Shown here: in pieces, positions 1-64,000 of the stretch
Position numbering within the stretch: the first letter of the stretch is position 1
How the letters are laid out: every line of letters begins with the position of its first letter
Source of the DNA: an uncultured Gelidibacter sp.
Lineage (GTDB): Bacteria; Bacteroidota; Bacteroidia; Flavobacteriales; Flavobacteriaceae
Direction: 5' to 3'
Length of the DNA: 64,000 bases
Assembly (NCBI RefSeq): GCF_947500795.1
Contig: NZ_CANMTE010000002.1
Location: 62,001-126,000, forward strand
Notes under the pieces: model-generated
The model's input: the letters and a program-made list of their open reading frames with translations, nothing else
What the model was told of the DNA's origin: nothing
Database searches by the model: none
Program-made: the position numbers and the translations under genes

Positions 1-1642
1 GGTTGGGATTCCAATTGACTCCCGCCGTCCCTGTAAAAGCTCCCGTATTGATTTTAGTAGTGCTATACGGTAAATTTAAATAGGTGTTATTCTCAGTAAA
101 GTCGGCATTTAGGACCACATGGTTGTAGCGTACGCCAGTTTGGAATACAAACTTCGGATTAGGTTTGTATTTTAAACTGGTATAGGCGGCTACAGATTGC
201 CAATCGGAGCCTGTTGGATAGCGTGATACCGTAGGCAGGCTCGTGCCTGTTTTAATGTATTCTTCACTTCCTGAAGACGTCACAAGATTGTAAATATATT
301 CCAATCCGTAGAACAATTCGGTTCTTGCACCGAGCTGTTTTTCTAGATCTAAATTAGCAGAAACAGCGTCTACAGCTTCTTCCCTCACATTTCTAATTGG
401 CTTATTAAAATCTCTATCCATACGACTTTCCTGAAAATTCTGATAGGCAACTGTCGCCTGAATTTTATCGTATAAATTAGAATTACTGCTCAATTTGGTC
501 ACCTGTATGTTTCCCATAAACCAACGTTGCGGACCATAATTCCACTCCGCAGAGCGCAAATTATCACCTTTATAGCGAATCAATCGGTCGTATCTGGAAT
601 AGTCTGAGGTTGTGGAATAGTGCAGTCCTAAATCAAACGTCCAATCTTCCATTGGTTCATATCTGACTTTCTGTAAAAAGTTAATTTGATCATAACCCGT
701 AGGCTTTTGAACTAACGGATAGGCATTCGGAACCATTTGGTCAACGCCATCTATAGTGCGAACATACTCATATCTTATATAATCCGAAGGTCCGTGACTT
801 CCCATGCGCAAATCGTCAAAATCAGTGTAACTAACACTACTGAAAAACGCCCATTTCTTAAGTCCGAAATTTAAATCGATATGACCCGTTTTTTCGTTAT
901 TGGCTGTCGCATATCTTGCTACCGTATTTCCTCTAAAATATAATGAATCAGAATATGACAAATGCGGTTTACGGGTGTAAAAACTCATAACACCACCAAG
1001 CGCATCACTTCCATAAACTACCGAACCTGCGCCAAGGGTGACTTCCGTATTGTGAATTGCAAAAGGATCTATAGAGAGTACATTTTGCAAATTCCCGCCT
1101 CTAAAAATGGCGTTGTTCATTCTTACGCCATCTACGGTTATTAAAAGCCGATTGGTAGACAACCCTCTAATCATCGGACTCCCACCTCCCATTTGACTTT
1201 TTTGAATAAAGACATTTCCTGTACTTTCCAATAAATCGGCGCTGGTTTGTGGATTTGAAAAAGCAATAGATTTTGCGGTGATATTCATAATTTTCTGAGG
1301 AATATCACGCTTACTCTGTTGAAACTTTGATGCCGAAAGTACAACTTCATCCAAACCTTCAATTTTAGGTTTTAAAAAGATCGTTTTATTGTTAATCTCA
1401 GAGACCTTGAAGTTTTTTGTTTTATATAACAAATGCTCTACAAATATCAGCTCATCAATTGAAAACTGACCCAAGTTGACAACGCCATCAATATCAGACA
1501 TTGTAGATTTTGATTTTGAAGCATTATATACTAATGCACCTGCAACGGGAAGGTTCGTTTTTTCTTCTAAAATTTTAATGTGTTGTGATTGGGCAGAAAC
1601 ACTTAACAGCAGAAACATACAGCATGACAACAAAAATTTCAT
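1..1642 (-). CDS. TonB-dependent receptor, heme/hemoglobin-type (partial, C-terminus outside window)
   Basis: Outer-membrane gated channel for energy-dependent uptake of a large ligand. Reading leftward from the ATG at 1642, I see a signal peptide, a carboxypeptidase-D-like regulatory domain (about residues 20-90, with a 'DIDGVV' turn), a plug domain, and then the start of the beta-barrel. The plug motif 'GGGSPMIRGLSTNRLLITVDG' region and 'YGSDALGGV' are typical of heme/hemoglobin receptor relatives, but the substrate is an inference. The frame stays open to position 1, so the barrel C-terminus lies outside the window. It starts 20 bp after recO ends and is probably the last gene of a porZ-recO-receptor transcript. 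Confidence 0.85.
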   Translation of the reverse strand, partial: MKFLLSCCMFLLLSVSAQSQHIKILEEKTNLPVAGALVYNASKSKSTMSDIDGVVNLGQFSIDELIFVEHLLYKTKNFKVSEINNKTIFLKPKIEGLDEVVLSASKFQQSKRDIPQKIMNITAKSIAFSNPQTSADLLESTGNVFIQKSQMGGGSPMIRGLSTNRLLITVDGVRMNNAIFRGGNLQNVLSIDPFAIHNTEVTLGAGSVVYGSDALGGVMSFYTRKPHLSYSDSLYFRGNTVARYATANNEKTGHIDLNFGLKKWAFFSSVSYTDFDDLRMGSHGPSDYIRYEYVRTIDGVDQMVPNAYPLVQKPTGYDQINFLQKVRYEPMEDWTFDLGLHYSTTSDYSRYDRLIRYKGDNLRSAEWNYGPQRWFMGNIQVTKLSSNSNLYDKIQATVAYQNFQESRMDRDFNKPIRNVREEAVDAVSANLDLEKQLGARTELFYGLEYIYNLVTSSGSEEYIKTGTSLPTVSRYPTGSDWQSVAAYTSLKYKPNPKFVFQTGVRYNHVVLNADFTENNTYLNLPYSTTKINTGAFTGTAGVNWNPN

Positions 1643-1662
1643 ATAAGGGAGAGTCAATTTTT

Positions 1663-2382
1663 TTAATTAAATACTTGATTTAACACTTGAAGTGATTTCG
1701 GTTTTCTGAAATCGGTGAGGTGCAATTCAAAATAAAATAACAATGTGTTCAATAATGTTTGCCTCTGTGCAGAGGTCATTTTTACTGTACTTAGCTCATC
1801 AAATTTTATGCCCAATAGCGCTTTTAGGAACTTTAAATTTTCTCCTGTAATGGTATAGTGATTTTGAGGTTTCAATTCAAACGTTCCCGTGCTTAAATTG
1901 AAGTATGGAAAGCTTGATTGGCTCGTGTCGGGATAAAACCCCAAATGCTTGGTCAACTCTAGTAAAAACAACAAATGGAAGTTGGCAAAATCGGTTTCAT
2001 GGTCCAGCCACTGTAGGGTGGTTTCGAGGAATTCATAGAGTACTAAATTGCGCTCCTCCTCTTTTAATGTGGTCGCTAATACTTCAGATAAAAACATCAC
2101 AATTGAACTTTTAAGGATGTTGGTATGCATACTTTGGTAAGGCACACTCAATTTTACGTCGGTTATAAAGTGTAAAGAGTGATTAGCTTTAAAATTTTCC
2201 TCGATTTCTAATTGTGAAAGTGGTTGGTAATAGGCAATTTTAGAGTTGCTCCGCTTGCTTTTTAAAATCCCCTTCAATAAATAGCTGACGACACCACGAT
2301 TTTTAGTGTAGCACTTCACAATGACGTCATGGTCTCTATACTTCAGTTTTGAAAGTACAATCGCATTGGTTTTAACTAACAT
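1663..2382 (-). CDS. recO: DNA repair protein RecO
   Basis: RecO acts with RecF and RecR to load RecA on single-stranded gaps. The 239-residue product matches the family's usual length. It starts 'MLVKTNAIVLSKLKYRDHD', the usual RecO N-terminal OB-fold, followed by a helical region with 'LLFLLELTKHLGFYPD'. The zinc-finger cysteines of many RecO proteins are absent: the only Cys is near residue 24, in the OB-fold. It lies 19 bp downstream of the porZ-like gene and 20 bp upstream of the TonB receptor on the same strand, so cotranscription is likely. Confidence 0.9.
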   Translation of the reverse strand: MLVKTNAIVLSKLKYRDHDVIVKCYTKNRGVVSYLLKGILKSKRSNSKIAYYQPLSQLEIEENFKANHSLHFITDVKLSVPYQSMHTNILKSSIVMFLSEVLATTLKEEERNLVLYEFLETTLQWLDHETDFANFHLLFLLELTKHLGFYPDTSQSSFPYFNLSTGTFELKPQNHYTITGENLKFLKALLGIKFDELSTVKMTSAQRQTLLNTLLFYFELHLTDFRKPKSLQVLNQVFN

Positions 2383-2401
2383 ATTTTTTTGAATAAAGCC
2401 A

Positions 2402-4774
2402 TTATCGAATAATCATCAGTTTTAAAACCTTGGTTTCAAAGGTATCCAAATCAGAAATCATAATAAGATAAACGCCAGATGCGACAATGTTATTGGCTAA
2501 ATTTTTACCGTTCCATATAGCGGTACCACCATCAATGGCAAAATTATAGTTAGAACGTGACGCACGTAAATTAACTCTGGATTGTGCTTCGGCTACAAGA
2601 TTTCCTTCAATATCTGTAATCTTAATATTGACGTTTTTAGTGATTCCTTTAATTTTAACGCCTTTAGTAATATCATTTAAACTATTTGCGCCAAGAATAT
2701 CATACTCAGGCCTAACAGGATTAGGATAGACAAAAGCATTTGTCAATTCTTCCTTAGGGCTGGACGCACCCGACGTGAAGGACAAAAGTCCTTTTGAAGT
2801 TGCAATATAAACCTTCCCATTTTGCGCATCTATTGAAATGTCTTTGATAAAATTTGAAGGCAACGGCGAATTATCCTTCGTAAAGTGATAAATGGTTTGT
2901 TGTCCGTTAGGAGAAAAACAGAAAATCCCGGCATCCAACGTACCAATCCATTTGTTATTGGACCCATCAACTTTAATATCGGTTATGTATTGATTGGACA
3001 GTAATTCTTGCGGAATTCCATCATCAAGCACCACGATTTCCTTCACATTGGCATTCGAATCTTCAAAAAATCCAGCCGTATTATAAAGCACTCTTAAGCC
3101 TTTAATTGTGCCAATCCACAGTTGATTATTATTATCTACAGCTACGGCGTTTACCACAGTGCTGGGCATATTTTGTGCTTCTGTATTTAAGTTTTTAATC
3201 TTGTTTCCATTTTCATTGTACCCAATAATACCTTTCTGAAAAGCACCAATCCATTTGGTGCCGTTTCTGTCAATAGCGATATCCCCAAAACCAAGCTCAT
3301 CATTAAATGCATCCGGAATAATATCCTTAAAACTATAGCCACGCCATTCTTTTGTACTAGGATTATAGGATTTTAAGGCTTTATCAACACGACATGTTAG
3401 CGTCCATAACACGCCATTCCGATCAAACAAGGAGCCGGTTTGCCTCACAGAAACGGTGGATGGAGACGATGGCACACGCAAAGATTCAAGTCCGCTGTTA
3501 GTTTGATCCATCAGAATTTTTGGAACCTCATCATTTAATTCCAAAACACCTTGTTGACAAGCGCTAATAAATACTTGCGAAGGATTAAATGGATTGACGG
3601 CGATATAATTTAAATTCTGTGCCGTTAAGAGATCGTCAAATGGCGTGTTTTTCCACTGCTCATCAACCAAGTGACTAATCCCGTAACTGCGTAATGGGAA
3701 AGGATTATAGGACTCGGTATAATCGCCATAAGTTACCCACAAAGAATTCTCAGCAGCTTCAATTTTAAAAGCGTCATTCATCAACGGTCCTTCGGGCATT
3801 ATCACATCAACACTATTGGGATTTGAAAAGCTCGTTTTCAAAACACCAAAATTTTGTGTTCCAGCATAAATCATATTATCGGCAACAACAGCACTCGTAA
3901 ATTGTGTACTATACTCAGATGTAAGCGTTGCGCTAGATAAAAGATTAAAATTGGCATTGTAGACATACACTTTATCTTTTGTGGATACGACTAAGTTATT
4001 ATCAACCGCTTTTGTATCTAAAGGCATACTCGGATAGTTAAACAAAGCCCTGAATGCGCCATTTCGGATTTCATAAATAACCTGATCCGTTTTCACTGCA
4101 TATAGGCGATCGCCCACATGTTCAACAGAAACAAAACTCCCGCTACCTATGGTTTTCCATTGTTGATAATCAATAAGATTAGGATTGGCTACGTCTGCCG
4201 ATTTAATAGCATTATTGTTTCCGCAGGCCGCATAAATCTTAGAATTTAAAATTGTGGTTTGATTGACATTACTATGACTGCCGCCATTGCCAATAAAATA
4301 AGAATCGCCAAATTCCAGTCGCTCTAAATCGTATACAGAAATACCATAATCTGTCGCGATATAAACCTTGTCATTATCAATATTAAAATGATTGATTCTC
4401 TTGAGATTGGGAGCGATGGTTTGTTTTTCAAGAATGTCAACCACGGATAAAATTTGATTCTCGGGCCCAGAAACTATTTCAATAAGCCCGTTGGCATAAC
4501 CAATTAATAAGGTTTCATAAGCATCACTGTAGGCAATTGTGGTAATTGTTTCTCCTGACAATCCTTCAATAGTGGTGATGGTTTCTAATTCATTGGAAGA
4601 CAAATCGTATGTAAATACAGCATTTTCTGAAGCCGCATAAATTTTAGTGTTGCCTTTTACAACATCCTTAATATGATTGTAAGAAAAATGGCCCTGCCAT
4701 AAAGCCGAAACCTCCTGAGCATGAGTAACACTTACAAGACAAAAGAAAAAAAACGTTGTAATCTGTTTTATCAT
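2402..4774 (-). CDS. porZ: PorZ-like type IX secretion component, beta-propeller with C-terminal sorting domain
   Basis: PorZ is a cell-surface part of the T9SS attachment complex that delivers anionic LPS to PorU in Porphyromonas. The 790-residue length is close to PorZ. It has a signal peptide ending at 'THAQ', then repeated propeller blades with 'NGTKWIGAF', 'NNQLWIGTI' and 'NNKWIGTL' motifs. The C-terminal domain begins at 'AFVYPNPVRPEYD' and ends 'ETKVLKLMIIR', as in T9SS sorting tails. The close link to recO is one I associate with flavobacterial porZ loci. The alternative is a generic two-component-propeller secreted protein. No PorU or other Por gene is in the window. Confidence 0.78.
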   Translation of the reverse strand: MIKQITTFFFFCLVSVTHAQEVSALWQGHFSYNHIKDVVKGNTKIYAASENAVFTYDLSSNELETITTIEGLSGETITTIAYSDAYETLLIGYANGLIEIVSGPENQILSVVDILEKQTIAPNLKRINHFNIDNDKVYIATDYGISVYDLERLEFGDSYFIGNGGSHSNVNQTTILNSKIYAACGNNNAIKSADVANPNLIDYQQWKTIGSGSFVSVEHVGDRLYAVKTDQVIYEIRNGAFRALFNYPSMPLDTKAVDNNLVVSTKDKVYVYNANFNLLSSATLTSEYSTQFTSAVVADNMIYAGTQNFGVLKTSFSNPNSVDVIMPEGPLMNDAFKIEAAENSLWVTYGDYTESYNPFPLRSYGISHLVDEQWKNTPFDDLLTAQNLNYIAVNPFNPSQVFISACQQGVLELNDEVPKILMDQTNSGLESLRVPSSPSTVSVRQTGSLFDRNGVLWTLTCRVDKALKSYNPSTKEWRGYSFKDIIPDAFNDELGFGDIAIDRNGTKWIGAFQKGIIGYNENGNKIKNLNTEAQNMPSTVVNAVAVDNNNQLWIGTIKGLRVLYNTAGFFEDSNANVKEIVVLDDGIPQELLSNQYITDIKVDGSNNKWIGTLDAGIFCFSPNGQQTIYHFTKDNSPLPSNFIKDISIDAQNGKVYIATSKGLLSFTSGASSPKEELTNAFVYPNPVRPEYDILGANSLNDITKGVKIKGITKNVNIKITDIEGNLVAEAQSRVNLRASRSNYNFAIDGGTAIWNGKNLANNIVASGVYLIMISDLDTFETKVLKLMIIR

Positions 4775-4838
4775 ACGTTGTTAATAGATGTCAAAGATAT
4801 TTATAACTAACGACATTTAAGAAATATTCAGTTTTATA

Positions 4839-4874
4839 CAAAAAAGACCTCCATAACGTATTACAGAAGCCTTT
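4839..4874 (-). terminator. Rho-independent terminator of gdhA
   Basis: Read on the minus strand, a 14-bp stem (arms 4861-4874 and 4843-4856, with four G-U wobbles) closes a UACG tetraloop and runs into six U residues. It sits 24 bp after the gdhA stop and before the porZ-like start. Confidence 0.7.
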
Positions 4875-4897
4875 AATAACTTGATTTTTATCTTCAA

Positions 4898-6241
<1,344 letters not shown>

Positions 6242-6423
6242 TTAACTTATTAAGAATCAATATAATATTTGGTATCTCAAAGATACGTTATCTTGAGGTT
6301 TCTATGGCTATTTTAAGGCCTCTCAATCATCGCTTAAATAGAATTTGACCCTAAAAACCATGACCATTTCCAATTTCTTATAGCAACTTTAAAGTAGAAT
6401 TAAAACAATATTGGATAATCGCA

Positions 6424-6459
6424 CACGTTGTTATAACATCGTGCACATCTTATGTTATA
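6424..6459. promoter_or_regulatory. Overlapping inverted repeats in gdhA divergent intergenic region
   Basis: Positions 6424-6443 form a 20-bp palindrome (CACG...TGTTATAACA...CGTG) with one symmetric mismatch. Its right half also belongs to a second inverted repeat, TATAACAT (6432-6439) and ATGTTATA (6452-6459) with a 12-bp spacer. Both lie between divergent gdhA and the gene at 6532 and look like a dimeric-regulator binding region. The regulator is unknown. Confidence 0.45.
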
Positions 6460-6469
6460 CATGTTTTGT

Positions 6470-6499
6470 TTGTATGTTAAGTCAGTTTTCATATATTTG
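6470..6499 (+). promoter_or_regulatory. Flavobacterial-type promoter for gene at 6532
   Basis: TTG at 6470-6472, 19 bp, then TATATTTG at 6492-6499. This fits the Bacteroidota housekeeping consensus TTG-N(17-23)-TAnnTTTG and lies about 33 bp before the ATG. Confidence 0.6.
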
Positions 6500-6531
6500 T
6501 TTTGACCAACAATTTAATCACCTCAAAGCCT

Positions 6532-7341
6532 ATGATGCTTAAAATAAAACAGTTGACCTTTATAACGCTTTTCGTTATGGGTTTTTCAACTAGTTTTGCT
6601 CAATTAGGGTTTTCTCACGAAATAGGTGTTATTGCTGGTCCCGTAGCATTTCAATCAGATTTTGGCGAGCGCTACAATTTTGAAACGAATGCAGGTAATA
6701 CAGGTATTGGAATAGGCTTAATCCATTACATCAATTTTTCTTACAGAGCCGATTGTTCGTGCTATACTACAGACACCTATTTTAATGATCACTTTAAATT
6801 ACGAAGTGAAATTTCTTGGAACACAACCAAACTCAATCATTTTGGCCGATGGGTAGCCCCTACGCAAACAGGTATTAATGCTGATAAATTAAGAGCACAT
6901 TCCGGTGAAGCTACCAACTTTGATATTGGAACGCAATTGGAGTATTTCCCATTCAGTATTAGAGCCTTTTCTGTTCAAGTGGATTCATGGGCGCCGTTTG
7001 TAAGTTTAGGTGTCCATTTAACGAAATATTATCCTAAGGTGGCGACCACTTGGGGCGATCAAGATCCAGAAAATTTAGATAATTATTATGGCCCGTGGCA
7101 TTATCCTTACGGCGGTTTAGACAATGAATTTATAAACGTCAATAGCGGCACAACATGGTCGGTTGTAGGTAGTATTGGTACACGATACAAATTATCAATA
7201 TTATCAGATTTGATGGTCGACTTAAGATGGCAATACTATTTTAGAGATACGATTGATGGGTTAGATCATCAACTGAATTCCAATAAAGCAAATGACTATT
7301 TGGTTTGGTTGAATTTTGGATATATCTATTATCTCGATTAA
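6532..7341 (+). CDS. Exported conserved flavobacterial protein, THC0290_0291-like
   Basis: A 269-residue protein with a signal peptide ending near 'STSFAQ' and a Tyr/Trp-rich body ending 'LVWLNFGYIYYLD', suggesting a beta-barrel or envelope protein. I recall this as a flavobacterial family named THC0290_0291, often found beside glutamate dehydrogenase. No biochemical role is known to me. I chose the ATG at 6532 (another follows at 6535) over the upstream in-frame TTG at 6502, because it places the signal peptide at the N-terminus and leaves room for the promoter at 6470-6499. It ends in a strong terminator shared with the convergent metB-like gene. Confidence 0.75.
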   Translation: MMLKIKQLTFITLFVMGFSTSFAQLGFSHEIGVIAGPVAFQSDFGERYNFETNAGNTGIGIGLIHYINFSYRADCSCYTTDTYFNDHFKLRSEISWNTTKLNHFGRWVAPTQTGINADKLRAHSGEATNFDIGTQLEYFPFSIRAFSVQVDSWAPFVSLGVHLTKYYPKVATTWGDQDPENLDNYYGPWHYPYGGLDNEFINVNSGTTWSVVGSIGTRYKLSILSDLMVDLRWQYYFRDTIDGLDHQLNSNKANDYLVWLNFGYIYYLD

Positions 7342-7361
7342 CATAATACAGATACTAAAAC

Positions 7362-7393
7362 AAAAAAGACCGAGCATGAACTCGGTCTTTTTT
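7362..7393. terminator. Bidirectional terminator
   Basis: A perfect 13-bp stem (7362-7374 and 7381-7393) with a 6-base loop, A-tract on one side and T-tract on the other. It lies between two convergent genes and can serve both. Confidence 0.9.
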
Positions 7394-7414
7394 ATATCTA
7401 TAAGTTAATCCTCA

Positions 7415-8554
7415 TTAACCTATCGCCTGTTTTAAATCGGCAATTAAATCTTCTTCATCTTCTATACCAACACTCAAACGAATTAACGAATCTACAACGC
7501 CTGTTTTTTCGCGTTCTTCTTTCGGAATGCTCGCATGCGTCATACTTGCTGGATGTCCTGCAAGCGACTCAACACCACCTAACGATTCGGCCAACGTGAA
7601 AATCTTTAATTTTTCAACAATTTTAATGGCTTCTTCGTAATTGTTCCCTTTGGTGGTAAAAGATACCATGCCTCCAAAATCTTTCATTTGCGCTTTTGCA
7701 ATATCATGATTAGGATGGTCTTCAAACCCTGGCCAATACACGTTTTCAATCTTAGGATGCTTTTTCAAATATTCAGCAACAGCCTTTCCGTTTTCACAAT
7801 GACGTTGCATTCTAATGTGTAAAGTCTTGATGCCTCGCAATACTAAAAAGCTATCTTGAGGTCCACAAACTGCACCACTCGCATTTTGAATAAAATACAA
7901 ACGATCTGCCAAATCTTTATCTTTCACCACAAGCGCACCCATAACTACATCACTATGGCCACCCAAATATTTCGTAGCAGAATGCATTACGATGTCAGCA
8001 CCTAAATCTAAAGGTTGCTGTAAATATGGCGTTGCAAACGTATTATCAACCGCTAACAGAATATTGTGTTTTTTAGCAACTGCAGCAGTGGCTTTAATAT
8101 CAATAATATTCATCATTGGATTGGTTGGCGTTTCCACCCAAATCAACTTTGTATTTTTATTGACATACGATTCTATATTTGAGGCGTTTTCCATTCCGAC
8201 AAAATGAAATTTAATACCGAATCCTTCAAATATTTTTGTAAATAATCGATAAGTGCCACCATAAAGATCGTTTGTTGAAATCACTTCATCTCCAGATTTC
8301 AGAAGCTTCATCACCGCATCAATAGCAGCTAAACCTGAACCAAAAGCCAAACCGTGTGTTCCATTTTCAATACTCGCAAAAGAATTTTCTAAAGCTGTAC
8401 GCGTAGGGTTAGCACTTCTTGAGTATTCGTACCCTTTATGCCCACCTGGAGTGGTTTGCGCATAAGTTGATGTTTGATATATTGGAGGCATCACAGAGCC
8501 ATAAGCTTTGTCATGTTCTTGGTTACCGTGGATGGTTTTTGTGTTGAATTTCAT
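7415..8554 (-). CDS. metB: Cystathionine gamma-synthase / gamma-lyase family PLP enzyme
   Basis: A PLP-dependent Cys/Met-metabolism enzyme of 379 residues, full length for the family. The PLP lysine lies in 'MHSATKYLGGHSDV'. Other marks are 'YEYSRSANPTR' near the N-terminus, 'ETPTNPMM', and 'ESLGGVESLAGHPASMTHA' near the C-terminus. Synthase (methionine biosynthesis) and lyase (cysteine formation) cannot be separated by eye, so the symbol is tentative. It stands alone: the neighbours are divergent upstream and convergent downstream. Confidence 0.85.
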   Translation of the reverse strand: MKFNTKTIHGNQEHDKAYGSVMPPIYQTSTYAQTTPGGHKGYEYSRSANPTRTALENSFASIENGTHGLAFGSGLAAIDAVMKLLKSGDEVISTNDLYGGTYRLFTKIFEGFGIKFHFVGMENASNIESYVNKNTKLIWVETPTNPMMNIIDIKATAAVAKKHNILLAVDNTFATPYLQQPLDLGADIVMHSATKYLGGHSDVVMGALVVKDKDLADRLYFIQNASGAVCGPQDSFLVLRGIKTLHIRMQRHCENGKAVAEYLKKHPKIENVYWPGFEDHPNHDIAKAQMKDFGGMVSFTTKGNNYEEAIKIVEKLKIFTLAESLGGVESLAGHPASMTHASIPKEEREKTGVVDSLIRLSVGIEDEEDLIADLKQAIG

Positions 8555-8627
8555 AAACTATAATTTTGTTGACAATAAATTTAACCTTTAATTGCTTGGT
8601 TACAAAAGGATGTAATACCTTTATTGA

Positions 8628-9377
8628 ATGTTTAACAAATCCTCTGAAACCTTGAAAAAAATAAGCTATTTTCTGTTGATTGCCTTTACAGTATTCGCCT
8701 GTAATGAAGACGTCAAATTAAATTTCGAAACCCAACATATCGAAAAATCATCCGATGCCGTAATTGTGATTAATTATCCAAAAGCTATCGGTACGAAGGC
8801 TGTAGCAGAAAAAATAAATCAGAAGATTGAACATGTCATCGCCAATGAAATGAATATGGCAGAAACAACTGAAAATAACATCTCCGTTAAAGAAGCGGTT
8901 TCAATGTTTGACAACGAATACAAATCATTCAAAAAAGACTTTCAGGATTCAAGCCAAAAATGGGAAGTAAAAGTTGACGGAAGCGTGATGTATGAGTCTG
9001 CAGAGGTAGTTTGTATCAGCTTAAAATCCTACATAGACACTGGCGGTGCACATGGCAATAGCAGATTGACTTACTTAAATTTTAACCCTGAAACCGGGGC
9101 GCTTTTAGATCAAGATGACATTATAAACAATGCAAGTGATTTTAAAACTTTAGCTGAAAAAGCTTTTAAAGCACAAACAAAGCCGGAAGACGACACCGAA
9201 ACTATTGAAGATTTTTTCTATGGAGAGGATTTTCAATTGCCTGCCAACATGGGCTTCACAAAAGATGGCTTAGTATTACTTTACAATAACTACGAGATTG
9301 CGTCTTATGCGCAAGGGGTTACAAAAGTCGTATTGCCTTACGAAGACGTTAAGGGACTTTTGAAGATAAATCCATAA
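8628..9377 (+). CDS. DUF4163/DUF3298 domain lipoprotein
   Basis: A 249-residue predicted lipoprotein: after a basic start and hydrophobic stretch, 'TVFACNED' gives a lipobox Cys. The C-terminal half contains 'SYIDTGGAHGNSRLTYLNFNPETG', characteristic of the DUF3298 (RsiV-like) domain, preceded by a DUF4163-type region. In Bacillus RsiV this module binds lysozyme and controls a sigma factor, but no sigma factor or transmembrane anti-sigma part is seen here, so that role should not be assumed. It is divergent from the metB-like gene with only 73 bp between the starts. Confidence 0.75.
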   Translation: MFNKSSETLKKISYFLLIAFTVFACNEDVKLNFETQHIEKSSDAVIVINYPKAIGTKAVAEKINQKIEHVIANEMNMAETTENNISVKEAVSMFDNEYKSFKKDFQDSSQKWEVKVDGSVMYESAEVVCISLKSYIDTGGAHGNSRLTYLNFNPETGALLDQDDIINNASDFKTLAEKAFKAQTKPEDDTETIEDFFYGEDFQLPANMGFTKDGLVLLYNNYEIASYAQGVTKVVLPYEDVKGLLKINP

Positions 9378-9446
9378 TTTTGTAGGTTCGCTAGATTGAT
9401 TACCTGTAACTTTTAACGATTTCATTCGAATCAAAAACTAATTATT

Positions 9447-9803
9447 TTGAAGAAAATTTACCATTTAAAAACCTGTAGTACCTGTGTTAGGATTATCAAA
9501 ACTCTAGACTTGCCTTCAGATTTCATCTTACAAGATATCAAGAGCGAAGCCATAACACCTGAGCAATTGGAAGAACTTCACAAATTGGCAGGTAGCTATG
9601 AGGCGTTATTTAGCAAACGCGCACAACTGTATAAATCCTTAGGGTTGAAGGATAAAAATCTGACCGAAGAAGATTATAAAAATTATATTCTAGAACATTA
9701 CACCTTTTTGAGCAGACCAGTGTTGGTTTACAATGACCAAATTTTTATTGGTAATAGTGCCAAAACTGTAGAAGCTGCCCGAAAGGCTATTCACGAGAGT
9801 TAG
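9447..9803 (+). CDS. ArsC/Spx-family thioredoxin-fold protein
   Basis: A 118-residue protein with a thioredoxin fold and a 'CSTC' motif at residues 9-12, followed by 'YTFLSRPVLVYNDQIFIGNS', the ArsC-family C-terminal strand with its conserved Arg-Pro. It starts with TTG at 9447, as no ATG lies in a suitable place. The family includes glutaredoxin-dependent arsenate reductases and Spx-like regulators. The pair of cysteines fits a redox role, but no arsenic genes flank it, so true arsenate reductase activity is uncertain. Confidence 0.8.
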   Translation: MKKIYHLKTCSTCVRIIKTLDLPSDFILQDIKSEAITPEQLEELHKLAGSYEALFSKRAQLYKSLGLKDKNLTEEDYKNYILEHYTFLSRPVLVYNDQIFIGNSAKTVEAARKAIHES

Positions 9804-9815
9804 TAGCTCAAGAAA

Positions 9816-10292
9816 CTAGCTTAATTTAACCGGTTTTTTCCCGAATTTTCGCGTGTCTTCTTTCGTCAAGGTCTTGAAATCAGCAGACTTAGGAAAAGTT
9901 CCCATTTCCGACAAAAATTCTGTTGGCAATGCGGTCAACTCACGTGTTTTTAAGTTGATCCACGCTCCCATTAACTCACAATTTGCTAAGTTTTCGCCTT
10001 TATGATTGTAGAGATTATGCTCAATTTCAAAAAACATTCCATCTTCACTCAAGCCTTTTACCTCTAGACTAACCTTGATTGGTGTGCCTAAAAAAGCTTC
10101 CTTGAAATAATAGATGTGCTCATAGAAAATCACCGGGCTAATTTGAAACTTAGCCAAGTTGGATAATGAAAAATTATGGTCTTCAAAAAAAGCCACACGG
10201 GTATGACTCATAAAATTCACATAAGCTGAATTGGCCAAATGTCTATTGGCATCAACATCACTCCATCGTATTTCAAAATCCTTTAAGTACAT
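9816..10292 (-). CDS. Acyl-CoA thioesterase, 4HBT hotdog fold
   Basis: A 158-residue single hotdog domain. It opens 'FEIRWSDVDANRHLANSAYVNFM', matching the 4-hydroxybenzoyl-CoA thioesterase motif with its catalytic Asp and the following Asn-His region. Such enzymes hydrolyse acyl-CoA thioesters in the cytosol, and the acyl group cannot be predicted. It converges on the ArsC-like gene with 12 bp between the stops. Confidence 0.82.
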   Translation of the reverse strand: MYLKDFEIRWSDVDANRHLANSAYVNFMSHTRVAFFEDHNFSLSNLAKFQISPVIFYEHIYYFKEAFLGTPIKVSLEVKGLSEDGMFFEIEHNLYNHKGENLANCELMGAWINLKTRELTALPTEFLSEMGTFPKSADFKTLTKEDTRKFGKKPVKLS

Positions 10293-10497
10293 CGTTTATC
10301 AAATTAGAGATATGAGCGTATTAACTATTGTCTCAAGGTCAACATCCGACAATAATTTTATAGGCTTCTATCTTTTGTTATTTATTATAGAGTGCAAATT
10401 TAGAGTTTTTTAAGCATGTCGCCACAATTCCACGCCTTAATTAACCCGTTAAAACTGATGATTTTCATTACCTTTGTGCAACTTTTAAAATAAGTCC

Positions 10498-11358
10498 ATG
10501 ATACAATCCATGACAGGGTATGGAAAATCTGTTCTACAGCTTCCTACTAAAAAAATATCAATAGAGGTCAAATCTTTAAATAGCAAAAACCTCGATCTGA
10601 ATACGAGAATGCCCTCTTTATATAGAGAAAAAGAACTCGAAATCCGAAAATTGATTGCTTCAAAACTGGAACGTGGCAAAGTAGATTTCTCCTTATATAT
10701 GGAAATTACTGGCGAAGAAACCTCTACTCAAATCAATAAAACCGTTGTAAAACAATACATCAAGCAATTGAGAGACGTTGTTAATACTGGTGATGAAACT
10801 GAATTGCTAAAAATGGCTATCCGTTTACCAGATGCCGTAACGACTGAGCGTGATGAAATGGATGAAGATGAGTGGGAAGCGATAGCTGCCGAAATCAACA
10901 CGGCATTAGATAAAATTCAGCAATACCGTTTGGACGAAGGGAAAAGTTTAGAATCTGAATTCTTTGACAGAGTAAAAAACATTTCAGATTTATTAGACGA
11001 AGTCATTGCTATGGATCCTGAGCGTATTGAAGGTGTGAGAGAGCGTTTACACAAAGGCGTGGCCGAATTGAAAGAAAAGGTAGATGAAAACCGTTTTGAG
11101 CAAGAATTGGTGTTCTACATCGAGAAATTCGACATTACTGAAGAAAAAGTACGTCTAAAAAACCATTTGGATTATTTTGTTTCAGCACTTAATAGTGACG
11201 ATTCCAACGGAAAGAAATTAGGATTTATCAGTCAAGAAATGGGACGTGAAATCAATACTATTGGTTCTAAAAGCAATTATGCCCCAATGCAAAAACTGGT
11301 CGTTCAAATGAAAGACGAATTGGAAAAAATTAAAGAACAACTTTTAAATGTTCTTTAA
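10498..11358 (+). CDS. YicC family endoribonuclease-like protein
   Basis: A 286-residue YicC-family protein, full length. It begins 'MIQSMTGYGKS' and ends in the typical 'GFISQEMGREINTIGSKSN' segment followed by a helical tail (DUF1732). Members are reported as RNA-cleaving stress proteins in E. coli. It is the first gene of yicC-gmk-nadD, with 40 bp to gmk. A TAnnTTTG element (TACCTTTG, 10469-10476) lies about 20 bp upstream of the ATG, but no clear upstream TTG is seen. Confidence 0.9.
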   Translation: MIQSMTGYGKSVLQLPTKKISIEVKSLNSKNLDLNTRMPSLYREKELEIRKLIASKLERGKVDFSLYMEITGEETSTQINKTVVKQYIKQLRDVVNTGDETELLKMAIRLPDAVTTERDEMDEDEWEAIAAEINTALDKIQQYRLDEGKSLESEFFDRVKNISDLLDEVIAMDPERIEGVRERLHKGVAELKEKVDENRFEQELVFYIEKFDITEEKVRLKNHLDYFVSALNSDDSNGKKLGFISQEMGREINTIGSKSNYAPMQKLVVQMKDELEKIKEQLLNVL

Positions 11359-11398
11359 GAACAAGAGTTTATAGATTTATTACATTAAAATAGCATTC

Positions 11399-12001
11399 GT
11401 GACCAAAATCAAAGACATCCCAGAAAAAGGCAAACTCATCGTATTTTCAGCCCCTTCTGGCTCCGGCAAAACCACACTGGTAAGACATTTACTGAAACAG
11501 CAAGAATTAAATTTAGAGTTCTCCATTTCAGCTACTTCTAGAGAGAAAAGAGACAATGAAACGGACGGTAAAGATTACTACTTTTTAGATGCTCAAGCAT
11601 TTAAAAACCGCATTAAGAATGATGAGTTTTTAGAGTGGGAAGAAGTGTATCGCGATAACTTTTATGGTACTTTAAAGACTGAAGTGAAGCGTATCTGGGC
11701 ACAAGGTAAAAATGTTATTTTTGATATTGATGTTTCTGGCGGATTGCGAATCAAACGTAAATTCCCTGATCAAACACTCGCTATTTTTGTGAAACCACCG
11801 AGTATTGATGAGTTAAAGATTCGCTTAAAAAAGCGTCAGACTGAGACTAACGACAAAATCAATATGCGCATTGCTAAAGCTTCCGCAGAATTAGCCACTG
11901 CGCCGCTTTTCGATGTTATTGTAATCAATGATGATCTTGAAAAGGCAATAGACGAATCCTACAAATTGGTTTCTGATTTTATCAATAAACCGGAAGAATA
12001 A
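11399..12001 (+). CDS. gmk: Guanylate kinase
   Basis: Phosphorylates GMP to GDP with ATP. The 200-residue length is normal. The P-loop 'SAPSGSGKTT' lies near residues 17-26, followed by 'SATSREKRDNETDGKDYYF' (GMP binding) and 'EVYRDNFYGT'. The start is GTG at 11399, because no ATG precedes the P-loop in frame at a sensible distance. It is the middle gene of the yicC-gmk-nadD block, with 13 bp to nadD. Confidence 0.93.
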   Translation: MTKIKDIPEKGKLIVFSAPSGSGKTTLVRHLLKQQELNLEFSISATSREKRDNETDGKDYYFLDAQAFKNRIKNDEFLEWEEVYRDNFYGTLKTEVKRIWAQGKNVIFDIDVSGGLRIKRKFPDQTLAIFVKPPSIDELKIRLKKRQTETNDKINMRIAKASAELATAPLFDVIVINDDLEKAIDESYKLVSDFINKPEE

Positions 12002-12014
12002 AAATTTTATAGCC

Positions 12015-12596
12015 ATGAAAATCGGACTCTACTTTGGCACGTTTAATCCCATCCATATTGGCCACTTAATTATTGCCAATCATATGGCTGAACATAGTGA
12101 TCTTGACCAAATCTGGTTTGTGGTCACCCCTCAAAGTCCGTTTAAGGTAAAAGCGAGCATGCTCGACAATCACGATCGGTTGGAAATGGTGTACCGCGCT
12201 ACAGAAGATTACGAAAAGTTGCGCCCGAGCGATATTGAATTTGGAATGCCACAACCAAATTACACCATCAACACGCTCACTTATCTACAAGAAAAACATC
12301 CAAAATATACCTTTTCATTAATCATGGGCGAAGACAACTTAAAGAGTCTTCACAAATGGAAAAATTATGAATTGATTTTGGAAAACCACGACATTTACGT
12401 GTATCCAAGAATTTCAGAAGGTGTGGTTGAAACACAATTTGACAAGCATCCTAAAATTCATCATGTCGCGGCACCTATTATGGAAATCTCTTCCACATTT
12501 ATTAGAAAATCCATCAAAAAGGGCAAAAATGTACGCCCGATGTTGCCGGACCCTGTTTGGAACTATATAGATGAGATGAATTATTACGGGGCTTAA
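12015..12596 (+). CDS. nadD: Nicotinate-nucleotide adenylyltransferase
   Basis: Makes deamido-NAD from nicotinate mononucleotide and ATP. It is 193 residues long, with the nucleotidyltransferase motif 'GTFNPIHIGHL' at residues 8-18 and 'ISSTFIRKSIKKGKN' near the C-terminus. Last gene of the yicC-gmk-nadD block. Its stop lies 13 bp from the convergent yraN stop. Confidence 0.93.
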   Translation: MKIGLYFGTFNPIHIGHLIIANHMAEHSDLDQIWFVVTPQSPFKVKASMLDNHDRLEMVYRATEDYEKLRPSDIEFGMPQPNYTINTLTYLQEKHPKYTFSLIMGEDNLKSLHKWKNYELILENHDIYVYPRISEGVVETQFDKHPKIHHVAAPIMEISSTFIRKSIKKGKNVRPMLPDPVWNYIDEMNYYGA

Positions 12597-12609
12597 TTCC
12601 TATGTAGAA

Positions 12610-12969
12610 CTAAAAATGATAAAACGCATTTTCATAATGCGTCACTTCCTCTCGACTTTTATTTTTCAGAACCGCAATAATATCAAAACGCGATTCTAAA
12701 TCGAGATCATTTTCAGTGATGTAAGCATCCATCGCCCTGACTAACAACTTGATTTTACTTGGGGTTACAAAATCTTGAGGATCTCCAAAAAAATCGGAAT
12801 TTCGAGTCTTGACTTCCACACATACCATCATGTTATTGTGTTTCGCAATAATATCAATCTCCGCTTTTTGAAAGAAATAGTTTTTGCACACAATCTCGTA
12901 GCCTTTTGAATAAAGGTATTGGGCGGCAAGTTTCTCGCCTATTTTACCGAGTTCATTATGGTGCGCCAT
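12610..12969 (-). CDS. YraN family (UPF0102) nuclease-fold protein
   Basis: A 119-residue UPF0102 protein with the restriction-endonuclease-like core: 'GEKLAAQYLYSKGYEIVCKNY', 'AEIDIIAKHNNMMVCVEVKTR'. The Asp and the Glu-x-Lys of the nuclease signature are present. The exact cellular role is unsettled for the family. Its upstream side is a 159-bp gap filled with simple repeats (12981-13100). Confidence 0.88.
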   Translation of the reverse strand: MAHHNELGKIGEKLAAQYLYSKGYEIVCKNYFFQKAEIDIIAKHNNMMVCVEVKTRNSDFFGDPQDFVTPSKIKLLVRAMDAYITENDLDLESRFDIIAVLKNKSREEVTHYENAFYHF

Positions 12970-12980
12970 GTTTTTTTTAG

Positions 12981-13100
12981 TTGGCAGTATTCAGTATTCA
13001 GTATTCAGTCTTCAGTTGGCAGTATTCAATTTTCAGTCTTCAGGTGCTCTTCTCTATTCTCTATTCTCTATTCTCTTTTCTCTTTTCTCTTTTCACTCTC
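12981..13100. repeat. Simple tandem repeats: TATTCAG-type then CTATT/CTTTT-type
   Basis: Two imperfect copies of a TTGGCAGTATTCAG... unit (12981-13014 and 13015-13044) contain runs of the 7-mer TATTCAG. They are followed by a pyrimidine-only tract of TCTATTC and TCTTTTC units (13045-13100). It fills the gap between yraN and the S66 peptidase gene. The TTGGCAGT core recurs at 63277-63305. Confidence 0.85.
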
Positions 13101-13128
13101 CAATTTAGGTTGTCTTATAAAAACTACC

Positions 13129-14148
13129 TTAGTTTTTGAATTTGATTGTTGAAGCTTCCTTGCCTACAGAAAGATCAATTGTGCGGCCAATTAGTAATGC
13201 TCTATTATCATCTTCATGCCCCGCTGGCATTTTAAAAGCGATTGGGAAATCATATTCTGATAAGGCGTCTAAAATCAATTGCTCCATTGATGTGCCCCAA
13301 GGCGTGGTATTTTTTCTAACTTTAGAGAAATCGCCCACAATAACACCTTTACAATTATCAAAATATCCAGCACGTTTTAAACTTTGCAACATCCGGTCGA
13401 CACTATATTCATATTCGCCAATTTCTTCAATAAAAAGGATACGATCTGAAACATCAATGCTTGTTTTAGAGCCCAACATGCTATATAATAAACTCAAGTT
13501 GCCACCTACGAGTTGCCCCGAAACTGTCCCAGGTTTATTATAGGTTGATCCTTCTAACGTATAGGCTAAAGGCTTTCCGAAAAGAGCGTCCTTAAACGTT
13601 TGTACGGTTTCTTTAATTTCACTCAAATCCTCAACCACACTCACGGCCATCATGGCGTGCATCGATTCAAACCCTTCCACATTCAATTGGTTGTGCAAGG
13701 CTGTAATGTCAGAATAGCCAATTACCCATTTCGGATTTTCCCTGAATTTGGTATAATCGAGTTTATCAATAATTCTAACGGTACCGTAACCCCCACGAGC
13801 AGCCCAAATGGCACTAATAGTCGGATTGTCCATTGCATTCTGAAAATCGGCACAACGCTCAGCATCAGTGCCCGCAAAATGATTGCCATCAGCAAACAAA
13901 TGCTTCCCTAAAACGGTGTGCAACCCCCAACTGCTCAGCAAGTCTTGAGCGCGTTTTATTTCAGCTGTTCGGTTTTTTAAAATTCCAGAAGGCGCCACAA
14001 TGGCTACTGTATCTCCTACTTTTAAATATGGTGGACGCACAAGCGTTTGCTGTTTATTAGACATTAATTTTTGTTGTGCTGAAAACTCTTGTGTTCCAAG
14101 TAGCACAAATAAGCAAGTTATTACGACGGTAAATGTGATTTTCGACAT
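13129..14148 (-). CDS. LD-carboxypeptidase, peptidase family S66
   Basis: Cleaves the terminal D-Ala from murein tetrapeptides during peptidoglycan recycling. Marks are the catalytic Ser region 'VIGYSDITALHNQL', 'WAARGGYGTVRI', and the His region 'KMPAGHEDDNRALLIG'. I start it at 14148 (339 residues), because the ATG five codons earlier adds nothing and this start leads directly into a signal peptide ending near 'EFSAQ'. The enzyme is therefore predicted to be exported to the periplasm, unlike cytosolic E. coli LdcA. Confidence 0.88.
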   Translation of the reverse strand: MSKITFTVVITCLFVLLGTQEFSAQQKLMSNKQQTLVRPPYLKVGDTVAIVAPSGILKNRTAEIKRAQDLLSSWGLHTVLGKHLFADGNHFAGTDAERCADFQNAMDNPTISAIWAARGGYGTVRIIDKLDYTKFRENPKWVIGYSDITALHNQLNVEGFESMHAMMAVSVVEDLSEIKETVQTFKDALFGKPLAYTLEGSTYNKPGTVSGQLVGGNLSLLYSMLGSKTSIDVSDRILFIEEIGEYEYSVDRMLQSLKRAGYFDNCKGVIVGDFSKVRKNTTPWGTSMEQLILDALSEYDFPIAFKMPAGHEDDNRALLIGRTIDLSVGKEASTIKFKN

Positions 14149-14222
14149 AATGTAAAAATACATTTTTTTTCTAATTCGAGGTCAAAATGCGTACTTTTGT
14201 AACTGTCTTTAAGAAGGCAGAT

Positions 14223-14291
14223 GTCAGGTTGAGCGCAGTCGAAACCATTAATGATTTAAAATTAATAAAAACACGCTCGAGCACGCTCGAG
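14223..14291. repeat. Dispersed-type repeat and tandem CACGCTCGAG
   Basis: TTGAGCGCAGTCGAAA (14229-14244) is a short motif I recognise as recurrent between genes in many flavobacterial genomes. It is followed by two head-to-tail copies of CACGCTCGAG (14272-14291). Both lie in the leader of metG, downstream of a TACTTTTG promoter-like element (14192-14199). Confidence 0.6.
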
Positions 14292-14310
14292 ATTACAGAT
14301 TTCATATACA

Positions 14311-16404
14311 ATGAACCATCCAAAACGCTATACCATTACCGCCGCATTACCTTACACCAACGGACCAATCCATATTGGCCATTTGGCAGGTGTTTATGTG
14401 CCTGCAGATATTTATGCACGCTATTTAAGACTCATTGGAAAGGACGTGGCATTTATCTGCGGAAGCGACGAACACGGTGTACCTATTACTATCAAAGCAA
14501 AAAAGGAAGGTATTACACCTCAAGATATTGTGGATAAATACCACGCGATCATCAAAACATCGTTTGAAGATTTTGGTATCAGTTTCGACAACTATTCTCG
14601 CACTTCAGCAAAAATTCATCATGAAACTGCCCAGGAGTTTTTCAAAACTTTATACAGTAAAGGTGAATTTATTGAGGAAACTACGGAGCAACTTTATGAT
14701 GAAGAAGCCGATCAGTTTTTAGCGGATCGTTTTGTAACGGGAACTTGTCCGAAATGTGGTAATGAGGAAGCTTATGGCGACCAATGTGAAAAATGCGGAA
14801 GCAGCTTAAATGCCACGGATTTGATCAACCCGAAATCGGCCATTACCGGTAACGTTCCAACATTAAAACAAACCAAACACTGGTTTTTACCTTTAGATAA
14901 GCACGAAGCATTTTTAAAAGAATGGATTTTAGAGGGTCATAAAAAAGACTGGAAACCTAATGTTTACGGCCAAGTAAAATCGTGGATTGACGATGGGTTA
15001 CGCCCAAGAGCAGTGACGAGAGATTTAGATTGGGGCATTCCTGTGCCTGTTGAAGGCGCTGACGGAAAAGTGCTTTATGTGTGGTTTGATGCGCCAATTG
15101 GTTACATCTCTTCTACTAAAGAATGGGCTGATCGCGTCGGGAAAGATTGGGAGCCATATTGGAAAGACAAAGACACCAAATTGGTGCATTTTATCGGGAA
15201 AGACAATATCGTTTTTCACTGTATTATTTTCCCAGCCATGTTAAAAGCGGAAGGTTCCTATATTTTACCAGATAACGTACCTGCCAACGAATTCTTGAAT
15301 TTGGAAGGCAATAAACTCTCAACTTCAAAAAACTGGGCCGTTTGGTTGCCAGAATACTTGGAGGATTTCCCAAATCAGCAGGATGTTTTACGTTATGCGT
15401 TGACGGCGAATGCGCCTGAGACTAAGGATAACGATTTCACATGGAAAGATTTCCAAGCACGAAACAATAATGAATTGGTGGCCATTTTCGGGAATTTCAT
15501 CAATCGTGTGGTGGTTTTAACCGATAAATATTACGGTGGTGTGGTACCTGAGGCTTCAGAATTTAGTGCCGTTGATCAGGAAACTTTAGCGGCTTTAAAA
15601 GCTTATCCAGATGTGATTGCAAGCTCCATTGAGCGCTACAGATTTAGAGAAGCGAGTCAGGAATTATTGAATCTTGCGCGTTTAGGCAATAAATATCTCG
15701 CTGATGAAGAGCCATGGAAATTGGTTAAAACCGATGAAGTCCGCACCAAAACAATCATGTTTGTAGCACTTCAAATTGCATCTGCTTTAGCAACTTTAAG
15801 CGAACCGTTTTTACCGTTTACGTCTGATAAATTAAAATCCATTCTTGGTATCAGCTCAAGTGACGCTAGTGACGGGAATCGTATTAGCAATACTTGGAAT
15901 GATATTTCATCAAAAGATATTTTGATCCCTACAGGTCATCAGATTGGCAAAGCAGAATTGTTATTTTCAAAAATCGAAGACGACACCATTCAACAGCAAT
16001 TAGACAAATTAGTGGCAAGTAAAAAAGCAAATGAAGTGGCAAATAGAAAGGTAGAACCTCAAAAAGAAACCATCACCTTTGAAGATTTTTCTAAATTAGA
16101 TATGCGTGTGGGCACTATTATTGAGGCAGAAAAAATGCCAAAAGCTAATAAATTATTGGTTTTAAAGGTAGATACAGGTATTGATGTGCGTACCATTGTT
16201 TCAGGAATTGCTGAAAGCTTTACGCCTGAAGAAGTGGTTGGAAAACGCGTTACCGTGTTGGTCAATTTAGCACCTAGAGCACTAAGAGGCGTGGAAAGTC
16301 AGGGCATGATTTTAATGACAGAGTCAGAAGACGGCAAATTAGTTTTTGTAAATCCGGACACCACAACGGGCGCTAAAGTGCCTAACGGATTGCAAATAAG
16401 TTAA
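14311..16404 (+). CDS. metG: Methionine-tRNA ligase
   Basis: Charges tRNA-Met with methionine. At 697 residues it is a long-form enzyme. The HIGH motif is in '[14 protein letters not shown]' (residues 14-27). The zinc knuckle is '[18 protein letters not shown]', and the KMSKS equivalent is 'GNKLSTSKN'. The C-terminus carries a Trbp111-type tRNA-binding domain from '[15 protein letters not shown]'. It is preceded by a repeat-containing leader and is probably transcribed alone. Confidence 0.96.
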
Positions 16405-16482
16405 CATCGCGGTTTTCTTTTTTAATCTAACTTGAAACAGTTCATTACCTTTGAGTAACAGAATTATACAACTTTATATATT

Positions 16483-16950
16483 ATGAAATACGTTTTAAGT
16501 TTATCGCTACTATGTTGCCTAATCTTTTTTAGTTGTAAAACTCAGGTTGTACCTCAACCACCAACTGAGACTACCAATACTACAGATAAAAAAGTTGAAG
16601 CACATCTTGTTGGCGCAAAATGGATGTTAACAAAACTTAATGGCGATGTTGTCAACCTCAGTAATACGAAGCTAAAACAACCATTTATAAGGCTCACGGC
16701 AAAGGATAACGGCGTTGGCGGTAACGGTGGTTGTAATGCGTTTGGTGGTACTTTTAAATTGAAAAACAATCAGAACATTGAGTTTTCTGAAATGTTAGCG
16801 ACTATGATGTACTGCGATGACAGCGGCATTGAAAGTGTTTTCATGAGCAATTTGCGCAAAGCATCAAGTTATACGATTGTCAATAATGAATTGACATTTA
16901 AGGACGAAAACGGCTATGTTTTGTCAACTTTTGAATCCGTTGCGGAATAA
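16483..16950 (+). CDS. META domain lipoprotein (HslJ-like)
   Basis: A 155-residue lipoprotein: lipobox 'LIFFSCKT', a short Pro/Thr linker, then one META domain with 'KWMLTKLNGDVV', 'NGGCNAFGGTF' and 'MMYCDD'. Related HslJ of E. coli is tied to heat and novobiocin resistance, but the function is not well defined. The next gene downstream encodes a second META domain with an NlpE module, so the pair probably arose by duplication or serves one envelope-stress function. Confidence 0.82.
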   Translation: MKYVLSLSLLCCLIFFSCKTQVVPQPPTETTNTTDKKVEAHLVGAKWMLTKLNGDVVNLSNTKLKQPFIRLTAKDNGVGGNGGCNAFGGTFKLKNNQNIEFSEMLATMMYCDDSGIESVFMSNLRKASSYTIVNNELTFKDENGYVLSTFESVAE

Positions 16951-17042
16951 AACTATTTACAAACCGACGTGTTAAGATTACTTTAAAATTATTTCAGTGT
17001 CCTCATAGTTTAATAAATTCCCCAAATCAAACATTTAAAACA

Positions 17043-17828
17043 ATGAAAAAAACACTTATAAATAGTCTATTCGCAGCGGTCTTAGTAATGAGTACCGCTT
17101 GCAACTCTGGCACTAAAAAAGATAATCAGGCAGCTGAAGCTTCTGAAATGGAAGCCATGGCTGACAACAGTAGAACTTCATTAGATTGGGAAGGCACTTA
17201 TGAAGGCGTTGTACCATGTGCCGATTGTGAAGGCATCAAAACGGTGGTCACCATTAATGGCGACAATACGTATGTCGTAAAAGAAACTTATTTGGGGGCT
17301 GAGCCAAAAACATTCGAGTCTAAAGGCACCTTTAAATGGGACGATGAAGGCCAAAGACTATTATTATCAGACTCCAAAAGAAACCCATATTTTGTTGGAG
17401 AAAACACCTTGACCCTTTTAGATGCAGAAGGCAATAGACCTACGGGCGAACTAAAATCCAATTATGTTTTAAAGAAAGTAACCGATCAGTTAGTGGGTGA
17501 AAAATGGCATTTGGTATTATTTAGAGGTGATAAAATTCAACTAAAAGAAGTTAAAGGTGGACACCCATTTGTTCAATTTAGTGATGATTTCACCATACAT
17601 GGGTATACCGGCTGTAACGATTTACAAGGCGGTTATGAAGTTGGAGACGCGCTTAAACTGAAGTTCTCTAATTTAATAAATACGCTTAAATCATGTCCGG
17701 AAATGGAAACTGAAAATCAATTTATTAAGATTATGACTGCCACGAGATCTTATGCTTTTGAAGATCGCGCGTTGGTAATGTATGATGAAAACCATCTTAA
17801 ATTGGCAACTTTTAAAGCGGCTAATTAA
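17043..17828 (+). CDS. NlpE-like plus META domain lipoprotein
   Basis: A 261-residue lipoprotein (lipobox 'STACNSG'). Residues about 48-145 form an NlpE N-terminal-type domain with 'YEGVVPCADCEGIKTVVTING', including its CxxC pair. Residues about 150-255 form a META domain ('KWHLVLFRGDKI', 'GCNDLQGGYEV'). E. coli NlpE senses surface and copper stress through Cpx, but no Cpx genes are seen here. It ends in a strong terminator. It is 92 bp downstream of the single-META lipoprotein and may be cotranscribed. Confidence 0.82.
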   Translation: MKKTLINSLFAAVLVMSTACNSGTKKDNQAAEASEMEAMADNSRTSLDWEGTYEGVVPCADCEGIKTVVTINGDNTYVVKETYLGAEPKTFESKGTFKWDDEGQRLLLSDSKRNPYFVGENTLTLLDAEGNRPTGELKSNYVLKKVTDQLVGEKWHLVLFRGDKIQLKEVKGGHPFVQFSDDFTIHGYTGCNDLQGGYEVGDALKLKFSNLINTLKSCPEMETENQFIKIMTATRSYAFEDRALVMYDENHLKLATFKAAN

Positions 17829-17854
17829 TAACATAATTCATAATTATAGCATTC

Positions 17855-17886
17855 AAAACTGTTTGAAACCTCAAACAGTTTTTTTT
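17855..17886 (+). terminator. Rho-independent terminator
   Basis: A perfect 12-bp stem (17855-17866 and 17871-17882) with loop AACC, followed by a T run, 27 bp after the NlpE/META stop. Confidence 0.9.
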
Positions 17887-17925
17887 ATCTTCTTATCTTT
17901 GTATTCCATATTTTAAAGCGACTCC

Positions 17926-20049
17926 ATGCAGCTGATTTCTTATATTATTTCCCAAACAAAACTTCCAGAAACTTCCGTTAAAAACACGGTCGAATTGTTA
18001 AATGAAGATGCTACCATTCCTTTTATATCAAGGTATAGAAAAGAACGCACAGGTAATCTTGATGAAGTTCAAATTGGAGATATTGTAAAATTTAAGGAAC
18101 AGTTTGAAGCGCTTGAAAAACGCAAAGTTGCCATCCTGAAAGCTATTGAAGAACAAGATGCACTAACACCTGAACTTCGACAACAGATTGAAAATGTTCT
18201 CGATTTAACTGCTCTGGAAGATTTATACCTTCCCTTCAAGAAAAGCAGAAAGACAAAGGCTGAAACTGCAAGACAAAATGGATTAGAACCTTTGGCTAAA
18301 ATTATTATGAGCCAAAATGCTTCAGATATTGAAGCGATGGCTTATAAATATGCAAAAGGAGACGTCGCTTCTGCGGATGATGCTTTGGAAGGTGCGCGCC
18401 ATATTATTGCAGAATGGATCAATGAACGCACAGATCTGAGAAACAACATTCGTCAGCAATTGGAACGTTTTGCCATGATTTCCACTAAGGTGGTAAAGGC
18501 GAAGGCTGATGATGAAAATGCACAGAAATTCCGCGATTATTTTGATTGGGAAGAATCGTTAAGTCGCATTCCGTCGCACAGATTATTGGCAATTCTACGT
18601 GCCGAAAACGAAGGATTTATCAAATTTAAGATAAGCATTGATGATGAAAAGGCGCTCTCTAAAATTGAAGATCGCATTATTCGCTCCAATAACGAGTGTT
18701 CAGAGCAAATCAAAATCGCTATTCAAGATGCTTATAAGCGTTTATTATTGCCATCACTTTCCAATGAAGCCCTTCAAAACGCAAAATTAAAAGCTGATGA
18801 AGCAGCTATTTCTGTCTTTGCTAAAAATTTAAAACAACTACTACTTGGTTCTCCATTAGGTGAAAAACGCGTTCTTGCCATAGATCCTGGATTTAGAACG
18901 GGCTGTAAAGTGGTGTGTTTGGATGCGCAAGGCGGACTTCTATACAATGAAACCATTTATCCACATCCACCAAAGAATGACACTATTGGTGCGATGAAAA
19001 AAATAAGCTCCTTGAGTGAAGCCTATCAAATTGAAGCAATCGCCATTGGCAACGGCACAGCATCAAGAGAAACCGAAGCCTTTATCAGAAAAATTAGGTT
19101 TAAAAATGACATTCAGGTTTTTGTGGTGAGTGAAGCTGGAGCAAGTATTTATTCGGCTTCTAAAATTGCAAGAGATGAATTCCCAAATTACGATGTTACT
19201 GTTCGAGGATCTGTATCTATCGGCAGACGCCTTCAGGATCCGTTGGCGGAATTGGTTAAAATTGACGCCAAATCCATTGGTGTTGGGCAATACCAACATG
19301 ATGTCGATCAAACCAAACTCAAAAAGGAATTGGACGTCGTTGTGGAAAGTTGCGTGAATGCTGTTGGGGTAAATCTTAATACTGCAAGCACAAGTTTATT
19401 AAGTTATGTTTCTGGAATTGGGCCTAAATTAGCTGAAAACATCGTTAATTATCGCGAAGAAAACGGTGCTTTTACGTCTCGAAACGACATTAAAAAAGTA
19501 CCACGCTTGGGTGGAAAAGCGTTTGAACAAGGCGCAGGATTTTTGAGAGTCAAATCGGCTAAAAATCCGTTGGACGATTCTGCGGTACATCCTGAAAGCT
19601 ACCCAATAGTTGAAAAAATGGCTAAGGATTTAGGTAAAAAAGTATCAGAATTGATTGGCAACAAATCTGAACTTCAAAAAATCGATTTAAAGAACTATTG
19701 TACTGACACGGTTGGACTTCCAACACTTCAAGACATTATTAAGGAATTGGAAAAACCAGGCCTGGATATTCGTGAGCAGGCCAAAGTGTTCACGTTTAAC
19801 CAAAACATCAAAACCATCAACGATTTGGAAGAAGGACAGTTGCTACCTGGAATTGTCAATAATGTGACCAATTTTGGCGCCTTTGTCGATATCGGAATTA
19901 AAGAAAGTGGGTTGATCCATGTCTCCAATTTATCCGATTCGTTTGTAAGTGATGTGAATGAGCATGTGTCCCTACACCAACAGGTGATCGTTAAAGTATT
20001 AGATGTTGATGTTCCGCGAAAACGCATTCAGCTTAAATTGCACAACTAA
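17926..20049 (+). CDS. tex: Tex family RNA-binding transcription accessory protein
   Basis: A 707-residue Tex/YhgF protein. It has an N-terminal helical region ('PFISRYRKERTGNLDEVQI'), an RNase H-like YqgF domain ('VLAIDPGFRTGCKVV'), helix-hairpin-helix motifs ('LLSYVSGIGPKLAENIV'), and a C-terminal S1 RNA-binding domain ('GQLLPGIVNNVTNFGAFVDIG'). Tex binds nucleic acid and affects transcription of stress and virulence genes in several bacteria. A TATCTTTG promoter-like element sits at 17894-17901. It converges on the antiporter gene with 3 bp between the stops. Confidence 0.93.
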   Translation: MQLISYIISQTKLPETSVKNTVELLNEDATIPFISRYRKERTGNLDEVQIGDIVKFKEQFEALEKRKVAILKAIEEQDALTPELRQQIENVLDLTALEDLYLPFKKSRKTKAETARQNGLEPLAKIIMSQNASDIEAMAYKYAKGDVASADDALEGARHIIAEWINERTDLRNNIRQQLERFAMISTKVVKAKADDENAQKFRDYFDWEESLSRIPSHRLLAILRAENEGFIKFKISIDDEKALSKIEDRIIRSNNECSEQIKIAIQDAYKRLLLPSLSNEALQNAKLKADEAAISVFAKNLKQLLLGSPLGEKRVLAIDPGFRTGCKVVCLDAQGGLLYNETIYPHPPKNDTIGAMKKISSLSEAYQIEAIAIGNGTASRETEAFIRKIRFKNDIQVFVVSEAGASIYSASKIARDEFPNYDVTVRGSVSIGRRLQDPLAELVKIDAKSIGVGQYQHDVDQTKLKKELDVVVESCVNAVGVNLNTASTSLLSYVSGIGPKLAENIVNYREENGAFTSRNDIKKVPRLGGKAFEQGAGFLRVKSAKNPLDDSAVHPESYPIVEKMAKDLGKKVSELIGNKSELQKIDLKNYCTDTVGLPTLQDIIKELEKPGLDIREQAKVFTFNQNIKTINDLEEGQLLPGIVNNVTNFGAFVDIGIKESGLIHVSNLSDSFVSDVNEHVSLHQQVIVKVLDVDVPRKRIQLKLHN

Positions 20050-20052
20050 TAT

Positions 20053-21009
20053 TTATTGCAGTTCCTGAAGCACGAGGTATGTAGTATAACCAATAAAGAC
20101 GGTCAGTAACAGCCCAGATTCCCATCGGTCTAACGTTTTTCTTTTGCCGGTAAACATCGCTACAAATAGAAATACTGTTCCACCCACAAGAAGATAAATA
20201 TCGGTATTAAAAACGGTGCTGAATTCGATTGGACGTACCAAAGAACTCACCGAAAGAATCAGGAAAATATTAAAAATATTAGAGCCAATAATATTCCCTA
20301 TGGCAATATCGCTGTTCTTTTTAAGCGCCGCAACCACACTTGTCATAAGTTCTGGCAACGAAGTCCCTGCCGCAATAATGGTGAGACCAATAATCTTCTC
20401 ACTCACGCCCAAATCACTGGCAATCGAAACGGCATTGTCAACAATTAATTTCCCTCCAATCACCAAACCAATCAATCCTAATACAATAAACCCCCAAATC
20501 TTATAATTAGAGGCTGTGATCTCCACTTCCTCAGTAGTCGAGACATCACTTTTCATTTGTTTGTAAATGTAAAACAGAAAGGCTAAGAATAAACTTAGTA
20601 AAATGATTCCGTCAACTCTGGACAGCCCCATATCTCCCAAAACATATCCGTTTGCCAACACCAAAAACACCAATGCTGCCAATAGCGAAATAGGGATTTC
20701 CTTCCAAACGGTTGATGATTGAACGGCAATAGGAAAAATTAGTCCGACAATTCCTAAAATCATGAACAGGTTAAAGTTATTACTACCAATAACATTCCCT
20801 AATACAATATCAGAATGGTTTTCATAGGAGGCTACGGTATTCACCACTAACTCTGGCGCGGAGGTCCCAAATGCTACAATAGTCAAGCCTATGGCCAGAT
20901 CTGGAATTTTGTTCTTCTTAGCCAAAAGTGTTGAACCATTAACCATCCAATCGGCCCCTTTGATAAGAAGCACAAAGCCGATAACGACTAGAATACTAGA
21001 GAGTAACAT
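20053..21009 (-). CDS. Calcium/sodium antiporter, CaCA family (YrbG-like)
   Basis: A 318-residue inner-membrane exchanger with about ten helices. The two inverted alpha-repeats are clear: 'GLTIVAFGTSAPELVVNTVAS' region with 'GNVIGSNNFN', and 'AAGTSLPELMTSVVAA' with 'GNIIGSNIFN'. These acidic residues bind cations in the family. Ion choice (Ca2+ or another divalent cation against Na+ or K+) is not resolved by sequence alone. Confidence 0.92.
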   Translation of the reverse strand: MLLSSILVVIGFVLLIKGADWMVNGSTLLAKKNKIPDLAIGLTIVAFGTSAPELVVNTVASYENHSDIVLGNVIGSNNFNLFMILGIVGLIFPIAVQSSTVWKEIPISLLAALVFLVLANGYVLGDMGLSRVDGIILLSLFLAFLFYIYKQMKSDVSTTEEVEITASNYKIWGFIVLGLIGLVIGGKLIVDNAVSIASDLGVSEKIIGLTIIAAGTSLPELMTSVVAALKKNSDIAIGNIIGSNIFNIFLILSVSSLVRPIEFSTVFNTDIYLLVGGTVFLFVAMFTGKRKTLDRWESGLLLTVFIGYTTYLVLQELQ

Positions 21010-21149
21010 AAAATATATTTTAGTAAATGTATGCTATTAAGTGATGTAAAAAAATAATTTTATAGAGAAAAGCCGTCTCCATTGTCAAGATTTTTAAAGA
21101 ATATTCAACAACTTAAAAGAGATGGCTTTTTCAACTGAACTATAATGAA

Positions 21150-21653
21150 TTAGGCCGCTACATTTTTGGGTTTAGCACCTTTATGTTTATCGATTAAAGC
21201 CAACCATTTTTCAGCACGTGCAACGTCTTGGTTCTGTGAAAAATTGTCTTCTGCATTATAAAAAGTAATTGCTACCGGATTGCTATTTGAGAGAAAGCTA
21301 AATTCCATATCCAAACGCGCCAATTCAGAATAGTGCCGATCGCCATTTTTGTAATCTTTCATAAACTTGTTAATGACACACTTTTTAACCTCATTCAATT
21401 TAATTTTTTGAACAATTGGTTCTGGATTTTGCGTATTGATATACAATAGAACGTTTCCTTCTTCCTGAAAACCTAAGCAGGTATTATTCCAAACTTCTTG
21501 TGAGCTGAATTGGACATCATTCGCCTTTGCGATGGCATCAAAAGCTTTCTTCTTTTTTGAAAGACCACCTTTTTCTGCTAAGACAAATAAAATTACAGGT
21601 ACTATTACGAGTAATGATACAAGGATCATTACCATATTCATTGATATATGCAT
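21150..21653 (-). CDS. Unknown protein with N-terminal membrane anchor
   Basis: 167 residues. One N-terminal transmembrane helix ('MILVSLLVIVPVILFVL') is followed by a basic stretch ('KKKK') and a soluble domain of about 130 residues containing 'FSSQEVWNNTCLGFQEEGNVLLYI'. I do not recognise the family. The positive-inside pattern suggests that the soluble part is cytoplasmic. A near-palindromic AAAAGCC...GGCTTTT pair with a long loop lies just downstream (21069-21130), but is weak as a terminator. Confidence 0.6.
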   Translation of the reverse strand: MHISMNMVMILVSLLVIVPVILFVLAEKGGLSKKKKAFDAIAKANDVQFSSQEVWNNTCLGFQEEGNVLLYINTQNPEPIVQKIKLNEVKKCVINKFMKDYKNGDRHYSELARLDMEFSFLSNSNPVAITFYNAEDNFSQNQDVARAEKWLALIDKHKGAKPKNVAA

Positions 21654-21734
21654 TGGTTTAAATTTTAAATTATTGATAGACGAATTAGGGTGTAATGAAA
21701 CACCTCAAGATTATTTCTTAAAAAAAATAAGTGA

Positions 21735-22079
21735 CTATGTGAACCAATGAAAGGGAAAAATGATGGCTTTTGTAGAGAGTTTGACCACAATTTGCTGGCC
21801 AATAGCGTAATATGAAAGTTGATAGTTTAAAGGAGTTATGGCGTTTTCACTAGGCCTATAAGGCTGTGGAAAAAGTTTTACTCCTGGAACTTCATAGGTA
21901 AATGAATGGTTAATATCAATAACCGCATCAAAAGTAAACGGCACATGATCATGATCCTGTGACGCTGCAATAGTATCCACTGGCGTATAAGTTGCCACTG
22001 ATGAAGCTGTCAGATCAGAAGATCCGAGCAACATCACCCATCCGAGTACGTATAGAATGGCTCCTTTTATAGTGAACAT
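21735..22079 (-). CDS. Small exported protein of unknown function
   Basis: 114 residues from the ATG at 22079. This start is preferred over the ATG six codons upstream because it begins directly with the signal-like segment 'MFTIKGAILYVLGWVMLLG'. The body is short and Pro/Tyr-rich ('SYYAIGQQIVVKL'), with an acidic 'SQDHDHVPF' stretch. No family recognised. It is transcribed divergently from the PiT-like gene at 22229 and is 81 bp upstream of the anchored unknown protein, so these three may form a small functional neighbourhood. Confidence 0.55.
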   Translation of the reverse strand: MFTIKGAILYVLGWVMLLGSSDLTASSVATYTPVDTIAASQDHDHVPFTFDAVIDINHSFTYEVPGVKLFPQPYRPSENAITPLNYQLSYYAIGQQIVVKLSTKAIIFPFHWFT

Positions 22080-22166
22080 AATGTCATTTAAAAACACAAA
22101 GGTAAATGAATGTCATGTTAAAAAAATCCAAAACATTTTAATTTTATTTCCTTACAATTAAATAAC

Positions 22167-22206
22167 GTTACCGTAACATTTGATGGTAGGAACAGAAATA
22201 CATTTG
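22167..22206 (+). promoter_or_regulatory. Promoter and overlapping palindrome of PiT-like gene
   Basis: TACATTTG (22199-22206) matches the flavobacterial -7 element, with TTG at 22180-22182 (16-bp gap, slightly short). An 11-bp palindrome GTTAC-C-GTAAC (22167-22177) lies just before the -33 element, where a regulator could act. Confidence 0.4.
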
Positions 22207-22228
22207 CCTAATTAAAATACACATCCCT

Positions 22229-23179
22229 ATGGAATTAATGATTGGAGCTATCGGGTTTATCATATGTGCCTATGCTGTAATTGCAAACGACGTGATCCAA
22301 ACACTGGGTACGTTCATGGCTTCCAATCACAACTTAAAATGGTGGTGGCTATGGCTGTTTGCCGTTACTATTTTATCTACCACTTTAATCTATGGATGGG
22401 TTATGCACTCAGGCGACGTTTCCTATGGGCGATTGCTCAATATTCCTTTACCTGAAAACATGGAATGGTGGCTTTTGTTAGCACCTTTGACTTTATTAGT
22501 TATTACGAGAATAGGCATACCTGTCAGCACCACCTTTATGATTCTCAGTGTATTTTCCACCGGTCAGATTATCGAAAAGATGATTTTAAAATCCGTTTAT
22601 GGATATGCATTGTCTTTTGTTTTTGCAATTCTGGTGTATGTTATCATTTCCAAAAAATTTGAATCGCCTTTATCCTTAGAAAAGTTAGACAAACATTCCC
22701 GCAAACATTATTGGTTGGTAGCCCAATGGATTTCTACCGGGTTCTTATGGTCGCAATGGCTCATCCAGGATTTCGCCAATATTTTTGTATTTCTTCCGCG
22801 ACAACTCTCGTTGACTGAATTACTGTTAGCACTGAGTGTTATTCTTGTGATTATGGCTTATATTTTCAAGAAGCGAGGTGGCAAGATTCAAGAAATTGTA
22901 AATCAGAAATCGAATACTAAAAATATCCGTTCTGCAACCATCATCGACCTTATTTATGGTGTTTTCCTGTTCATTTTTGGAAACCTCAACACCATTCCAA
23001 TGAGCACCACTTGGGTTTTTATCGGGATTTTAGCTGGAAGAGAATTGGCAATGACCTATTTGCTCAACAAGAATAAAATCAAATACACCTATATCATTAT
23101 TGCGAAAGACTTAGGAAAGGTGAACATCGGATTAATGGTCAGCGTGGTTATTGCGTTTATCATTCAATATCTAAAATAG
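22229..23179 (+). CDS. PiT-like (PHO4-related) polytopic membrane protein
   Basis: 316 residues with about eight to ten hydrophobic helices. 'AYAVIANDVIQTLGTFM' near residue 20 resembles the GANDxAN signature of PiT phosphate permeases. The repeated 'IGIPVSTTFMIL' and 'TIPMSTTWVFIG' segments resemble the two PVSTTH motifs. It is shorter than typical PiT proteins, and the motifs are degenerate, with the final His replaced. It may be a divergent transporter of phosphate, sulfate or another anion. No PhoU-like partner is adjacent. Confidence 0.6.
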   Translation: MELMIGAIGFIICAYAVIANDVIQTLGTFMASNHNLKWWWLWLFAVTILSTTLIYGWVMHSGDVSYGRLLNIPLPENMEWWLLLAPLTLLVITRIGIPVSTTFMILSVFSTGQIIEKMILKSVYGYALSFVFAILVYVIISKKFESPLSLEKLDKHSRKHYWLVAQWISTGFLWSQWLIQDFANIFVFLPRQLSLTELLLALSVILVIMAYIFKKRGGKIQEIVNQKSNTKNIRSATIIDLIYGVFLFIFGNLNTIPMSTTWVFIGILAGRELAMTYLLNKNKIKYTYIIIAKDLGKVNIGLMVSVVIAFIIQYLK

Positions 23180-23247
23180 ATTTTATAATTTGCGCATCGA
23201 TCAGCGTTACATTCTGCTCATTTAACTTTTGTGCACCTTAGAAATTT

Positions 23248-24150
23248 ATGCTTAAAATAGCGTTCCACCCTATTTACAAACATCCTTTGCCAGAAGGCCA
23301 TCGATTTCCGATGCTTAAATACGAGTTATTGCCTGAGCAATTAATCTATGAAGGAACCTGTAACGCTGCAAATTTCTTTGAGCCAACAATACCTGATGAT
23401 GCTTCTATTTTGAGAGTGCATACCTCCGAATACTTTAATCACCTCAAAAACTTAACGCTCGACTCGAAAGCTGTTCGGAAAATCGGATTTCCATTAAGCG
23501 ATATGTTGGTGAAACGCGAGGTAATGATTGCCGACGGGACTATGAAAGCGAGTGAATACGCTCTAAAAAACGGCATTGCGATGAATATTGCTGGTGGAAC
23601 GCACCACGCATATGCTGACAGCGGCGAAGGTTTTTGCATCTTGAACGATCAAGCCATTGGCGCCCGCTATTTGCAGGACAAAGGCTTGGCTAAAAAAATA
23701 TTGATAGTTGATTTGGATGTACACCAAGGTAATGGCACCGCTAAAATCTTTCAAAATGATCCGTCTGTATTCACTTTTTCCATGCACGGGAAAGCCAACT
23801 ATCCCTTTAAAAAAGAACAAAGTGATTTAGATATTGCGCTCGAAAACGGTTGTGATGACGACACCTATCTTTCGATTTTATCAGATACCTTACCAAAATT
23901 GATTGCTGCTGAACAACCCGACTTTATCTATTATTTGAGTGGTGTGGACGTGATTGCTTCAGATAAACTAGGAAAATTGAGCTTGTCTATAGAAGGTTGC
24001 AAAGCGCGAGACCGCTATGTTCTACAAACTTGTAAAGACCACAACATTCCTGTAATGTGTAGTATGGGCGGTGGTTATTCGCCAGATATCAAAATCATTA
24101 TTGAAGCGCATGCCAACACGTTTCGATTGGCTCAAGAGCTCTATTTTTAA
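23248..24150 (+). CDS. Histone deacetylase superfamily protein
   Basis: 300 residues, class II/acetoin-utilisation-type deacetylase fold. Catalytic features are visible: 'AGGTHHAYADSGEGFCILND' (paired His), 'DLDVHQGNGTAKIF' (zinc Asp and His), and 'GGGYSPDI' near the end. It likely removes acetyl groups from small molecules, polyamines or proteins in the cytosol. It follows the PiT-like gene by 68 bp and may be cotranscribed with it. Confidence 0.9.
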   Translation: MLKIAFHPIYKHPLPEGHRFPMLKYELLPEQLIYEGTCNAANFFEPTIPDDASILRVHTSEYFNHLKNLTLDSKAVRKIGFPLSDMLVKREVMIADGTMKASEYALKNGIAMNIAGGTHHAYADSGEGFCILNDQAIGARYLQDKGLAKKILIVDLDVHQGNGTAKIFQNDPSVFTFSMHGKANYPFKKEQSDLDIALENGCDDDTYLSILSDTLPKLIAAEQPDFIYYLSGVDVIASDKLGKLSLSIEGCKARDRYVLQTCKDHNIPVMCSMGGGYSPDIKIIIEAHANTFRLAQELYF

Positions 24151-24230
24151 AAAATAATAACTAAAAAAAAATCCAAGCCCCAACTGTTACCAATTGGAAT
24201 TTGGAATTTTATATTTTTGCGATTTGATTG

Positions 24231-24566
24231 TTATTTCGCTCCCAACATCAGCAGTTCATTGCACTGAATTTCTGTCATATACTGCTTATTGCCATCTTTG
24301 TCGTCCCAAGAGCGGTTGGTCAATTTGCCCTCAATGGCGATCTCCTTGCCTTTGGCGACATATTTTTCAACCACGTCTACCAATCCACCTCTAACAACAA
24401 CGTTATGCCAATACGTACGCTCCACTTTGGTGCCACTTTTGTCTTTATAGCTGTCATCAGTAGCTATAGAGAATTTAGCAATTTTGTTTCCATCTGGAAA
24501 ACTTACGATTTCTGGATCTTGTCCTAATCTTCCAATCAACTGTACTGTGTTTCTTAATGCGTTCAT
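24231..24566 (-). CDS. ssb: Single-stranded DNA-binding protein, short form
   Basis: 111 residues, a single OB-fold: 'MNALRNTVQLIGRLGQDPEI', 'TYWHNVVVRGGLVDVVEKYVAKGKEI', 'YMTEIQCNELLML'. It ends 'LMLGAK' and lacks the acidic DDxxPF-type tail through which housekeeping SSB recruits repair and replication proteins. It may therefore be a second, specialised SSB. Upstream there is an inverted repeat TTGAAT-N12-ATTCAA (24603-24626). Confidence 0.9.
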   Translation of the reverse strand: MNALRNTVQLIGRLGQDPEIVSFPDGNKIAKFSIATDDSYKDKSGTKVERTYWHNVVVRGGLVDVVEKYVAKGKEIAIEGKLTNRSWDDKDGNKQYMTEIQCNELLMLGAK

Positions 24567-24680
24567 GAGTTCTAAAATTTAAAGGTTAAACAGTTAATAC
24601 TATTGAATATCGTTCGGTCAATTCAACAGTGCAAAGATGTGACAGGGTCTTTATGTTATTCGGTAGTTAACTATTTAAAA

Positions 24681-24745
24681 TCGTTTGTAAATGCTTGTAG
24701 TCGTTTGTAAACGGTTAATTCAGACCATTAAAAACACTATATTTG
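24681..24745 (+). promoter_or_regulatory. Direct repeat and -7 element before spermidine-synthase-like gene
   Basis: TCGTTTGTAAA occurs at 24681-24691 and again at 24701-24711, exactly 20 bp apart (two helical turns). TATATTTG (24738-24745) matches the -7 consensus and lies only 4 bp before the ATG at 24750. I find no well-placed TTG, so a repeat-bound activator might be needed. Confidence 0.45.
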
Positions 24746-24749
24746 AGTC

Positions 24750-25394
24750 ATGGCAAAGCTTTTAAGTTATTTCTATCCCATCACAAAAAAAGTGCATTCA
24801 GACTTCAGTGGCACTTTAGAAATTACATGGTATAACGGCAAAAAGCATCTCGACACCAAAAACGCGAATTATTCCTATGGGTCACTACAACGTATTTTAA
24901 AATTTGGCCTCGAAAAGATCAATCTAAAGCAAGTCAATTCCGTTTTGCTTTTAGGTCTTGGCGGTGGCAGTGTCATTGAAACTTTACGCAACGATTTTTC
25001 TTATTCTAAATCCATTACTGCAGTGGATATTGATCCGGTAGTCATAGACATTGCAAGAAATGAGTTCAACCTTAAAGAAGATTCCATCTTAAAAATTATT
25101 TGTGACGATGCATTATTGTTCATGCAGTCAAATAAAATAGCATATGATTTGATCATCATCGACTTGTTTATTGATACAGATGTACCCATTGCATTTTTAG
25201 CCATTCCGTTTTGGAAGCAAGTCATCGCAGCGTCCACTAGCAATGGCGCCATTTTATTTAACGCCTCCTTGCAAAAAACAAAAAGCAAGGCCTTAGTTGA
25301 CGTGATTGAGTTGTTAAAATCCCATAAATATCATACTGAAGTGTTTGAAAAAGTGAATAACACCAATACCCTGATTCTTTCAAAAGGATTGTAA
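24750..25394 (+). CDS. Spermidine-synthase-like methyltransferase-fold protein
   Basis: 214 residues, Rossmann fold. The glycine-rich loop is 'LLLGLGGGSVIETL' with the acidic 'ITAVDIDPVVIDIA' after it, as in spermidine synthases and SAM methyltransferases. 'YDLIIIDLFID' follows. It is shorter than classical SpeE and lacks its N-terminal beta-barrel domain, so aminopropyl transfer is not assured. The ATG lies 4 bp after a -7 element, so the mRNA may be leaderless. Confidence 0.75.
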   Translation: MAKLLSYFYPITKKVHSDFSGTLEITWYNGKKHLDTKNANYSYGSLQRILKFGLEKINLKQVNSVLLLGLGGGSVIETLRNDFSYSKSITAVDIDPVVIDIARNEFNLKEDSILKIICDDALLFMQSNKIAYDLIIIDLFIDTDVPIAFLAIPFWKQVIAASTSNGAILFNASLQKTKSKALVDVIELLKSHKYHTEVFEKVNNTNTLILSKGL

Positions 25395-25455
25395 TTCCGG
25401 ATTCAGCAAGAAAGTATATCTTTAATAGCAAAAGAACACTCTCAAAACCCTTAAA

Positions 25456-25806
25456 ATGAACAAAGAATGTTTAGAATGTGGTGATAAAATTATCGGGAGA
25501 ACCGATAAAAAATTCTGCAGTGATGGTTGTAGAAATTCCTACAACAATACCATCAATAAGGACAGCAAGAATCTGATTAGAAACACCAATAACAGGTTGC
25601 GTAAAAATTATCGGATTTTGGAAAGTTTAAATCCAGATCAAAAAACAAAAGTCTCTCGTGGGAAACTCATTGAAAAAGGATTTGACTTTAATTACTTCAC
25701 AAGCATCTATACCACCAAAGTTGGAACAATGTATTACTTTGTGTATGATCAAGGCTACTTGCCTATTGAAGGCGATTTTTATGCCTTAGTAAAACGCGAG
25801 AGTTAA
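25456..25806 (+). CDS. Small zinc-ribbon protein (DUF2116-like)
   Basis: 116 residues. The N-terminus has 'CLECGDKIIGRTDKKFCSDGCRNSY', a four-Cys zinc ribbon like those in DUF2116 proteins. The rest is a basic, helical region with no motif I know. Probably nucleic-acid or protein binding. It begins 61 bp after the spermidine-synthase-like gene, on the same strand. Confidence 0.7.
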   Translation: MNKECLECGDKIIGRTDKKFCSDGCRNSYNNTINKDSKNLIRNTNNRLRKNYRILESLNPDQKTKVSRGKLIEKGFDFNYFTSIYTTKVGTMYYFVYDQGYLPIEGDFYALVKRES

Positions 25807-25818
25807 TATTAAAGTTCC

Positions 25819-26556
25819 TTATCGATATTCAAACTGGCTTATGTATATAGCAGATTTATCATCTTCAATTTGGAAAACTCTTTGTTCAGAATCGAAAATG
25901 TATCGGTAATCATAAAAAGACATAGGAACGCTATAATCATCTCCTTCAAACGGATAAACTTTTTCAACACTAAAGATATTCGTGAAAAACGGCTTATAAT
26001 CTATTCTTAAAATCCCAATGGATTTAATCAGATTTAAGGGATTTCTTTTACTTGTATCATAGTCTAAATATTCAATTCTCGTCTCCCCGTCAACATTTAA
26101 TGACACTATATTCTTATTGGAATCATAAATGAAGGTTATATGGCGCTCATGGCTGGTATTGAGATGGGTCCTGTATGAACTAAGCATATCGCCATCAAAC
26201 ATAAATTCTGCTATTTTTTCGTCTTGTGCATCTAACACTTCTGCAACATTGTTTGTCCACAATATTGATTTATGAACTCTTCCATCCCTTACCTCTTTAA
26301 CCACCTGACCTTTACTGTTATATTCAAAATAACTAACCCGACTGTGCTGTGGAAAAAGGAAGTTGGTGTAATCTTCCGAAATTACCTTGCCTTCTTCATC
26401 CATTGCGTAATTTTGTCTATACACGACTTTAGAAGTATCGTTTTTCTCCATCAAAGTATAGGTAAGAGTTTCAAAGGCTTCGGGCTGCTCGTTTGTATCT
26501 TTGGGGGAACAGGTTAGCAACACTAACCCACAAAGGCATAAAACAAAGTTTCTCAT
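25819..26556 (-). CDS. Unknown lipoprotein
   Basis: 245 residues from the ATG at 26556. This start puts 'MRNFVLCLCGLVLLTCSPKD' (signal II with lipobox Cys) at the N-terminus. The longer frame to 26640 adds 28 residues that look non-coding. The body is Tyr/Asp-rich and contains repeated short strand motifs such as 'YFEYNSKGQVVKEV', 'FIYDSNKNIVSLN' and 'YIFDSEQRVFQIE', reminiscent of the YD/RHS-like strands of Bacteroidota surface lipoproteins. No function assigned. It converges on the zinc-ribbon gene. Confidence 0.7.
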   Translation of the reverse strand: MRNFVLCLCGLVLLTCSPKDTNEQPEAFETLTYTLMEKNDTSKVVYRQNYAMDEEGKVISEDYTNFLFPQHSRVSYFEYNSKGQVVKEVRDGRVHKSILWTNNVAEVLDAQDEKIAEFMFDGDMLSSYRTHLNTSHERHITFIYDSNKNIVSLNVDGETRIEYLDYDTSKRNPLNLIKSIGILRIDYKPFFTNIFSVEKVYPFEGDDYSVPMSFYDYRYIFDSEQRVFQIEDDKSAIYISQFEYR

Positions 26557-26596
26557 GAAATTTTCTTCAAATTTTATAATAAGTTTTTGAGATTGA

Positions 26597-27091
26597 TTAT
26601 CCGATATTACTTGTCCGAGTGGTTGAATTCCAATTATCACTCTTCATTTCCAAGGCGGCCATTAAAATATCTTTCTGGCTAATTTGACCCACTAATTTAC
26701 CGTTTTCTAAAATCGGGAAGCGGCGGTGTTTGGACTCTAAAAACACATTGGCCGCATCAAAAACATTCATATTACCATCTAAGGTTTCTACATTTTTGAC
26801 CATGCGTTTTTCAACCGTATCATTCTCCATTGGCATGTTGTAATAGCGACTTTCACTAATTTGTTTTAAACAATCGCCTTCAGAAATAATCCCCACCAAT
26901 TCATTATGCTCATTAACCACAGGTCCACCTGAAATTTTATGCTTTATGAGGATTTCCACCACCTCTATTATTTTCTGATCTGCTCTAAATGTTATCAGAT
27001 CTTTTGTCATATAATCACAGACTCTACAAGACAGCTGCGCGGTGCCTTTTTCTGGATACTTTCTTGCCCCTTGAAAACTCTTTATCGCCAT
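26597..27091 (-). CDS. CBS domain pair protein
   Basis: 164 residues carrying two CBS motifs: 'VCDYMTKDLITFRADQKIIEVVEILIKHKISGGPVVNE' (about residues 24-80) and 'MNVFDAANVFLESKHRRFPILENGKLVGQISQKDIL' (about 105-150). CBS pairs bind adenine nucleotides and regulate partners. No catalytic or channel domain is attached, so the partner is unknown. It is transcribed divergently from the M28 peptidase gene. Confidence 0.85.
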   Translation of the reverse strand: MAIKSFQGARKYPEKGTAQLSCRVCDYMTKDLITFRADQKIIEVVEILIKHKISGGPVVNEHNELVGIISEGDCLKQISESRYYNMPMENDTVEKRMVKNVETLDGNMNVFDAANVFLESKHRRFPILENGKLVGQISQKDILMAALEMKSDNWNSTTRTSNIG

Positions 27092-27203
27092 AACTTATTA
27101 ATTTAGTGAACATTAAATTTAATTAAAATTCTCCGTTTTACCTAATTCACTTTTACACCAATTTAATTTTGTAGATTTAGCCTACCAACCAAACTATGTT
27201 TTT

Positions 27204-29504
27204 ATGCTTAAAAAAGCTATCGCACTTGCCCTCATTATTTTGGCTATTTATTCGAGCTTTTTCGCTTTAATGCCAACGAAAATTTCTGATCTAAATACTG
27301 AAAAAACGGCTTTCTCTTCTGAACGTGCTTTAATCCACCTTAAAAACATTACTAAAAAACCACATTATGTTGGTTCTGCCGAGCATGAAGTGGTTAAAAA
27401 TTACCTCATAAAAGCCTTGGGCGACCTCGGCTTAGAGACTCAAGTACAAGAAGCTTACAGTCAAAATAAAAAATGGGGAAGCATCGTAAAACCAAAGAAT
27501 ATTTTAGCACGGATTAAAGGCAGCGACAATACGAAAGCCCTACTCCTGCTCTCCCATTACGACAGTAAATCTCACGCCTCATTGGGTGCAAGTGATGCTG
27601 GCTCAGGCGTGGTTACTATTTTGGAAGGCATTCGGGCCTTTTTGAGCGAAGGTAAAACACCTAAAAATGATATTATTATTCTGTTTTCTGACGCAGAAGA
27701 ATTAGGATTAAATGGCGCAGATATTTTTGTAAATCAGCATCCGTGGGCAAAAGACGTCGGACTCGTTTTAAATTTTGAAGCACGTGGCAGCGGCGGTCCA
27801 AGCTATATGCTGATAGAAACCAACGGGGGCAATCAAAATTTAATTAAAGGATTTAAGGAAGCAAATCCAGATTATCCGGTAGCAAATTCCTTGGCCTACA
27901 GCATTTATAAAATGTTACCTAATGATACGGATTTAACCTATTTCAGGGAAGATGGCGATATTGACGGACTTAATTTTGCTTTTATAGATGACCATTATGA
28001 CTACCATACGGCTTTAGATAACTATGAGCGTCTCGACCGAAACACCTTAGAACACCAAGGCAGTTATTTTATGCCTTTACTACATTATTTCTCGGACGCT
28101 AACCTCAACAATGTAAAAAGCACTGAAGATTCTGTCTATTTTAACGTGCCACTTTTTAAGATGGTGAGTTATCCAAATTCATGGATTTTACCAATGCTCA
28201 TTTTGGCAATTCTTATCTTTTGTGCCTTAGTATTTTATGGGATTAAAAAACGAAGCTTAAACGCCAAACACATGGCCATTGGCTTCCTTCCGGGGATTGG
28301 TGCACTGCTCATTAACGGCGTTGTAGGTTTTTTTGGATGGAAATTATTGTTGATAATGTATCCGCAGTATGGCGAAATCCTTCATGGTTTTCCTTATAAT
28401 GGACATTTATATATTTGGGTTTTTGCCTTATTTTCTACGGCCGTATGCATGTGGCTTTACAACAAGGTTTATAAACCAGAAAACACAGCAAGTTTAACCG
28501 TTCCGCCATTATTACTATGGTTAATTATCTGTGGTGCGGTTGCATTTAAGCTTAAAGGGGCCAGCTTTTTTATCATTCCGGTGTATTTCGGATTGATTAG
28601 CCTTTTTGTTTTGGTCAGACAAAAGCGTCCGGACATCATTTTAATGACCTTGCTGCTCTTTCCGCTATTACTGATCATGTCGCCATTTATACAAATGTTT
28701 CCTGTTGGGCTTGGACTTAAAACCATCATTGCAACTACACTTTTAGTATCGCTCATGTTTTCATTGTGTATTTCTGTTTTCGGATTTTCACGTTATAAAA
28801 ACCGATGGGCTTTCCTATTATTTTTTGCATCCTTTGGATGTTTTGTAGCCGCACATTTCCAATCTGATTTTAATGAAGAGCGTCCGAAACCAAACAGTCT
28901 GGTGTATTTGTATGATGCCGATAAAGATGAAGCACATTGGGCAACCTATGATAAACTATTGGACGATTGGACCCAAGCTTATCTTACTGACAGTCCTGAT
29001 GTGTTCGACGCGTCTTCTGTCAACTTTGAAAGTAAATATGGCACACAGTTAACGTACAGTAAAAAAGCGGTCATCAAACCTCTTAAAACACCTTATATTG
29101 ATAAGCAAAAGGATACTGTTATTGGAGATGTCAGACATCTTCAGGTGTTTATTTCACCGCAACGCGCTGTCAATACGTTGGAATTTTTTGCCGACAATTC
29201 CAATCAATTTCTATCGTTTAATATTAACGGATTAGAGATTGAAAAGGAAGGAAATGAGATGCTCGTTTTTGCAAATCGTATCAAAGACAGATTGTTCAGC
29301 TATATGGTGACCGAACATAAATCAATCGAATTGAATTTCACCGTTCCGGCAGAACAAAAAACCACCTTTCAAATATTTGAAGTTTCTTTTGATTTGTTAG
29401 AAAATGAATTATTCCGAATCCCAAAACGTCCAAATACAATGATTCCGAAACCATTTGTGCTTAATGACGCTATAATGATAAAAAAAACCATTTCTTTTGA
29501 ATAA
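27204..29504 (+). CDS. M28 family membrane metallopeptidase
   Basis: 766 residues. One N-terminal transmembrane helix precedes a periplasmic M28 domain (about residues 30-300). Zinc ligands lie in 'LLLSHYDSKSHASLGASDAGSG' region, 'SDAEELGLNGA' (catalytic Glu pair) and 'YHTALDN'. About eight hydrophobic helices (residues 315-560) and a C-terminal soluble beta-rich domain follow, an arrangement also seen in eukaryotic ERMP1-like proteins and Bacteroidota relatives. A TAATTTTG promoter-like site is at 27164-27171. Its end overlaps the next gene by 8 bp. Confidence 0.85.
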   Translation: MLKKAIALALIILAIYSSFFALMPTKISDLNTEKTAFSSERALIHLKNITKKPHYVGSAEHEVVKNYLIKALGDLGLETQVQEAYSQNKKWGSIVKPKNILARIKGSDNTKALLLLSHYDSKSHASLGASDAGSGVVTILEGIRAFLSEGKTPKNDIIILFSDAEELGLNGADIFVNQHPWAKDVGLVLNFEARGSGGPSYMLIETNGGNQNLIKGFKEANPDYPVANSLAYSIYKMLPNDTDLTYFREDGDIDGLNFAFIDDHYDYHTALDNYERLDRNTLEHQGSYFMPLLHYFSDANLNNVKSTEDSVYFNVPLFKMVSYPNSWILPMLILAILIFCALVFYGIKKRSLNAKHMAIGFLPGIGALLINGVVGFFGWKLLLIMYPQYGEILHGFPYNGHLYIWVFALFSTAVCMWLYNKVYKPENTASLTVPPLLLWLIICGAVAFKLKGASFFIIPVYFGLISLFVLVRQKRPDIILMTLLLFPLLLIMSPFIQMFPVGLGLKTIIATTLLVSLMFSLCISVFGFSRYKNRWAFLLFFASFGCFVAAHFQSDFNEERPKPNSLVYLYDADKDEAHWATYDKLLDDWTQAYLTDSPDVFDASSVNFESKYGTQLTYSKKAVIKPLKTPYIDKQKDTVIGDVRHLQVFISPQRAVNTLEFFADNSNQFLSFNINGLEIEKEGNEMLVFANRIKDRLFSYMVTEHKSIELNFTVPAEQKTTFQIFEVSFDLLENELFRIPKRPNTMIPKPFVLNDAIMIKKTISFE

Positions 29505-30306
29505 ACGCATCAGCATCATTGGTTGTGGTTGGTTAGGCTTGCCACTTGCAGCTGCATTGGTCAAAAATGGTCATATTGTGAAAGGCTCGACAACCTCAAA
29601 AGACAAATTTGAGCTTTTAGAATCGGCAGGGATTAGGCCATTTGAAGTAACCATTTTTGAAGATAAAATAGAGGGTCAAATTCAAGCCTGTTTAGCAGAT
29701 TCTGAAATACTGATTATCAATATTCCGCCAGGACTGAGAAAAAATCCCAACTCCGATTTTGCAAAAAAAATGGCGCTGCTTTGTCAACACATTGAAAAGT
29801 CGGGAATCGAAAACCTAATTTATGTGAGTTCCACTTCGGTTTATGAGGAAACTATAGACATGCCAATTATTACCGAAGAAAGCGCCACAAACGCACAATC
29901 GTCATCCGCCAAACAACTCATTGCTGCAGAAGAGATTTTTAAGACCAATCCGAATTTTAAGACTTCCATCGTCAGATTTGGTGGTTTGATTGGTGATGAT
30001 CGTGATCCTTCAAAATTCCTATCTGGAAAAAAAGACGTTAAAGATCCTGATGGCCCTGTTAATTTGATTCATCAGGAAGATTGCATTGGCATTATTAAAA
30101 CCATTATTGCAACCCAAAAATGGCAAACAGAGTTTAATGCCGCGGCACCTCAGCATCCCACACGAGAAGCCTATTACAACGCGGTTTGTGACGCCAAAGG
30201 CATGCCACGTCCCCAATTTAACCATACAGCACCAAGTAAAGGGAAGCTCATTTCCAGCAAGAAAGTGGAAACCAATTTAAAATACACGTTTCTTCACAGC
30301 CTTTAA
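29497..30306 (+). CDS. NAD(P)-binding SDR/epimerase-like protein (YeeD-type)
   Basis: 269 residues, extended-SDR fold. 'IIGCGWLGLPLAAALVKNGH' is the nucleotide-binding loop, and 'LIYVSSTSVYEE' contains the active-site region. The Tyr-x3-Lys pair is not clear, so it may bind rather than oxidise its substrate. It starts with TTG at 29497, inside the M28 stop region (8-bp overlap), suggesting translational coupling. Confidence 0.75.
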   Translation: MNKRISIIGCGWLGLPLAAALVKNGHIVKGSTTSKDKFELLESAGIRPFEVTIFEDKIEGQIQACLADSEILIINIPPGLRKNPNSDFAKKMALLCQHIEKSGIENLIYVSSTSVYEETIDMPIITEESATNAQSSSAKQLIAAEEIFKTNPNFKTSIVRFGGLIGDDRDPSKFLSGKKDVKDPDGPVNLIHQEDCIGIIKTIIATQKWQTEFNAAAPQHPTREAYYNAVCDAKGMPRPQFNHTAPSKGKLISSKKVETNLKYTFLHSL

Positions 30307-30409
30307 CAATTAGTACGGTTTTAAGAGTTTATTTTATTAATTTTTATAGATTTGGCGCAATTAACTTAATAATGTCCTGATTTAAAGACACTGAATACCT
30401 TATTAAAAC

Positions 30410-31099
30410 ATGAAAAAACTAATACTACTTGTAGCCGTGATGAGTTCCCTAAGCATCACTGCACAGACAAAAACAGAACTTCAAAAACATTTTGAAAGCT
30501 ATTATAAGCAAATGAAAAAGCAAGGTGATATTCAAGGTGTTATCAATGCGATGACGCACTTGGATGTTCTTAATCCTACGCAAGCCAGAAAGGATACATT
30601 AGCGTATATCTATGTTTCTGAAGGCAGAAATATGGAAGCTTTAAATACTATTGGTATTGAAAAAAGCGGTACAGATTCCGATTTGAATACTGAAATTAAA
30701 GCTATTGCATTAAACGCATTGGGCGAACGCAAACGCGCCTTAGAATTTTACAACGTTCTTTTCACTAAAAAACCGAACCCAAGTATTGCTTACGAAATTG
30801 CAGATTTGTTATTGCAAACTGGCGATTTAGCAGGCGCTAAAGAAAAGGTAGAATATGGTTTGGCGAATGCTACGGATGAAATGAGACGTACGTATTACGA
30901 AACACAACAACCTTATCAAACGTCGTTAAAAGCAGGATTTTTATACCTAAAAGCAATTGTTGTTTATAGTGAAGATAAAGATGCGAACCAGGAAATTGCG
31001 TTGGCGACTTTAAACCGCGCATTAGCAATTGATCCTAATTTCAATATGGCACAAATAAGTAAAGAAGCGTTATTGAACCGTAAAAAAGGAACGGAATAA
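30410..31099 (+). CDS. Exported TPR-repeat protein
   Basis: 229 residues with a signal peptide ending 'SLSITAQ' and several helix pairs of TPR type: 'ALNALGERKRALEFYNVLF', 'IADLLLQTGDLAGAKEKVEYGL', 'ATLNRALAIDPNFNMAQ'. It is probably a periplasmic scaffold. No partner is indicated by context. Confidence 0.75.
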   Translation: MKKLILLVAVMSSLSITAQTKTELQKHFESYYKQMKKQGDIQGVINAMTHLDVLNPTQARKDTLAYIYVSEGRNMEALNTIGIEKSGTDSDLNTEIKAIALNALGERKRALEFYNVLFTKKPNPSIAYEIADLLLQTGDLAGAKEKVEYGLANATDEMRRTYYETQQPYQTSLKAGFLYLKAIVVYSEDKDANQEIALATLNRALAIDPNFNMAQISKEALLNRKKGTE

Positions 31100-31103
31100 G
31101 GAT

Positions 31104-31165
31104 AATAGAATTAAGAATTAAGACCGCTTCGCTTTTAGAATTAAGAAGTTGAAAATCGGTCAGAC
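31104..31165. repeat. Degenerate AGAATTAAG intergenic repeat
   Basis: Three copies of a GAATTAAGA-like unit flank a 'CCGCTTCGC' core. This short repeat type is common between Bacteroidota genes. It precedes a terminator. Confidence 0.5.
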
Positions 31166-31182
31166 ATAAATTCATACCAAAC

Positions 31183-31219
31183 AAAAAAGCAGCCTATTTT
31201 TCAATAGACTGCTTTTTTT
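31183..31219. terminator. Bidirectional terminator
   Basis: A 10-bp stem with one mismatch (31089+100 to 31198 and 31203-31212), flanked by A and T tracts, between the convergent TPR and M13 genes. Confidence 0.75.
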
Positions 31220-31239
31220 ATATCATAGTTTTTAGACTA

Positions 31240-33306
31240 TTACCAAATTCTAACACGCTTTTCAGGTGCTAAGTACATTGGATCACCTTCTTTAATATCA
31301 AAAGCTTCATAGAATGCATCCACATTTTTTAAAGGTTGTGTCGCTCTATAGATTCCTGGAGAATGCGGATCTGTTTTAATCTGCGTTCTTAAGGCATCTT
31401 CTCTGGTTAATGTTCTCCAAACGGTTGCCCAACTCATAAAGAAACGTTGTTCTGGCGTAAATCCGTCGATTTTATCAGGACGTCCGTGTTTCTCAAAATG
31501 TAGTTGTAAACCATCATAAGCACCAAGAATACCACCAAGATCTCCGATGTTTTCACCCAAAGTAAATTTACCGTTAATGTACACGCTGTCTAACACTTCA
31601 ATACTGCTGTACTGTTCTGCCAAAGCATTACCACGTTTCGTAAATTCTTCTAAATCTTTTTCTGTCCACCAGTTTTTCAAGTTTCCATCGCCGTCAAAAC
31701 GAGCTCCAGAATCATCGAAAGCATGAGAAATTTCATGTCCAATTACAGCTCCAATTCCGCCATAATTTACAGCATCATCTGCAGTATAGTTATAGAATGG
31801 AGGTTGTAAAATAGCTGCTGGGAATACAATCTCGTTGTTACGAGGGTTGAAATAAGCGTTTACAGTTTGTGGCGCCATTCCCCATTTTTTCTTGTCTACC
31901 GGCTCATTGATTTCAGAGAAATTCTTTTCTCTTGCCCATGTTCCAACAGCCAACATGTTTTCAGCAAAGCTATTGCCTTCCTTAATTTGAAGTTTTGAAT
32001 AGTCTTCCCACTCATCAGGATAAGCAATCTTAACAGTGAATTTATCTAATTTTTCAACCGCTTTTTTCTTTGTCTCTTCAGTCATCCAATCCAATTTCAT
32101 GATTCTGTTTTGGAATGCTTTGATGACATCTGCAATCATTTCTTCAGCTTTCGCTTTAGCTTCTGGCGGGAATTTTGCTTCCACATAAAGTTTACCGATA
32201 GCTTCTCCAACTGCACGGTCAACAGTACCTAACGCACGCTCTTCAAATGGACGTTGTTTTTGTGCACCGTTTAATGTTTTTTCGTAAAAATCCCAGTTTG
32301 CTTTCTCAATTTCAGTAGATAAATAGTTAGCTGAATTGTCAAGAGTATTCCAAACCATTAAAGTTTTTACATCTTCAATAGGGGTTTGTTTTAAGAAGCT
32401 TTGTAATGATGACATATATTTTGGCTGCATTACATTGACAGTTTCAATCTTTTTGTCAATTCCTAAATCATCCACCATTTTTTGCCAGTTGATAGCAGGT
32501 GTCAATTTTTGTAAATCAGCAAACGGTAACGGATTGTTATAGTTACGCGCATCTCTCATAGCTACTTTATCCAATCTTGGCTCAGCCAATTTGGTTTCCA
32601 TAGCTAAGATTTTCTTAGCAGCCGCCATCGCTTTAGCTTCATCATAATCGATAAATTGAAGCATTCTTGCAATATGCGCTACATATTTTTGTCTGATTTC
32701 TTTTGATTTAGCATCCTGATCTAAATAATAATCTCTTTGTAATCCAAGACCTCCAGGAAATATCCAAGTCATGTTCATACTACTATCATTAAGATTTGGC
32801 GATGCTGCAATACCAGCAAATGGTGAACTTACACCATCTACAGTTGCCACAACAGTTTGCATGTCACTGATGTTTTTTATGCCATCAATAGCACTCAACG
32901 CAGGTTTAATTGGCTCAACACCCGCTTTATTTCTTGCTACAGTATCCAATTGACTTTCAAAAAGCAATAAGGCTTTCTTTTGGTCTGAACCATCAGCGTA
33001 GGTCCCTAATTCTTTTGAAGTTTTAACAATATCTAAAACATCTTGACGGGTTGCTTTACGCAACACCCCAAAACCGCCCCAACGGGTTTCATCATCAGGG
33101 ATTACAGTGTTTTTTTCCCAGTTTCCGTTAACGAATTTGTAAAAATCATCCTTCGGACTCACTAAAGTGTCCATGTTTTCAAGGACGATACCAGGAATTT
33201 TTTCTTCTGCCATTGTTGTGTCTTTTTTTGGTTCTTCCTTACATCCAACAAGGGTTGTAACGGCCAAACCAGTAATTGCCAGCGCATACTTAAGATTGGT
33301 GTTCAT
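31240..33306 (-). CDS. M13 family (neprilysin-like) metallopeptidase, lipoprotein
   Basis: 688 residues from the ATG at 33306, chosen because it leads to 'TTLVGCKEE', a lipobox. The longer frame to 33366 adds 20 residues ahead of the signal. The catalytic zinc motif 'HEISHAFDD' has His524, Glu525 and His528. The third-ligand motif is 'GENIGDLGG', and 'NAYFNPRNNEIVFPAAIL' is the M13 substrate-binding strand. It likely degrades small peptides outside the cytoplasm. Confidence 0.92.
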   Translation of the reverse strand: MNTNLKYALAITGLAVTTLVGCKEEPKKDTTMAEEKIPGIVLENMDTLVSPKDDFYKFVNGNWEKNTVIPDDETRWGGFGVLRKATRQDVLDIVKTSKELGTYADGSDQKKALLLFESQLDTVARNKAGVEPIKPALSAIDGIKNISDMQTVVATVDGVSSPFAGIAASPNLNDSSMNMTWIFPGGLGLQRDYYLDQDAKSKEIRQKYVAHIARMLQFIDYDEAKAMAAAKKILAMETKLAEPRLDKVAMRDARNYNNPLPFADLQKLTPAINWQKMVDDLGIDKKIETVNVMQPKYMSSLQSFLKQTPIEDVKTLMVWNTLDNSANYLSTEIEKANWDFYEKTLNGAQKQRPFEERALGTVDRAVGEAIGKLYVEAKFPPEAKAKAEEMIADVIKAFQNRIMKLDWMTEETKKKAVEKLDKFTVKIAYPDEWEDYSKLQIKEGNSFAENMLAVGTWAREKNFSEINEPVDKKKWGMAPQTVNAYFNPRNNEIVFPAAILQPPFYNYTADDAVNYGGIGAVIGHEISHAFDDSGARFDGDGNLKNWWTEKDLEEFTKRGNALAEQYSSIEVLDSVYINGKFTLGENIGDLGGILGAYDGLQLHFEKHGRPDKIDGFTPEQRFFMSWATVWRTLTREDALRTQIKTDPHSPGIYRATQPLKNVDAFYEAFDIKEGDPMYLAPEKRVRIW

Positions 33307-33463
33307 AGTTTTTAAAAAATTTAATTTGCCTAATTTAGTTATTAATGAGAAGCTTATCCGGTGCATTTGTTACATCTTAACAAAATATTAAGACATTTTG
33401 CGAGAGAAATGAAAATCTTATTTCTTTGGATATCTTTTAGCGTTAGTGCTTTATGAGAGCGCT

Positions 33464-33988
33464 TTATTGCTCCGTCTTTACAGGAAGTTGAATTTGTTGC
33501 GCTTCTTTTTCGAACTTTTTATTCATTTGAAGTTTAAGATTGGCATCTGCAATGAGGAGTTCCCGTATAGCTTCTAAAAAGTCCTGCTTTTTAATATTAT
33601 CAAGATTAGAAAGATTCTGTAGTTTCAAAATATTAGTTTCCAAAACGGTCATTCTCGACCTAATAGCCGGTGTCACCACAACTGGTGGTTGCTGCATTTT
33701 CATTTCTGAAATAAATTCCTCCATAATGCCCTTCTCAACTCTAAAAAAAGAAAGGTTCCCTCCTTTTAAAAGTTCGATATTGTTTTGGAGATCTTGATAC
33801 AATTGCCAATCTAAAATAGCTTGGGAACTATCTGGGCTCAACACATAATCCGTATACTTTAAGTTTTCGATATCCTCTGCTTTTATGGTGTACGCCTTTT
33901 CTTGAGTATCCGACGTATTTTCTACAGGTTGTGGATCAGATTTACAGCTCACAAAAATTAAGACACATAGTAACATTAGCTGTTTCAT
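33464..33988 (-). CDS. Unknown lipoprotein
   Basis: 174 residues, signal II with 'LIFVSCKSD' and a Glu/Pro-rich linker, then mostly helical, charged sequence ('MTVLETNILKLQNLSNLDNIK'). Coiled-coil character is plausible. No family recognised. It is divergent from the hybrid kinase gene by 229 bp. Confidence 0.65.
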   Translation of the reverse strand: MKQLMLLCVLIFVSCKSDPQPVENTSDTQEKAYTIKAEDIENLKYTDYVLSPDSSQAILDWQLYQDLQNNIELLKGGNLSFFRVEKGIMEEFISEMKMQQPPVVVTPAIRSRMTVLETNILKLQNLSNLDNIKKQDFLEAIRELLIADANLKLQMNKKFEKEAQQIQLPVKTEQ

Positions 33989-34217
33989 AAATCAGGACAT
34001 TTGTATAAGATGATTAAGACCCAAAGGTAAATAAAATAATTATTGAAATCGGCCCGCCCATCAATGGCCAAAGTGTGATGTTGCGATTATGTTTTCGGTG
34101 ACTTGCATTCAAACAGTTGTCGCAAGCCACTAATTTTTTATAAATAGGATAAAATAGTTTTGATATCGCACCAATAGCACACATTTTTTATCTTGCTTTG
34201 CCTTTACAACTGTTTTT

Positions 34218-36656
34218 ATGATCGCATCTAATAGAAAAATCACATTTAAGGTCCTTTTTGGCTATATCGCGCTAGGCATTTTAGCAGCGATTTCAGGATG
34301 GCTTGTGTTTTCTGAACTTAGAAATTTCACGGCTGCGCAAACGGACGATTTAAAAGACCGTGATAAACTGATTAGAATTAGCGGTTTGGTAGCTGATATT
34401 TATGAGAACGAAAGCTTATCAAGAGCAGCGCTTCAACTTAATACAAACTCTCAATTCAACGCGTATCTACTACAAAATGACAGTCTCCTTTCCACCATTG
34501 ACACGCTCACTAATTTAGTTAATAACGATTATCAAAAGGCGCTATTAGATAGTGTTAAGGTCATTTTTGACAAAAAATATACCGATTTAAACGAATTACG
34601 CCGTCTTAAGGAAAATAATTCGTCTGAAAAATCTATTGAACTGACCATTAATAAACTTAAGAGTATTGACCCTATTCTCGGGAAATTGACTTTGGAAGAT
34701 TATGTGGAAAATCCGAAGTCGATTGACCCTAAAACCAAAGAAGTTCTGGAAGGGTTCATTCAATTTTCCAATGATTTAAAAGCGAAGGATTCGGTGAGTA
34801 AAGTGGATCAAAAGCAGATTGATTCCATTGTGACGATTTCCCGAAACATGTTGAACAAAATTCAGAGAGATGCAGCATCTCAAAAGCAATCTTTAATGTT
34901 GAAAGAGCGCGAATTGGTAGAGAATGATTTGACGACTTCTAGGCAATTGCGCAACCTCCTGCGTGCGTTAGAGCGCGAAATGGTAGCCTCATCGCAAAGC
35001 ATTATGACGCAACGTCAAAAAGCCTTGGACAGAAGTACCACCATTATTTACTTGGCAGCATTAGTCAGTTTCATTTTAGTGATAATTTTCACGATTGTCA
35101 TCTTAAACGACTTTTGGAAAAGTCAGCAATACCGCGAAAAACTTGAACAATCGAATGCTTATACCAATTCGCTTTTAAAAAGTAGGGAGCAATTGATTAA
35201 TATGGTAAGTCATGATTTACGCTCGCCTTTAAGCACGATTTCCGGGTATAGCGAGCTGCTTCAAAAAACAGCACAGAACACAAAAGAAGTTAATTATTTG
35301 GATCATATTAAGAATGCTTCGAGCTATATGAGCCAATTGGTAGATGATCTTTTGGAATTCTCAAAACTTGAGGATGGCCATATTACAATTGAAAGCATTC
35401 CTTTTAATCTGCGCACCATTTTAGACGAAACAAGTTCAAATATCAAAGCGATTTATGATGATAAACCGATTGAACTTTATGTTAAACATGCCCCACAGCT
35501 CGACCGCACCATCGTTTCCGATCCTTTCAGAATTAAACAAGTGCTCTATAATTTAATTGGAAACGCCTACAAATTTACTGAGGAAGGCAGCATTACAATT
35601 AGCACCCAATTACACTCCAAAAACAATGTACATACCGTAACCATTATCGTTTCAGACACCGGAATTGGTATCAGTAAGGAAAAGCAAGAGGATATTTTTA
35701 ATGCATTTACCCAAGTCAACCAAACCAAAAACTCCAAGAATTCAGGTTTTGGATTAGGATTGGCCATTTCCAAAAAGTTGATGCACATTTTAAAAGGGAA
35801 ATTAACCTTGGAAAGCACACCAGGACGCGGCAGCAGATTTGAAATATCATTCCCTGTAAAACTTTCTGATGCTGTTTTGGAAACGACACCAGCTATTAAA
35901 AAGACATCCCATTTTAAATTGAAGGCGGTTATTGTGGATGATGACGCCTCATTACGACAATTAATTACCGATGTGTTGGGGCAACACAACATCACAACCT
36001 ATACGTTTGAAGACGCCAAAGCTGCTCTTGCCGATATGGAAAACCTGAAATTTGATGTTGTAATTACGGACATCCAATTGCCAAAGATGAACGGCTTTCA
36101 TTTTATGGAAACCCTTAAAAAGACGCCATTTTATAAGCAGCAACCAATTATCGCGATGACTGGAAGAACAGATATTGCTACTGAAAATTATATTGAAAGT
36201 GGCTTTTCAAAAGTGGTTTTCAAACCGTTTGCATCGCATATATGGTTTGATATTTTAAGCGAATTATTTCCGAAGAGTATTACAAAACCAGAAGAAAGCA
36301 AAAAAACGCAATCCTATAGCTGTGACTATTTTGATACTAATTCCATCGCTGGCTTTTTAAATTATGATGAAGAGGCACTGAAATCGCTTTTAGAGTTGTT
36401 TTTAAAAGACACTAAAAAACATATGGCCGAGCTAAAAACAGCAGTCCAGCAAAATGACCTTAAAACCATCACCGATTTAAGTCACAGAATGCTGACCATG
36501 TTCAAGCAATTAGGCGCACATACCATAGTGCCTTTTTTAATAAAATTAGAGCGCACACCCGTTGCCGACAAAGCGCTTGTGGATGCTTTAGAGAAAGAGC
36601 TTGACCCTTTTTGCAAAGCTATGGAAGCTTATATTACTCCAAATTATACTCCTTAA
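34218..36656 (+). CDS. Hybrid sensor histidine kinase with REC and HPt domains
   Basis: 812 residues. Two transmembrane helices (about 10-30 and 275-298) bracket a helical periplasmic sensor region rich in coiled-coil sequence. The dimerisation domain has phospho-acceptor His332 ('SHDLRSPLSTISGYSEL'). An ATPase domain follows with 'NLIGNAYKFTEEG', 'DTGIGI' and 'GFGLGLAI'. The receiver has Asp618 ('VITDIQLPKMNG'), and the HPt domain has His756 ('DLSHRMLTMFKQLG'). This is a full internal His-Asp-His relay, needing an external receiver as output. The NtrC-type gene next door, converging with a 23-bp overlap, is the obvious candidate. Confidence 0.93.
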   Translation: MIASNRKITFKVLFGYIALGILAAISGWLVFSELRNFTAAQTDDLKDRDKLIRISGLVADIYENESLSRAALQLNTNSQFNAYLLQNDSLLSTIDTLTNLVNNDYQKALLDSVKVIFDKKYTDLNELRRLKENNSSEKSIELTINKLKSIDPILGKLTLEDYVENPKSIDPKTKEVLEGFIQFSNDLKAKDSVSKVDQKQIDSIVTISRNMLNKIQRDAASQKQSLMLKERELVENDLTTSRQLRNLLRALEREMVASSQSIMTQRQKALDRSTTIIYLAALVSFILVIIFTIVILNDFWKSQQYREKLEQSNAYTNSLLKSREQLINMVSHDLRSPLSTISGYSELLQKTAQNTKEVNYLDHIKNASSYMSQLVDDLLEFSKLEDGHITIESIPFNLRTILDETSSNIKAIYDDKPIELYVKHAPQLDRTIVSDPFRIKQVLYNLIGNAYKFTEEGSITISTQLHSKNNVHTVTIIVSDTGIGISKEKQEDIFNAFTQVNQTKNSKNSGFGLGLAISKKLMHILKGKLTLESTPGRGSRFEISFPVKLSDAVLETTPAIKKTSHFKLKAVIVDDDASLRQLITDVLGQHNITTYTFEDAKAALADMENLKFDVVITDIQLPKMNGFHFMETLKKTPFYKQQPIIAMTGRTDIATENYIESGFSKVVFKPFASHIWFDILSELFPKSITKPEESKKTQSYSCDYFDTNSIAGFLNYDEEALKSLLELFLKDTKKHMAELKTAVQQNDLKTITDLSHRMLTMFKQLGAHTIVPFLIKLERTPVADKALVDALEKELDPFCKAMEAYITPNYTP

Positions 36657-37986
36657 GCTTGTTATAAAGTGTTTTTCTAGAAAAATTGAGAAGTTTTGCA
36701 GCCTTTGTTTTGTTGTTGTTTGCTTCTTGAAGAGCTTTAACAATCAGTTCTTTTTCGTTGTCTTTTGTAGAAAAAGAGCGTGTAGTCGCTTCTTTTTGTG
36801 GCGATGATAATTCTTGTGGCAAAACTTCCTTTTGAATGACCTCACCGTTGGTCAATAAGGTAGCGCGTTTGATCACGTTGGAAAGTTCACGCAAATTGCC
36901 AGGCCAAGAATAATTTTGGAATATTTTTAGGACTTCAGGTGAAAACCCGATGATGGATTTGTTCAATTGCTGATTGGCATTCTCTAAAAAGAAATCGGCG
37001 TAAATTATTAAATCATCACGGCGTTCCTGTAAACTCGGTACTTTAATAGAGAACTCATTTAATCGGTGGTACAGATCTTCTCTAAAATCGCCTTGCTCAA
37101 CAGCTTGCAATAAATCTTCATTTGTAGCCGTCAATAAACGAATATCAACTTCAATTTCCTCATTACTCCCAATTGGTTTTATGCGACGTTCTTGAAGGGC
37201 GCGCAACAACTGAATTTGGTTTTCATAAGTAAGGTTTCCAACCTCATCTAAAAACAAGGTACCGTGATTGGCAGCTTCAAAATGGCCTTTTTTATCATTA
37301 ATAGCACCTGTAAACGATCCTTTTTTATGGCCGAAAAATTCGCTGGCTGCAATCTCTTTAGGGATAGCGCCACAATCGACCGCTATAAAAGGCCGCAGTT
37401 TTCTTGAACTGCTCAAATGAATAGCTTTTGCCACAACCTCTTTTCCTGTTCCACTTTCGCCAGAAATTAAAACAGACATGTCCGTTGGCGCCACAAGATT
37501 GATATGGTCATATAACACTCTGGATGCGGCACTAATACCGGTAACCAAATTAGATGTAGATTTTGAAGTTTCTGAAGTTTCAGAAGTAATTGGAGTTGTT
37601 GAAGTACTTTGTTTTGTCTCAGCACTCGGTTTTAGGAGCGCATTTTTGACCACCTGTAAAACTTCTTCAGGATTAAAAGGTTTTGAAATATAATCAAAAG
37701 CGCCTTCTTTCATGGCCTTAACGGCAGTAGAAACCTCAGCATAACCCGTCATTAATACTACAGGAATGGACGCGTCTTTATTCTTAATATGATTTAAAAG
37801 TGAAATTCCATCGCCATCAGGAAGCCTAAGATCTGCAAACACCAAATCGAAGGTCGATTCCTTTACTTTTAATTTAGCATCTTCTAGCGTATAAGATGAT
37901 ACAACGGAATGGTGGTGACGTTCCAAAAAACGTTTCAACATTTCAGAAAAGCTAACATCGTCTTCAACCAAAAGAATGGTACTCAT
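36634..37986 (-). CDS. Sigma54-dependent response regulator, NtrC family
   Basis: 450 residues: receiver with Asp52 ('VFADLRLPDGDG'), AAA+ domain with 'GESGTGKE' (Walker A) and 'GTLFLDEVGNL' (Walker B), and a Fis-type DNA-binding helix-turn-helix at the end ('NNNKTKAAKLLNFSRKTLYNKLKEY'). The sigma54-contact loop reads GSFTGA rather than GAFTGA, a recognised natural variant. A Ser/Thr-rich linker lies near residues 120-145. It likely activates sigma54 promoters, possibly the one before the PepSY-like gene upstream. Confidence 0.93.
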   Translation of the reverse strand: MSTILLVEDDVSFSEMLKRFLERHHHSVVSSYTLEDAKLKVKESTFDLVFADLRLPDGDGISLLNHIKNKDASIPVVLMTGYAEVSTAVKAMKEGAFDYISKPFNPEEVLQVVKNALLKPSAETKQSTSTTPITSETSETSKSTSNLVTGISAASRVLYDHINLVAPTDMSVLISGESGTGKEVVAKAIHLSSSRKLRPFIAVDCGAIPKEIAASEFFGHKKGSFTGAINDKKGHFEAANHGTLFLDEVGNLTYENQIQLLRALQERRIKPIGSNEEIEVDIRLLTATNEDLLQAVEQGDFREDLYHRLNEFSIKVPSLQERRDDLIIYADFFLENANQQLNKSIIGFSPEVLKIFQNYSWPGNLRELSNVIKRATLLTNGEVIQKEVLPQELSSPQKEATTRSFSTKDNEKELIVKALQEANNNKTKAAKLLNFSRKTLYNKLKEYNLE

Positions 37987-38044
37987 GGATTCCTCATTTG
38001 TACAAAAATATCAAGTTAATTTCAGTAAACCCTTTAAAAAAAAC

Positions 38045-38078
38045 ATAAAAAAAGGACGTTTAAAAAAAACGTCCTTTT
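38045..38078 (-). terminator. Terminator of PepSY-like gene
   Basis: A 12-bp stem (arms 38050-38061 and 38067-38078) followed on the minus strand by a long T-rich tract. It separates the PepSY-like gene from the NtrC-type gene. Confidence 0.85.
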
Positions 38079-38097
38079 CCTGCTTTAAAGAGAAACC

Positions 38098-38400
38098 TTA
38101 TTCTTTCTCAATCCAGTTTCCATCTTTATCAGCATATACAGTTGTTGCCGCACCTTCTACAGTAAGTTCCAACTTATATTCTAGCTTTTCATTAACATAA
38201 GCTTTATCTAAAGTTGCAGTTTCAAAATCAACGGCCAACGCATCTTTCACTGCTTGTGGAAGCTCTTCAGCCTTGATTAATTTATATTCCTCCTGAGTTG
38301 TCATTACAACCTCATCTGTTTGGCTTAAAGCCATTGCAGGTGCTGCAAATGTTGACAATCCTCCTAATACTATCGCTGCTGTTAAAAATACTTTTTTCAT
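38098..38400 (-). CDS. Small PepSY-like exported protein
   Basis: 100 residues with a signal peptide ending 'APAMALS' and a PepSY-like body: 'KAEELPQAVKDALAVDFETATLDKAYVNEKLEYKLEL ... YADKDGNWIEKE'. Such Bacteroidota proteins are periplasmic, and their role is unknown. It lies upstream of the NtrC-type gene on the same strand but is separated from it by a terminator. A sigma54-like element is present at 38458-38472. Confidence 0.72.
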   Translation of the reverse strand: MKKVFLTAAIVLGGLSTFAAPAMALSQTDEVVMTTQEEYKLIKAEELPQAVKDALAVDFETATLDKAYVNEKLEYKLELTVEGAATTVYADKDGNWIEKE

Positions 38401-38457
38401 AATTTCAATTTTTTAAATTTTAATGTTATTTGTTATTGTGTTGTTGTTAGTTAATAA

Positions 38458-38472
38458 GAAATAAACATGCCA
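38458..38472 (-). promoter_or_regulatory. Possible sigma54 promoter
   Basis: On the minus strand, TGGCATGTTTATTTC keeps the -24 GG and approaches the consensus TGGCAC-N5-TTGC at normal spacing, with mismatches at one -24 base and at the -12 G. It lies about 58 bp before the PepSY-like start. The rest of the 38401-38726 gap shows no gene that I can support. Confidence 0.35.
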
Positions 38473-38726
38473 ACCAACACAAAATCAGCTTCACAACATA
38501 CAAATACCTGATTTTTAGGTATTTATCATATTTAAGATATATTGAGCAGCATTCAGAAGTGTATAATAATCCCGCATTTGTGAATTTTTCCGTGTAAATA
38601 TTACACAAACCCACTTTCCGGATGATTTTGTCTATCACCAACTTATGAAATTGGCGTCATTGAATCCTTTAAATTCCATTTTCTTCAGAAAAAAACTTCG
38701 TATTTTTGCAGTAAAATCAAACAACA

Positions 38727-39689
38727 ATGGCGCAAAAGATTCTAATTATCGGTGCATGTGGTCAAATTGGATCAGAGCTAACATATAAATTACGCAGCAT
38801 CCATGGGGATGACAATGTAATTGCTTCTGACATTAACTATAATAATTTAGAGGTTGTCAATTCAGGTATATTTGAAATTGTTGACGCCCAAGATTACGGC
38901 TCAATCTTACTTTGCGTAGAAAAGCATAACATCGACACCATTTATTTGATGGCTGCGATGTTGAGTGCCACTGGAGAAAAATATCCTATGAAAGCTTGGG
39001 ATTTGAACATGAATTCTCTTTTTCATGTGTTGAACTTAGCCAAAGCAAAATTTATAAGTAAAGTATTCTGGCCATCGAGCATTGCTGTTTTTGGTCCGAC
39101 AACTCCAAAAGAAAATACGCCTCAGCACACCATCATGGAACCAAGTACTGTTTATGGTATTACCAAACAGGTAGGGGAACGTTGGTGCGAATATTATCAT
39201 GACAAGTATGGTGTAGATGTGCGCAGTATACGCTACCCAGGGATTATCAGTTGGAAAACAATGCCAGGCGGTGGAACTACAGATTATGCGGTAGAAATTT
39301 ATCATAAAGCGATTACAGACGGTCAGTATGAAAGTTTCCTTTCGGAAAATACTGAATTACCGATGATGTTTATGGATGATGCTATTGATGCAACGATTCA
39401 GATTATGGACGCTCCTGCAAACCAACTATCAATTCGTTCGTCTTACAATTTAGCTGCTATTAGCTTTACACCTAAGGATATTGCTGATGAAATCCAAAAT
39501 CACATTAAGGATTTTATCATTACTTACAATCCAGATTTCAGACAGCAGATTGCCGATTCTTGGCCAAAATCTATTGATGATAGCGTAGCACAAAAAGATT
39601 GGAACTGGAGTCCAAAATTTGACCTAAAAAAGATGACTGAGGAAATGATTACTCAATTAGGCAAAAAATACGCTGAAGCTAAAAAATAA
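38727..39689 (+). CDS. NAD-dependent epimerase/dehydratase, L-threonine dehydrogenase-like
   Basis: 320 residues, extended SDR. It has the Rossmann loop 'IIGACGQIGSEL', and the active-site Tyr and Lys in 'STVYGITKQVGERW'. 'RYPGIISWKTMPGGGTTDYAVEI' is a hallmark of the GalE-type L-threonine 3-dehydrogenases, which oxidise threonine to 2-amino-3-oxobutyrate. No kbl partner is adjacent. A TATTTTTG promoter-like site is at 38701-38708. Confidence 0.8.
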   Translation: MAQKILIIGACGQIGSELTYKLRSIHGDDNVIASDINYNNLEVVNSGIFEIVDAQDYGSILLCVEKHNIDTIYLMAAMLSATGEKYPMKAWDLNMNSLFHVLNLAKAKFISKVFWPSSIAVFGPTTPKENTPQHTIMEPSTVYGITKQVGERWCEYYHDKYGVDVRSIRYPGIISWKTMPGGGTTDYAVEIYHKAITDGQYESFLSENTELPMMFMDDAIDATIQIMDAPANQLSIRSSYNLAAISFTPKDIADEIQNHIKDFIITYNPDFRQQIADSWPKSIDDSVAQKDWNWSPKFDLKKMTEEMITQLGKKYAEAKK

Positions 39690-39711
39690 CCAATATCATA
39701 TATACTTATAC

Positions 39712-39746
39712 AAGCACTTTAAGACTACTTAAAGTGCTTTTTTTTT
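39712..39746 (+). terminator. Rho-independent terminator
   Basis: A perfect 12-bp stem (39712-39723 and 39728-39739), loop ACTA, then a T run. The remainder of the gap to 40034 is AT-rich, and I see no gene in it. Confidence 0.92.
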
Positions 39747-40033
39747 GATTTTACATAAGAGCATCCTTACTGTCCATAACCATTTTCCCTCCTCTGCTCG
39801 ACATTCATTTTCTGAAATTCTGACGCAGACTCCACATCGAAAAGATTCTTTTTTACCTCATTTTATGACATGTATTTATATTATTTGAAATTGATTTGCC
39901 CAATTTATTCCTAATACCACTCCTATTATTACAACATTTTAAATTACGTTAATCCTATCCTAAACCCATGTTTTTTAACATCTTAAGAACCATTTTTTTC
40001 GTAACTTAGGTCAAACCATAAAACCAGGAAATC

Positions 40034-40510
40034 ATGAGAACCTCATTAGAAGCAGCCAGGGAACAAATCCATATCGATACGGTTAATGTTCTACAAAGTA
40101 TTATTGAAAAAAATTACGATGCCGAAAAAGGCTATAAGAAAGCAATGAAGGATGCCAAAACACCTGAATTGAAGAATTTTTTAAAACGACAAGCAGTTCA
40201 ACGCAGTCATTTTGCTACAGCCATTGACAAAGAATTGCATCTGTTAGACGAAACGCCAAGAGACAAGGGCAGTATTGCCGGAACACTACATCGTGCTTGG
40301 ATTGACATCAGAACGTCGGTCACAGGAAAAGATGATGAAGCCGTTCTTAGCGAAGTTTTACGTGGTGAAACCGCAAGCGTCAAGGAATATGAAGAATTGA
40401 TGAAACATAATACCTTGGTGCCTCATGCCTCTAATGTCTTAAAATCGCAATTAAAAGAATTGCAAGGAACATTGGAACGTGTAAAATCTCTAAAAGATAT
40501 TCAAGGCTAA
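40034..40510 (+). CDS. Four-helix-bundle PA2169/DUF2383-like protein
   Basis: 158 residues, all helical, with ferritin-like spacing of Glu and His: 'NVLQSIIEKNYDAEKGYKKAMKDAKTPELKNFL', 'RSHFATAIDKELHLLDE', 'DDEAVLSEVLRGETASVKEYEELM'. This matches PA2169-type DUF2383 proteins, which appear in stress-induced gene sets. Metal binding is plausible but not shown. It heads the regulatory region at 40-49.5 kb. Confidence 0.78.
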   Translation: MRTSLEAAREQIHIDTVNVLQSIIEKNYDAEKGYKKAMKDAKTPELKNFLKRQAVQRSHFATAIDKELHLLDETPRDKGSIAGTLHRAWIDIRTSVTGKDDEAVLSEVLRGETASVKEYEELMKHNTLVPHASNVLKSQLKELQGTLERVKSLKDIQG

Positions 40511-40539
40511 GTCACCATGAGCACAATTTTTACTTAATG

Positions 40540-40569
40540 AAACCCCGCATGATGTGTGTGGGTTTTTTT
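40540..40569 (+). terminator. Weak terminator
   Basis: AAACCC (40540-40545) pairs with GGGTTT (40560-40565), followed by T residues, about 30 bp after the DUF2383-like stop. Confidence 0.5.
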
Positions 40570-40575
40570 ATGCAT

Positions 40576-40637
40576 CCCTTTTAGAGTTTGATGTCAGTAC
40601 GCCGAGGAAATTTTCTGAAACTCTAATATGAAAAGGG
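40576..40637. other. Long bulged inverted repeat in gene-free gap
   Basis: CCCTTTTAGAGTTT (40576-40589) pairs with AAACTCT and AAAAGGG (40618-40624 and 40631-40637). A 6-base bulge AATATG and a 28-base loop give 14 pairs in all. The rest of 40511-40874 is AT-rich leader of the response regulator, with no other feature I can support. Confidence 0.45.
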
Positions 40638-40874
40638 CCATAACTCTTCGCCTAAACCTAAAAGCCATTTACAATACGGAGGAATTAAAATAGGATTAAA
40701 AGTGCTATTAAGACAATCTATAACCTAAAGAGTTAAGAATTTTGATTTCACTATTCACGGAAATAATGTATTTTTAACAACTTGCTGATTTTTTTTGCTT
40801 CCAAATCAACAAGCATTTAAGAAGCCTTAATTCAGTAAAAAATTAGATAAATATCCCAGTCGCACGCATACAAA

Positions 40875-41321
40875 ATGAAACACACTAAACTACACTTACT
40901 GCTTGCTGATGATGATTTGGACGATTGCGATTTTTTTAAGGAAGCAATGGAAGAATTACCTTATGAGTGCAACCTCTCCATTGTTCATAATGGCGTAGAA
41001 CTCATGAATTTGTTAGAATCTGAAAATTCTGAACTTCCTAATTTAATTTTCTTAGACCTTAACATGCCTCGTAAATCGGGAATGGAATGTATCCGGGAAA
41101 TTAAATCTTCAGGTACATTATCCCATATTCCCATCATTGTATATTCCACTTCGCTTGATCCGTCTGTAGTAAATGAACTGTACGAAATAGGTGCACTTCA
41201 TTACATTCAAAAACCAGCCGAATTTGCGTGCATTAAAAAAGTCATTGAAAAAGTGCTGAAAATCTTTAAAACCGATTTATCACCAACGTCTTCAAGAGAA
41301 CATTTTATTATTCAACCATAG
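40875..41321 (+). CDS. Single-domain response regulator (Rcp1-like), copy 1
   Basis: 148 residues, only a receiver domain: acidic 'LLLADDDLDDCDFF' at the start, phospho-Asp61 in 'IFLDLNMPRKSG', Ser/Thr switch in 'IIVYSTS', and Lys in 'YIQKPAE'. There is no output domain, as in Rcp1 and other phytochrome-linked regulators. It lies 7 bp upstream of the PAS kinase gene. It is the same length as the second copy at 45633, with its Asp at the same position. Confidence 0.93.
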   Translation: MKHTKLHLLLADDDLDDCDFFKEAMEELPYECNLSIVHNGVELMNLLESENSELPNLIFLDLNMPRKSGMECIREIKSSGTLSHIPIIVYSTSLDPSVVNELYEIGALHYIQKPAEFACIKKVIEKVLKIFKTDLSPTSSREHFIIQP

Positions 41322-41328
41322 GTAGTGC

Positions 41329-44300
41329 ATGGGTATTAGCAAAACAACACATAATTTTTTAGATGGTGGCGGCGAAATGGGGAAACTCATTAGAGCTAAA
41401 GATTGGAGTAAAACCCCTTTGGGAACACCTGAAAATTGGCCTCAAAGCTTACGTACCATGGTGAGTGTGATGCTCGATAATCCTTTTGGGATGTATATAG
41501 CTTGGGGTAAGGAATATACTCAAATATATAATGATGGCTACCGTCCAATTTTAGGTGCAACCAAACATCCTGAAGCTTTAGGCATTAGCACCAGAGAAAC
41601 ATTTTCTGAAGTATGGCACATTATCAGCTCGATGTTTGACAGTGTTATGAAGGGTGAGGCCATCGGTTACCCAGATTTAATGCTGCCTTTAAATAGGAAT
41701 GGCTATGTGGAAAAATGTTATTTTGATTTTGCTTATAGCCCCATAAGAATGGATTCGGGCGAAGTTGGCGGTGTTTTAGTAACAGTCATTGAAACCACCA
41801 ATAAAAAATTAGCTGAAATTGAGTTAAGAGAGAGTAAAAATGAAATGGAGTTTGTAATTGAGAATACCCAATTAGGCACCTTTGATTACAACCCTATAAA
41901 CAACAAGTTTACTTGCAATAACCGCTTAAAAGAATGGTTTGGATTGCCTATAAACGACGTAATAGAATTATCCCACGCCATAAATGCAGTTGTAGAAGAC
42001 GACAAACAACGTGTCATTGAAGCCATTGAAAATGTCTTAAAACCAGATTCAGAAGGGAGCTATAACATAGAATACACGATTGAAAATCCGATTTCTAAAA
42101 AGCAAATTATTGTCCACGCCAAAGGGCGAGCTTGGTTTAATGAATTTAAACAAGCCTACCGCTTAACTGGAACCCTGGAAGATGTTACCGAACGTGTATT
42201 ATCCAGAAAAAAGATAGAAGAAAGTGAGCGCAATTTAAGGCTCATGATACTTCAAGCGCCTGTAGCCATAGCTATCATAAGAGGTGACGATTACAAAGTG
42301 GAGATTGCCAACAAACTAGCACTCAATCTTTGGGGAAGAACCGAACAACAGGTATTGGACACGCCTTTATTTGAGGCTATGCCGGAACTTGAATCACAAG
42401 GCATAAGAGACTTTCTGGACGATGTTAGCAAAACCGGAAAACGTTTTGAAACTTCTGAAATGCCCGTCACATTTTCGGTGAACGATGAGTTGAGCACGAT
42501 TTTTATTAATTTCTCTTTTGAAGCATTATTTGATGTTGATGGCTCTATTAACGGAATCATGGCGATTGGTATTGATGTGACACCTCAAGTTGAAGCACGT
42601 AAAAAAATAGAAGATAGTGAGCAGCATATGCGCGCTTTGGTGGATAGTGCTCCATTTCCAATTGGGGTGTATGTAGGTGAAGAATTGCGCATCTCATTGG
42701 CTAATCAATCTATCATGGATACCTGGGGAAAAGGTAATGACGTAGTAGGCCAATTATATCCGGACATTTTACCAGAATTAGAAAATCAAGATGTCTATAG
42801 TCAAATTAGAAAAGTGCTACATACCGGAACGGCATTTCATGCAAAAAACCAAAAGATATATCTTGTCAAAAACGGTCAATTAGGTGCTTATTATTTTAAT
42901 TACAGTTTTACCCCATTATTTGATAGCGCAGGAAATGTATCTGCTGTAATGAACACCGCCGCCGATGTGACCGAACTTCATGAGGCTAAGCAAAAGGTTG
43001 AAGAAAGCGAAAAGAAGTTCCGAGATTCTGTAATGCAGGCTCCATTAGGCATTGTGATTTTTAGAGGATCAGACCATGTCATTGAAATGGCAAATGATCA
43101 TTATTTGCAGTTAATAAATCAAACAAGAACGCAATTTGTAGGCAAGCCTCTTTTTGAATCCTTACCGGAGGTTAAAGATAAAATGCTTCCTATAATTTGT
43201 GATGTTTATGAAACTGGCAATGCCTTTTATGGCTATGAATTCCCAATCAAAATAAACCGCCATAACACCATTGAAACCAGTTATTACAATTTTGTTTACC
43301 ATCCTTTAAAGGAAAACGATATTATAACAGGTATTATGGTCGTTGCCACTGAAGTTACGGCTACCGTAAAAGCAAAACAGCTTATAGAGGAGAATGAAGA
43401 GAAATTAGAGCTTATTATTGAAGCGAGTGATTTGGGTATATTTGATGTCAATTTAAAAACAGACGACGTTGTTGTTTCCGATCGATGTTACGAAATTTTA
43501 GGCTTTCCAGATAAACATCATCTCACGCGAAATGATCTCATTTCCAATCATTACCCAAATGACCTAAGATTAAGGGCAAAGGCATTTGAAGAAGCCTATA
43601 AAACTGGAACGCTTCGTTATCAATCTAGAGTCATCTACAATGACAACTCTCTACATTGGATAGACGTCAAAGGAAAGGTGTATTATGACGATCAGAATCA
43701 ACCAGAACGGATACTTGGTACGGTAAGAGATGTTACTGAAGAACGCACGTTTCATCAACAATTATTAGAGTGGGAAGAGAAATTCAGACTCTTGGCTGAT
43801 TCCATGCCGCAACATGTTTGGACATCAGATCCACAAGGTAATATGAATTACTTCAATCAGTCTATCCTTGAATTTACCGGACTTACATTAGATGAAATTA
43901 ATGATGAAGGTTGGATTCAGATTGTACATCCTGATGAACGCGAAGAAAACATTAGACTGTGGACTGAAGCTATCCATTCAGGAAATGACTTTTTAATAGA
44001 ACACCGTTTCCGGATGCATACTGGCGAGTACCGTTGGCAGTTAAGTCGCGCCATTCCTCAAAAAGACGAAGACGGCACTATAAAAATGTGGGTAGGCAGC
44101 AGTACGGATATCCAAGACCATAAGATGTTTACTTCGGAGTTAGAGAATATGGTACAGTTGCGTACGGCTGAGTTGCAGCAAAAAAATATTGATCTTGAAA
44201 ACATGAATAAGGAATTGCAATCCTTCGTCTATATTTCCAGTCATGATTTACAGGAACCGCTAAGAAAAATTCAAACATTTTCATCCCGTATTGTAGAAAC

Positions 44301-44913
44301 CGAATACGAACACTTATCCGACACTGCCAAGAGACACTTTACAAGAATGCAGCAGTCGGCGTATAGAATGCAAAAATTAATACAGGATTTAATTGCTTAC
44401 TCGCGTACCAATGTGCAAGAAACAAAATTCGAAAATATCAACTTACAGGAGGTTGTTAATGATATAAAAGAAACATTGAGCGAAGAACTGGAACAAAATG
44501 ATGTCACCATAAACTTAAACAATATGTGTGATGTTAGGATTATTCCTGTGCAGTTTAAGCAAGTGATACACAACCTCACAAGCAACTCCATAAAATTTGC
44601 CAAAACAGACGTTCCGATAATTATAGAGATCACTTGCGATATAGTAGATGGAAAGTCGGCCGGAATCGCGGCATTATCTAAAAACAAACACTATTGCCAT
44701 ATAAAATTTTCGGACAATGGCATTGGATTTGAGTCTCAATACAGTGACAAAATATTTGAAGTTTTTCAGCGTCTACATAGTAAAGATGACTATACAGGAA
44801 CCGGCATCGGACTTGCTATTGTAAAAAGGATTATTGAAAATCATGAAGGAATAATTTTAGCCAACGCACGTTTAAATGAAGGTGCGGAATTTGATATTTA
44901 CATTCCGACATAA
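41329..44913 (+). CDS. Large multi-PAS sensor histidine kinase
   Basis: 1194 residues, cytoplasmic (no transmembrane helix). About seven PAS units follow each other. The first ('WSKTPLGTPENWPQSL') runs to residue 160, and the others start near 166, 294, 424, 555, 683 and 810, each introduced by a '(K)IEESE'-like linker. The kinase core has His972 in 'SSHDLQEPLRKIQTF', N-box 'VIHNLTSNSIKFA', 'DNGIGF' and 'GTGIGLAI'. It should pass phosphate to the single-domain regulator just upstream. The signal is unknown. The kinase core is very similar to that of the gene at 46076. Confidence 0.93.
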   Translation: MGISKTTHNFLDGGGEMGKLIRAKDWSKTPLGTPENWPQSLRTMVSVMLDNPFGMYIAWGKEYTQIYNDGYRPILGATKHPEALGISTRETFSEVWHIISSMFDSVMKGEAIGYPDLMLPLNRNGYVEKCYFDFAYSPIRMDSGEVGGVLVTVIETTNKKLAEIELRESKNEMEFVIENTQLGTFDYNPINNKFTCNNRLKEWFGLPINDVIELSHAINAVVEDDKQRVIEAIENVLKPDSEGSYNIEYTIENPISKKQIIVHAKGRAWFNEFKQAYRLTGTLEDVTERVLSRKKIEESERNLRLMILQAPVAIAIIRGDDYKVEIANKLALNLWGRTEQQVLDTPLFEAMPELESQGIRDFLDDVSKTGKRFETSEMPVTFSVNDELSTIFINFSFEALFDVDGSINGIMAIGIDVTPQVEARKKIEDSEQHMRALVDSAPFPIGVYVGEELRISLANQSIMDTWGKGNDVVGQLYPDILPELENQDVYSQIRKVLHTGTAFHAKNQKIYLVKNGQLGAYYFNYSFTPLFDSAGNVSAVMNTAADVTELHEAKQKVEESEKKFRDSVMQAPLGIVIFRGSDHVIEMANDHYLQLINQTRTQFVGKPLFESLPEVKDKMLPIICDVYETGNAFYGYEFPIKINRHNTIETSYYNFVYHPLKENDIITGIMVVATEVTATVKAKQLIEENEEKLELIIEASDLGIFDVNLKTDDVVVSDRCYEILGFPDKHHLTRNDLISNHYPNDLRLRAKAFEEAYKTGTLRYQSRVIYNDNSLHWIDVKGKVYYDDQNQPERILGTVRDVTEERTFHQQLLEWEEKFRLLADSMPQHVWTSDPQGNMNYFNQSILEFTGLTLDEINDEGWIQIVHPDEREENIRLWTEAIHSGNDFLIEHRFRMHTGEYRWQLSRAIPQKDEDGTIKMWVGSSTDIQDHKMFTSELENMVQLRTAELQQKNIDLENMNKELQSFVYISSHDLQEPLRKIQTFSSRIVETEYEHLSDTAKRHFTRMQQSAYRMQKLIQDLIAYSRTNVQETKFENINLQEVVNDIKETLSEELEQNDVTINLNNMCDVRIIPVQFKQVIHNLTSNSIKFAKTDVPIIIEITCDIVDGKSAGIAALSKNKHYCHIKFSDNGIGFESQYSDKIFEVFQRLHSKDDYTGTGIGLAIVKRIIENHEGIILANARLNEGAEFDIYIPT

Positions 44914-45058
44914 TTCATTTTATTAAAAATCAAAACGGTTCAGCACCAAATTGAAAGTAAAAAATTGATTAAAATTGAGCGGTATACTACGCTTATGGCG
45001 ATTAAAATCGAATAAATAATTAAAATTATAATTACATTAGTCAACCATTAAATCCCTT

Positions 45059-45622
45059 ATGAAAGTCTTTATTAAATTCGATTTTGCCCAATTTTGTTCC
45101 AAAGTTCTCGATGAAAAGCTTTGCGAACTCGGCATCAAGTATAGGATGTTAAATTTTGGTGAGCTTGAGTTTTTGGAACCGGTTTCTGCTGATCAAATGA
45201 AGGCTTTTGAGACCGTTCTCAATGATTATGGCATTGAGAAAATAGAAAATCAAAAGGTTATTTTGGTTCAGAAAATAAAAGATACCATTGTGGATATGGT
45301 ATTTAATGCAAATGAGTCCATCGCGGTAAAAAGTTCCGTTTATCTTGCCGACAAATTGGGGCATAGCTATGGATATCTATCAAATTTATTCTCTGAAGTG
45401 ACCTACACGTCAATAGAAAATTTTATCATTTTACAACGTATCGAATACGCTAAATCTCTCATTACCAACACTGATTTATCATTAACAGAGATTGCGTTTC
45501 GATTGCAATATTCAAGTGTCGCGCATTTAAGCACACAATTTAAAAACACAACAGGTATTACTCCTACTACCTTTCAGCGTATTATCGCAAAAAGAAGAGC
45601 GCTAAAAAATAATAAAGATTAA
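45059..45622 (+). CDS. AraC-type regulator with HMA-like N-terminal domain
   Basis: 187 residues. The C-terminal about 100 residues are an AraC helix-turn-helix pair ('LADKLGHSYGYLSNLFSE', 'SLTEIAFRLQYSSVAHLSTQFKNTTGITPTTFQR'). The N-terminal about 75 residues ('MKVFIKFDFAQFC...LGIKYRMLNFGELEFLEP') have the beta-alpha-beta pattern of a heavy-metal-associated-like fold, a form I know from other Bacteroidota AraC proteins near kinases. The metal-binding CxxC is not complete here (a single Cys13). It lies 145 bp after the first kinase and 10 bp before the second response regulator. Confidence 0.85.
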   Translation: MKVFIKFDFAQFCSKVLDEKLCELGIKYRMLNFGELEFLEPVSADQMKAFETVLNDYGIEKIENQKVILVQKIKDTIVDMVFNANESIAVKSSVYLADKLGHSYGYLSNLFSEVTYTSIENFIILQRIEYAKSLITNTDLSLTEIAFRLQYSSVAHLSTQFKNTTGITPTTFQRIIAKRRALKNNKD

Positions 45623-45632
45623 AAAGTAAAAA

Positions 45633-46079
45633 ATGCAAGAAGATTTCACATATGTGGTTTTGGCAGATGATGATGAAGACGACCGCCTGTTCTTTGTAGA
45701 GGCATTTGATGAGCTTAAAATACAAACCAAAGTAGACGTTTATAAAGATGGCTTAGAGCTTATGGATGCGCTAAATCACCCCGACGCTGTATTGCCGAAC
45801 ATCCTTTTTTTAGACTTAAATATGCCTAAAAAGTCGGGTATTGAATGTTTAATAGAAATAAAAAGCAACAAAAAGTTTAAAGACATTGCCATTGCCATAT
45901 ATTCTACCTCTGCATCGGAGGAAGATATTGAAGACACCTTTGTTCAGGGCGCGAATATTTATATCAAAAAACCGAGTGATTTTAATGATCTTAAAAAGAT
46001 TCTATCAGATGTGGTCACCATTAACTGGCAATACCATACCAACGCATTAGATAAAGACAATTTTTTATTACGTTTATGA
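45633..46079 (+). CDS. Single-domain response regulator (Rcp1-like), copy 2
   Basis: 148 residues, receiver only: 'VVLADDDEDDRLFF', Asp61 in 'LFLDLNMPKKSG', 'IYSTS' and 'YIKKPSD'. Its stop overlaps the next kinase start by 4 bp (ATGA), so the two are translationally coupled and surely partners. Confidence 0.93.
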   Translation: MQEDFTYVVLADDDEDDRLFFVEAFDELKIQTKVDVYKDGLELMDALNHPDAVLPNILFLDLNMPKKSGIECLIEIKSNKKFKDIAIAIYSTSASEEDIEDTFVQGANIYIKKPSDFNDLKKILSDVVTINWQYHTNALDKDNFLLRL

Positions 46080-47869
46080 ACCTGCCCTTAAAATTTATTG
46101 CCCGCTCAGAACGCTTTCTAAAAATAATTTTTGGGGCCAGCCTATTCATTGTATTAGTGATGGGCGGCGTTGCCTATAAATACATAAAAGAACTTTCCAA
46201 GTCTATAGATGATGTGCAACATAATTATCAGGTCCATATTGCTTTAGAAAGAATGGCCTCCGCACTTAAAGATGCTGAAAGTGGGAAGAGAGGTTTTATG
46301 ATTTCGCGAGACTCTACCTATTTAGAACCGTTGCTAGTAAGCAGTTCCGCTTTTGATAATAGTTTGAAAGACTTAGAAGAACTCACTAAAAACAATCCTG
46401 AACAACAAAAAAACATTGCCGAATTAAAAATAAAAGTTGACAAGAATATCGAGATTTTTCAGAAGACATTGGAGCTTTCAACCAGTAACGACTTCGATTC
46501 TCCTGAATTCATAGCGGCTTTTAGAGAAGGAAGGCAAACGATGAATAGTGTGCGTTTTAAAATCAATCAAATGACCGCACATGAAAATGATGTGCTTAGT
46601 TTGGCAAGAGAGATAAGCTCCAAGCGTTTGTCCAACGCCCCAATGTTAGTGTATTATGTGCTGATTTTATCGCTCCTAATTTTATTATTGACCTATCTTC
46701 AAATTACTAAAAACTTAAAGATTTTAAAGGAAAAGAATGAACTTCTGGAAACCTTTAAAAAATCGACTATCCAATCTGAAATCATAAGCAAACACGGCAA
46801 TTGGATTTGGCATATAGAGGAAAACATTTATGAATATTCTGATAATTTGTATCGCTTATTAGGAGAGGAACCGCAATCTTTTGACCCTAACTTAGATAAT
46901 TACCTATCCTTTGTCCATCCCGATGATGTTGAAAAATTGATGGAGCATGTTGAGGAAATGATGGAAAATGAAGATCTGCCATTCATCCACTATAGAATCA
47001 TTCAAAAAAACGGCGCTATAAAGCATTTTAAAGCCTATGCCAAATTATTGGTCGATTCCGATGGGCATAAACGACTTTTAGGCACGACGGCAGATATTAC
47101 GAACGAAATTGAAAATTACCGATTAATAGAAAAACGAAATCTAGAATTAGAGCGCAGTAATAAAGAGTTGTCTTCCTTTAACTATGTTGCCAGTCATGAT
47201 TTGCAAGAACCATTACGAAAGATTCAAACCTTCTTATCACGATTGGAGGACAAAGAAAAAGATAAATTATCCAACAGTGGGAAACTTTATATAGAGCGTA
47301 TAAAATCGTCGTCATCAAGAATGCGTTCCTTAATTGATGATTTACTACAGTTTTCGAGAACAAATAAATCTGAGGAAGCGTTTGAAGAGTCAAACCTCAA
47401 TATATTGTTAGAAACTGCCAAGCACGATTTAGCCGAAATAATTGGAGATAAAAGAGCGCGTATTACCTCTGACTCGATGCCTTCAATGAAGGTGATCCCG
47501 TTTCAAATAAAACAGCTGTTCCTAAATCTACTCAGTAATTCATTAAAATATAGTCGTGAAAATACGCCGCCTGCCATCACCATTACCTATTCTCTAACGA
47601 ATGCAAGCGATTTGCCAAAAATCAAATACTCCAAGTTTAATACCTACCATACTATAACCGTACAGGATAATGGGATTGGCTTTGACCAAGAGTATGCGGA
47701 AAAGATTTTTATTCTATTTAATAGACTTCACAATAAAAACGAATATTCTGGTACGGGCATCGGTCTTTCTATTTGTAAGAAAATAGTTGATAACCATAAC
47801 GGCTATATCACTGCTGTAGGCGATACCAACACAGGGTCCACCTTTACAGTATACCTCCCGAAGACTTAA
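46076..47869 (+). CDS. CHASE3-PAS sensor histidine kinase
   Basis: 597 residues. Transmembrane helices at about 17-37 and 187-207 flank a CHASE3-like periplasmic helical sensor ('DAESGKRGFMISRDSTYLEPL'). One PAS domain (about 235-345) follows, then the kinase core: His374 in 'ASHDLQEPLRKIQTFLSR', 'LFLNLLSNSLKYSRE', 'DNGIGF', 'GTGIGLSI'. The core closely resembles that of the 1194-residue kinase upstream, pointing to module duplication with swapped sensors. Coupled to the receiver gene by ATGA overlap. A strong terminator follows. Confidence 0.93.
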   Translation: MNLPLKFIARSERFLKIIFGASLFIVLVMGGVAYKYIKELSKSIDDVQHNYQVHIALERMASALKDAESGKRGFMISRDSTYLEPLLVSSSAFDNSLKDLEELTKNNPEQQKNIAELKIKVDKNIEIFQKTLELSTSNDFDSPEFIAAFREGRQTMNSVRFKINQMTAHENDVLSLAREISSKRLSNAPMLVYYVLILSLLILLLTYLQITKNLKILKEKNELLETFKKSTIQSEIISKHGNWIWHIEENIYEYSDNLYRLLGEEPQSFDPNLDNYLSFVHPDDVEKLMEHVEEMMENEDLPFIHYRIIQKNGAIKHFKAYAKLLVDSDGHKRLLGTTADITNEIENYRLIEKRNLELERSNKELSSFNYVASHDLQEPLRKIQTFLSRLEDKEKDKLSNSGKLYIERIKSSSSRMRSLIDDLLQFSRTNKSEEAFEESNLNILLETAKHDLAEIIGDKRARITSDSMPSMKVIPFQIKQLFLNLLSNSLKYSRENTPPAITITYSLTNASDLPKIKYSKFNTYHTITVQDNGIGFDQEYAEKIFILFNRLHNKNEYSGTGIGLSICKKIVDNHNGYITAVGDTNTGSTFTVYLPKT

Positions 47870-47891
47870 TACACCTCAAGTATTTCATTTT

Positions 47892-47927
47892 AAATCACCC
47901 CATATCCTATATATGGGGTGATTTTTT
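47892..47927 (+). terminator. Rho-independent terminator
   Basis: A perfect 14-bp stem (47892-47905 and 47911-47924), 5-base loop, T run, 23 bp after the kinase stop. Confidence 0.93.
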
Positions 47928-48042
47928 ATGCACTTATGGGAATTCTATAACCAATTCTGAAAATACTGTAAGAGACAACACCGAGTAATGAGTCATCTTT
48001 GTATTGAACGCAATAAGCCACAAAATGCACGAGGATTATAAT

Positions 48043-48189
48043 ATGAAAACATTCTTTTATACTGTTTCCGTCCTCATGATTATTATATGGGCCTTGAGCT
48101 ACTTTGTATATTCATTGAAGCCATCAGTACACTTATTATTGCCATTAGCAGTTTTAATGGGAATTATAGGAATGAAGAAGAAAGAGTAA
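48043..48189 (+). CDS. Small membrane protein, DUF5670/lmo0937-like
   Basis: 48 residues with two hydrophobic helices ('TVSVLMIIIWALSYFVY', 'LLLPLAVLMGIIGM') and a basic end. The pattern resembles lmo0937-type (DUF5670) proteins, which often sit in general-stress gene sets. I chose the ATG at 48043, which has a GAGG purine stretch 8 bp upstream and drops 13 unlike N-terminal residues. Confidence 0.62.
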   Translation: MKTFFYTVSVLMIIIWALSYFVYSLKPSVHLLLPLAVLMGIIGMKKKE

Positions 48190-48287
48190 TTAATTAAAGA
48201 ACACATCATGTCTTACGTGTTATAATGATCATAACTATAAAGACGAGAATTAGGAAACATTATAACTCACTATAAAAAAAATAAGTT

Positions 48288-48413
48288 ATGAAAACCAATC
48301 AAGAATCACAATTAAGACAATACGCCAGGGTAGCACGAGTGTTTCCAAAAACTGGAATTACAACCACAAATGCGAGAATTAGAGTGTTGGCTACAACCAA
48401 ACCTCAAGTTTAA
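48288..48413 (+). CDS. Putative 41-residue protein
   Basis: A small ORF with ATG at 48288 and TAA at 48411-48413. The product begins 'MKTNQESQLRQYARVARVF', is rich in Arg and Thr, has no Cys and no hydrophobic helix, and has a calculated excess of basic residues. It lies alone between the DUF5670-like gene and the AraC gene, on the same strand as both. Base use looks coding, with an A-rich leader as in neighbouring genes. No family recognised. Confidence 0.4.
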   Translation: MKTNQESQLRQYARVARVFPKTGITTTNARIRVLATTKPQV

Positions 48414-48461
48414 CATTTACAGACATTATATTTTAATAATTAACCATAAAACCATCACATC

Positions 48462-49475
48462 ATGATAACAATTGCATCAAAAGTTAACGATTTGTATTCT
48501 TTTTTCGAAGCACTCAAAAATGAATTGGGTGGTACGATAGAACAAAATACAACCGAGTGCAAACTCGAAATAAATAACGATTTAGCCCGCGGGAGCATTC
48601 GCTCGATCGCTTTAGAGGATGGCATCGCCGTACTAGAATTTAATTTGATTGCCTTTCAGGATATCCAAATTACAATTGATGCTCTTTTAGAAGCTCATGT
48701 CAATTTTATGTATTGCTCAAAAGGAAAGTTGACACAGTCTTTCGATAAAGACAGTGAGACAAATACTATTGATGCTTTTCAGACAAGTATCGTCGCCAAC
48801 ATTATATCTGGACAAAACATTATTATGTTAGAAAAGGATATCGAAACCGTAGCAACGCTTATTTCTGTTAATACGTCTCACGAAGGAAACAACAGTTCCC
48901 AATGGAGCAGCAGTTTAAGAGAAGCCTTTATCGCAGATAAAACCGACGACTATCTATACATTGGTTCTTACAACCTTAAAATAGCTGAAAACATAAAACA
49001 GCTACAATGTATCAAACAAGAAGGTTTGGTGCGTCAATTGTTGACTAAAGGCATTGTAAACGTCATTTTAGCGCTCGAAATTGATCACCATAATATGGAT
49101 ATTGAAAATTTAGACATGGAACCTACAACCTTGACTAAAATGGAAATCGGTCTAATTGCGAAACTTACAGAGTATATCAATGAGTATCCAGATTTAGATC
49201 ATAAGGTTGAAAACCTAAGCGAGAGAGTTGGTTTATCAGCCGCCAAATTGCAAGAAGGATTTAAGTTTCAACACGGATTGACTATTTGCGAATATATCCG
49301 CTCCGTAAGATTGACAAAATCAGAGGACTTAATCATCAATACCGACTTGAACATTTCAGAGATTGTTTATAGTGTAGGATTTACCAGCAGAAGCTACTTC
49401 TCTAAAATATTTAAGGAACGTTTTGATTGTACTCCGAGCGATTACAAAAAAAATAAGTTAGCTGTATCAGCATAA
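48462..49475 (+). CDS. AraC-family transcriptional regulator with unknown N-terminal domain
   Basis: 337 residues. The last about 100 form the AraC DNA-binding domain ('LSERVGLSAAKLQEGFKFQHGLTICEYIRSVRL', 'NISEIVYSVGFTSRSYFSKIFKERFDCTPSDYKKN'). The first about 220 residues match no ligand domain I recognise and are longer than needed for a cupin sensor. Last gene of the regulatory region, ending in two consecutive hairpins (49487-49512 and 49522-49552). Confidence 0.85.
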   Translation: MITIASKVNDLYSFFEALKNELGGTIEQNTTECKLEINNDLARGSIRSIALEDGIAVLEFNLIAFQDIQITIDALLEAHVNFMYCSKGKLTQSFDKDSETNTIDAFQTSIVANIISGQNIIMLEKDIETVATLISVNTSHEGNNSSQWSSSLREAFIADKTDDYLYIGSYNLKIAENIKQLQCIKQEGLVRQLLTKGIVNVILALEIDHHNMDIENLDMEPTTLTKMEIGLIAKLTEYINEYPDLDHKVENLSERVGLSAAKLQEGFKFQHGLTICEYIRSVRLTKSEDLIINTDLNISEIVYSVGFTSRSYFSKIFKERFDCTPSDYKKNKLAVSA

Positions 49476-49486
49476 TATATATCTAG

Positions 49487-49552
49487 TAGTACTTCAAGGG
49501 ATTTAAGTACTAATTAATTCGAAAAAGCTCTAATGAAAATTAGAGCTTTTTT
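49487..49552 (+). terminator. Hairpin followed by rho-independent terminator
   Basis: First hairpin: TAGTACTT and AAGTACTA (49487-49494 and 49505-49512). Second: a 13-bp stem (49522-49534 and 49539-49551) with a GAAA-type loop and a T run. The second is the terminator. Confidence 0.88.
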
Positions 49553-49655
49553 GTGTTAATCCCACATTATTTTAAAAACTCGTGGAATTAGGAAACAATG
49601 AGATTATCACTCCATATTCTGGGGCAATATTATAGAGGATTTATCGAATTGAGCA

Positions 49656-50648
49656 TAGACCTACCTGACTCGGTTAGTCTATGAAAAGGTTAGGCTATTG
49701 CTTTTAACTCTTGCAGAATGTCGAGTATTTCCCCCATTCTTGAAGGATTTTTAGAATTCTCTTTTTTGGTAACTTTGATGCCTTTTAGCTTTACTCCGTT
49801 AGGCTTAGCAAAGATGTTTTCTATTGATTTATTAAAATCATTATAATCTGATACAATGTAGCCAGATTTAAATAGCTCTTCTAAAAGAGCAACAAGAGTG
49901 ACTTGAGAAATCACCTTTTTATTTTTAACACTCACGCACAACCATTTTATGTACTCATCATTTTCCAAAGGCTTATCAGTAAAAGCTTTTGTAAAAGTCT
50001 CTAATGAGGAGTTAATGAAAGGTGGCTTAGCATTCATCAATTTATTGTAGAGAAATTCAATTTCTTTCTTTTTATGGCTTTCCTTCCAATTAAAAGAAAG
50101 TGTAATATGATTTTTTTTAATCTCCTTTCTATATACAGAAAGGGTTTCAAGGTATTCTTTTGAAAAGTTATGGAACCTATTGTATTTAGAATATAGAAAT
50201 TCCATTAAATCAACAATGACTTTGTGTATTATACTATAGTCACTATGGTTGGAATTACTCTTTAAATCCAATAAGGTGTTTTCGGTAAATGAGAAGAAAG
50301 TATTATTTGATTGGTTGGAAGAAAGTATTATTGCAGATTTAGAAGAAATTAGCGCTTTGGCTATCTCCTTTTCCTCATCCAGTCTTCTTCTTAAGAAGTC
50401 ATTAAAATCATTTTTAATCTTAATAGATTCATCATATTCAGTTCTATCAATACTATAAATGATATTATTATCAGCTTTATCAATATGAGTTGATGTAAAT
50501 GTTTCCCTAACACCACCGTAAAAGGTGTCTCTTAATTCTTCAATACCATTTTCATCTAATAGTAAAGATTCAAAAAAAGCTAAAGTTCTATCCTCTGATG
50601 GCTTCAACATAATCCAAATTTAAGTAAATTAATACAAAGTTAGACCTA
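49656..50648. repeat. 8-bp direct repeats bracketing the unknown gene
   Basis: TAGACCTA at 49656-49663 and at 50641-50648, same orientation. They could be a target-site duplication or short att sites, or chance. The left copy also sits in an inverted repeat CATAGAC...GTCTATG (49654-49683). Confidence 0.35.
49690..50610 (-). CDS. Unknown AT-rich gene next to tRNA-Asn
   Basis: 306 residues, mostly helical, charged, no signal peptide, no membrane segment. Residues about 215-275 ('KWLCVSVKNKKVISQVTLVALLEELFKSGYI ... IFAKPNGVKLKGIKV') faintly recall RteC-like C-termini of Bacteroidota mobile elements, but this is weak. It looks richer in A and T than its neighbours. TAGACCTA occurs on both sides (49656-49663 and 50641-50648), bracketing the gene at 26-30 bp. 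Possibly acquired; no function can be given. Confidence 0.6.
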   Translation of the reverse strand: MLKPSEDRTLAFFESLLLDENGIEELRDTFYGGVRETFTSTHIDKADNNIIYSIDRTEYDESIKIKNDFNDFLRRRLDEEKEIAKALISSKSAIILSSNQSNNTFFSFTENTLLDLKSNSNHSDYSIIHKVIVDLMEFLYSKYNRFHNFSKEYLETLSVYRKEIKKNHITLSFNWKESHKKKEIEFLYNKLMNAKPPFINSSLETFTKAFTDKPLENDEYIKWLCVSVKNKKVISQVTLVALLEELFKSGYIVSDYNDFNKSIENIFAKPNGVKLKGIKVTKKENSKNPSRMGEILDILQELKAIA

Positions 50649-50661
50649 AACTGGGACCCGC

Positions 50662-50699
50662 CTAAAAAACAAAAGCCACTCAATTTCTTGAATGGCTTT
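50662..50699 (-). terminator. Terminator after tRNA-Asn
   Basis: On the minus strand a stem-loop with arms 50693-50699 and 50672-50678 (7 perfect pairs plus inner pairs) runs into a T-rich tract. It lies about 12 bp after the tRNA 3' end. Confidence 0.75.
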
Positions 50700-50710
50700 G
50701 CTTCACTGTG

Positions 50711-50784
50711 CTCCTCTTCTTGGGCTCGAACCAAGGACCCTCTGATTAACAGTCAGATGCTCTAACCAACTGAGCTAAAGAGGA
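50711..50784 (-). tRNA. tRNA-Asn (GTT)
   Basis: 74 nt, all stems complete: acceptor TCCTCTT/AAGAGGA with discriminator G, D stem GCTC/GAGC, anticodon stem TCTGA/TCAGA with loop CTGTTAA (anticodon GTT), and T stem CTTGG/CCAAG with TTCGAGC loop. CCA is not encoded. Confidence 0.97.
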
Positions 50785-50858
50785 AGGTATATTACCTTAT
50801 TTTGAGGATGCAAATATATTGCTATTTTTGAATTGAACAAAACAATTTTGAAAAATTT

Positions 50859-52199
50859 TTAATCAGTTATTGCTTTAAAAATATCATTCCCATTCGCGAA
50901 CAACACTAACATAATGAGTATCACGAATCCAACTAATTGAGCGCGCTCTAAAAATTTTTCTGAAGGCGTACGTCCTGAGATCATTTCGTATAATAAAAAC
51001 ATCACATGACCACCATCCAAAGCAGGAATTGGCAACAAGTTTAAGACGCCTAACATAATTGACAGGAACGCTGTAATGCTCCAAAATACTTCCCAACTCC
51101 ACATATCAGGGAATACATCAAAAATGGCCTTAAATCCACCCACACCCTTGTAAGCGCCTGTACTTGGACTGAATATTAATTTCAACTGTGTGAAATAGCC
51201 TGTTATTTGGCTTGTGAATTTATTAAAACCAACGCCAAAACTTTCGCCAAGTGTATATTCTTTACGTACTACGTCAAAATATCCAAGTTTTGCCCAATCA
51301 TTAATTGAGCGACTTAATTCAATACCTAATTTCCCATTATCATCAACTTGTAGGGTGATATTTTTGGTTTGGCCATCTCTTAAAATTTCTGTTGTAACAG
51401 TTTGCCCTTTAAGCGACTTTAATACGTTATCAGCTTGATCTAAATATTCCACTGATATGCCATTGACAGCTTTCACAATGTCGCCTTTCTTCAAATCTGC
51501 CGATTTATTTAAGGACGTATCTGCGACCGCAGCGACTAAAAATGGTTGTCTAAGACCAAATAGACCTTCATGTTTACTTGTGGATAATTGTCCTAAAAAA
51601 TCTTCAGGCAATGCAATCGTTTGCTCAGTACCATCACGCTCAAGTGTAATCGTTTCGGCTCCTATCAAGTTGGTTCTGATATCTGAATAATTTACAACCT
51701 CAGCATCACCAACCTTCACAATGGCATCACCAGTTTGAAATCCTAAATCGGTTAACAACGGATTGTCAATTAAATAGCCGTCCTTGAAACTTGCTGCAGA
51801 AATATCAGTATCGCCATAGGCAAAGGCTATCATAATATAAATGATTAGCGCCAATACAAAATTGACCGTCACACCACCCAACATGATAATTAAACGTTGC
51901 CACGCTGGCTTCGCACGAAATTCCCAAGGCTGTGGCGGCAAAGCCATTTGTTCCTTGTCCATGCTTTCATCAATCATTCCGGCTATTTTCACATAACCAC
52001 CCAAAGGCAACCACCCGATGCCATAAACGGTGTCCCCTATCTTTTTCTTAAATAAGCTGTATTTGATATCAAAAAACAAATAGAATTTTTCTACGCGTGT
52101 TTTGAATAGTCTTGCTGGTATAAAATGTCCAAGCTCGTGTAAAACGATTAGAAGGGACAAACTCAATAAAAATTGAGAAATTTTAATAATAAACTCCAT
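50859..52199 (-). CDS. rseP: RIP site-2 protease RseP
   Basis: 446 residues from the ATG at 52199. This start puts the first membrane helix at the N-terminus; the upstream in-frame ATG adds 11 odd residues. Zinc motif 'LHELGHFIPA' has His21, Glu22 and His25. The third ligand is in 'NLLPIPALDGGHVMF'. One or two PDZ domains lie in between ('LKKGDIVKAVNGISVEYLD'). It cleaves anti-sigma factors within the membrane. No dxr or rseA neighbour is present here. Confidence 0.94.
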   Translation of the reverse strand: MEFIIKISQFLLSLSLLIVLHELGHFIPARLFKTRVEKFYLFFDIKYSLFKKKIGDTVYGIGWLPLGGYVKIAGMIDESMDKEQMALPPQPWEFRAKPAWQRLIIMLGGVTVNFVLALIIYIMIAFAYGDTDISAASFKDGYLIDNPLLTDLGFQTGDAIVKVGDAEVVNYSDIRTNLIGAETITLERDGTEQTIALPEDFLGQLSTSKHEGLFGLRQPFLVAAVADTSLNKSADLKKGDIVKAVNGISVEYLDQADNVLKSLKGQTVTTEILRDGQTKNITLQVDDNGKLGIELSRSINDWAKLGYFDVVRKEYTLGESFGVGFNKFTSQITGYFTQLKLIFSPSTGAYKGVGGFKAIFDVFPDMWSWEVFWSITAFLSIMLGVLNLLPIPALDGGHVMFLLYEMISGRTPSEKFLERAQLVGFVILIMLVLFANGNDIFKAITD

Positions 52200-52278
52200 T
52201 GATATCTTTTCAAAAAAAATTATAAGGCACAAAAGTAATCTTTTAAGTGCAGTTAGGAAACTAAAGCCAATCTAAAGG

Positions 52279-54210
52279 CTAGTTTTTTAACAGCGATTTA
52301 TTAAAGTTACCCTTGTTTGTTTGCAGTTTTATAAGGAATAGACCGGAAGCAAATGTAGACACATCAATGCTATTGCTCCAACCTGCTGAATACATAAGTT
52401 GACCCATTATATTATAGATTTGTATCTGTTCAATAGTGATATGATCAGGCTTTTTAATAAAAATACTGTTTGATGTTGGATTAGGATACACCGATATTCC
52501 TTTATCTAGCAAATGGTCTTCCACACTTAATACCGCACTGTTGTTTTTGGAAACGACATCAAACTCCGGATTAACAATAACCTCAACAACATTAAAGTTT
52601 ACAGATTTTGTAAAATCTTCTGTATTCTTTGTATGCTCTAAAACGAGGTCAAGCGTTTCTCCAGATGCTCCAATCAGCCTGATTGGCAATGCCGTTTCAA
52701 AAAATGAAACCGAAGGATGACTTTGGGATTGACTCAATTTAAAGTTGATTTCCGTGGGTTTAGATTGATACCATTTCAAATCAAACGTTGGATAGCCTTC
52801 ACCATAAACCCAATCATCAAAAAACTCAGACAAATCTTGATTGCTTGCCGCAGTCAAAATCGTTAGCAGATCTTCAGTTTTTGCATACCCATACGCATGG
52901 TCTGGATGATTTAAATAATCCTTCAGTCCTTTGTAGAAAATATCATCCCCTAGTTTTTTCCTCAGCATATGCAATACCATGGCGCCTTTATTATAAGATA
53001 ATCGTCCATCAAACACCCTATTCACGTTCAGCGTATCGGATTCTTTAACATATACAGCACCGCCACTTCTAGACGTTACCGAATTAATTGTCTGCTGTCT
53101 CCAGGTTTTAAATGGCGTTTCACCATCTAAATGCTCAACCACCAGTCCAGTCATATAAGTTGCAAAACCTTCATTGAGCCAAATATCCTTCCAACTTCCG
53201 CAAGTCACTTTATTCCCAAACCATTGATGACCCAATTCATGGGCAATTAAATTCCGATCGAAACTCCCCATAAAAGAAACCGTTGTATGTTCCATCCCGC
53301 CATTCCAACCAAATTGGGCGTGCCCATATTTCTCATCTGCATAAGGATATTCCCCAAAAAGAGCACTGAAAAGATTCATAATATCCAGTGTGACTGGTGT
53401 TTGTGTTTTGACTTTTGCCAGTTGTTCCGGATAGATATAATTGACAATCTCAAACGGATTTCCATTATTAGAAACGGTATCTGAATACACCGCATAGTTA
53501 GTGACAGCAATAGCTATCAAATACGCAGGAATGGGATAGTTGTGTTTAAAATGCGTCGTTTTTTTCGTACCATTAATGGATTGGGAATGCTCCATCCCGT
53601 TAGCCACAGCAACATAGTCATCTCCGCTAGGATTCGTTTTAGGTGCTGTGATATGCACATCAATACTATCAATTTTATCAATCAAATCTTGTTTGCAGGG
53701 CCACCATCCTTTAGCACCATAAGGTTCTGAAAGCGTCCACAATACTGGTTTTCCATTGTGTGTACTCACTTCAAACGAGCCGAATCCTGAGCTTACAGGA
53801 TTTCCTGAATATCGTATCGTCAGAGAATCTAAAACTCCAATTTGTTGAGTTTTAGGCAAGGTAATCACCAACTCATCGGTAGTATTATGTGAAAATACTA
53901 AAGGCGTTCCACGTTGCAATACCTGAGAAACCGTCATATTGGTTGCCAAATCAAAAGTGATCTGGCTTAAAGGTGCTTTTGCCTCAAAATAGGTAGTTAC
54001 CTCACCTTGAATATGGGCGACTGCAGGGTCTACATCAAGCTCCAAACGGTGGTATTTTACATCGTAGTTGCCGGTATTAGGACTGGCGCGGAATTCCATA
54101 CGTTTAAGTGCAGATTTCAATTCTGCTTCTCTTAAAGTTTTGAGTTGATCCTCTTGAGCATTTACAAACGAAAAAACAAACAAAAACAGAAGCGATACGA
54201 TGTTTTTCAT
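52279..54210 (-). CDS. M1 family aminopeptidase with T9SS sorting domain
   Basis: 643 residues from the ATG at 54210, chosen because it begins the signal peptide ending 'FVNAQ'. Zinc motif His324-Glu325-x2-His328 with Glu347 after the usual 18-residue gap ('HELGHQWFGNK ... LNEGFATYM'). The exopeptidase motif GAMEN reads GGMEH here. A C-terminal T9SS tail begins 'SVYPNPTSNSIFI' and ends 'NKSLLKN', so the enzyme should be sent to the cell surface or outside. It likely trims peptides. Confidence 0.92.
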   Translation of the reverse strand: MKNIVSLLFLFVFSFVNAQEDQLKTLREAELKSALKRMEFRASPNTGNYDVKYHRLELDVDPAVAHIQGEVTTYFEAKAPLSQITFDLATNMTVSQVLQRGTPLVFSHNTTDELVITLPKTQQIGVLDSLTIRYSGNPVSSGFGSFEVSTHNGKPVLWTLSEPYGAKGWWPCKQDLIDKIDSIDVHITAPKTNPSGDDYVAVANGMEHSQSINGTKKTTHFKHNYPIPAYLIAIAVTNYAVYSDTVSNNGNPFEIVNYIYPEQLAKVKTQTPVTLDIMNLFSALFGEYPYADEKYGHAQFGWNGGMEHTTVSFMGSFDRNLIAHELGHQWFGNKVTCGSWKDIWLNEGFATYMTGLVVEHLDGETPFKTWRQQTINSVTSRSGGAVYVKESDTLNVNRVFDGRLSYNKGAMVLHMLRKKLGDDIFYKGLKDYLNHPDHAYGYAKTEDLLTILTAASNQDLSEFFDDWVYGEGYPTFDLKWYQSKPTEINFKLSQSQSHPSVSFFETALPIRLIGASGETLDLVLEHTKNTEDFTKSVNFNVVEVIVNPEFDVVSKNNSAVLSVEDHLLDKGISVYPNPTSNSIFIKKPDHITIEQIQIYNIMGQLMYSAGWSNSIDVSTFASGLFLIKLQTNKGNFNKSLLKN

Positions 54211-54305
54211 GAAAGCAGATTTTAGCACTAAAAATACCTTTTTTGACGGTTATCTATCGTATTTTTGCATCCAAATCTTATGAATCACCTCAAAATTCAT
54301 TAAAA

Positions 54306-54977
54306 ATGCTCTCATTTTTTAAGGACTACAAATATTTCGGAATCGTATTATTAATCCTATCTATTATCATTGTTACGATAATGTACAATATCCTAACCCC
54401 TAAAAAAGTACTACCCATTTACCAACCGTCCATGGTGAATTTTGAAATGGTGGATAGCACCGTTCAATACCAAAGTAAATATCATAAGATTGCTGATTTT
54501 AGTATGCTCAATCAAAACGGCGATACCATCACCCAAGATGATTATAATGATAAAATCTATGTAGCAGATTTCTTTTTCACGACTTGCCAAACCATTTGCC
54601 CGATTATGACCGATCATATGGTTCAAATTCAAGAAAAAATAAAGAATGATGATGAGGTTATGCTACTCTCCTATTCCGTTACTCCAGGGATTGACAGCGT
54701 GGCACAATTGAAACGCTATGCGCTTGAAAAAGGTGTTATCGATGCAAAGTGGAATTTGGTTACTGGTGATAAAAAACAAATTTATGAGCTTGCCAGAAAA
54801 AGCTATTTGGCGGTTAAAACCGATGGCAATGGTGACGCTTATGACATGATCCACACTGAAAACTTCATGCTGATTGATAAAAAGCGTCAGATTAGAGGCT
54901 ATTATGACGGCACAAATCCTGACGACATCGAGCAATTGTTGGAAGATATCAAGGTTTTAAAAAAACATGACAAGTAA
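54306..54977 (+). CDS. SCO/SenC-family copper protein
   Basis: 223 residues from the ATG at 54306 (an earlier in-frame ATG would add 21 residues before the membrane helix). One N-terminal transmembrane anchor and a thioredoxin-like domain with the copper motif 'FFTTCQTICPIM' (CxxxC) and a late His ('YDMIHTENFML'). SCO proteins deliver copper to cytochrome oxidase CuA or act as redox proteins. It is just upstream of feoAB but has separate promoter space. Confidence 0.9.
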   Translation: MLSFFKDYKYFGIVLLILSIIIVTIMYNILTPKKVLPIYQPSMVNFEMVDSTVQYQSKYHKIADFSMLNQNGDTITQDDYNDKIYVADFFFTTCQTICPIMTDHMVQIQEKIKNDDEVMLLSYSVTPGIDSVAQLKRYALEKGVIDAKWNLVTGDKKQIYELARKSYLAVKTDGNGDAYDMIHTENFMLIDKKRQIRGYYDGTNPDDIEQLLEDIKVLKKHDK

Positions 54978-55038
54978 GCGCTGCATTTCCATTCTTTTCA
55001 TTGACAATGCAGAAAATTAAAACTTTAATCTTTTAACG

Positions 55039-55069
55039 TTGACCCTCTAAATTTTTATATTTACTTTTG
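55039..55069 (+). promoter_or_regulatory. Promoter of feoA-feoB
   Basis: TTG at 55039-55041, 20-bp spacer, TACTTTTG at 55062-55069, an excellent match to the flavobacterial consensus. An imperfect TTTA-N9-TAAA inverted repeat (55074-55090) follows at the place where a metal repressor could bind. Its resemblance to the stronger box before the DtxR-family gene is weak. Confidence 0.65.
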
Positions 55070-55095
55070 CTTCTTTAAAATCAATCTAAATAAGC

Positions 55096-55323
55096 TTGCA
55101 AGTAACAGTCGCACATTTAAAAAGAGGGCAACGCGGTATCATTACTGACGTATCGTCTATTCATATCCCATTAAAACTCTTGGAAATGGGCTGTTTACCT
55201 GGCAATTATGTAGAGTTGGTGCAAGTGGCGCACTTTTCTGATCCTATGTATCTTAACATAAATGGCACCCATTTGGCCATCAGAAAAGAAACCGCACTTC
55301 ACATTTTAATAGAGATCTTATAA
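55096..55323 (+). CDS. feoA: Ferrous iron transport protein A
   Basis: 75 residues, a single SH3-like FeoA domain: 'LKRGQRGIITDVSSIHIPLKLLEMGCLPGNYVELVQVA'. It starts with TTG at 55096, because no ATG is available before the domain. It is adjacent to feoB with no gap (feoB ATG at 55324). FeoA is thought to modulate FeoB at the membrane. Confidence 0.9.
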   Translation: MQVTVAHLKRGQRGIITDVSSIHIPLKLLEMGCLPGNYVELVQVAHFSDPMYLNINGTHLAIRKETALHILIEIL

Positions 55324-57423
55324 ATGAGTAAACAAATCAATGTTGCCTTAATAGGAAATCCCAATACAGGTAAAACTTCAGTTTTTAACGCACTTACAGG
55401 GATGAACCAAAAGGTGGGAAACTACCCTGGTATTACTGTTGAAAAAAAGGAAGGTATTTGTAAACTTCCACGTGGTGTAAAAGCGCACATCATTGATTTA
55501 CCCGGAACTTATAGTTTAAACGCCTCTTCCTTAGATGAGAATGTGGTGATTGAATTGTTACTCAATAAAAACGATAAAGACTTTCCTGATGTTGCCGTAG
55601 TAGTGAGCGATGTGGAAAATCTAAAACGTAATTTACTTCTTTTTACACAGATAAAAGATTTAGAAATCCCCACTATTTTGGTCATTAATATGGCCGATCG
55701 AATGAGTTATAAGGGCATTTCATTAGATATTCCATATTTAGAGCAACAACTCAACACAAAGATTGCCTTAGTGAGTACGCGTAAAAAAAATGGGATTGAT
55801 GAATTAAAAGAGTTGATTACAAATTACAAGGACCTCTCAATAGAGCCTTGTATGAATGCTTCTGAAATTGATAAAGAGTATTTCGCGAATTTGCAGAAAG
55901 CCTTCCCTAATCAGTTGCTATACAAACTTTGGCTGGTCATCACGCAAGATGTTAATTTTGGTAAGACCGACAGAAACGTCATTGACGACGTTGCTAATTT
56001 CAAAACCAAAACCAAAGCCGATTTAAAACGACTACAGCAAAAGGAAACCATAAAGCGGTACCAGTTTATAAACAATACGCTTAAAAAGGGACAAACTATC
56101 GATCTTAATTCAGCCAAGGATCTGCGAATTAAATTGGACCGTATTTTAACCCACAAAATATGGGGTTACGTGATATTTTTCCTGATTTTGCTGACCATAT
56201 TTCAAGCCATCTACGACTGGTCTAGCGTACCAATGGACTTTATTGATGCATCCTTCGCCTCTTTGAGTGAATGGACAAAAAACACGCTCCCATCCGGTGC
56301 TTTTACAAGTTTATTATCAGAAGGTATCATTCCTGGATTGGGTGGTATTGTAATTTTCATTCCGCAAATCGCATTCTTATTCCTCTTTATTTCAGTGCTT
56401 GAAGAAAGTGGTTATATGAGTCGCGTAGTGTTTTTAATGGATAGAGGCATGCGACGTTTCGGCTTAAGTGGAAAAAGTGTGGTACCTCTAATTTCAGGAA
56501 CCGCATGTGCCATTCCTGCAATTATGGCTACAAGAAATATTGAAAGTTGGAAGGAACGCTTAATTACTATTTTAGTTACGCCTTTTACCACCTGCTCTGC
56601 CCGATTACCAGTCTATTTGATCATTATTTCTTTAGTCATTCCTGATGGTCGATTTTTCGGATTAGGCTATCAAGCCATGACCTTAATGCTTTTATATTTG
56701 ATTGGTTTTGGAGCGGCGTTAGTATCGGCCATGATTTTAAATAAAATTCTGAGGTTTAAAAGCAAGACCTTTTTTGTGGTAGAGATGCCAAATTACAAGA
56801 TGCCTTTATTCAAAAATGTGCTGCTAACGGTTATTGAAAAAACAAAATCGTTTGTATTTGGCGCCGGTAAAATCATTCTCGCTATTTCTATTATTCTTTG
56901 GTTTTTGGCGTCTTATGGCCCTGGCGAAGAGTTTAATAATGCTGAAGAAATCATTAAAACTGAATACGCTGGTCAAAATCTGACGGACGACGAATTACAC
57001 GAACATGTGGCTTCCCAAAAATTAGAACATTCATTTTTAGGAATTACCGGTCACGCTATTGAGCCAGCCATTAGACCATTAGGTTACGATTGGAAAATTG
57101 GAATTGCCTTAGTCAGTTCCTTTGCTGCGCGTGAAGTTTTTGTAGGCACTTTGGCCACCATTTATAGTGTTGGAAGTGATGATGAAGAAACCATTAAAAA
57201 CCGAATGGCTGGGGAAGTGAATCCTATTTTAGGTGGCCCTCTATTTACATTCGCATCAGGCATTTCCTTACTCCTATTTTACGCTTTTGCAATGCAATGC
57301 ATGAGTACGTTAGCCATTGTGCAACGTGAAACAAATTCGTGGAAATGGCCCATCCTACAACTTGTAATTATGAGCGGTTTTGCGTATATTATAGCATTGA
57401 TTGCCTTTCAACTTTTGAAATAG
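55324..57423 (+). CDS. feoB: Ferrous iron transporter FeoB
   Basis: 699 residues. The N-terminal G domain has 'GNPNTGKTS' (G1), 'DLPGTYSL' (G3) and 'NMAD' (G4), followed by the GDI helix bundle to about residue 270. The membrane part has about nine helices, including 'SGTACAIPAIMATRNIE' and 'PFTTCSARLPVY', both conserved Gly/Cys-rich Gate motifs. It drives Fe2+ import. It overlaps no gene and follows feoA directly. Confidence 0.96.
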   Translation: MSKQINVALIGNPNTGKTSVFNALTGMNQKVGNYPGITVEKKEGICKLPRGVKAHIIDLPGTYSLNASSLDENVVIELLLNKNDKDFPDVAVVVSDVENLKRNLLLFTQIKDLEIPTILVINMADRMSYKGISLDIPYLEQQLNTKIALVSTRKKNGIDELKELITNYKDLSIEPCMNASEIDKEYFANLQKAFPNQLLYKLWLVITQDVNFGKTDRNVIDDVANFKTKTKADLKRLQQKETIKRYQFINNTLKKGQTIDLNSAKDLRIKLDRILTHKIWGYVIFFLILLTIFQAIYDWSSVPMDFIDASFASLSEWTKNTLPSGAFTSLLSEGIIPGLGGIVIFIPQIAFLFLFISVLEESGYMSRVVFLMDRGMRRFGLSGKSVVPLISGTACAIPAIMATRNIESWKERLITILVTPFTTCSARLPVYLIIISLVIPDGRFFGLGYQAMTLMLLYLIGFGAALVSAMILNKILRFKSKTFFVVEMPNYKMPLFKNVLLTVIEKTKSFVFGAGKIILAISIILWFLASYGPGEEFNNAEEIIKTEYAGQNLTDDELHEHVASQKLEHSFLGITGHAIEPAIRPLGYDWKIGIALVSSFAAREVFVGTLATIYSVGSDDEETIKNRMAGEVNPILGGPLFTFASGISLLLFYAFAMQCMSTLAIVQRETNSWKWPILQLVIMSGFAYIIALIAFQLLK

Positions 57424-57481
57424 CTCCAAGCTAAGCTATGGCAGATGTACAGTGCGATTGATTGATTAAATAAGAAACAAA

Positions 57482-57622
57482 ATGAACGATACAATTCAAA
57501 CCATATTAGCGCTTACAGCTCTTGGACTTGCATTAAGTTTCTTGATTAAGAAATTCTTTTGGAAAAAAACCAAAGCAAAAAAAGCCTTTAGTGACGCTCA
57601 TGATTGTGATAAGTGTCATTAA
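57482..57622 (+). CDS. FeoB-associated Cys-rich small membrane protein
   Basis: 46 residues starting at 57482, just after feoB. One transmembrane helix ('ILALTALGLALSFLI'), a basic stretch ('KKFFWKKTKAKK'), and a short tail with 'HDCDKCH' at its end. This matches the small Cys-containing proteins found after feoB in Bacteroidota. The paired Cys and His suggest Fe2+ handling or Fe-S sensing. Confidence 0.78.
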   Translation: MNDTIQTILALTALGLALSFLIKKFFWKKTKAKKAFSDAHDCDKCH

Positions 57623-57642
57623 TAGGTCATTAGGCGTTGTGT

Positions 57643-57908
57643 GATTCCTCTTGCGTTGGGATGATGATTTCAAAACATTGCGAATAGTTACTCTTATGTG
57701 ATTCCTCCTTCGTCGGAATGACAATTCATAAGCATTGCGGATTCTGGATTATGCGATTCCTCCTTACGTCGGAATGACAAATTACAAACATTGCGAATAG
57801 TTATTCCTGATTATGTGATTCCTCCTTCGTCGGAATGACAATTCATAAGCATTGCGGATTCTGGCGTTATAAGATTCCTCCTTCGTCGGAATGACAAACT
57901 GCATAAAT
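57643..57908. repeat. Five-copy tandem repeat with two alternating subtypes
   Basis: Units start at 57643, 57700, 57755, 57817 and 57873 (spacing 55-62 bp), each with the conserved core GATTCCTCCTTCGTCGGAAT or a close variant. Tails alternate between a 'CATTGCGAATAGTTA' type and an 'AGCATTGCGGATTCTGG' type, so the real period is about 112-118 bp. It fills the gap between the feo cluster and the convergent peptidase gene. An ATTCC...GGAAT inverted pair occurs inside each core. A spurious 63-codon frame runs across it. Confidence 0.9.
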
Positions 57909-57932
57909 TTATTCCTTTTAGGTTTTCTTAAA

Positions 57933-59960
57933 TCACTGATACTTTTCAAACCAGGCCAAGATGTGCGCCACCTTGCTGATTAAATTACTTGGTTTATTGG
58001 CTATACCGTGAGCAGCATCAGGAATCTCCACCAAAACCGTTTCAATTTTTCTCAGTTTTAAGGCGTGATACAACTGCTTCGCTTCACTTGGCGGCGTTCT
58101 TAAATCATTCATTCCCACCATCACCATGGTTGGGGTTTCAATATTTCCGACCAGTGAAATAGGTGAAAATTTCCAATACGTTTCAAAATTCTCCCAAGGC
58201 TGCCCCTCATAACGTGTGTGGGCATAACCGTAATAATTATCGGCCACCAAGGTTTTACTGATCCAATTGATGACAGGTTTAACCACCGCAGCGGCTTTAA
58301 ATCGGTTGTTATTCCCAATCATCCATGTGGTCATAATGCCACCTGCACTTCCGCCGGTTACATATAATTTATCATTATCAACAATCCTTTTTTCAACCAA
58401 ATAATCCACACCATCCATCACATCATTGTAATCCTGTCCTGGATAATTATTCTTCAATAAATTCCCGAATTCTTCACCATAACTGGTACTTCCACGCGGA
58501 TTAGGATAAAACACCACATATCCTGCAGCAGCAAATAGTTGAATTTCCGCCGTAAATCGGTCGCCATAATTCAAAATTGGTCCACCATGATTTTCTACCA
58601 ATAGCGGATATTTTTTAGACGCGTCATAAAATGGAGGTTTTACAATCCAGCCTTGAATATCCCTACCATCAAAAGTCGATTTATACCACACTTCTTCCGT
58701 TTGGCCTAATTCCCTATAAGCAAGCACATCACTGTTCAAATTGGTGATTAAACGCGCATCTTTCTTATTCTCTACAACCGCCAATTCTGCCGGATATTCC
58801 GGACGTGATTGCGTGTATACTAACGTCCCATTCTGAGACACGCTATAAGAGCCCGAAGCATACGGTCTTCCTATAGTTGTTCCTCCAACATTATCTGCAA
58901 GTTTTGATATTTTTCCTGAAGTCGTAATGTATCCAATTTTGGAATTTCCTTTTTCATCATACATAAAGTACAAGCCTTTACCATGAGCATCCCATGTAAT
59001 ATTAGAAACGCTATTATCGAAATCGGAAGAAATTATACGCTTGTTGCTGCCATCAGCATTCATCAGCCGCAATACCGTATTTTGATGGTCTTGCACACGA
59101 TCTTCATAGCCTAAATAAGCAATGGTTTTCCCGTCAGGAGATACTGTTGGCGAATGGTCAGGTCCATCTTGTGTGGTTAATTGGGTAATCTGTTTCGTGT
59201 CAATATTCACTTTATAAACTTCGCTATTTCGAAATCTGTATTGCCAATCTTCAAAGCGGTTAGCGGAAAAATAAATATCTTTTCCGTTAGGTGAGAAAGA
59301 CAAACTACCACCATGATTGTAATTGTCAGTGGTTAATTGGCGTGGAGTACCTCCGTCAGCAGGAATGATAAAAACATGGGTAAAGCCAGGTTCCATATAG
59401 CCGCTACCATCGGCTTCATGTTTTAATCGGTCAGTGATACGCGCTGGTTCAGCCCACTTCGCTCCTTTCGGTTTTTCCGGTAACTTGGCAATCACCGGTG
59501 GCTTTTGGGACACAAACATGTTAAAAGCAATCCATTTCCCATCAGGAGACCAAGTTAAAGTACTCGGCGATTTTGGTAATTGTGAAATTTTAGCAATCTG
59601 TCCTGTTTGCGTCCAATACATGTAGATTTCCGAACCTTCTTCCGTGCTACTTGCAAATACAATGCGATCTCCCGTAGGCGACCAACTTGCTTGTGATTCG
59701 CTCACCTCCCTTGAGGTCAATTTACGATGCGAAGTCCCGTCTGAATTGATAATCCAAAGATTCCCATCAGCCTTATCATTCATGATATCAAACCCGTTTC
59801 TTTTATAGACAATCTGTTTGCCGTCAGGAGAAATTTGAGGGTCTGATGCCCATTCCAATTCGAACACATCCAATGGTTGGAAAGGTAATTTTTGTTGTTG
59901 CCCGTAGCTGCTTTGTAACGTTATAAAACATACAAAAAGAAAAAGAGATAATCGCATCAT
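57933..59960 (-). CDS. S9 family peptidase, acylaminoacyl/dipeptidyl type
   Basis: 675 residues. A signal peptide ends at 'QSSYGQQ', then a TolB-like beta-propeller with repeated 'SWSPTGDRIVF', 'TWSPDGKWIAF' and 'SFSPNGKDIYF' blades, then an alpha/beta hydrolase. The nucleophile is Ser538 ('GGSAGG'). The acid lies in 'GMNDLRTP' and the His in 'DAAHGIA'. It cleaves small peptides outside the cytoplasm. It is well preserved, with no sign of a T9SS tail. Confidence 0.92.
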   Translation of the reverse strand: MMRLSLFLFVCFITLQSSYGQQQKLPFQPLDVFELEWASDPQISPDGKQIVYKRNGFDIMNDKADGNLWIINSDGTSHRKLTSREVSESQASWSPTGDRIVFASSTEEGSEIYMYWTQTGQIAKISQLPKSPSTLTWSPDGKWIAFNMFVSQKPPVIAKLPEKPKGAKWAEPARITDRLKHEADGSGYMEPGFTHVFIIPADGGTPRQLTTDNYNHGGSLSFSPNGKDIYFSANRFEDWQYRFRNSEVYKVNIDTKQITQLTTQDGPDHSPTVSPDGKTIAYLGYEDRVQDHQNTVLRLMNADGSNKRIISSDFDNSVSNITWDAHGKGLYFMYDEKGNSKIGYITTSGKISKLADNVGGTTIGRPYASGSYSVSQNGTLVYTQSRPEYPAELAVVENKKDARLITNLNSDVLAYRELGQTEEVWYKSTFDGRDIQGWIVKPPFYDASKKYPLLVENHGGPILNYGDRFTAEIQLFAAAGYVVFYPNPRGSTSYGEEFGNLLKNNYPGQDYNDVMDGVDYLVEKRIVDNDKLYVTGGSAGGIMTTWMIGNNNRFKAAAVVKPVINWISKTLVADNYYGYAHTRYEGQPWENFETYWKFSPISLVGNIETPTMVMVGMNDLRTPPSEAKQLYHALKLRKIETVLVEIPDAAHGIANKPSNLISKVAHILAWFEKYQ

Positions 59961-60008
59961 CAGTAAATAGTGTTTAAAAATGGAAAGTTACAAAATATAA
60001 AAAACGTT

Positions 60009-60037
60009 TTGATACTCTAAAATTTACGCTATATTTG
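60009..60037 (+). promoter_or_regulatory. Promoter of DtxR-family gene
   Basis: TTG at 60009-60011, 18 bp, TATATTTG at 60030-60037. Fits the flavobacterial consensus; expected transcript start near 60043-60044. Confidence 0.7.
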
Positions 60038-60044
60038 AATAATT

Positions 60045-60062
60045 ATTTAAGCATACTTAAAT
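60045..60062. promoter_or_regulatory. Palindrome, likely DtxR-family operator
   Basis: ATTTAAG-CATA-CTTAAAT, a perfect 7-bp inverted repeat around four bases, placed just downstream of the promoter's -7 element and 22 bp before the ATG. It closely resembles MntR/DtxR-type boxes (TTTAAG-N4-CTTAAA). It would let the regulator block its own operon. Confidence 0.7.
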
Positions 60063-60084
60063 TTTAATTAAACCTTACAATACA

Positions 60085-60744
60085 ATGTCAGTCGCTATTG
60101 AAAATTTCGTTAAAGCTATTTACAGCAATAACCTTCAGGATCACAACAATACCAAACCTGGAAACATTGCTAAAAAGTTGGGAATCTCTAATGCCGCGGC
60201 AACTGATATGGCCAAAAAGTTAGCGGCTAAAAATTTATTGCATTACGAAAAATATCAGGCACTACAACTCACAGACAAAGGCACAAAACTCGCGTTAAAC
60301 GTCGTTCGGAAACATCGTTTATGGGAATCACTATTGTTTAAGATGTTTGATATGTCTTTACATGAAATCCATCGTGAAGCCGAATTCCTAGAACATGAAA
60401 CATCAGATTTTTTAGCAGATAAAATAAGCGAATATTTAGGTCATCCAAAGTTCGACCCTCATGGAGATCCGATTCCAAATGCGAACGGAGAAATCACTAC
60501 TGAAGACACTTCAATTTCATTAGCGCAGGCAGTTGAAGGCAAAGCTTATGTCATTTCGCGATTAATCAGTGATGATGAAGAGTTTTTCGATTTCTGCCAA
60601 CATAACGGACTGAAATTTGGAAACACCGTTTTTATCAAGAAACAATTTAGTAAAACAAAGATGACGCAAGTCACGGTCTTTAACAACACGCTTTTACTCA
60701 ATGAAGATTTCACAAATATCATTTATGTCAATGAAATCGAATAA
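60085..60744 (+). CDS. DtxR/MntR-family metal-dependent repressor
   Basis: 219 residues. N-terminal winged helix ('GNIAKKLGISNAAATDMAKKLAAKNLLHYEKYQALQLT'), a metal-binding and dimer region with 'HEIHREAEFLEHETS' and 'HPKFDPHGDPIP' (metal-ligand Glu and His), and a C-terminal SH3/FeoA-like domain from about residue 145. With Fe2+ or Mn2+ it represses metal-uptake genes. It heads a tight operon for a transporter, so Mn2+ or Fe2+ sensing is likely. The next gene starts inside its last codons. Confidence 0.92.
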   Translation: MSVAIENFVKAIYSNNLQDHNNTKPGNIAKKLGISNAAATDMAKKLAAKNLLHYEKYQALQLTDKGTKLALNVVRKHRLWESLLFKMFDMSLHEIHREAEFLEHETSDFLADKISEYLGHPKFDPHGDPIPNANGEITTEDTSISLAQAVEGKAYVISRLISDDEEFFDFCQHNGLKFGNTVFIKKQFSKTKMTQVTVFNNTLLLNEDFTNIIYVNEIE

Positions 60745-61543
60745 AAAACATATCGCCGTCATCAATTTTATCGTGGGCTCCTGTTCCCTATTTGCACAAG
60801 AGGACACAACATTGACAGTACCACTGATTACTGACCGTCCTGATGCTAGGGAGTCTCCAACAGCAATGCCAAAAGGAATTCTTCAAATTGAAACAGGTTC
60901 CTTTTATGAATCGTATGAAAAAAACAGCATAAAAAAGGAAGCTTTCACCTACAACACAACCTTACTCCGATACGGATTACTCAATAATTTAGAACTACGT
61001 GTAGGTTGGAATTTTGAGGAACAAACCGTCCATATCAATGGAAACAAGCTAAAAGATGTGAACAGTGGCTTCCACCCTTTGTTATTAGGTTTTAAAACCA
61101 CAATTGCACAAGCAAACGGATGGTTGCCGGAAATAGGATTTTTAAGCCACTTGTATCTTCCTTTTATGGCAAGTACTGATTACAAACCAGAAACCACTGG
61201 TGCTAATTTTCTATTTGCATTTAATCACACGCTAAGCGAAAAGTCGAATTTAGGCTACAATATCGGCGCGGCATGGAATAATGACTCTCCTGAAATTGCC
61301 TATACATATGCGATAGCCTATGGATATGGAATTACGGATAAACTAGGGATGTATACTGAACTGTATGGCAATTTTCCTGAAAACAGCACCGCTAACCATT
61401 TTTGGGATGCAGGATTAACCTATTTAATTTCTTACAATGTCCAACTCGATGCGTCAGTGGGCACTAGCATCACCAACGGACAGGATCTCCTTGTTAGTGC
61501 AGGTGCGAGTTTTAGAACCCCAACACAAAAACAAATCAGATGA
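60731..61543 (+). CDS. Outer-membrane-type protein (Phenol_MetA_deg family)
   Basis: 270 residues from the ATG at 60731, overlapping the regulator by 14 bp. A signal peptide ends near 'SLFAQED'. 'ITDRPDARESPTAMPKGILQIETGSFY' is the hallmark start of the MetA/transporter beta-barrel family, and the rest is beta-rich with Tyr/Trp girdles. Such proteins are usually called transporters in Bacteroidota. In this operon it may be the outer-membrane path for the metal. It overlaps the next gene by 4 bp (ATGA). Confidence 0.78.
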   Translation: MKSNKKHIAVINFIVGSCSLFAQEDTTLTVPLITDRPDARESPTAMPKGILQIETGSFYESYEKNSIKKEAFTYNTTLLRYGLLNNLELRVGWNFEEQTVHINGNKLKDVNSGFHPLLLGFKTTIAQANGWLPEIGFLSHLYLPFMASTDYKPETTGANFLFAFNHTLSEKSNLGYNIGAAWNNDSPEIAYTYAIAYGYGITDKLGMYTELYGNFPENSTANHFWDAGLTYLISYNVQLDASVGTSITNGQDLLVSAGASFRTPTQKQIR

Positions 61544-62451
61544 AACATATTTTAGCAATAGCATGTCTTTTTACACTTCTTTTCAGTTGTAAAAACGATC
61601 AGAACAACAATGGCAACCTCAACATTGTAACCACCACAACGCTGATTACAGATTTAGTCACACAAATTGGTGGCGATAAGCTCAACATTCAAGGCTTGAT
61701 GGGAACTGGTGTGGATCCGCATTTATATAAAGCCAGTGAAGGTGATGTGTCTAAATTGGTGAATGCTGATTTGATTTTTTACGGAGGATTGCACTTAGAA
61801 GGCAAACTCGTAGAGGTTTTTGAAAAAATGCAAAGCCAAAATTTGCAGACCATTGCTGTATCGGATGCCTTAGACCCTAAAACATTGATTGGCTCAGAAT
61901 ATTTTGCGTCAAATTACGATCCGCATATTTGGTTTGATGTACACAATTGGGAACTCATCACCGCTTTTGTCGTTAAAAAATTGTCGGAAGCAGACCCGAA
62001 AAACAAAGCATTTTATGAAGAAAATGGCAAAAACTATCTCGAAGAATTAAAAGTTTTAAACGCTGAAGTTAAATCAACCATTAGTACACTTCCAGCAGAG
62101 AAACGAATTTTGGTGACGGCACATGACGCCTTTAATTATTTTGGAAAAGCCTACGGATTTGACGTAGTTGGATTACAAGGCCTCTCCACCGCAACTGAAG
62201 CTGGCGTTCAGGACGTTCAAAATTTAGCTAACTTTATTATTGAAAAAAACGTAAAAGCCATTTTTGTAGAAAGCTCCGTTCCTAGGCGGACCATTGAAGC
62301 GCTTCAGGCCGCTGTGAATTCCAAAAATCATAAGGTCGAAATTGGCGGCACGTTATATTCTGATGCCTTGGGAAATGCAGGAACTCCTGAAGGCACCTAT
62401 ATCGGGATGTTCAAGTATAATGTAAACACGATTGTGAATGCTCTTCGCTAG
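61540..62451 (+). CDS. Metal ABC transporter substrate-binding lipoprotein (cluster A-I)
   Basis: 303 residues, lipobox 'LLFSCKND'. Metal-ligand motifs are 'GVDPHLYKASEGDV', 'YDPHIWFDVHNW', 'VTAHDAFNYFGKAYG' and a late 'SSVPRRTIEAL'. The His/Asp-rich loop of ZnuA proteins is absent, which favours Mn2+ or Fe2+ over Zn2+, although this rule is not absolute. It overlaps the upstream gene by ATGA. Confidence 0.9.
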   Translation: MKHILAIACLFTLLFSCKNDQNNNGNLNIVTTTTLITDLVTQIGGDKLNIQGLMGTGVDPHLYKASEGDVSKLVNADLIFYGGLHLEGKLVEVFEKMQSQNLQTIAVSDALDPKTLIGSEYFASNYDPHIWFDVHNWELITAFVVKKLSEADPKNKAFYEENGKNYLEELKVLNAEVKSTISTLPAEKRILVTAHDAFNYFGKAYGFDVVGLQGLSTATEAGVQDVQNLANFIIEKNVKAIFVESSVPRRTIEALQAAVNSKNHKVEIGGTLYSDALGNAGTPEGTYIGMFKYNVNTIVNALR

Positions 62452-62471
62452 AAACTAGCATGTCGTAACAG

Positions 62472-63275
62472 ATGAACGAATTAGCAAAAGAATTAAAAGC
62501 CATAAGTATGGATGATCATATAAAAGAAACATCGCCCTCCAAAACCGTGTTAGCAGTCAAGGTTGATGATTTAACCGTGGCTTACAATTACAAACCAGTT
62601 CTTTGGGATATTGATCTTGAAATCCCAGAAGGAGTGTTGATGGCTATTGTTGGCCCAAATGGCGCTGGAAAATCTACCTTAATTAAAGCTATTTTGGGAA
62701 TTCTAAAACCACTTGCCGGTAGTGTGACTATTTACGGCAAACCGTATCACAAACAGCGGTCGCTCGTGGCTTATGTGCCCCAAAAAGGAAGTGTCGATTG
62801 GGATTTCCCCACCACAGCGCTCGATGTTGTCATGATGGGAACTTATGGCAGTTTAGGATGGATTAAACGCCCGGGAGTTAAAGAAAAAAAAGCCGCCTTG
62901 GAAGCTTTAGAAAAAGTAGGCATGCTTCCTTTTAAAAACCGCCAAATTAGCCAGCTCTCTGGCGGACAGCAGCAGCGTATCTTTTTGGCGAGAGCCTTGG
63001 TACAGGATGCGTCTATTTATTTTATGGATGAGCCATTCCAAGGGGTTGATGCCACTACTGAAATTGCAATTATCAATATTTTAAAGGAATTACGTAAAGC
63101 AGGAAAAACAGTAATAGTCGTCCATCACGATTTACAAACAGTTCCAGAATACTTTGATTGGGTAACCTTTCTAAACGTGAAAAAAATTGCCACAGGTCCC
63201 GTCATGGATATTTTTAATGACGATAATTTAACCAAAACCTACGGTATTAATTATAAAGTAAGTGTGCAGAAATAA
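62472..63275 (+). CDS. Metal ABC transporter ATP-binding protein
   Basis: 267 residues with Walker A 'GPNGAGKST', Q-loop 'VPQKGSVDW', signature '[15 protein letters not shown]' and Walker B '[12 protein letters not shown]'. The '[12 protein letters not shown]' segment is typical of Mn/Zn/Fe-type ATPases. An N-terminal tail of about 25 residues precedes the usual start. It powers the metal permease downstream. Confidence 0.93.
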
Positions 63276-63276
63276 G

Positions 63277-63305
63277 TTGGCAGTGAGGAGTTGGCAGTTG
63301 GCAGT
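63277..63305. repeat. TTGGCAGT repeats inside metal operon
   Basis: Three copies of TTGGCAGT at 63277-63284, 63291-63298 and 63298-63305. They lie in the 127-bp gap between the ABC ATPase and permease genes. The same 8-mer is at 12981 and 13015. Confidence 0.75.
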
Positions 63306-63402
63306 CATGAAAGACTGAAGCCGGAAGGGTTGCTACAAACTCTAAAGCAATAAACCATTAAAAATCAATGCTAAACACTCCTAAATAAGTTAAGAACAGA
63401 TT

Positions 63403-64000
63403 ATGAACTTACAAGAGTATTTTTCTTTAGTGTTCAGTGATTACACACTACGGACCATCACGCTAGGCACCGCCATTTTAGGCGCTGTTACTGGCATGCT
63501 CGGTAGTTTTGCAGTATTACGGAAACAAAGTTTGCTTGGTGATGCCATTTCTCATGCTGCACTCCCAGGAATTGCTTTGGCGTTTTTGATAACTGGCGCG
63601 AAAGACAGCAATACCTTGTTGATTGGCGCTTTAGTCAGCGGACTCCTCGGCACCTTTTGGATTAGAGGCATTATCAGTAAAACCCATTTAAAATCGGACA
63701 CTGCTTTAGGATTGATTCTCTCCTTATTTTTCGGCTTTGGAATGCTCCTACTCACATTCATCCAAAAGCAACCCAACGCGAACCAGGCCGGATTGGATAA
63801 ATACTTATTTGGACAAGCCGCCACATTAGTAGAAAGCGATGTGTGGCTTATGGCGATAATTACCGGAATCTGTGTTTTGGTGATGTTGTTATTTTGGAAG
63901 GAATTCAAACTCCTACTATTTGATGCTGATTACACCAAAACGCTGGGTTTCAACACCAAATTTATTGATATTCTCATCACTACTTTTATCGTATTAGCGA
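63403..64000 (+). CDS. Metal ABC transporter permease (partial, C-terminus outside window)
   Basis: Starts at ATG 63403 and runs off the right edge, so only the first about 199 residues are seen. Hydrophobic helices of the FecCD-like cluster 9 permease family are visible, with the motif 'LLGDAISHAALPGIALAF' containing the conserved DAxxHAxLPG. It is the membrane channel partner of the ATPase and lipoprotein upstream. The operon probably continues past the window. Confidence 0.92.
   Translation, partial: MNLQEYFSLVFSDYTLRTITLGTAILGAVTGMLGSFAVLRKQSLLGDAISHAALPGIALAFLITGAKDSNTLLIGALVSGLLGTFWIRGIISKTHLKSDTALGLILSLFFGFGMLLLTFIQKQPNANQAGLDKYLFGQAATLVESDVWLMAIITGICVLVMLLFWKEFKLLLFDADYTKTLGFNTKFIDILITTFIVLA

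Follow-up and report, generated by a model that had tools for sequence, protein, structure and literature searches.

An AraC-type protein of 187 residues (ARA187), a receiver and a sensor kinase, encoded side by side in a 64,000-nucleotide stretch of the genome of an uncultured Gelidibacter sp. (hereafter, the window), form a unit that, judging from sequence comparisons, has long been conserved in this bacterium and related ones, where it probably switches on genes for stress protection. In the model that we favor, and that we consider reasonably probable as a whole, ARA187 and the single-domain receiver RCP2 would be the two subunits of a single split regulator, fed by the kinase, bound to an operator and acting as an activator of stress genes.

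Organization of the gene cluster

All the genes of the original prediction were recovered at their places. The features are the following:

40034..40510, + strand: DUF2383 / PA2169-family four-helix-bundle protein, stress-type neighbor (Pfam E 1.2e-35; TIGR02284)
40875..41321, + strand: RCP1, Rcp1-type receiver of the accessory module, 148 aa (Pfam; clade apart from RCP2)
41329..44913, + strand: PAS kinase of the accessory module, 1194 aa (Pfam; PAS-kinase clade)
45059..45622, + strand: ARA187, AraC-family, 187 aa (Pfam HTH_18 E 4e-18, residues 96-174)
45633..46079, + strand: RCP2, Rcp1-type single-domain receiver, 148 aa (Pfam Response_reg; neighbor of ARA187)
46076..47869, + strand: CHASE3-PAS sensor kinase, 597 aa (Pfam; kinase tree)
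47938..47974, + strand: candidate operator, half-sites AATTCTATAAC (TATAAC 47946-47951) and AATACTGTAAG (TGTAAG 47967-47972), period 21 bp (matrix scan, perfect pattern)
47994..48001, + strand: CATCTTTG, which we take to be a -7-like promoter box (fixed offset from the operator)
48043..48189, + strand: DUF5670 (lmo0937-like) small membrane protein (Pfam DUF5670 E 1.8e-5; start codon picked by us from the sequence)
48288..48413, + strand: 41-aa ORF, kept in Gelidibacter (41-aa homolog at seven loci)
48462..49475, + strand: ARA337, second AraC-type protein, 337 aa (Pfam HTH_18)

The two receiver-only proteins with Asp61 (40875-41321 and 45633-46079), the two AraC-type proteins and the stress-type DUF2383 and DUF5670 neighbors, these last confirmed by Pfam, had all been foreseen. 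RCP2 consists of the receiver domain only (one Pfam domain), with residues D13, D14, D61, S91 and K113 present. The start of the CHASE3-PAS kinase gene lies within the RCP2 stop, and the domain order of the product, CHASE3-PAS_3-HisKA-HATPase_c, agrees with the sensor type that had been assigned to it; the seven PAS attributed to the other kinase are a fair count, since Pfam gives four PAS_4 and three PAS_3 stretches. Pfam found no phytochrome domain in the kinases, their sensors being CHASE3 or PAS, and no family for the N-terminal 220 residues of ARA337.

The core motif claimed to be common to both kinases is present (38% identity over 336 residues), and RCP1 and RCP2 are 42% identical over 130 residues; these resemblances, and the fact that the two kinase-receiver pairs adjoin one another, favor the recent local duplication, later rewired, that had been proposed. 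However, the RCP1-PAS kinase and RCP2-CHASE3 kinase pairs fall in separate clades, where each window copy clusters with copies from other genera and not with its neighbor, so that both trees (quick trees, with long branches flagged) contradict such an origin, and we regard it as very improbable. Because the clades are separate and contain copies from other genera, the RCP1 module is an old paralog standing beside the core formed by ARA187 and its receiver, to which it may provide an extra input.

Conservation of the ARA187-receiver pair

The order RCP1, PAS kinase, ARA187, RCP2, CHASE3 kinase and ARA337 is found in all seven named Gelidibacter loci (L117-L123), and the recurrence of this six-gene run is not due to chance. 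The comparison of gene order in relatives, suggested as a check in the original prediction, also finds the ARA187-receiver pair well outside the genus; an unconserved order with AraC proteins independent of the receivers was not what emerged. An Rcp1-type receiver lies directly 3′ of ARA187 in 80/80 named loci, the two genes overlapping in 16 of the 80, and in a second locus set ARA187 adjoins the receiver in 21/21. The receiver-linked ARA187s form a single clade, and thus the adjacency represents one retained ancestral pairing rather than many events, which weakens the case for the model. On this comparative evidence, the conserved core is ARA187 plus RCP2, smaller and older than had been held.

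The loci in which the receiver persists with its DNA-binding partner after the kinase and the phospho-Asp have vanished constitute a natural experiment. The phosphorylation site is intact in the 75 distinct receivers (75/75) that have a kinase alongside; among the 21 distinct receivers without an adjacent kinase, Asp61 has been lost in 16 and is still there in five, the receiver gene itself being retained. A second sample repeats this pattern (site kept in 15/15 beside a kinase; Asp61 lost in 6/6 without one, the receiver gene again retained). The receivers left without kinase and Asp61 are under purifying selection (median dN/dS 0.135), and retention beside ARA187 after the loss of both kinase and Asp61 is seen in Weeksellaceae and, separately, in L092.

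These observations bear on an alternative explanation, namely that ARA187 and RCP2 are simply co-transcribed, with the receiver serving either the kinase, as a phosphate sink or for feedback, or some target encoded elsewhere, while ARA187 answers to its own small ligand. In its favor are the origin of the ARA187 N-terminal domain in a ligand (metal) binding fold, the five kinase-less receivers that retain Asp61, and the fact that the contact between ARA187 and RCP2 is one that we infer; nevertheless, a receiver that stays by ARA187 with neither kinase nor Asp61, and under purifying selection, argues against it, and we consider it unlikely. That the lone receiver acts through an AraC protein, as had been supposed, is very likely, given the adjacency in all 80 loci and this retention.

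The N-terminal domain of ARA187

The N-terminal domain (about residues 1-63), modelled on its own because Foldseek results for the whole of ARA187 were dominated by HTH matches, resembles the HMA fold of copper chaperones, minus the metal loop. Two helices and a beta hairpin are assigned, the outer strands being left unassigned by DSSP; the top PDB match is a CopA metal-binding domain, with a probability of 0.99 but an E of 0.05, and the profile match to the CopA HMA is 5% when direct, and 99.3% and then 91% when made via copper-type relatives. The MxCxxC metal loop is missing, the window ARA187 having KFDFAQFC there, and both loop cysteines occur in 0/97 receiver-linked ARA187s; L224 (KYMVSNRC), where the order is ARA187, PAS kinase and another kind of receiver, was left out of this set. 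The C-terminal matches in Foldseek are AraC-type DNA-binding domains, and the two-HTH trait of the family is present.

The relatives at copper loci (NMVCxRC type) are homologous to ARA187 over the full length and, as at ARA187 loci, have operator-like sites, here beside CopA or multicopper oxidase genes. In contrast to ARA187, they have retained the CxxC metal loop, and a receiver is adjacent in 0/21. One 2-mismatch site in the window's genome lies by the copper-type paralog, ahead of a gene of the multicopper oxidase-like kind. As these relatives seem to use the same type of operator, cross-talk with ARA187 is possible.

The candidate operator and its probable targets

At ARA187 loci the candidate operator is a direct repeat, TRTAAS-N15-TRTAAS, with a period of 21 bp, and the N15 spacing yields 72 copies versus a mean of 1.5 and a maximum of 8 over 35 other spacings. 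The window's copy has a matrix score of 31.1 and is the sole match above 11 in the window, the best of 20 shuffles reaching 15.0; the TTTG of the promoter starts 25 bases past its second half-site, an offset shared by 72 of the 78 intergenic sites in receiver-linked loci. The statistics thus support a candidate operator, to which ARA187 would bind.

The fixed distance to the promoter box would also suit a promoter element in general use across the group, with no relation to ARA187, but in 120 genomes the intergenic perfect copies sit in ARA187 loci without exception (12/12), and this explanation, already disfavored, is scarcely credible. Among the genomes that have the loop-less ARA187 type, at least 18, nine lack a perfect copy, and some ARA187 loci have the identical spacing with a different left box. 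Another possibility is that the repeat is the site of ARA337, with ARA187 as a bystander, since 12 of the 78 intergenic sites in receiver-linked loci lie upstream of ARA337 and would fit autoregulation. However, copies are found at ARA187 operons in eight Chryseobacterium genomes without full-length ARA337 (one-mismatch sites in Chryseobacterium, 42 vs 23, being weakly enriched), the sites with the other left box lie at further ARA187 loci, and there are no operators in seven genomes with strong ARA337 where no receiver-linked ARA187 was seen (weaker ARA187 relatives partly inspected); we therefore judge it quite improbable.

In the window, the matrix scan placed no operator ahead of RCP1, ARA187 or DUF2383, and autoregulation there was rejected. 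Plain alignment of the DNA upstream of ARA187 revealed no obvious site in Gelidibacter; in Flavobacterium, it brought out chiefly a promoter box, together with a hairpin and its T run.

In Flavobacterium, operator copies precede Dps, CsbD, catalase, DUF4142, PNPOx-like and DUF2383 genes, and a stress role of the ARA187 unit is what we infer. The window's genome has one perfect site, its single strong operator, with none upstream of ARA187 itself, and five 2-mismatch matches; at up to 3 mismatches there are 42 matches vs 32 in the control. A large regulon is thus not seen in this species and was rejected, which speaks against the model. This one copy precedes DUF5670, the first gene downstream, and ARA337, and would drive DUF5670, the 41-aa ORF and ARA337. 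The second AraC gene, with the operator upstream, thus looks like a target of ARA187, and ARA337 would be a probable second-tier regulator.

Proposed mechanism and relation to known systems

In the split-regulator model, Asp61 of RCP2 would be phosphorylated by the CHASE3-PAS kinase; RCP2 would bind ARA187, most likely at the HMA-like domain, and set its activity; and ARA187 would bind the direct repeat, which lies upstream of the promoter and at a constant distance from it, and would activate stress-protection genes.

The Cph1-Rcp1 type comprises pairs of kinase and single-domain receiver in cyanobacteria. The present unit is similar in that the receiver gene adjoins the kinase gene and the nearest solved structures to RCP2 include Rcp1 (1jlk, 1i3c) and RcpA (1k68), with E about 1e-14, but differs in its CHASE3 or PAS sensors and in the AraC gene upstream of the receiver. 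YesN and AraT are fused AraC-type response regulators, whose receiver and AraC HTH share a single chain; here too a receiver is paired with an AraC-type HTH, and that of ARA187 is closest in fold to the YesN DNA-binding domain (3lsg, Foldseek), although two genes encode them here and ARA187 carries an HMA-like domain of its own. The phylum search gave no receiver-ARA187 fusion among the matches listed; the sole long frame among these (G323, 315 aa) has no receiver label and precedes a copper ATPase, and is not a fusion. In E. coli, AraC occupies at araI1-araI2 two direct-repeat half-sites 21 bp apart near the promoter; the window operator is likewise a direct repeat of 21-bp period close to a promoter, but the half-site sequence and the sensor domain differ, ARA187 having no arabinose-binding domain. 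Finally, SigB (Bacillus) and PhyR-EcfG (Alphaproteobacteria) are general stress systems, with which the unit shares a kinase and receiver input and, among its candidate targets, similar types such as Dps, catalase and CsbD, whereas it includes no sigma or anti-sigma factor, an AraC-type protein standing in that place.

As regards its origin, it may be, although we propose this tentatively and would not rely on it, that a copper-sensing HMA-AraC regulator underwent an input swap, losing the metal loop and gaining a stand-alone phospho-receiver as its ligand, to become a split master regulator that controls the general stress genes of Flavobacteriia and their relatives, ARA337 being the second tier; in Chryseobacterium, the receiver would have decayed to a pseudo-receiver still needed as a subunit.

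To our knowledge, no master switch for general stress genes has been described in Bacteroidota, where SigB, RpoS and EcfG are not known to occur, and a keyword search of the titles and abstract openings in one literature collection gave no paper on one. With a regulator, a receiver, a kinase, a candidate operator and a list of probable targets now in hand, the question of a stress switch becomes testable in tractable Flavobacterium strains and, if the model is true, a large group of bacteria would have in this unit a candidate for its general stress regulator.

Gene order around ARA187

The window's closest named loci are from Gelidibacter, placing its genome in that genus or near it. The genes on which the original prediction was built had been read correctly and were all found: the window holds a DUF2383 gene, RCP1, a kinase with seven PAS domains, ARA187, RCP2, a CHASE3-PAS kinase, a DUF5670 gene, a 41-aa ORF and ARA337 (the labels ARA187, ARA337, RCP1 and RCP2 were coined for this analysis).

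40875-41321, + strand, RCP1, single-domain receiver
45059-45622, + strand, ARA187, AraC-type protein of 187 aa
45633-46079, + strand, RCP2, single-domain receiver
47938-47974, predicted operator, before DUF5670 and ARA337
48288-48413, 41-aa ORF between DUF5670 and ARA337, basic, its sequence kept among Gelidibacter loci
48462-49475, + strand, ARA337, AraC-type protein of 337 aa

Just upstream of the cluster lies a hybrid histidine kinase gene (34218-36656, + strand), convergent with an NtrC-like regulator gene (36634-37986, − strand), the ends of the two overlapping.

Forty regions of 11-20 kb were fetched; 39 surround matches to ARA187 from a sample of 120 genomes of the family, and the fortieth is centred on the window genome's own copper-type ARA187 relative; in a genus search, a close ARA187 was found in 8 of 9 genomes. 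A collection scan with a query alignment of 17 ARA187s, all receiver-linked (directly before an Rcp-type receiver) but L084, gave at least 579 relatives, the best 80 of which form the named loci. In all 80 ARA187 is directly followed, on its own strand, by an Rcp-type receiver gene; the two genes overlap in 16 loci and lie more than 34 bp apart in 2; the receiver is followed by a CHASE3-type kinase in 61, an opposite-strand gene in 13, a different ORF in 5 and the end of the contig in 1. Since the query rows were themselves receiver-linked, with that one exception, and the receiver-linked ARA187s among them form a single clade in the tree, this adjacency is to be read as the long retention of one ancestral pairing. 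Also frequent in these loci are Dps, CsbD, AI-2E, DUF4142, OMP, DUF5670, YtxH and holin-like genes.

A second type of unit, in which an ARA187 of the MVSxRC type is followed by a PAS kinase and a single-domain receiver of another kind, some 144 aa long, occurs in L218, L223, L224, L226, L237 and L243. The region L368 (G075 C19) carries a diverged run of ARA187, receiver, PAS kinase, operator and ARA337, with three additional Rcp-type receivers and more kinase-like ORFs inside 18 kb.

The two modules had also looked like a duplicated system, and a recent duplication is not borne out: in quick trees, with long branches flagged, RCP1 clusters with receivers lying ahead of a PAS kinase but not behind ARA187 (L078, L214, Gelidibacter), RCP2 clusters with ARA187-linked receivers from other genera, and the kinase cores divide the way the receivers do.

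Receivers with and without a kinase

D13, D14, the phospho-site Asp61, S91 and K113 are all kept in the 75 distinct ARA187-adjacent receivers with an adjoining kinase; Asp61 is gone from 16 of the 21 that lack such a kinase (15 from Chryseobacterium or Weeksellaceae and, separately, L092), and five keep it (L083, L087, L213, L214, L216), L213 and L214 having a PAS kinase slightly farther away. A second set, 20 regions from the phylum draw plus L368, partly overlaps the first (L385 and L152 come from one genome, as do L383 and L167), and in it the site is intact in 15 of 15 receivers with a kinase and lost in 6 of 6 without. The median dN/dS of the receiver is 0.135 in kinase-less Chryseobacterium (31 pairs), 0.032 in Flavobacterium (31) and 0.054 in Gelidibacter (5), and that of ARA187 0.025 (22 pairs), 0.031 (16) and 0.058 (2), respectively; by this comparison the kinase-less receiver is still retained, under weaker constraint.

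A predicted operator and its spacing

A two-box motif, TRTAAS-N15-TRTAAS, emerged from 306 upstream sequences in a spaced-word search. When T[AG]TAA[CG]-N-T[AG]TAA[CG] was counted in intergenic DNA at spacings of 5-40, the 102 receiver-linked loci gave 72 distinct N15 copies, against a mean of 1.5 and a maximum of 8 for the 35 other spacings, and the 59 other ARA187 loci gave 21 (other spacings: mean 1.0, maximum 6), copies being merged only if identical and many loci being close kin. The half-site is approximately AATnnTRTAAC in receiver-linked loci, and the left box differs in the others. In receiver-linked loci TTTG starts exactly 25 bases past the second half-site in 72 of the 78 sites outside ORFs, while with shuffled flanks it falls anywhere within 18-34 in 11%. 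Among the nearest downstream genes of these 78 are ARA187 (15), c11, of DUF4142 type (14), ARA337 (12), DUF5670 (7), Dps (7) and CsbD (5). A matrix built from 74 sites, Gelidibacter excluded, finds a single site in the window (score 31.1; best of 20 shuffles, 15.0).

In the 120 family genomes there are 15 occurrences of the strict pattern, spread over 12 genomes (backwards control, 4 occurrences). Three copies lie inside ORFs (G039, G071, G108); the remaining 12 are intergenic and all belong to ARA187 loci, in 9 genomes. Eleven of them are no more than 4 kb from ARA187, and that of G014 is 8 kb off, beside ARA337. A loop-less ARA187 is present in at least 18 of the 120, half with a perfect copy and half with none. 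No strict operator was found in seven genomes with a strong ARA337 (G037, G045, G069, G072, G091, G093, G113), where no receiver-linked ARA187 was seen, weaker ARA187 relatives having been inspected only in some. With up to one mismatch, eight Flavobacterium genomes gave 104 matches against 17 for the control, and eight Chryseobacterium genomes 42 against 23. Full-length ARA337 was not matched in these Chryseobacterium genomes (E 1e-12); it is present in 6 of the 8 Flavobacterium genomes, in 5 of them with an operator just upstream, though far from ARA187 or on a separate contig.

ARA187 types and predicted targets

Both cysteines of the N-domain loop (copper type, NMVCxRC) are kept in 21 of 163 distinct ARA187 relatives, 11 of which lie ahead of a copper ATPase gene and none ahead of a receiver; among the same 163, none of the 97 directly before an Rcp-type receiver has an MxCxxC or MVSxRC loop, L224 not being counted here since it belongs to the second type of unit. 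The 43 MVSxRC rows not labelled as receiver-linked fall into the context classes stress, alone, other, contig end, or kinase with a different receiver, and L084 is one loop-less ARA187 without an adjoining receiver. In profile comparisons the copper type matches the CopA HMA domain (91%, E 1e-6) and the receiver type matches the copper type (99.3%, E 9e-21), with only 5% for the receiver type against HMA directly. Of ten proteins run against the Pfam HMA model, L107 gave E 1.8e-4, below the cut-off, L112 gave E 0.027, and P0004 had no match. The top match of the N-domain model (pLDDT 87.5) is a CopA metal-binding domain, with probability 0.99 but E 0.05. The copper and receiver types may have arisen in either order, the tree being unrooted.

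In the fetched stretches 86 operator instances were examined, including some duplicates and a few located within ORFs. Of 20 downstream proteins compared with Pfam, 12 scored above a family cut-off, 1 only below it and 7 had no match at E 0.001; the families are catalase, PNPOx-like, DUF4142, DUF1810, Gly-zipper, DUF2383, alpha/beta hydrolase, DUF6766, glucose/sorbosone dehydrogenase, CinA, DUF7218 and, in Chryseobacterium, copper ATPase (one of the 12). Dps, CsbD and ARA337 lie downstream of further sites. Among the matches inspected, and apart from receiver-linked ARA187, 7 of 8 Flavobacterium genomes have a copper-type relative only and G530 one MVSxRC type and a fragment; the MVSxRC type is present in 5 of 8 Chryseobacterium genomes. 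Given the types present, the stress-gene sites are most readily assigned to receiver-linked ARA187 as their predicted regulator; the copper-gene sites may be regulated by the copper type.

The window genome's copper-type ARA187 (NMVCDRC; L116 9788-10354) has at its 3′ end an operator with two mismatches (L376 2545-2576), which precedes a multicopper oxidase-like gene. A conserved 126-aa protein of Chryseobacterium, encoded next to copper-type genes and distant from ARA187, also has a perfect operator ahead of its gene (L306, L307, L308, L313, L325, L372, L373).

In summary, the DNA binding of ARA187, the phosphotransfer and the role in stress are predictions from sequence, and the proposal that the receiver would act via an AraC protein is well supported, firstly, by its constant adjacency to ARA187, and also by its being kept after the loss of the kinase. 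What is new is a predicted operator at a fixed distance from the promoter, and a receiver that outlives its kinase.
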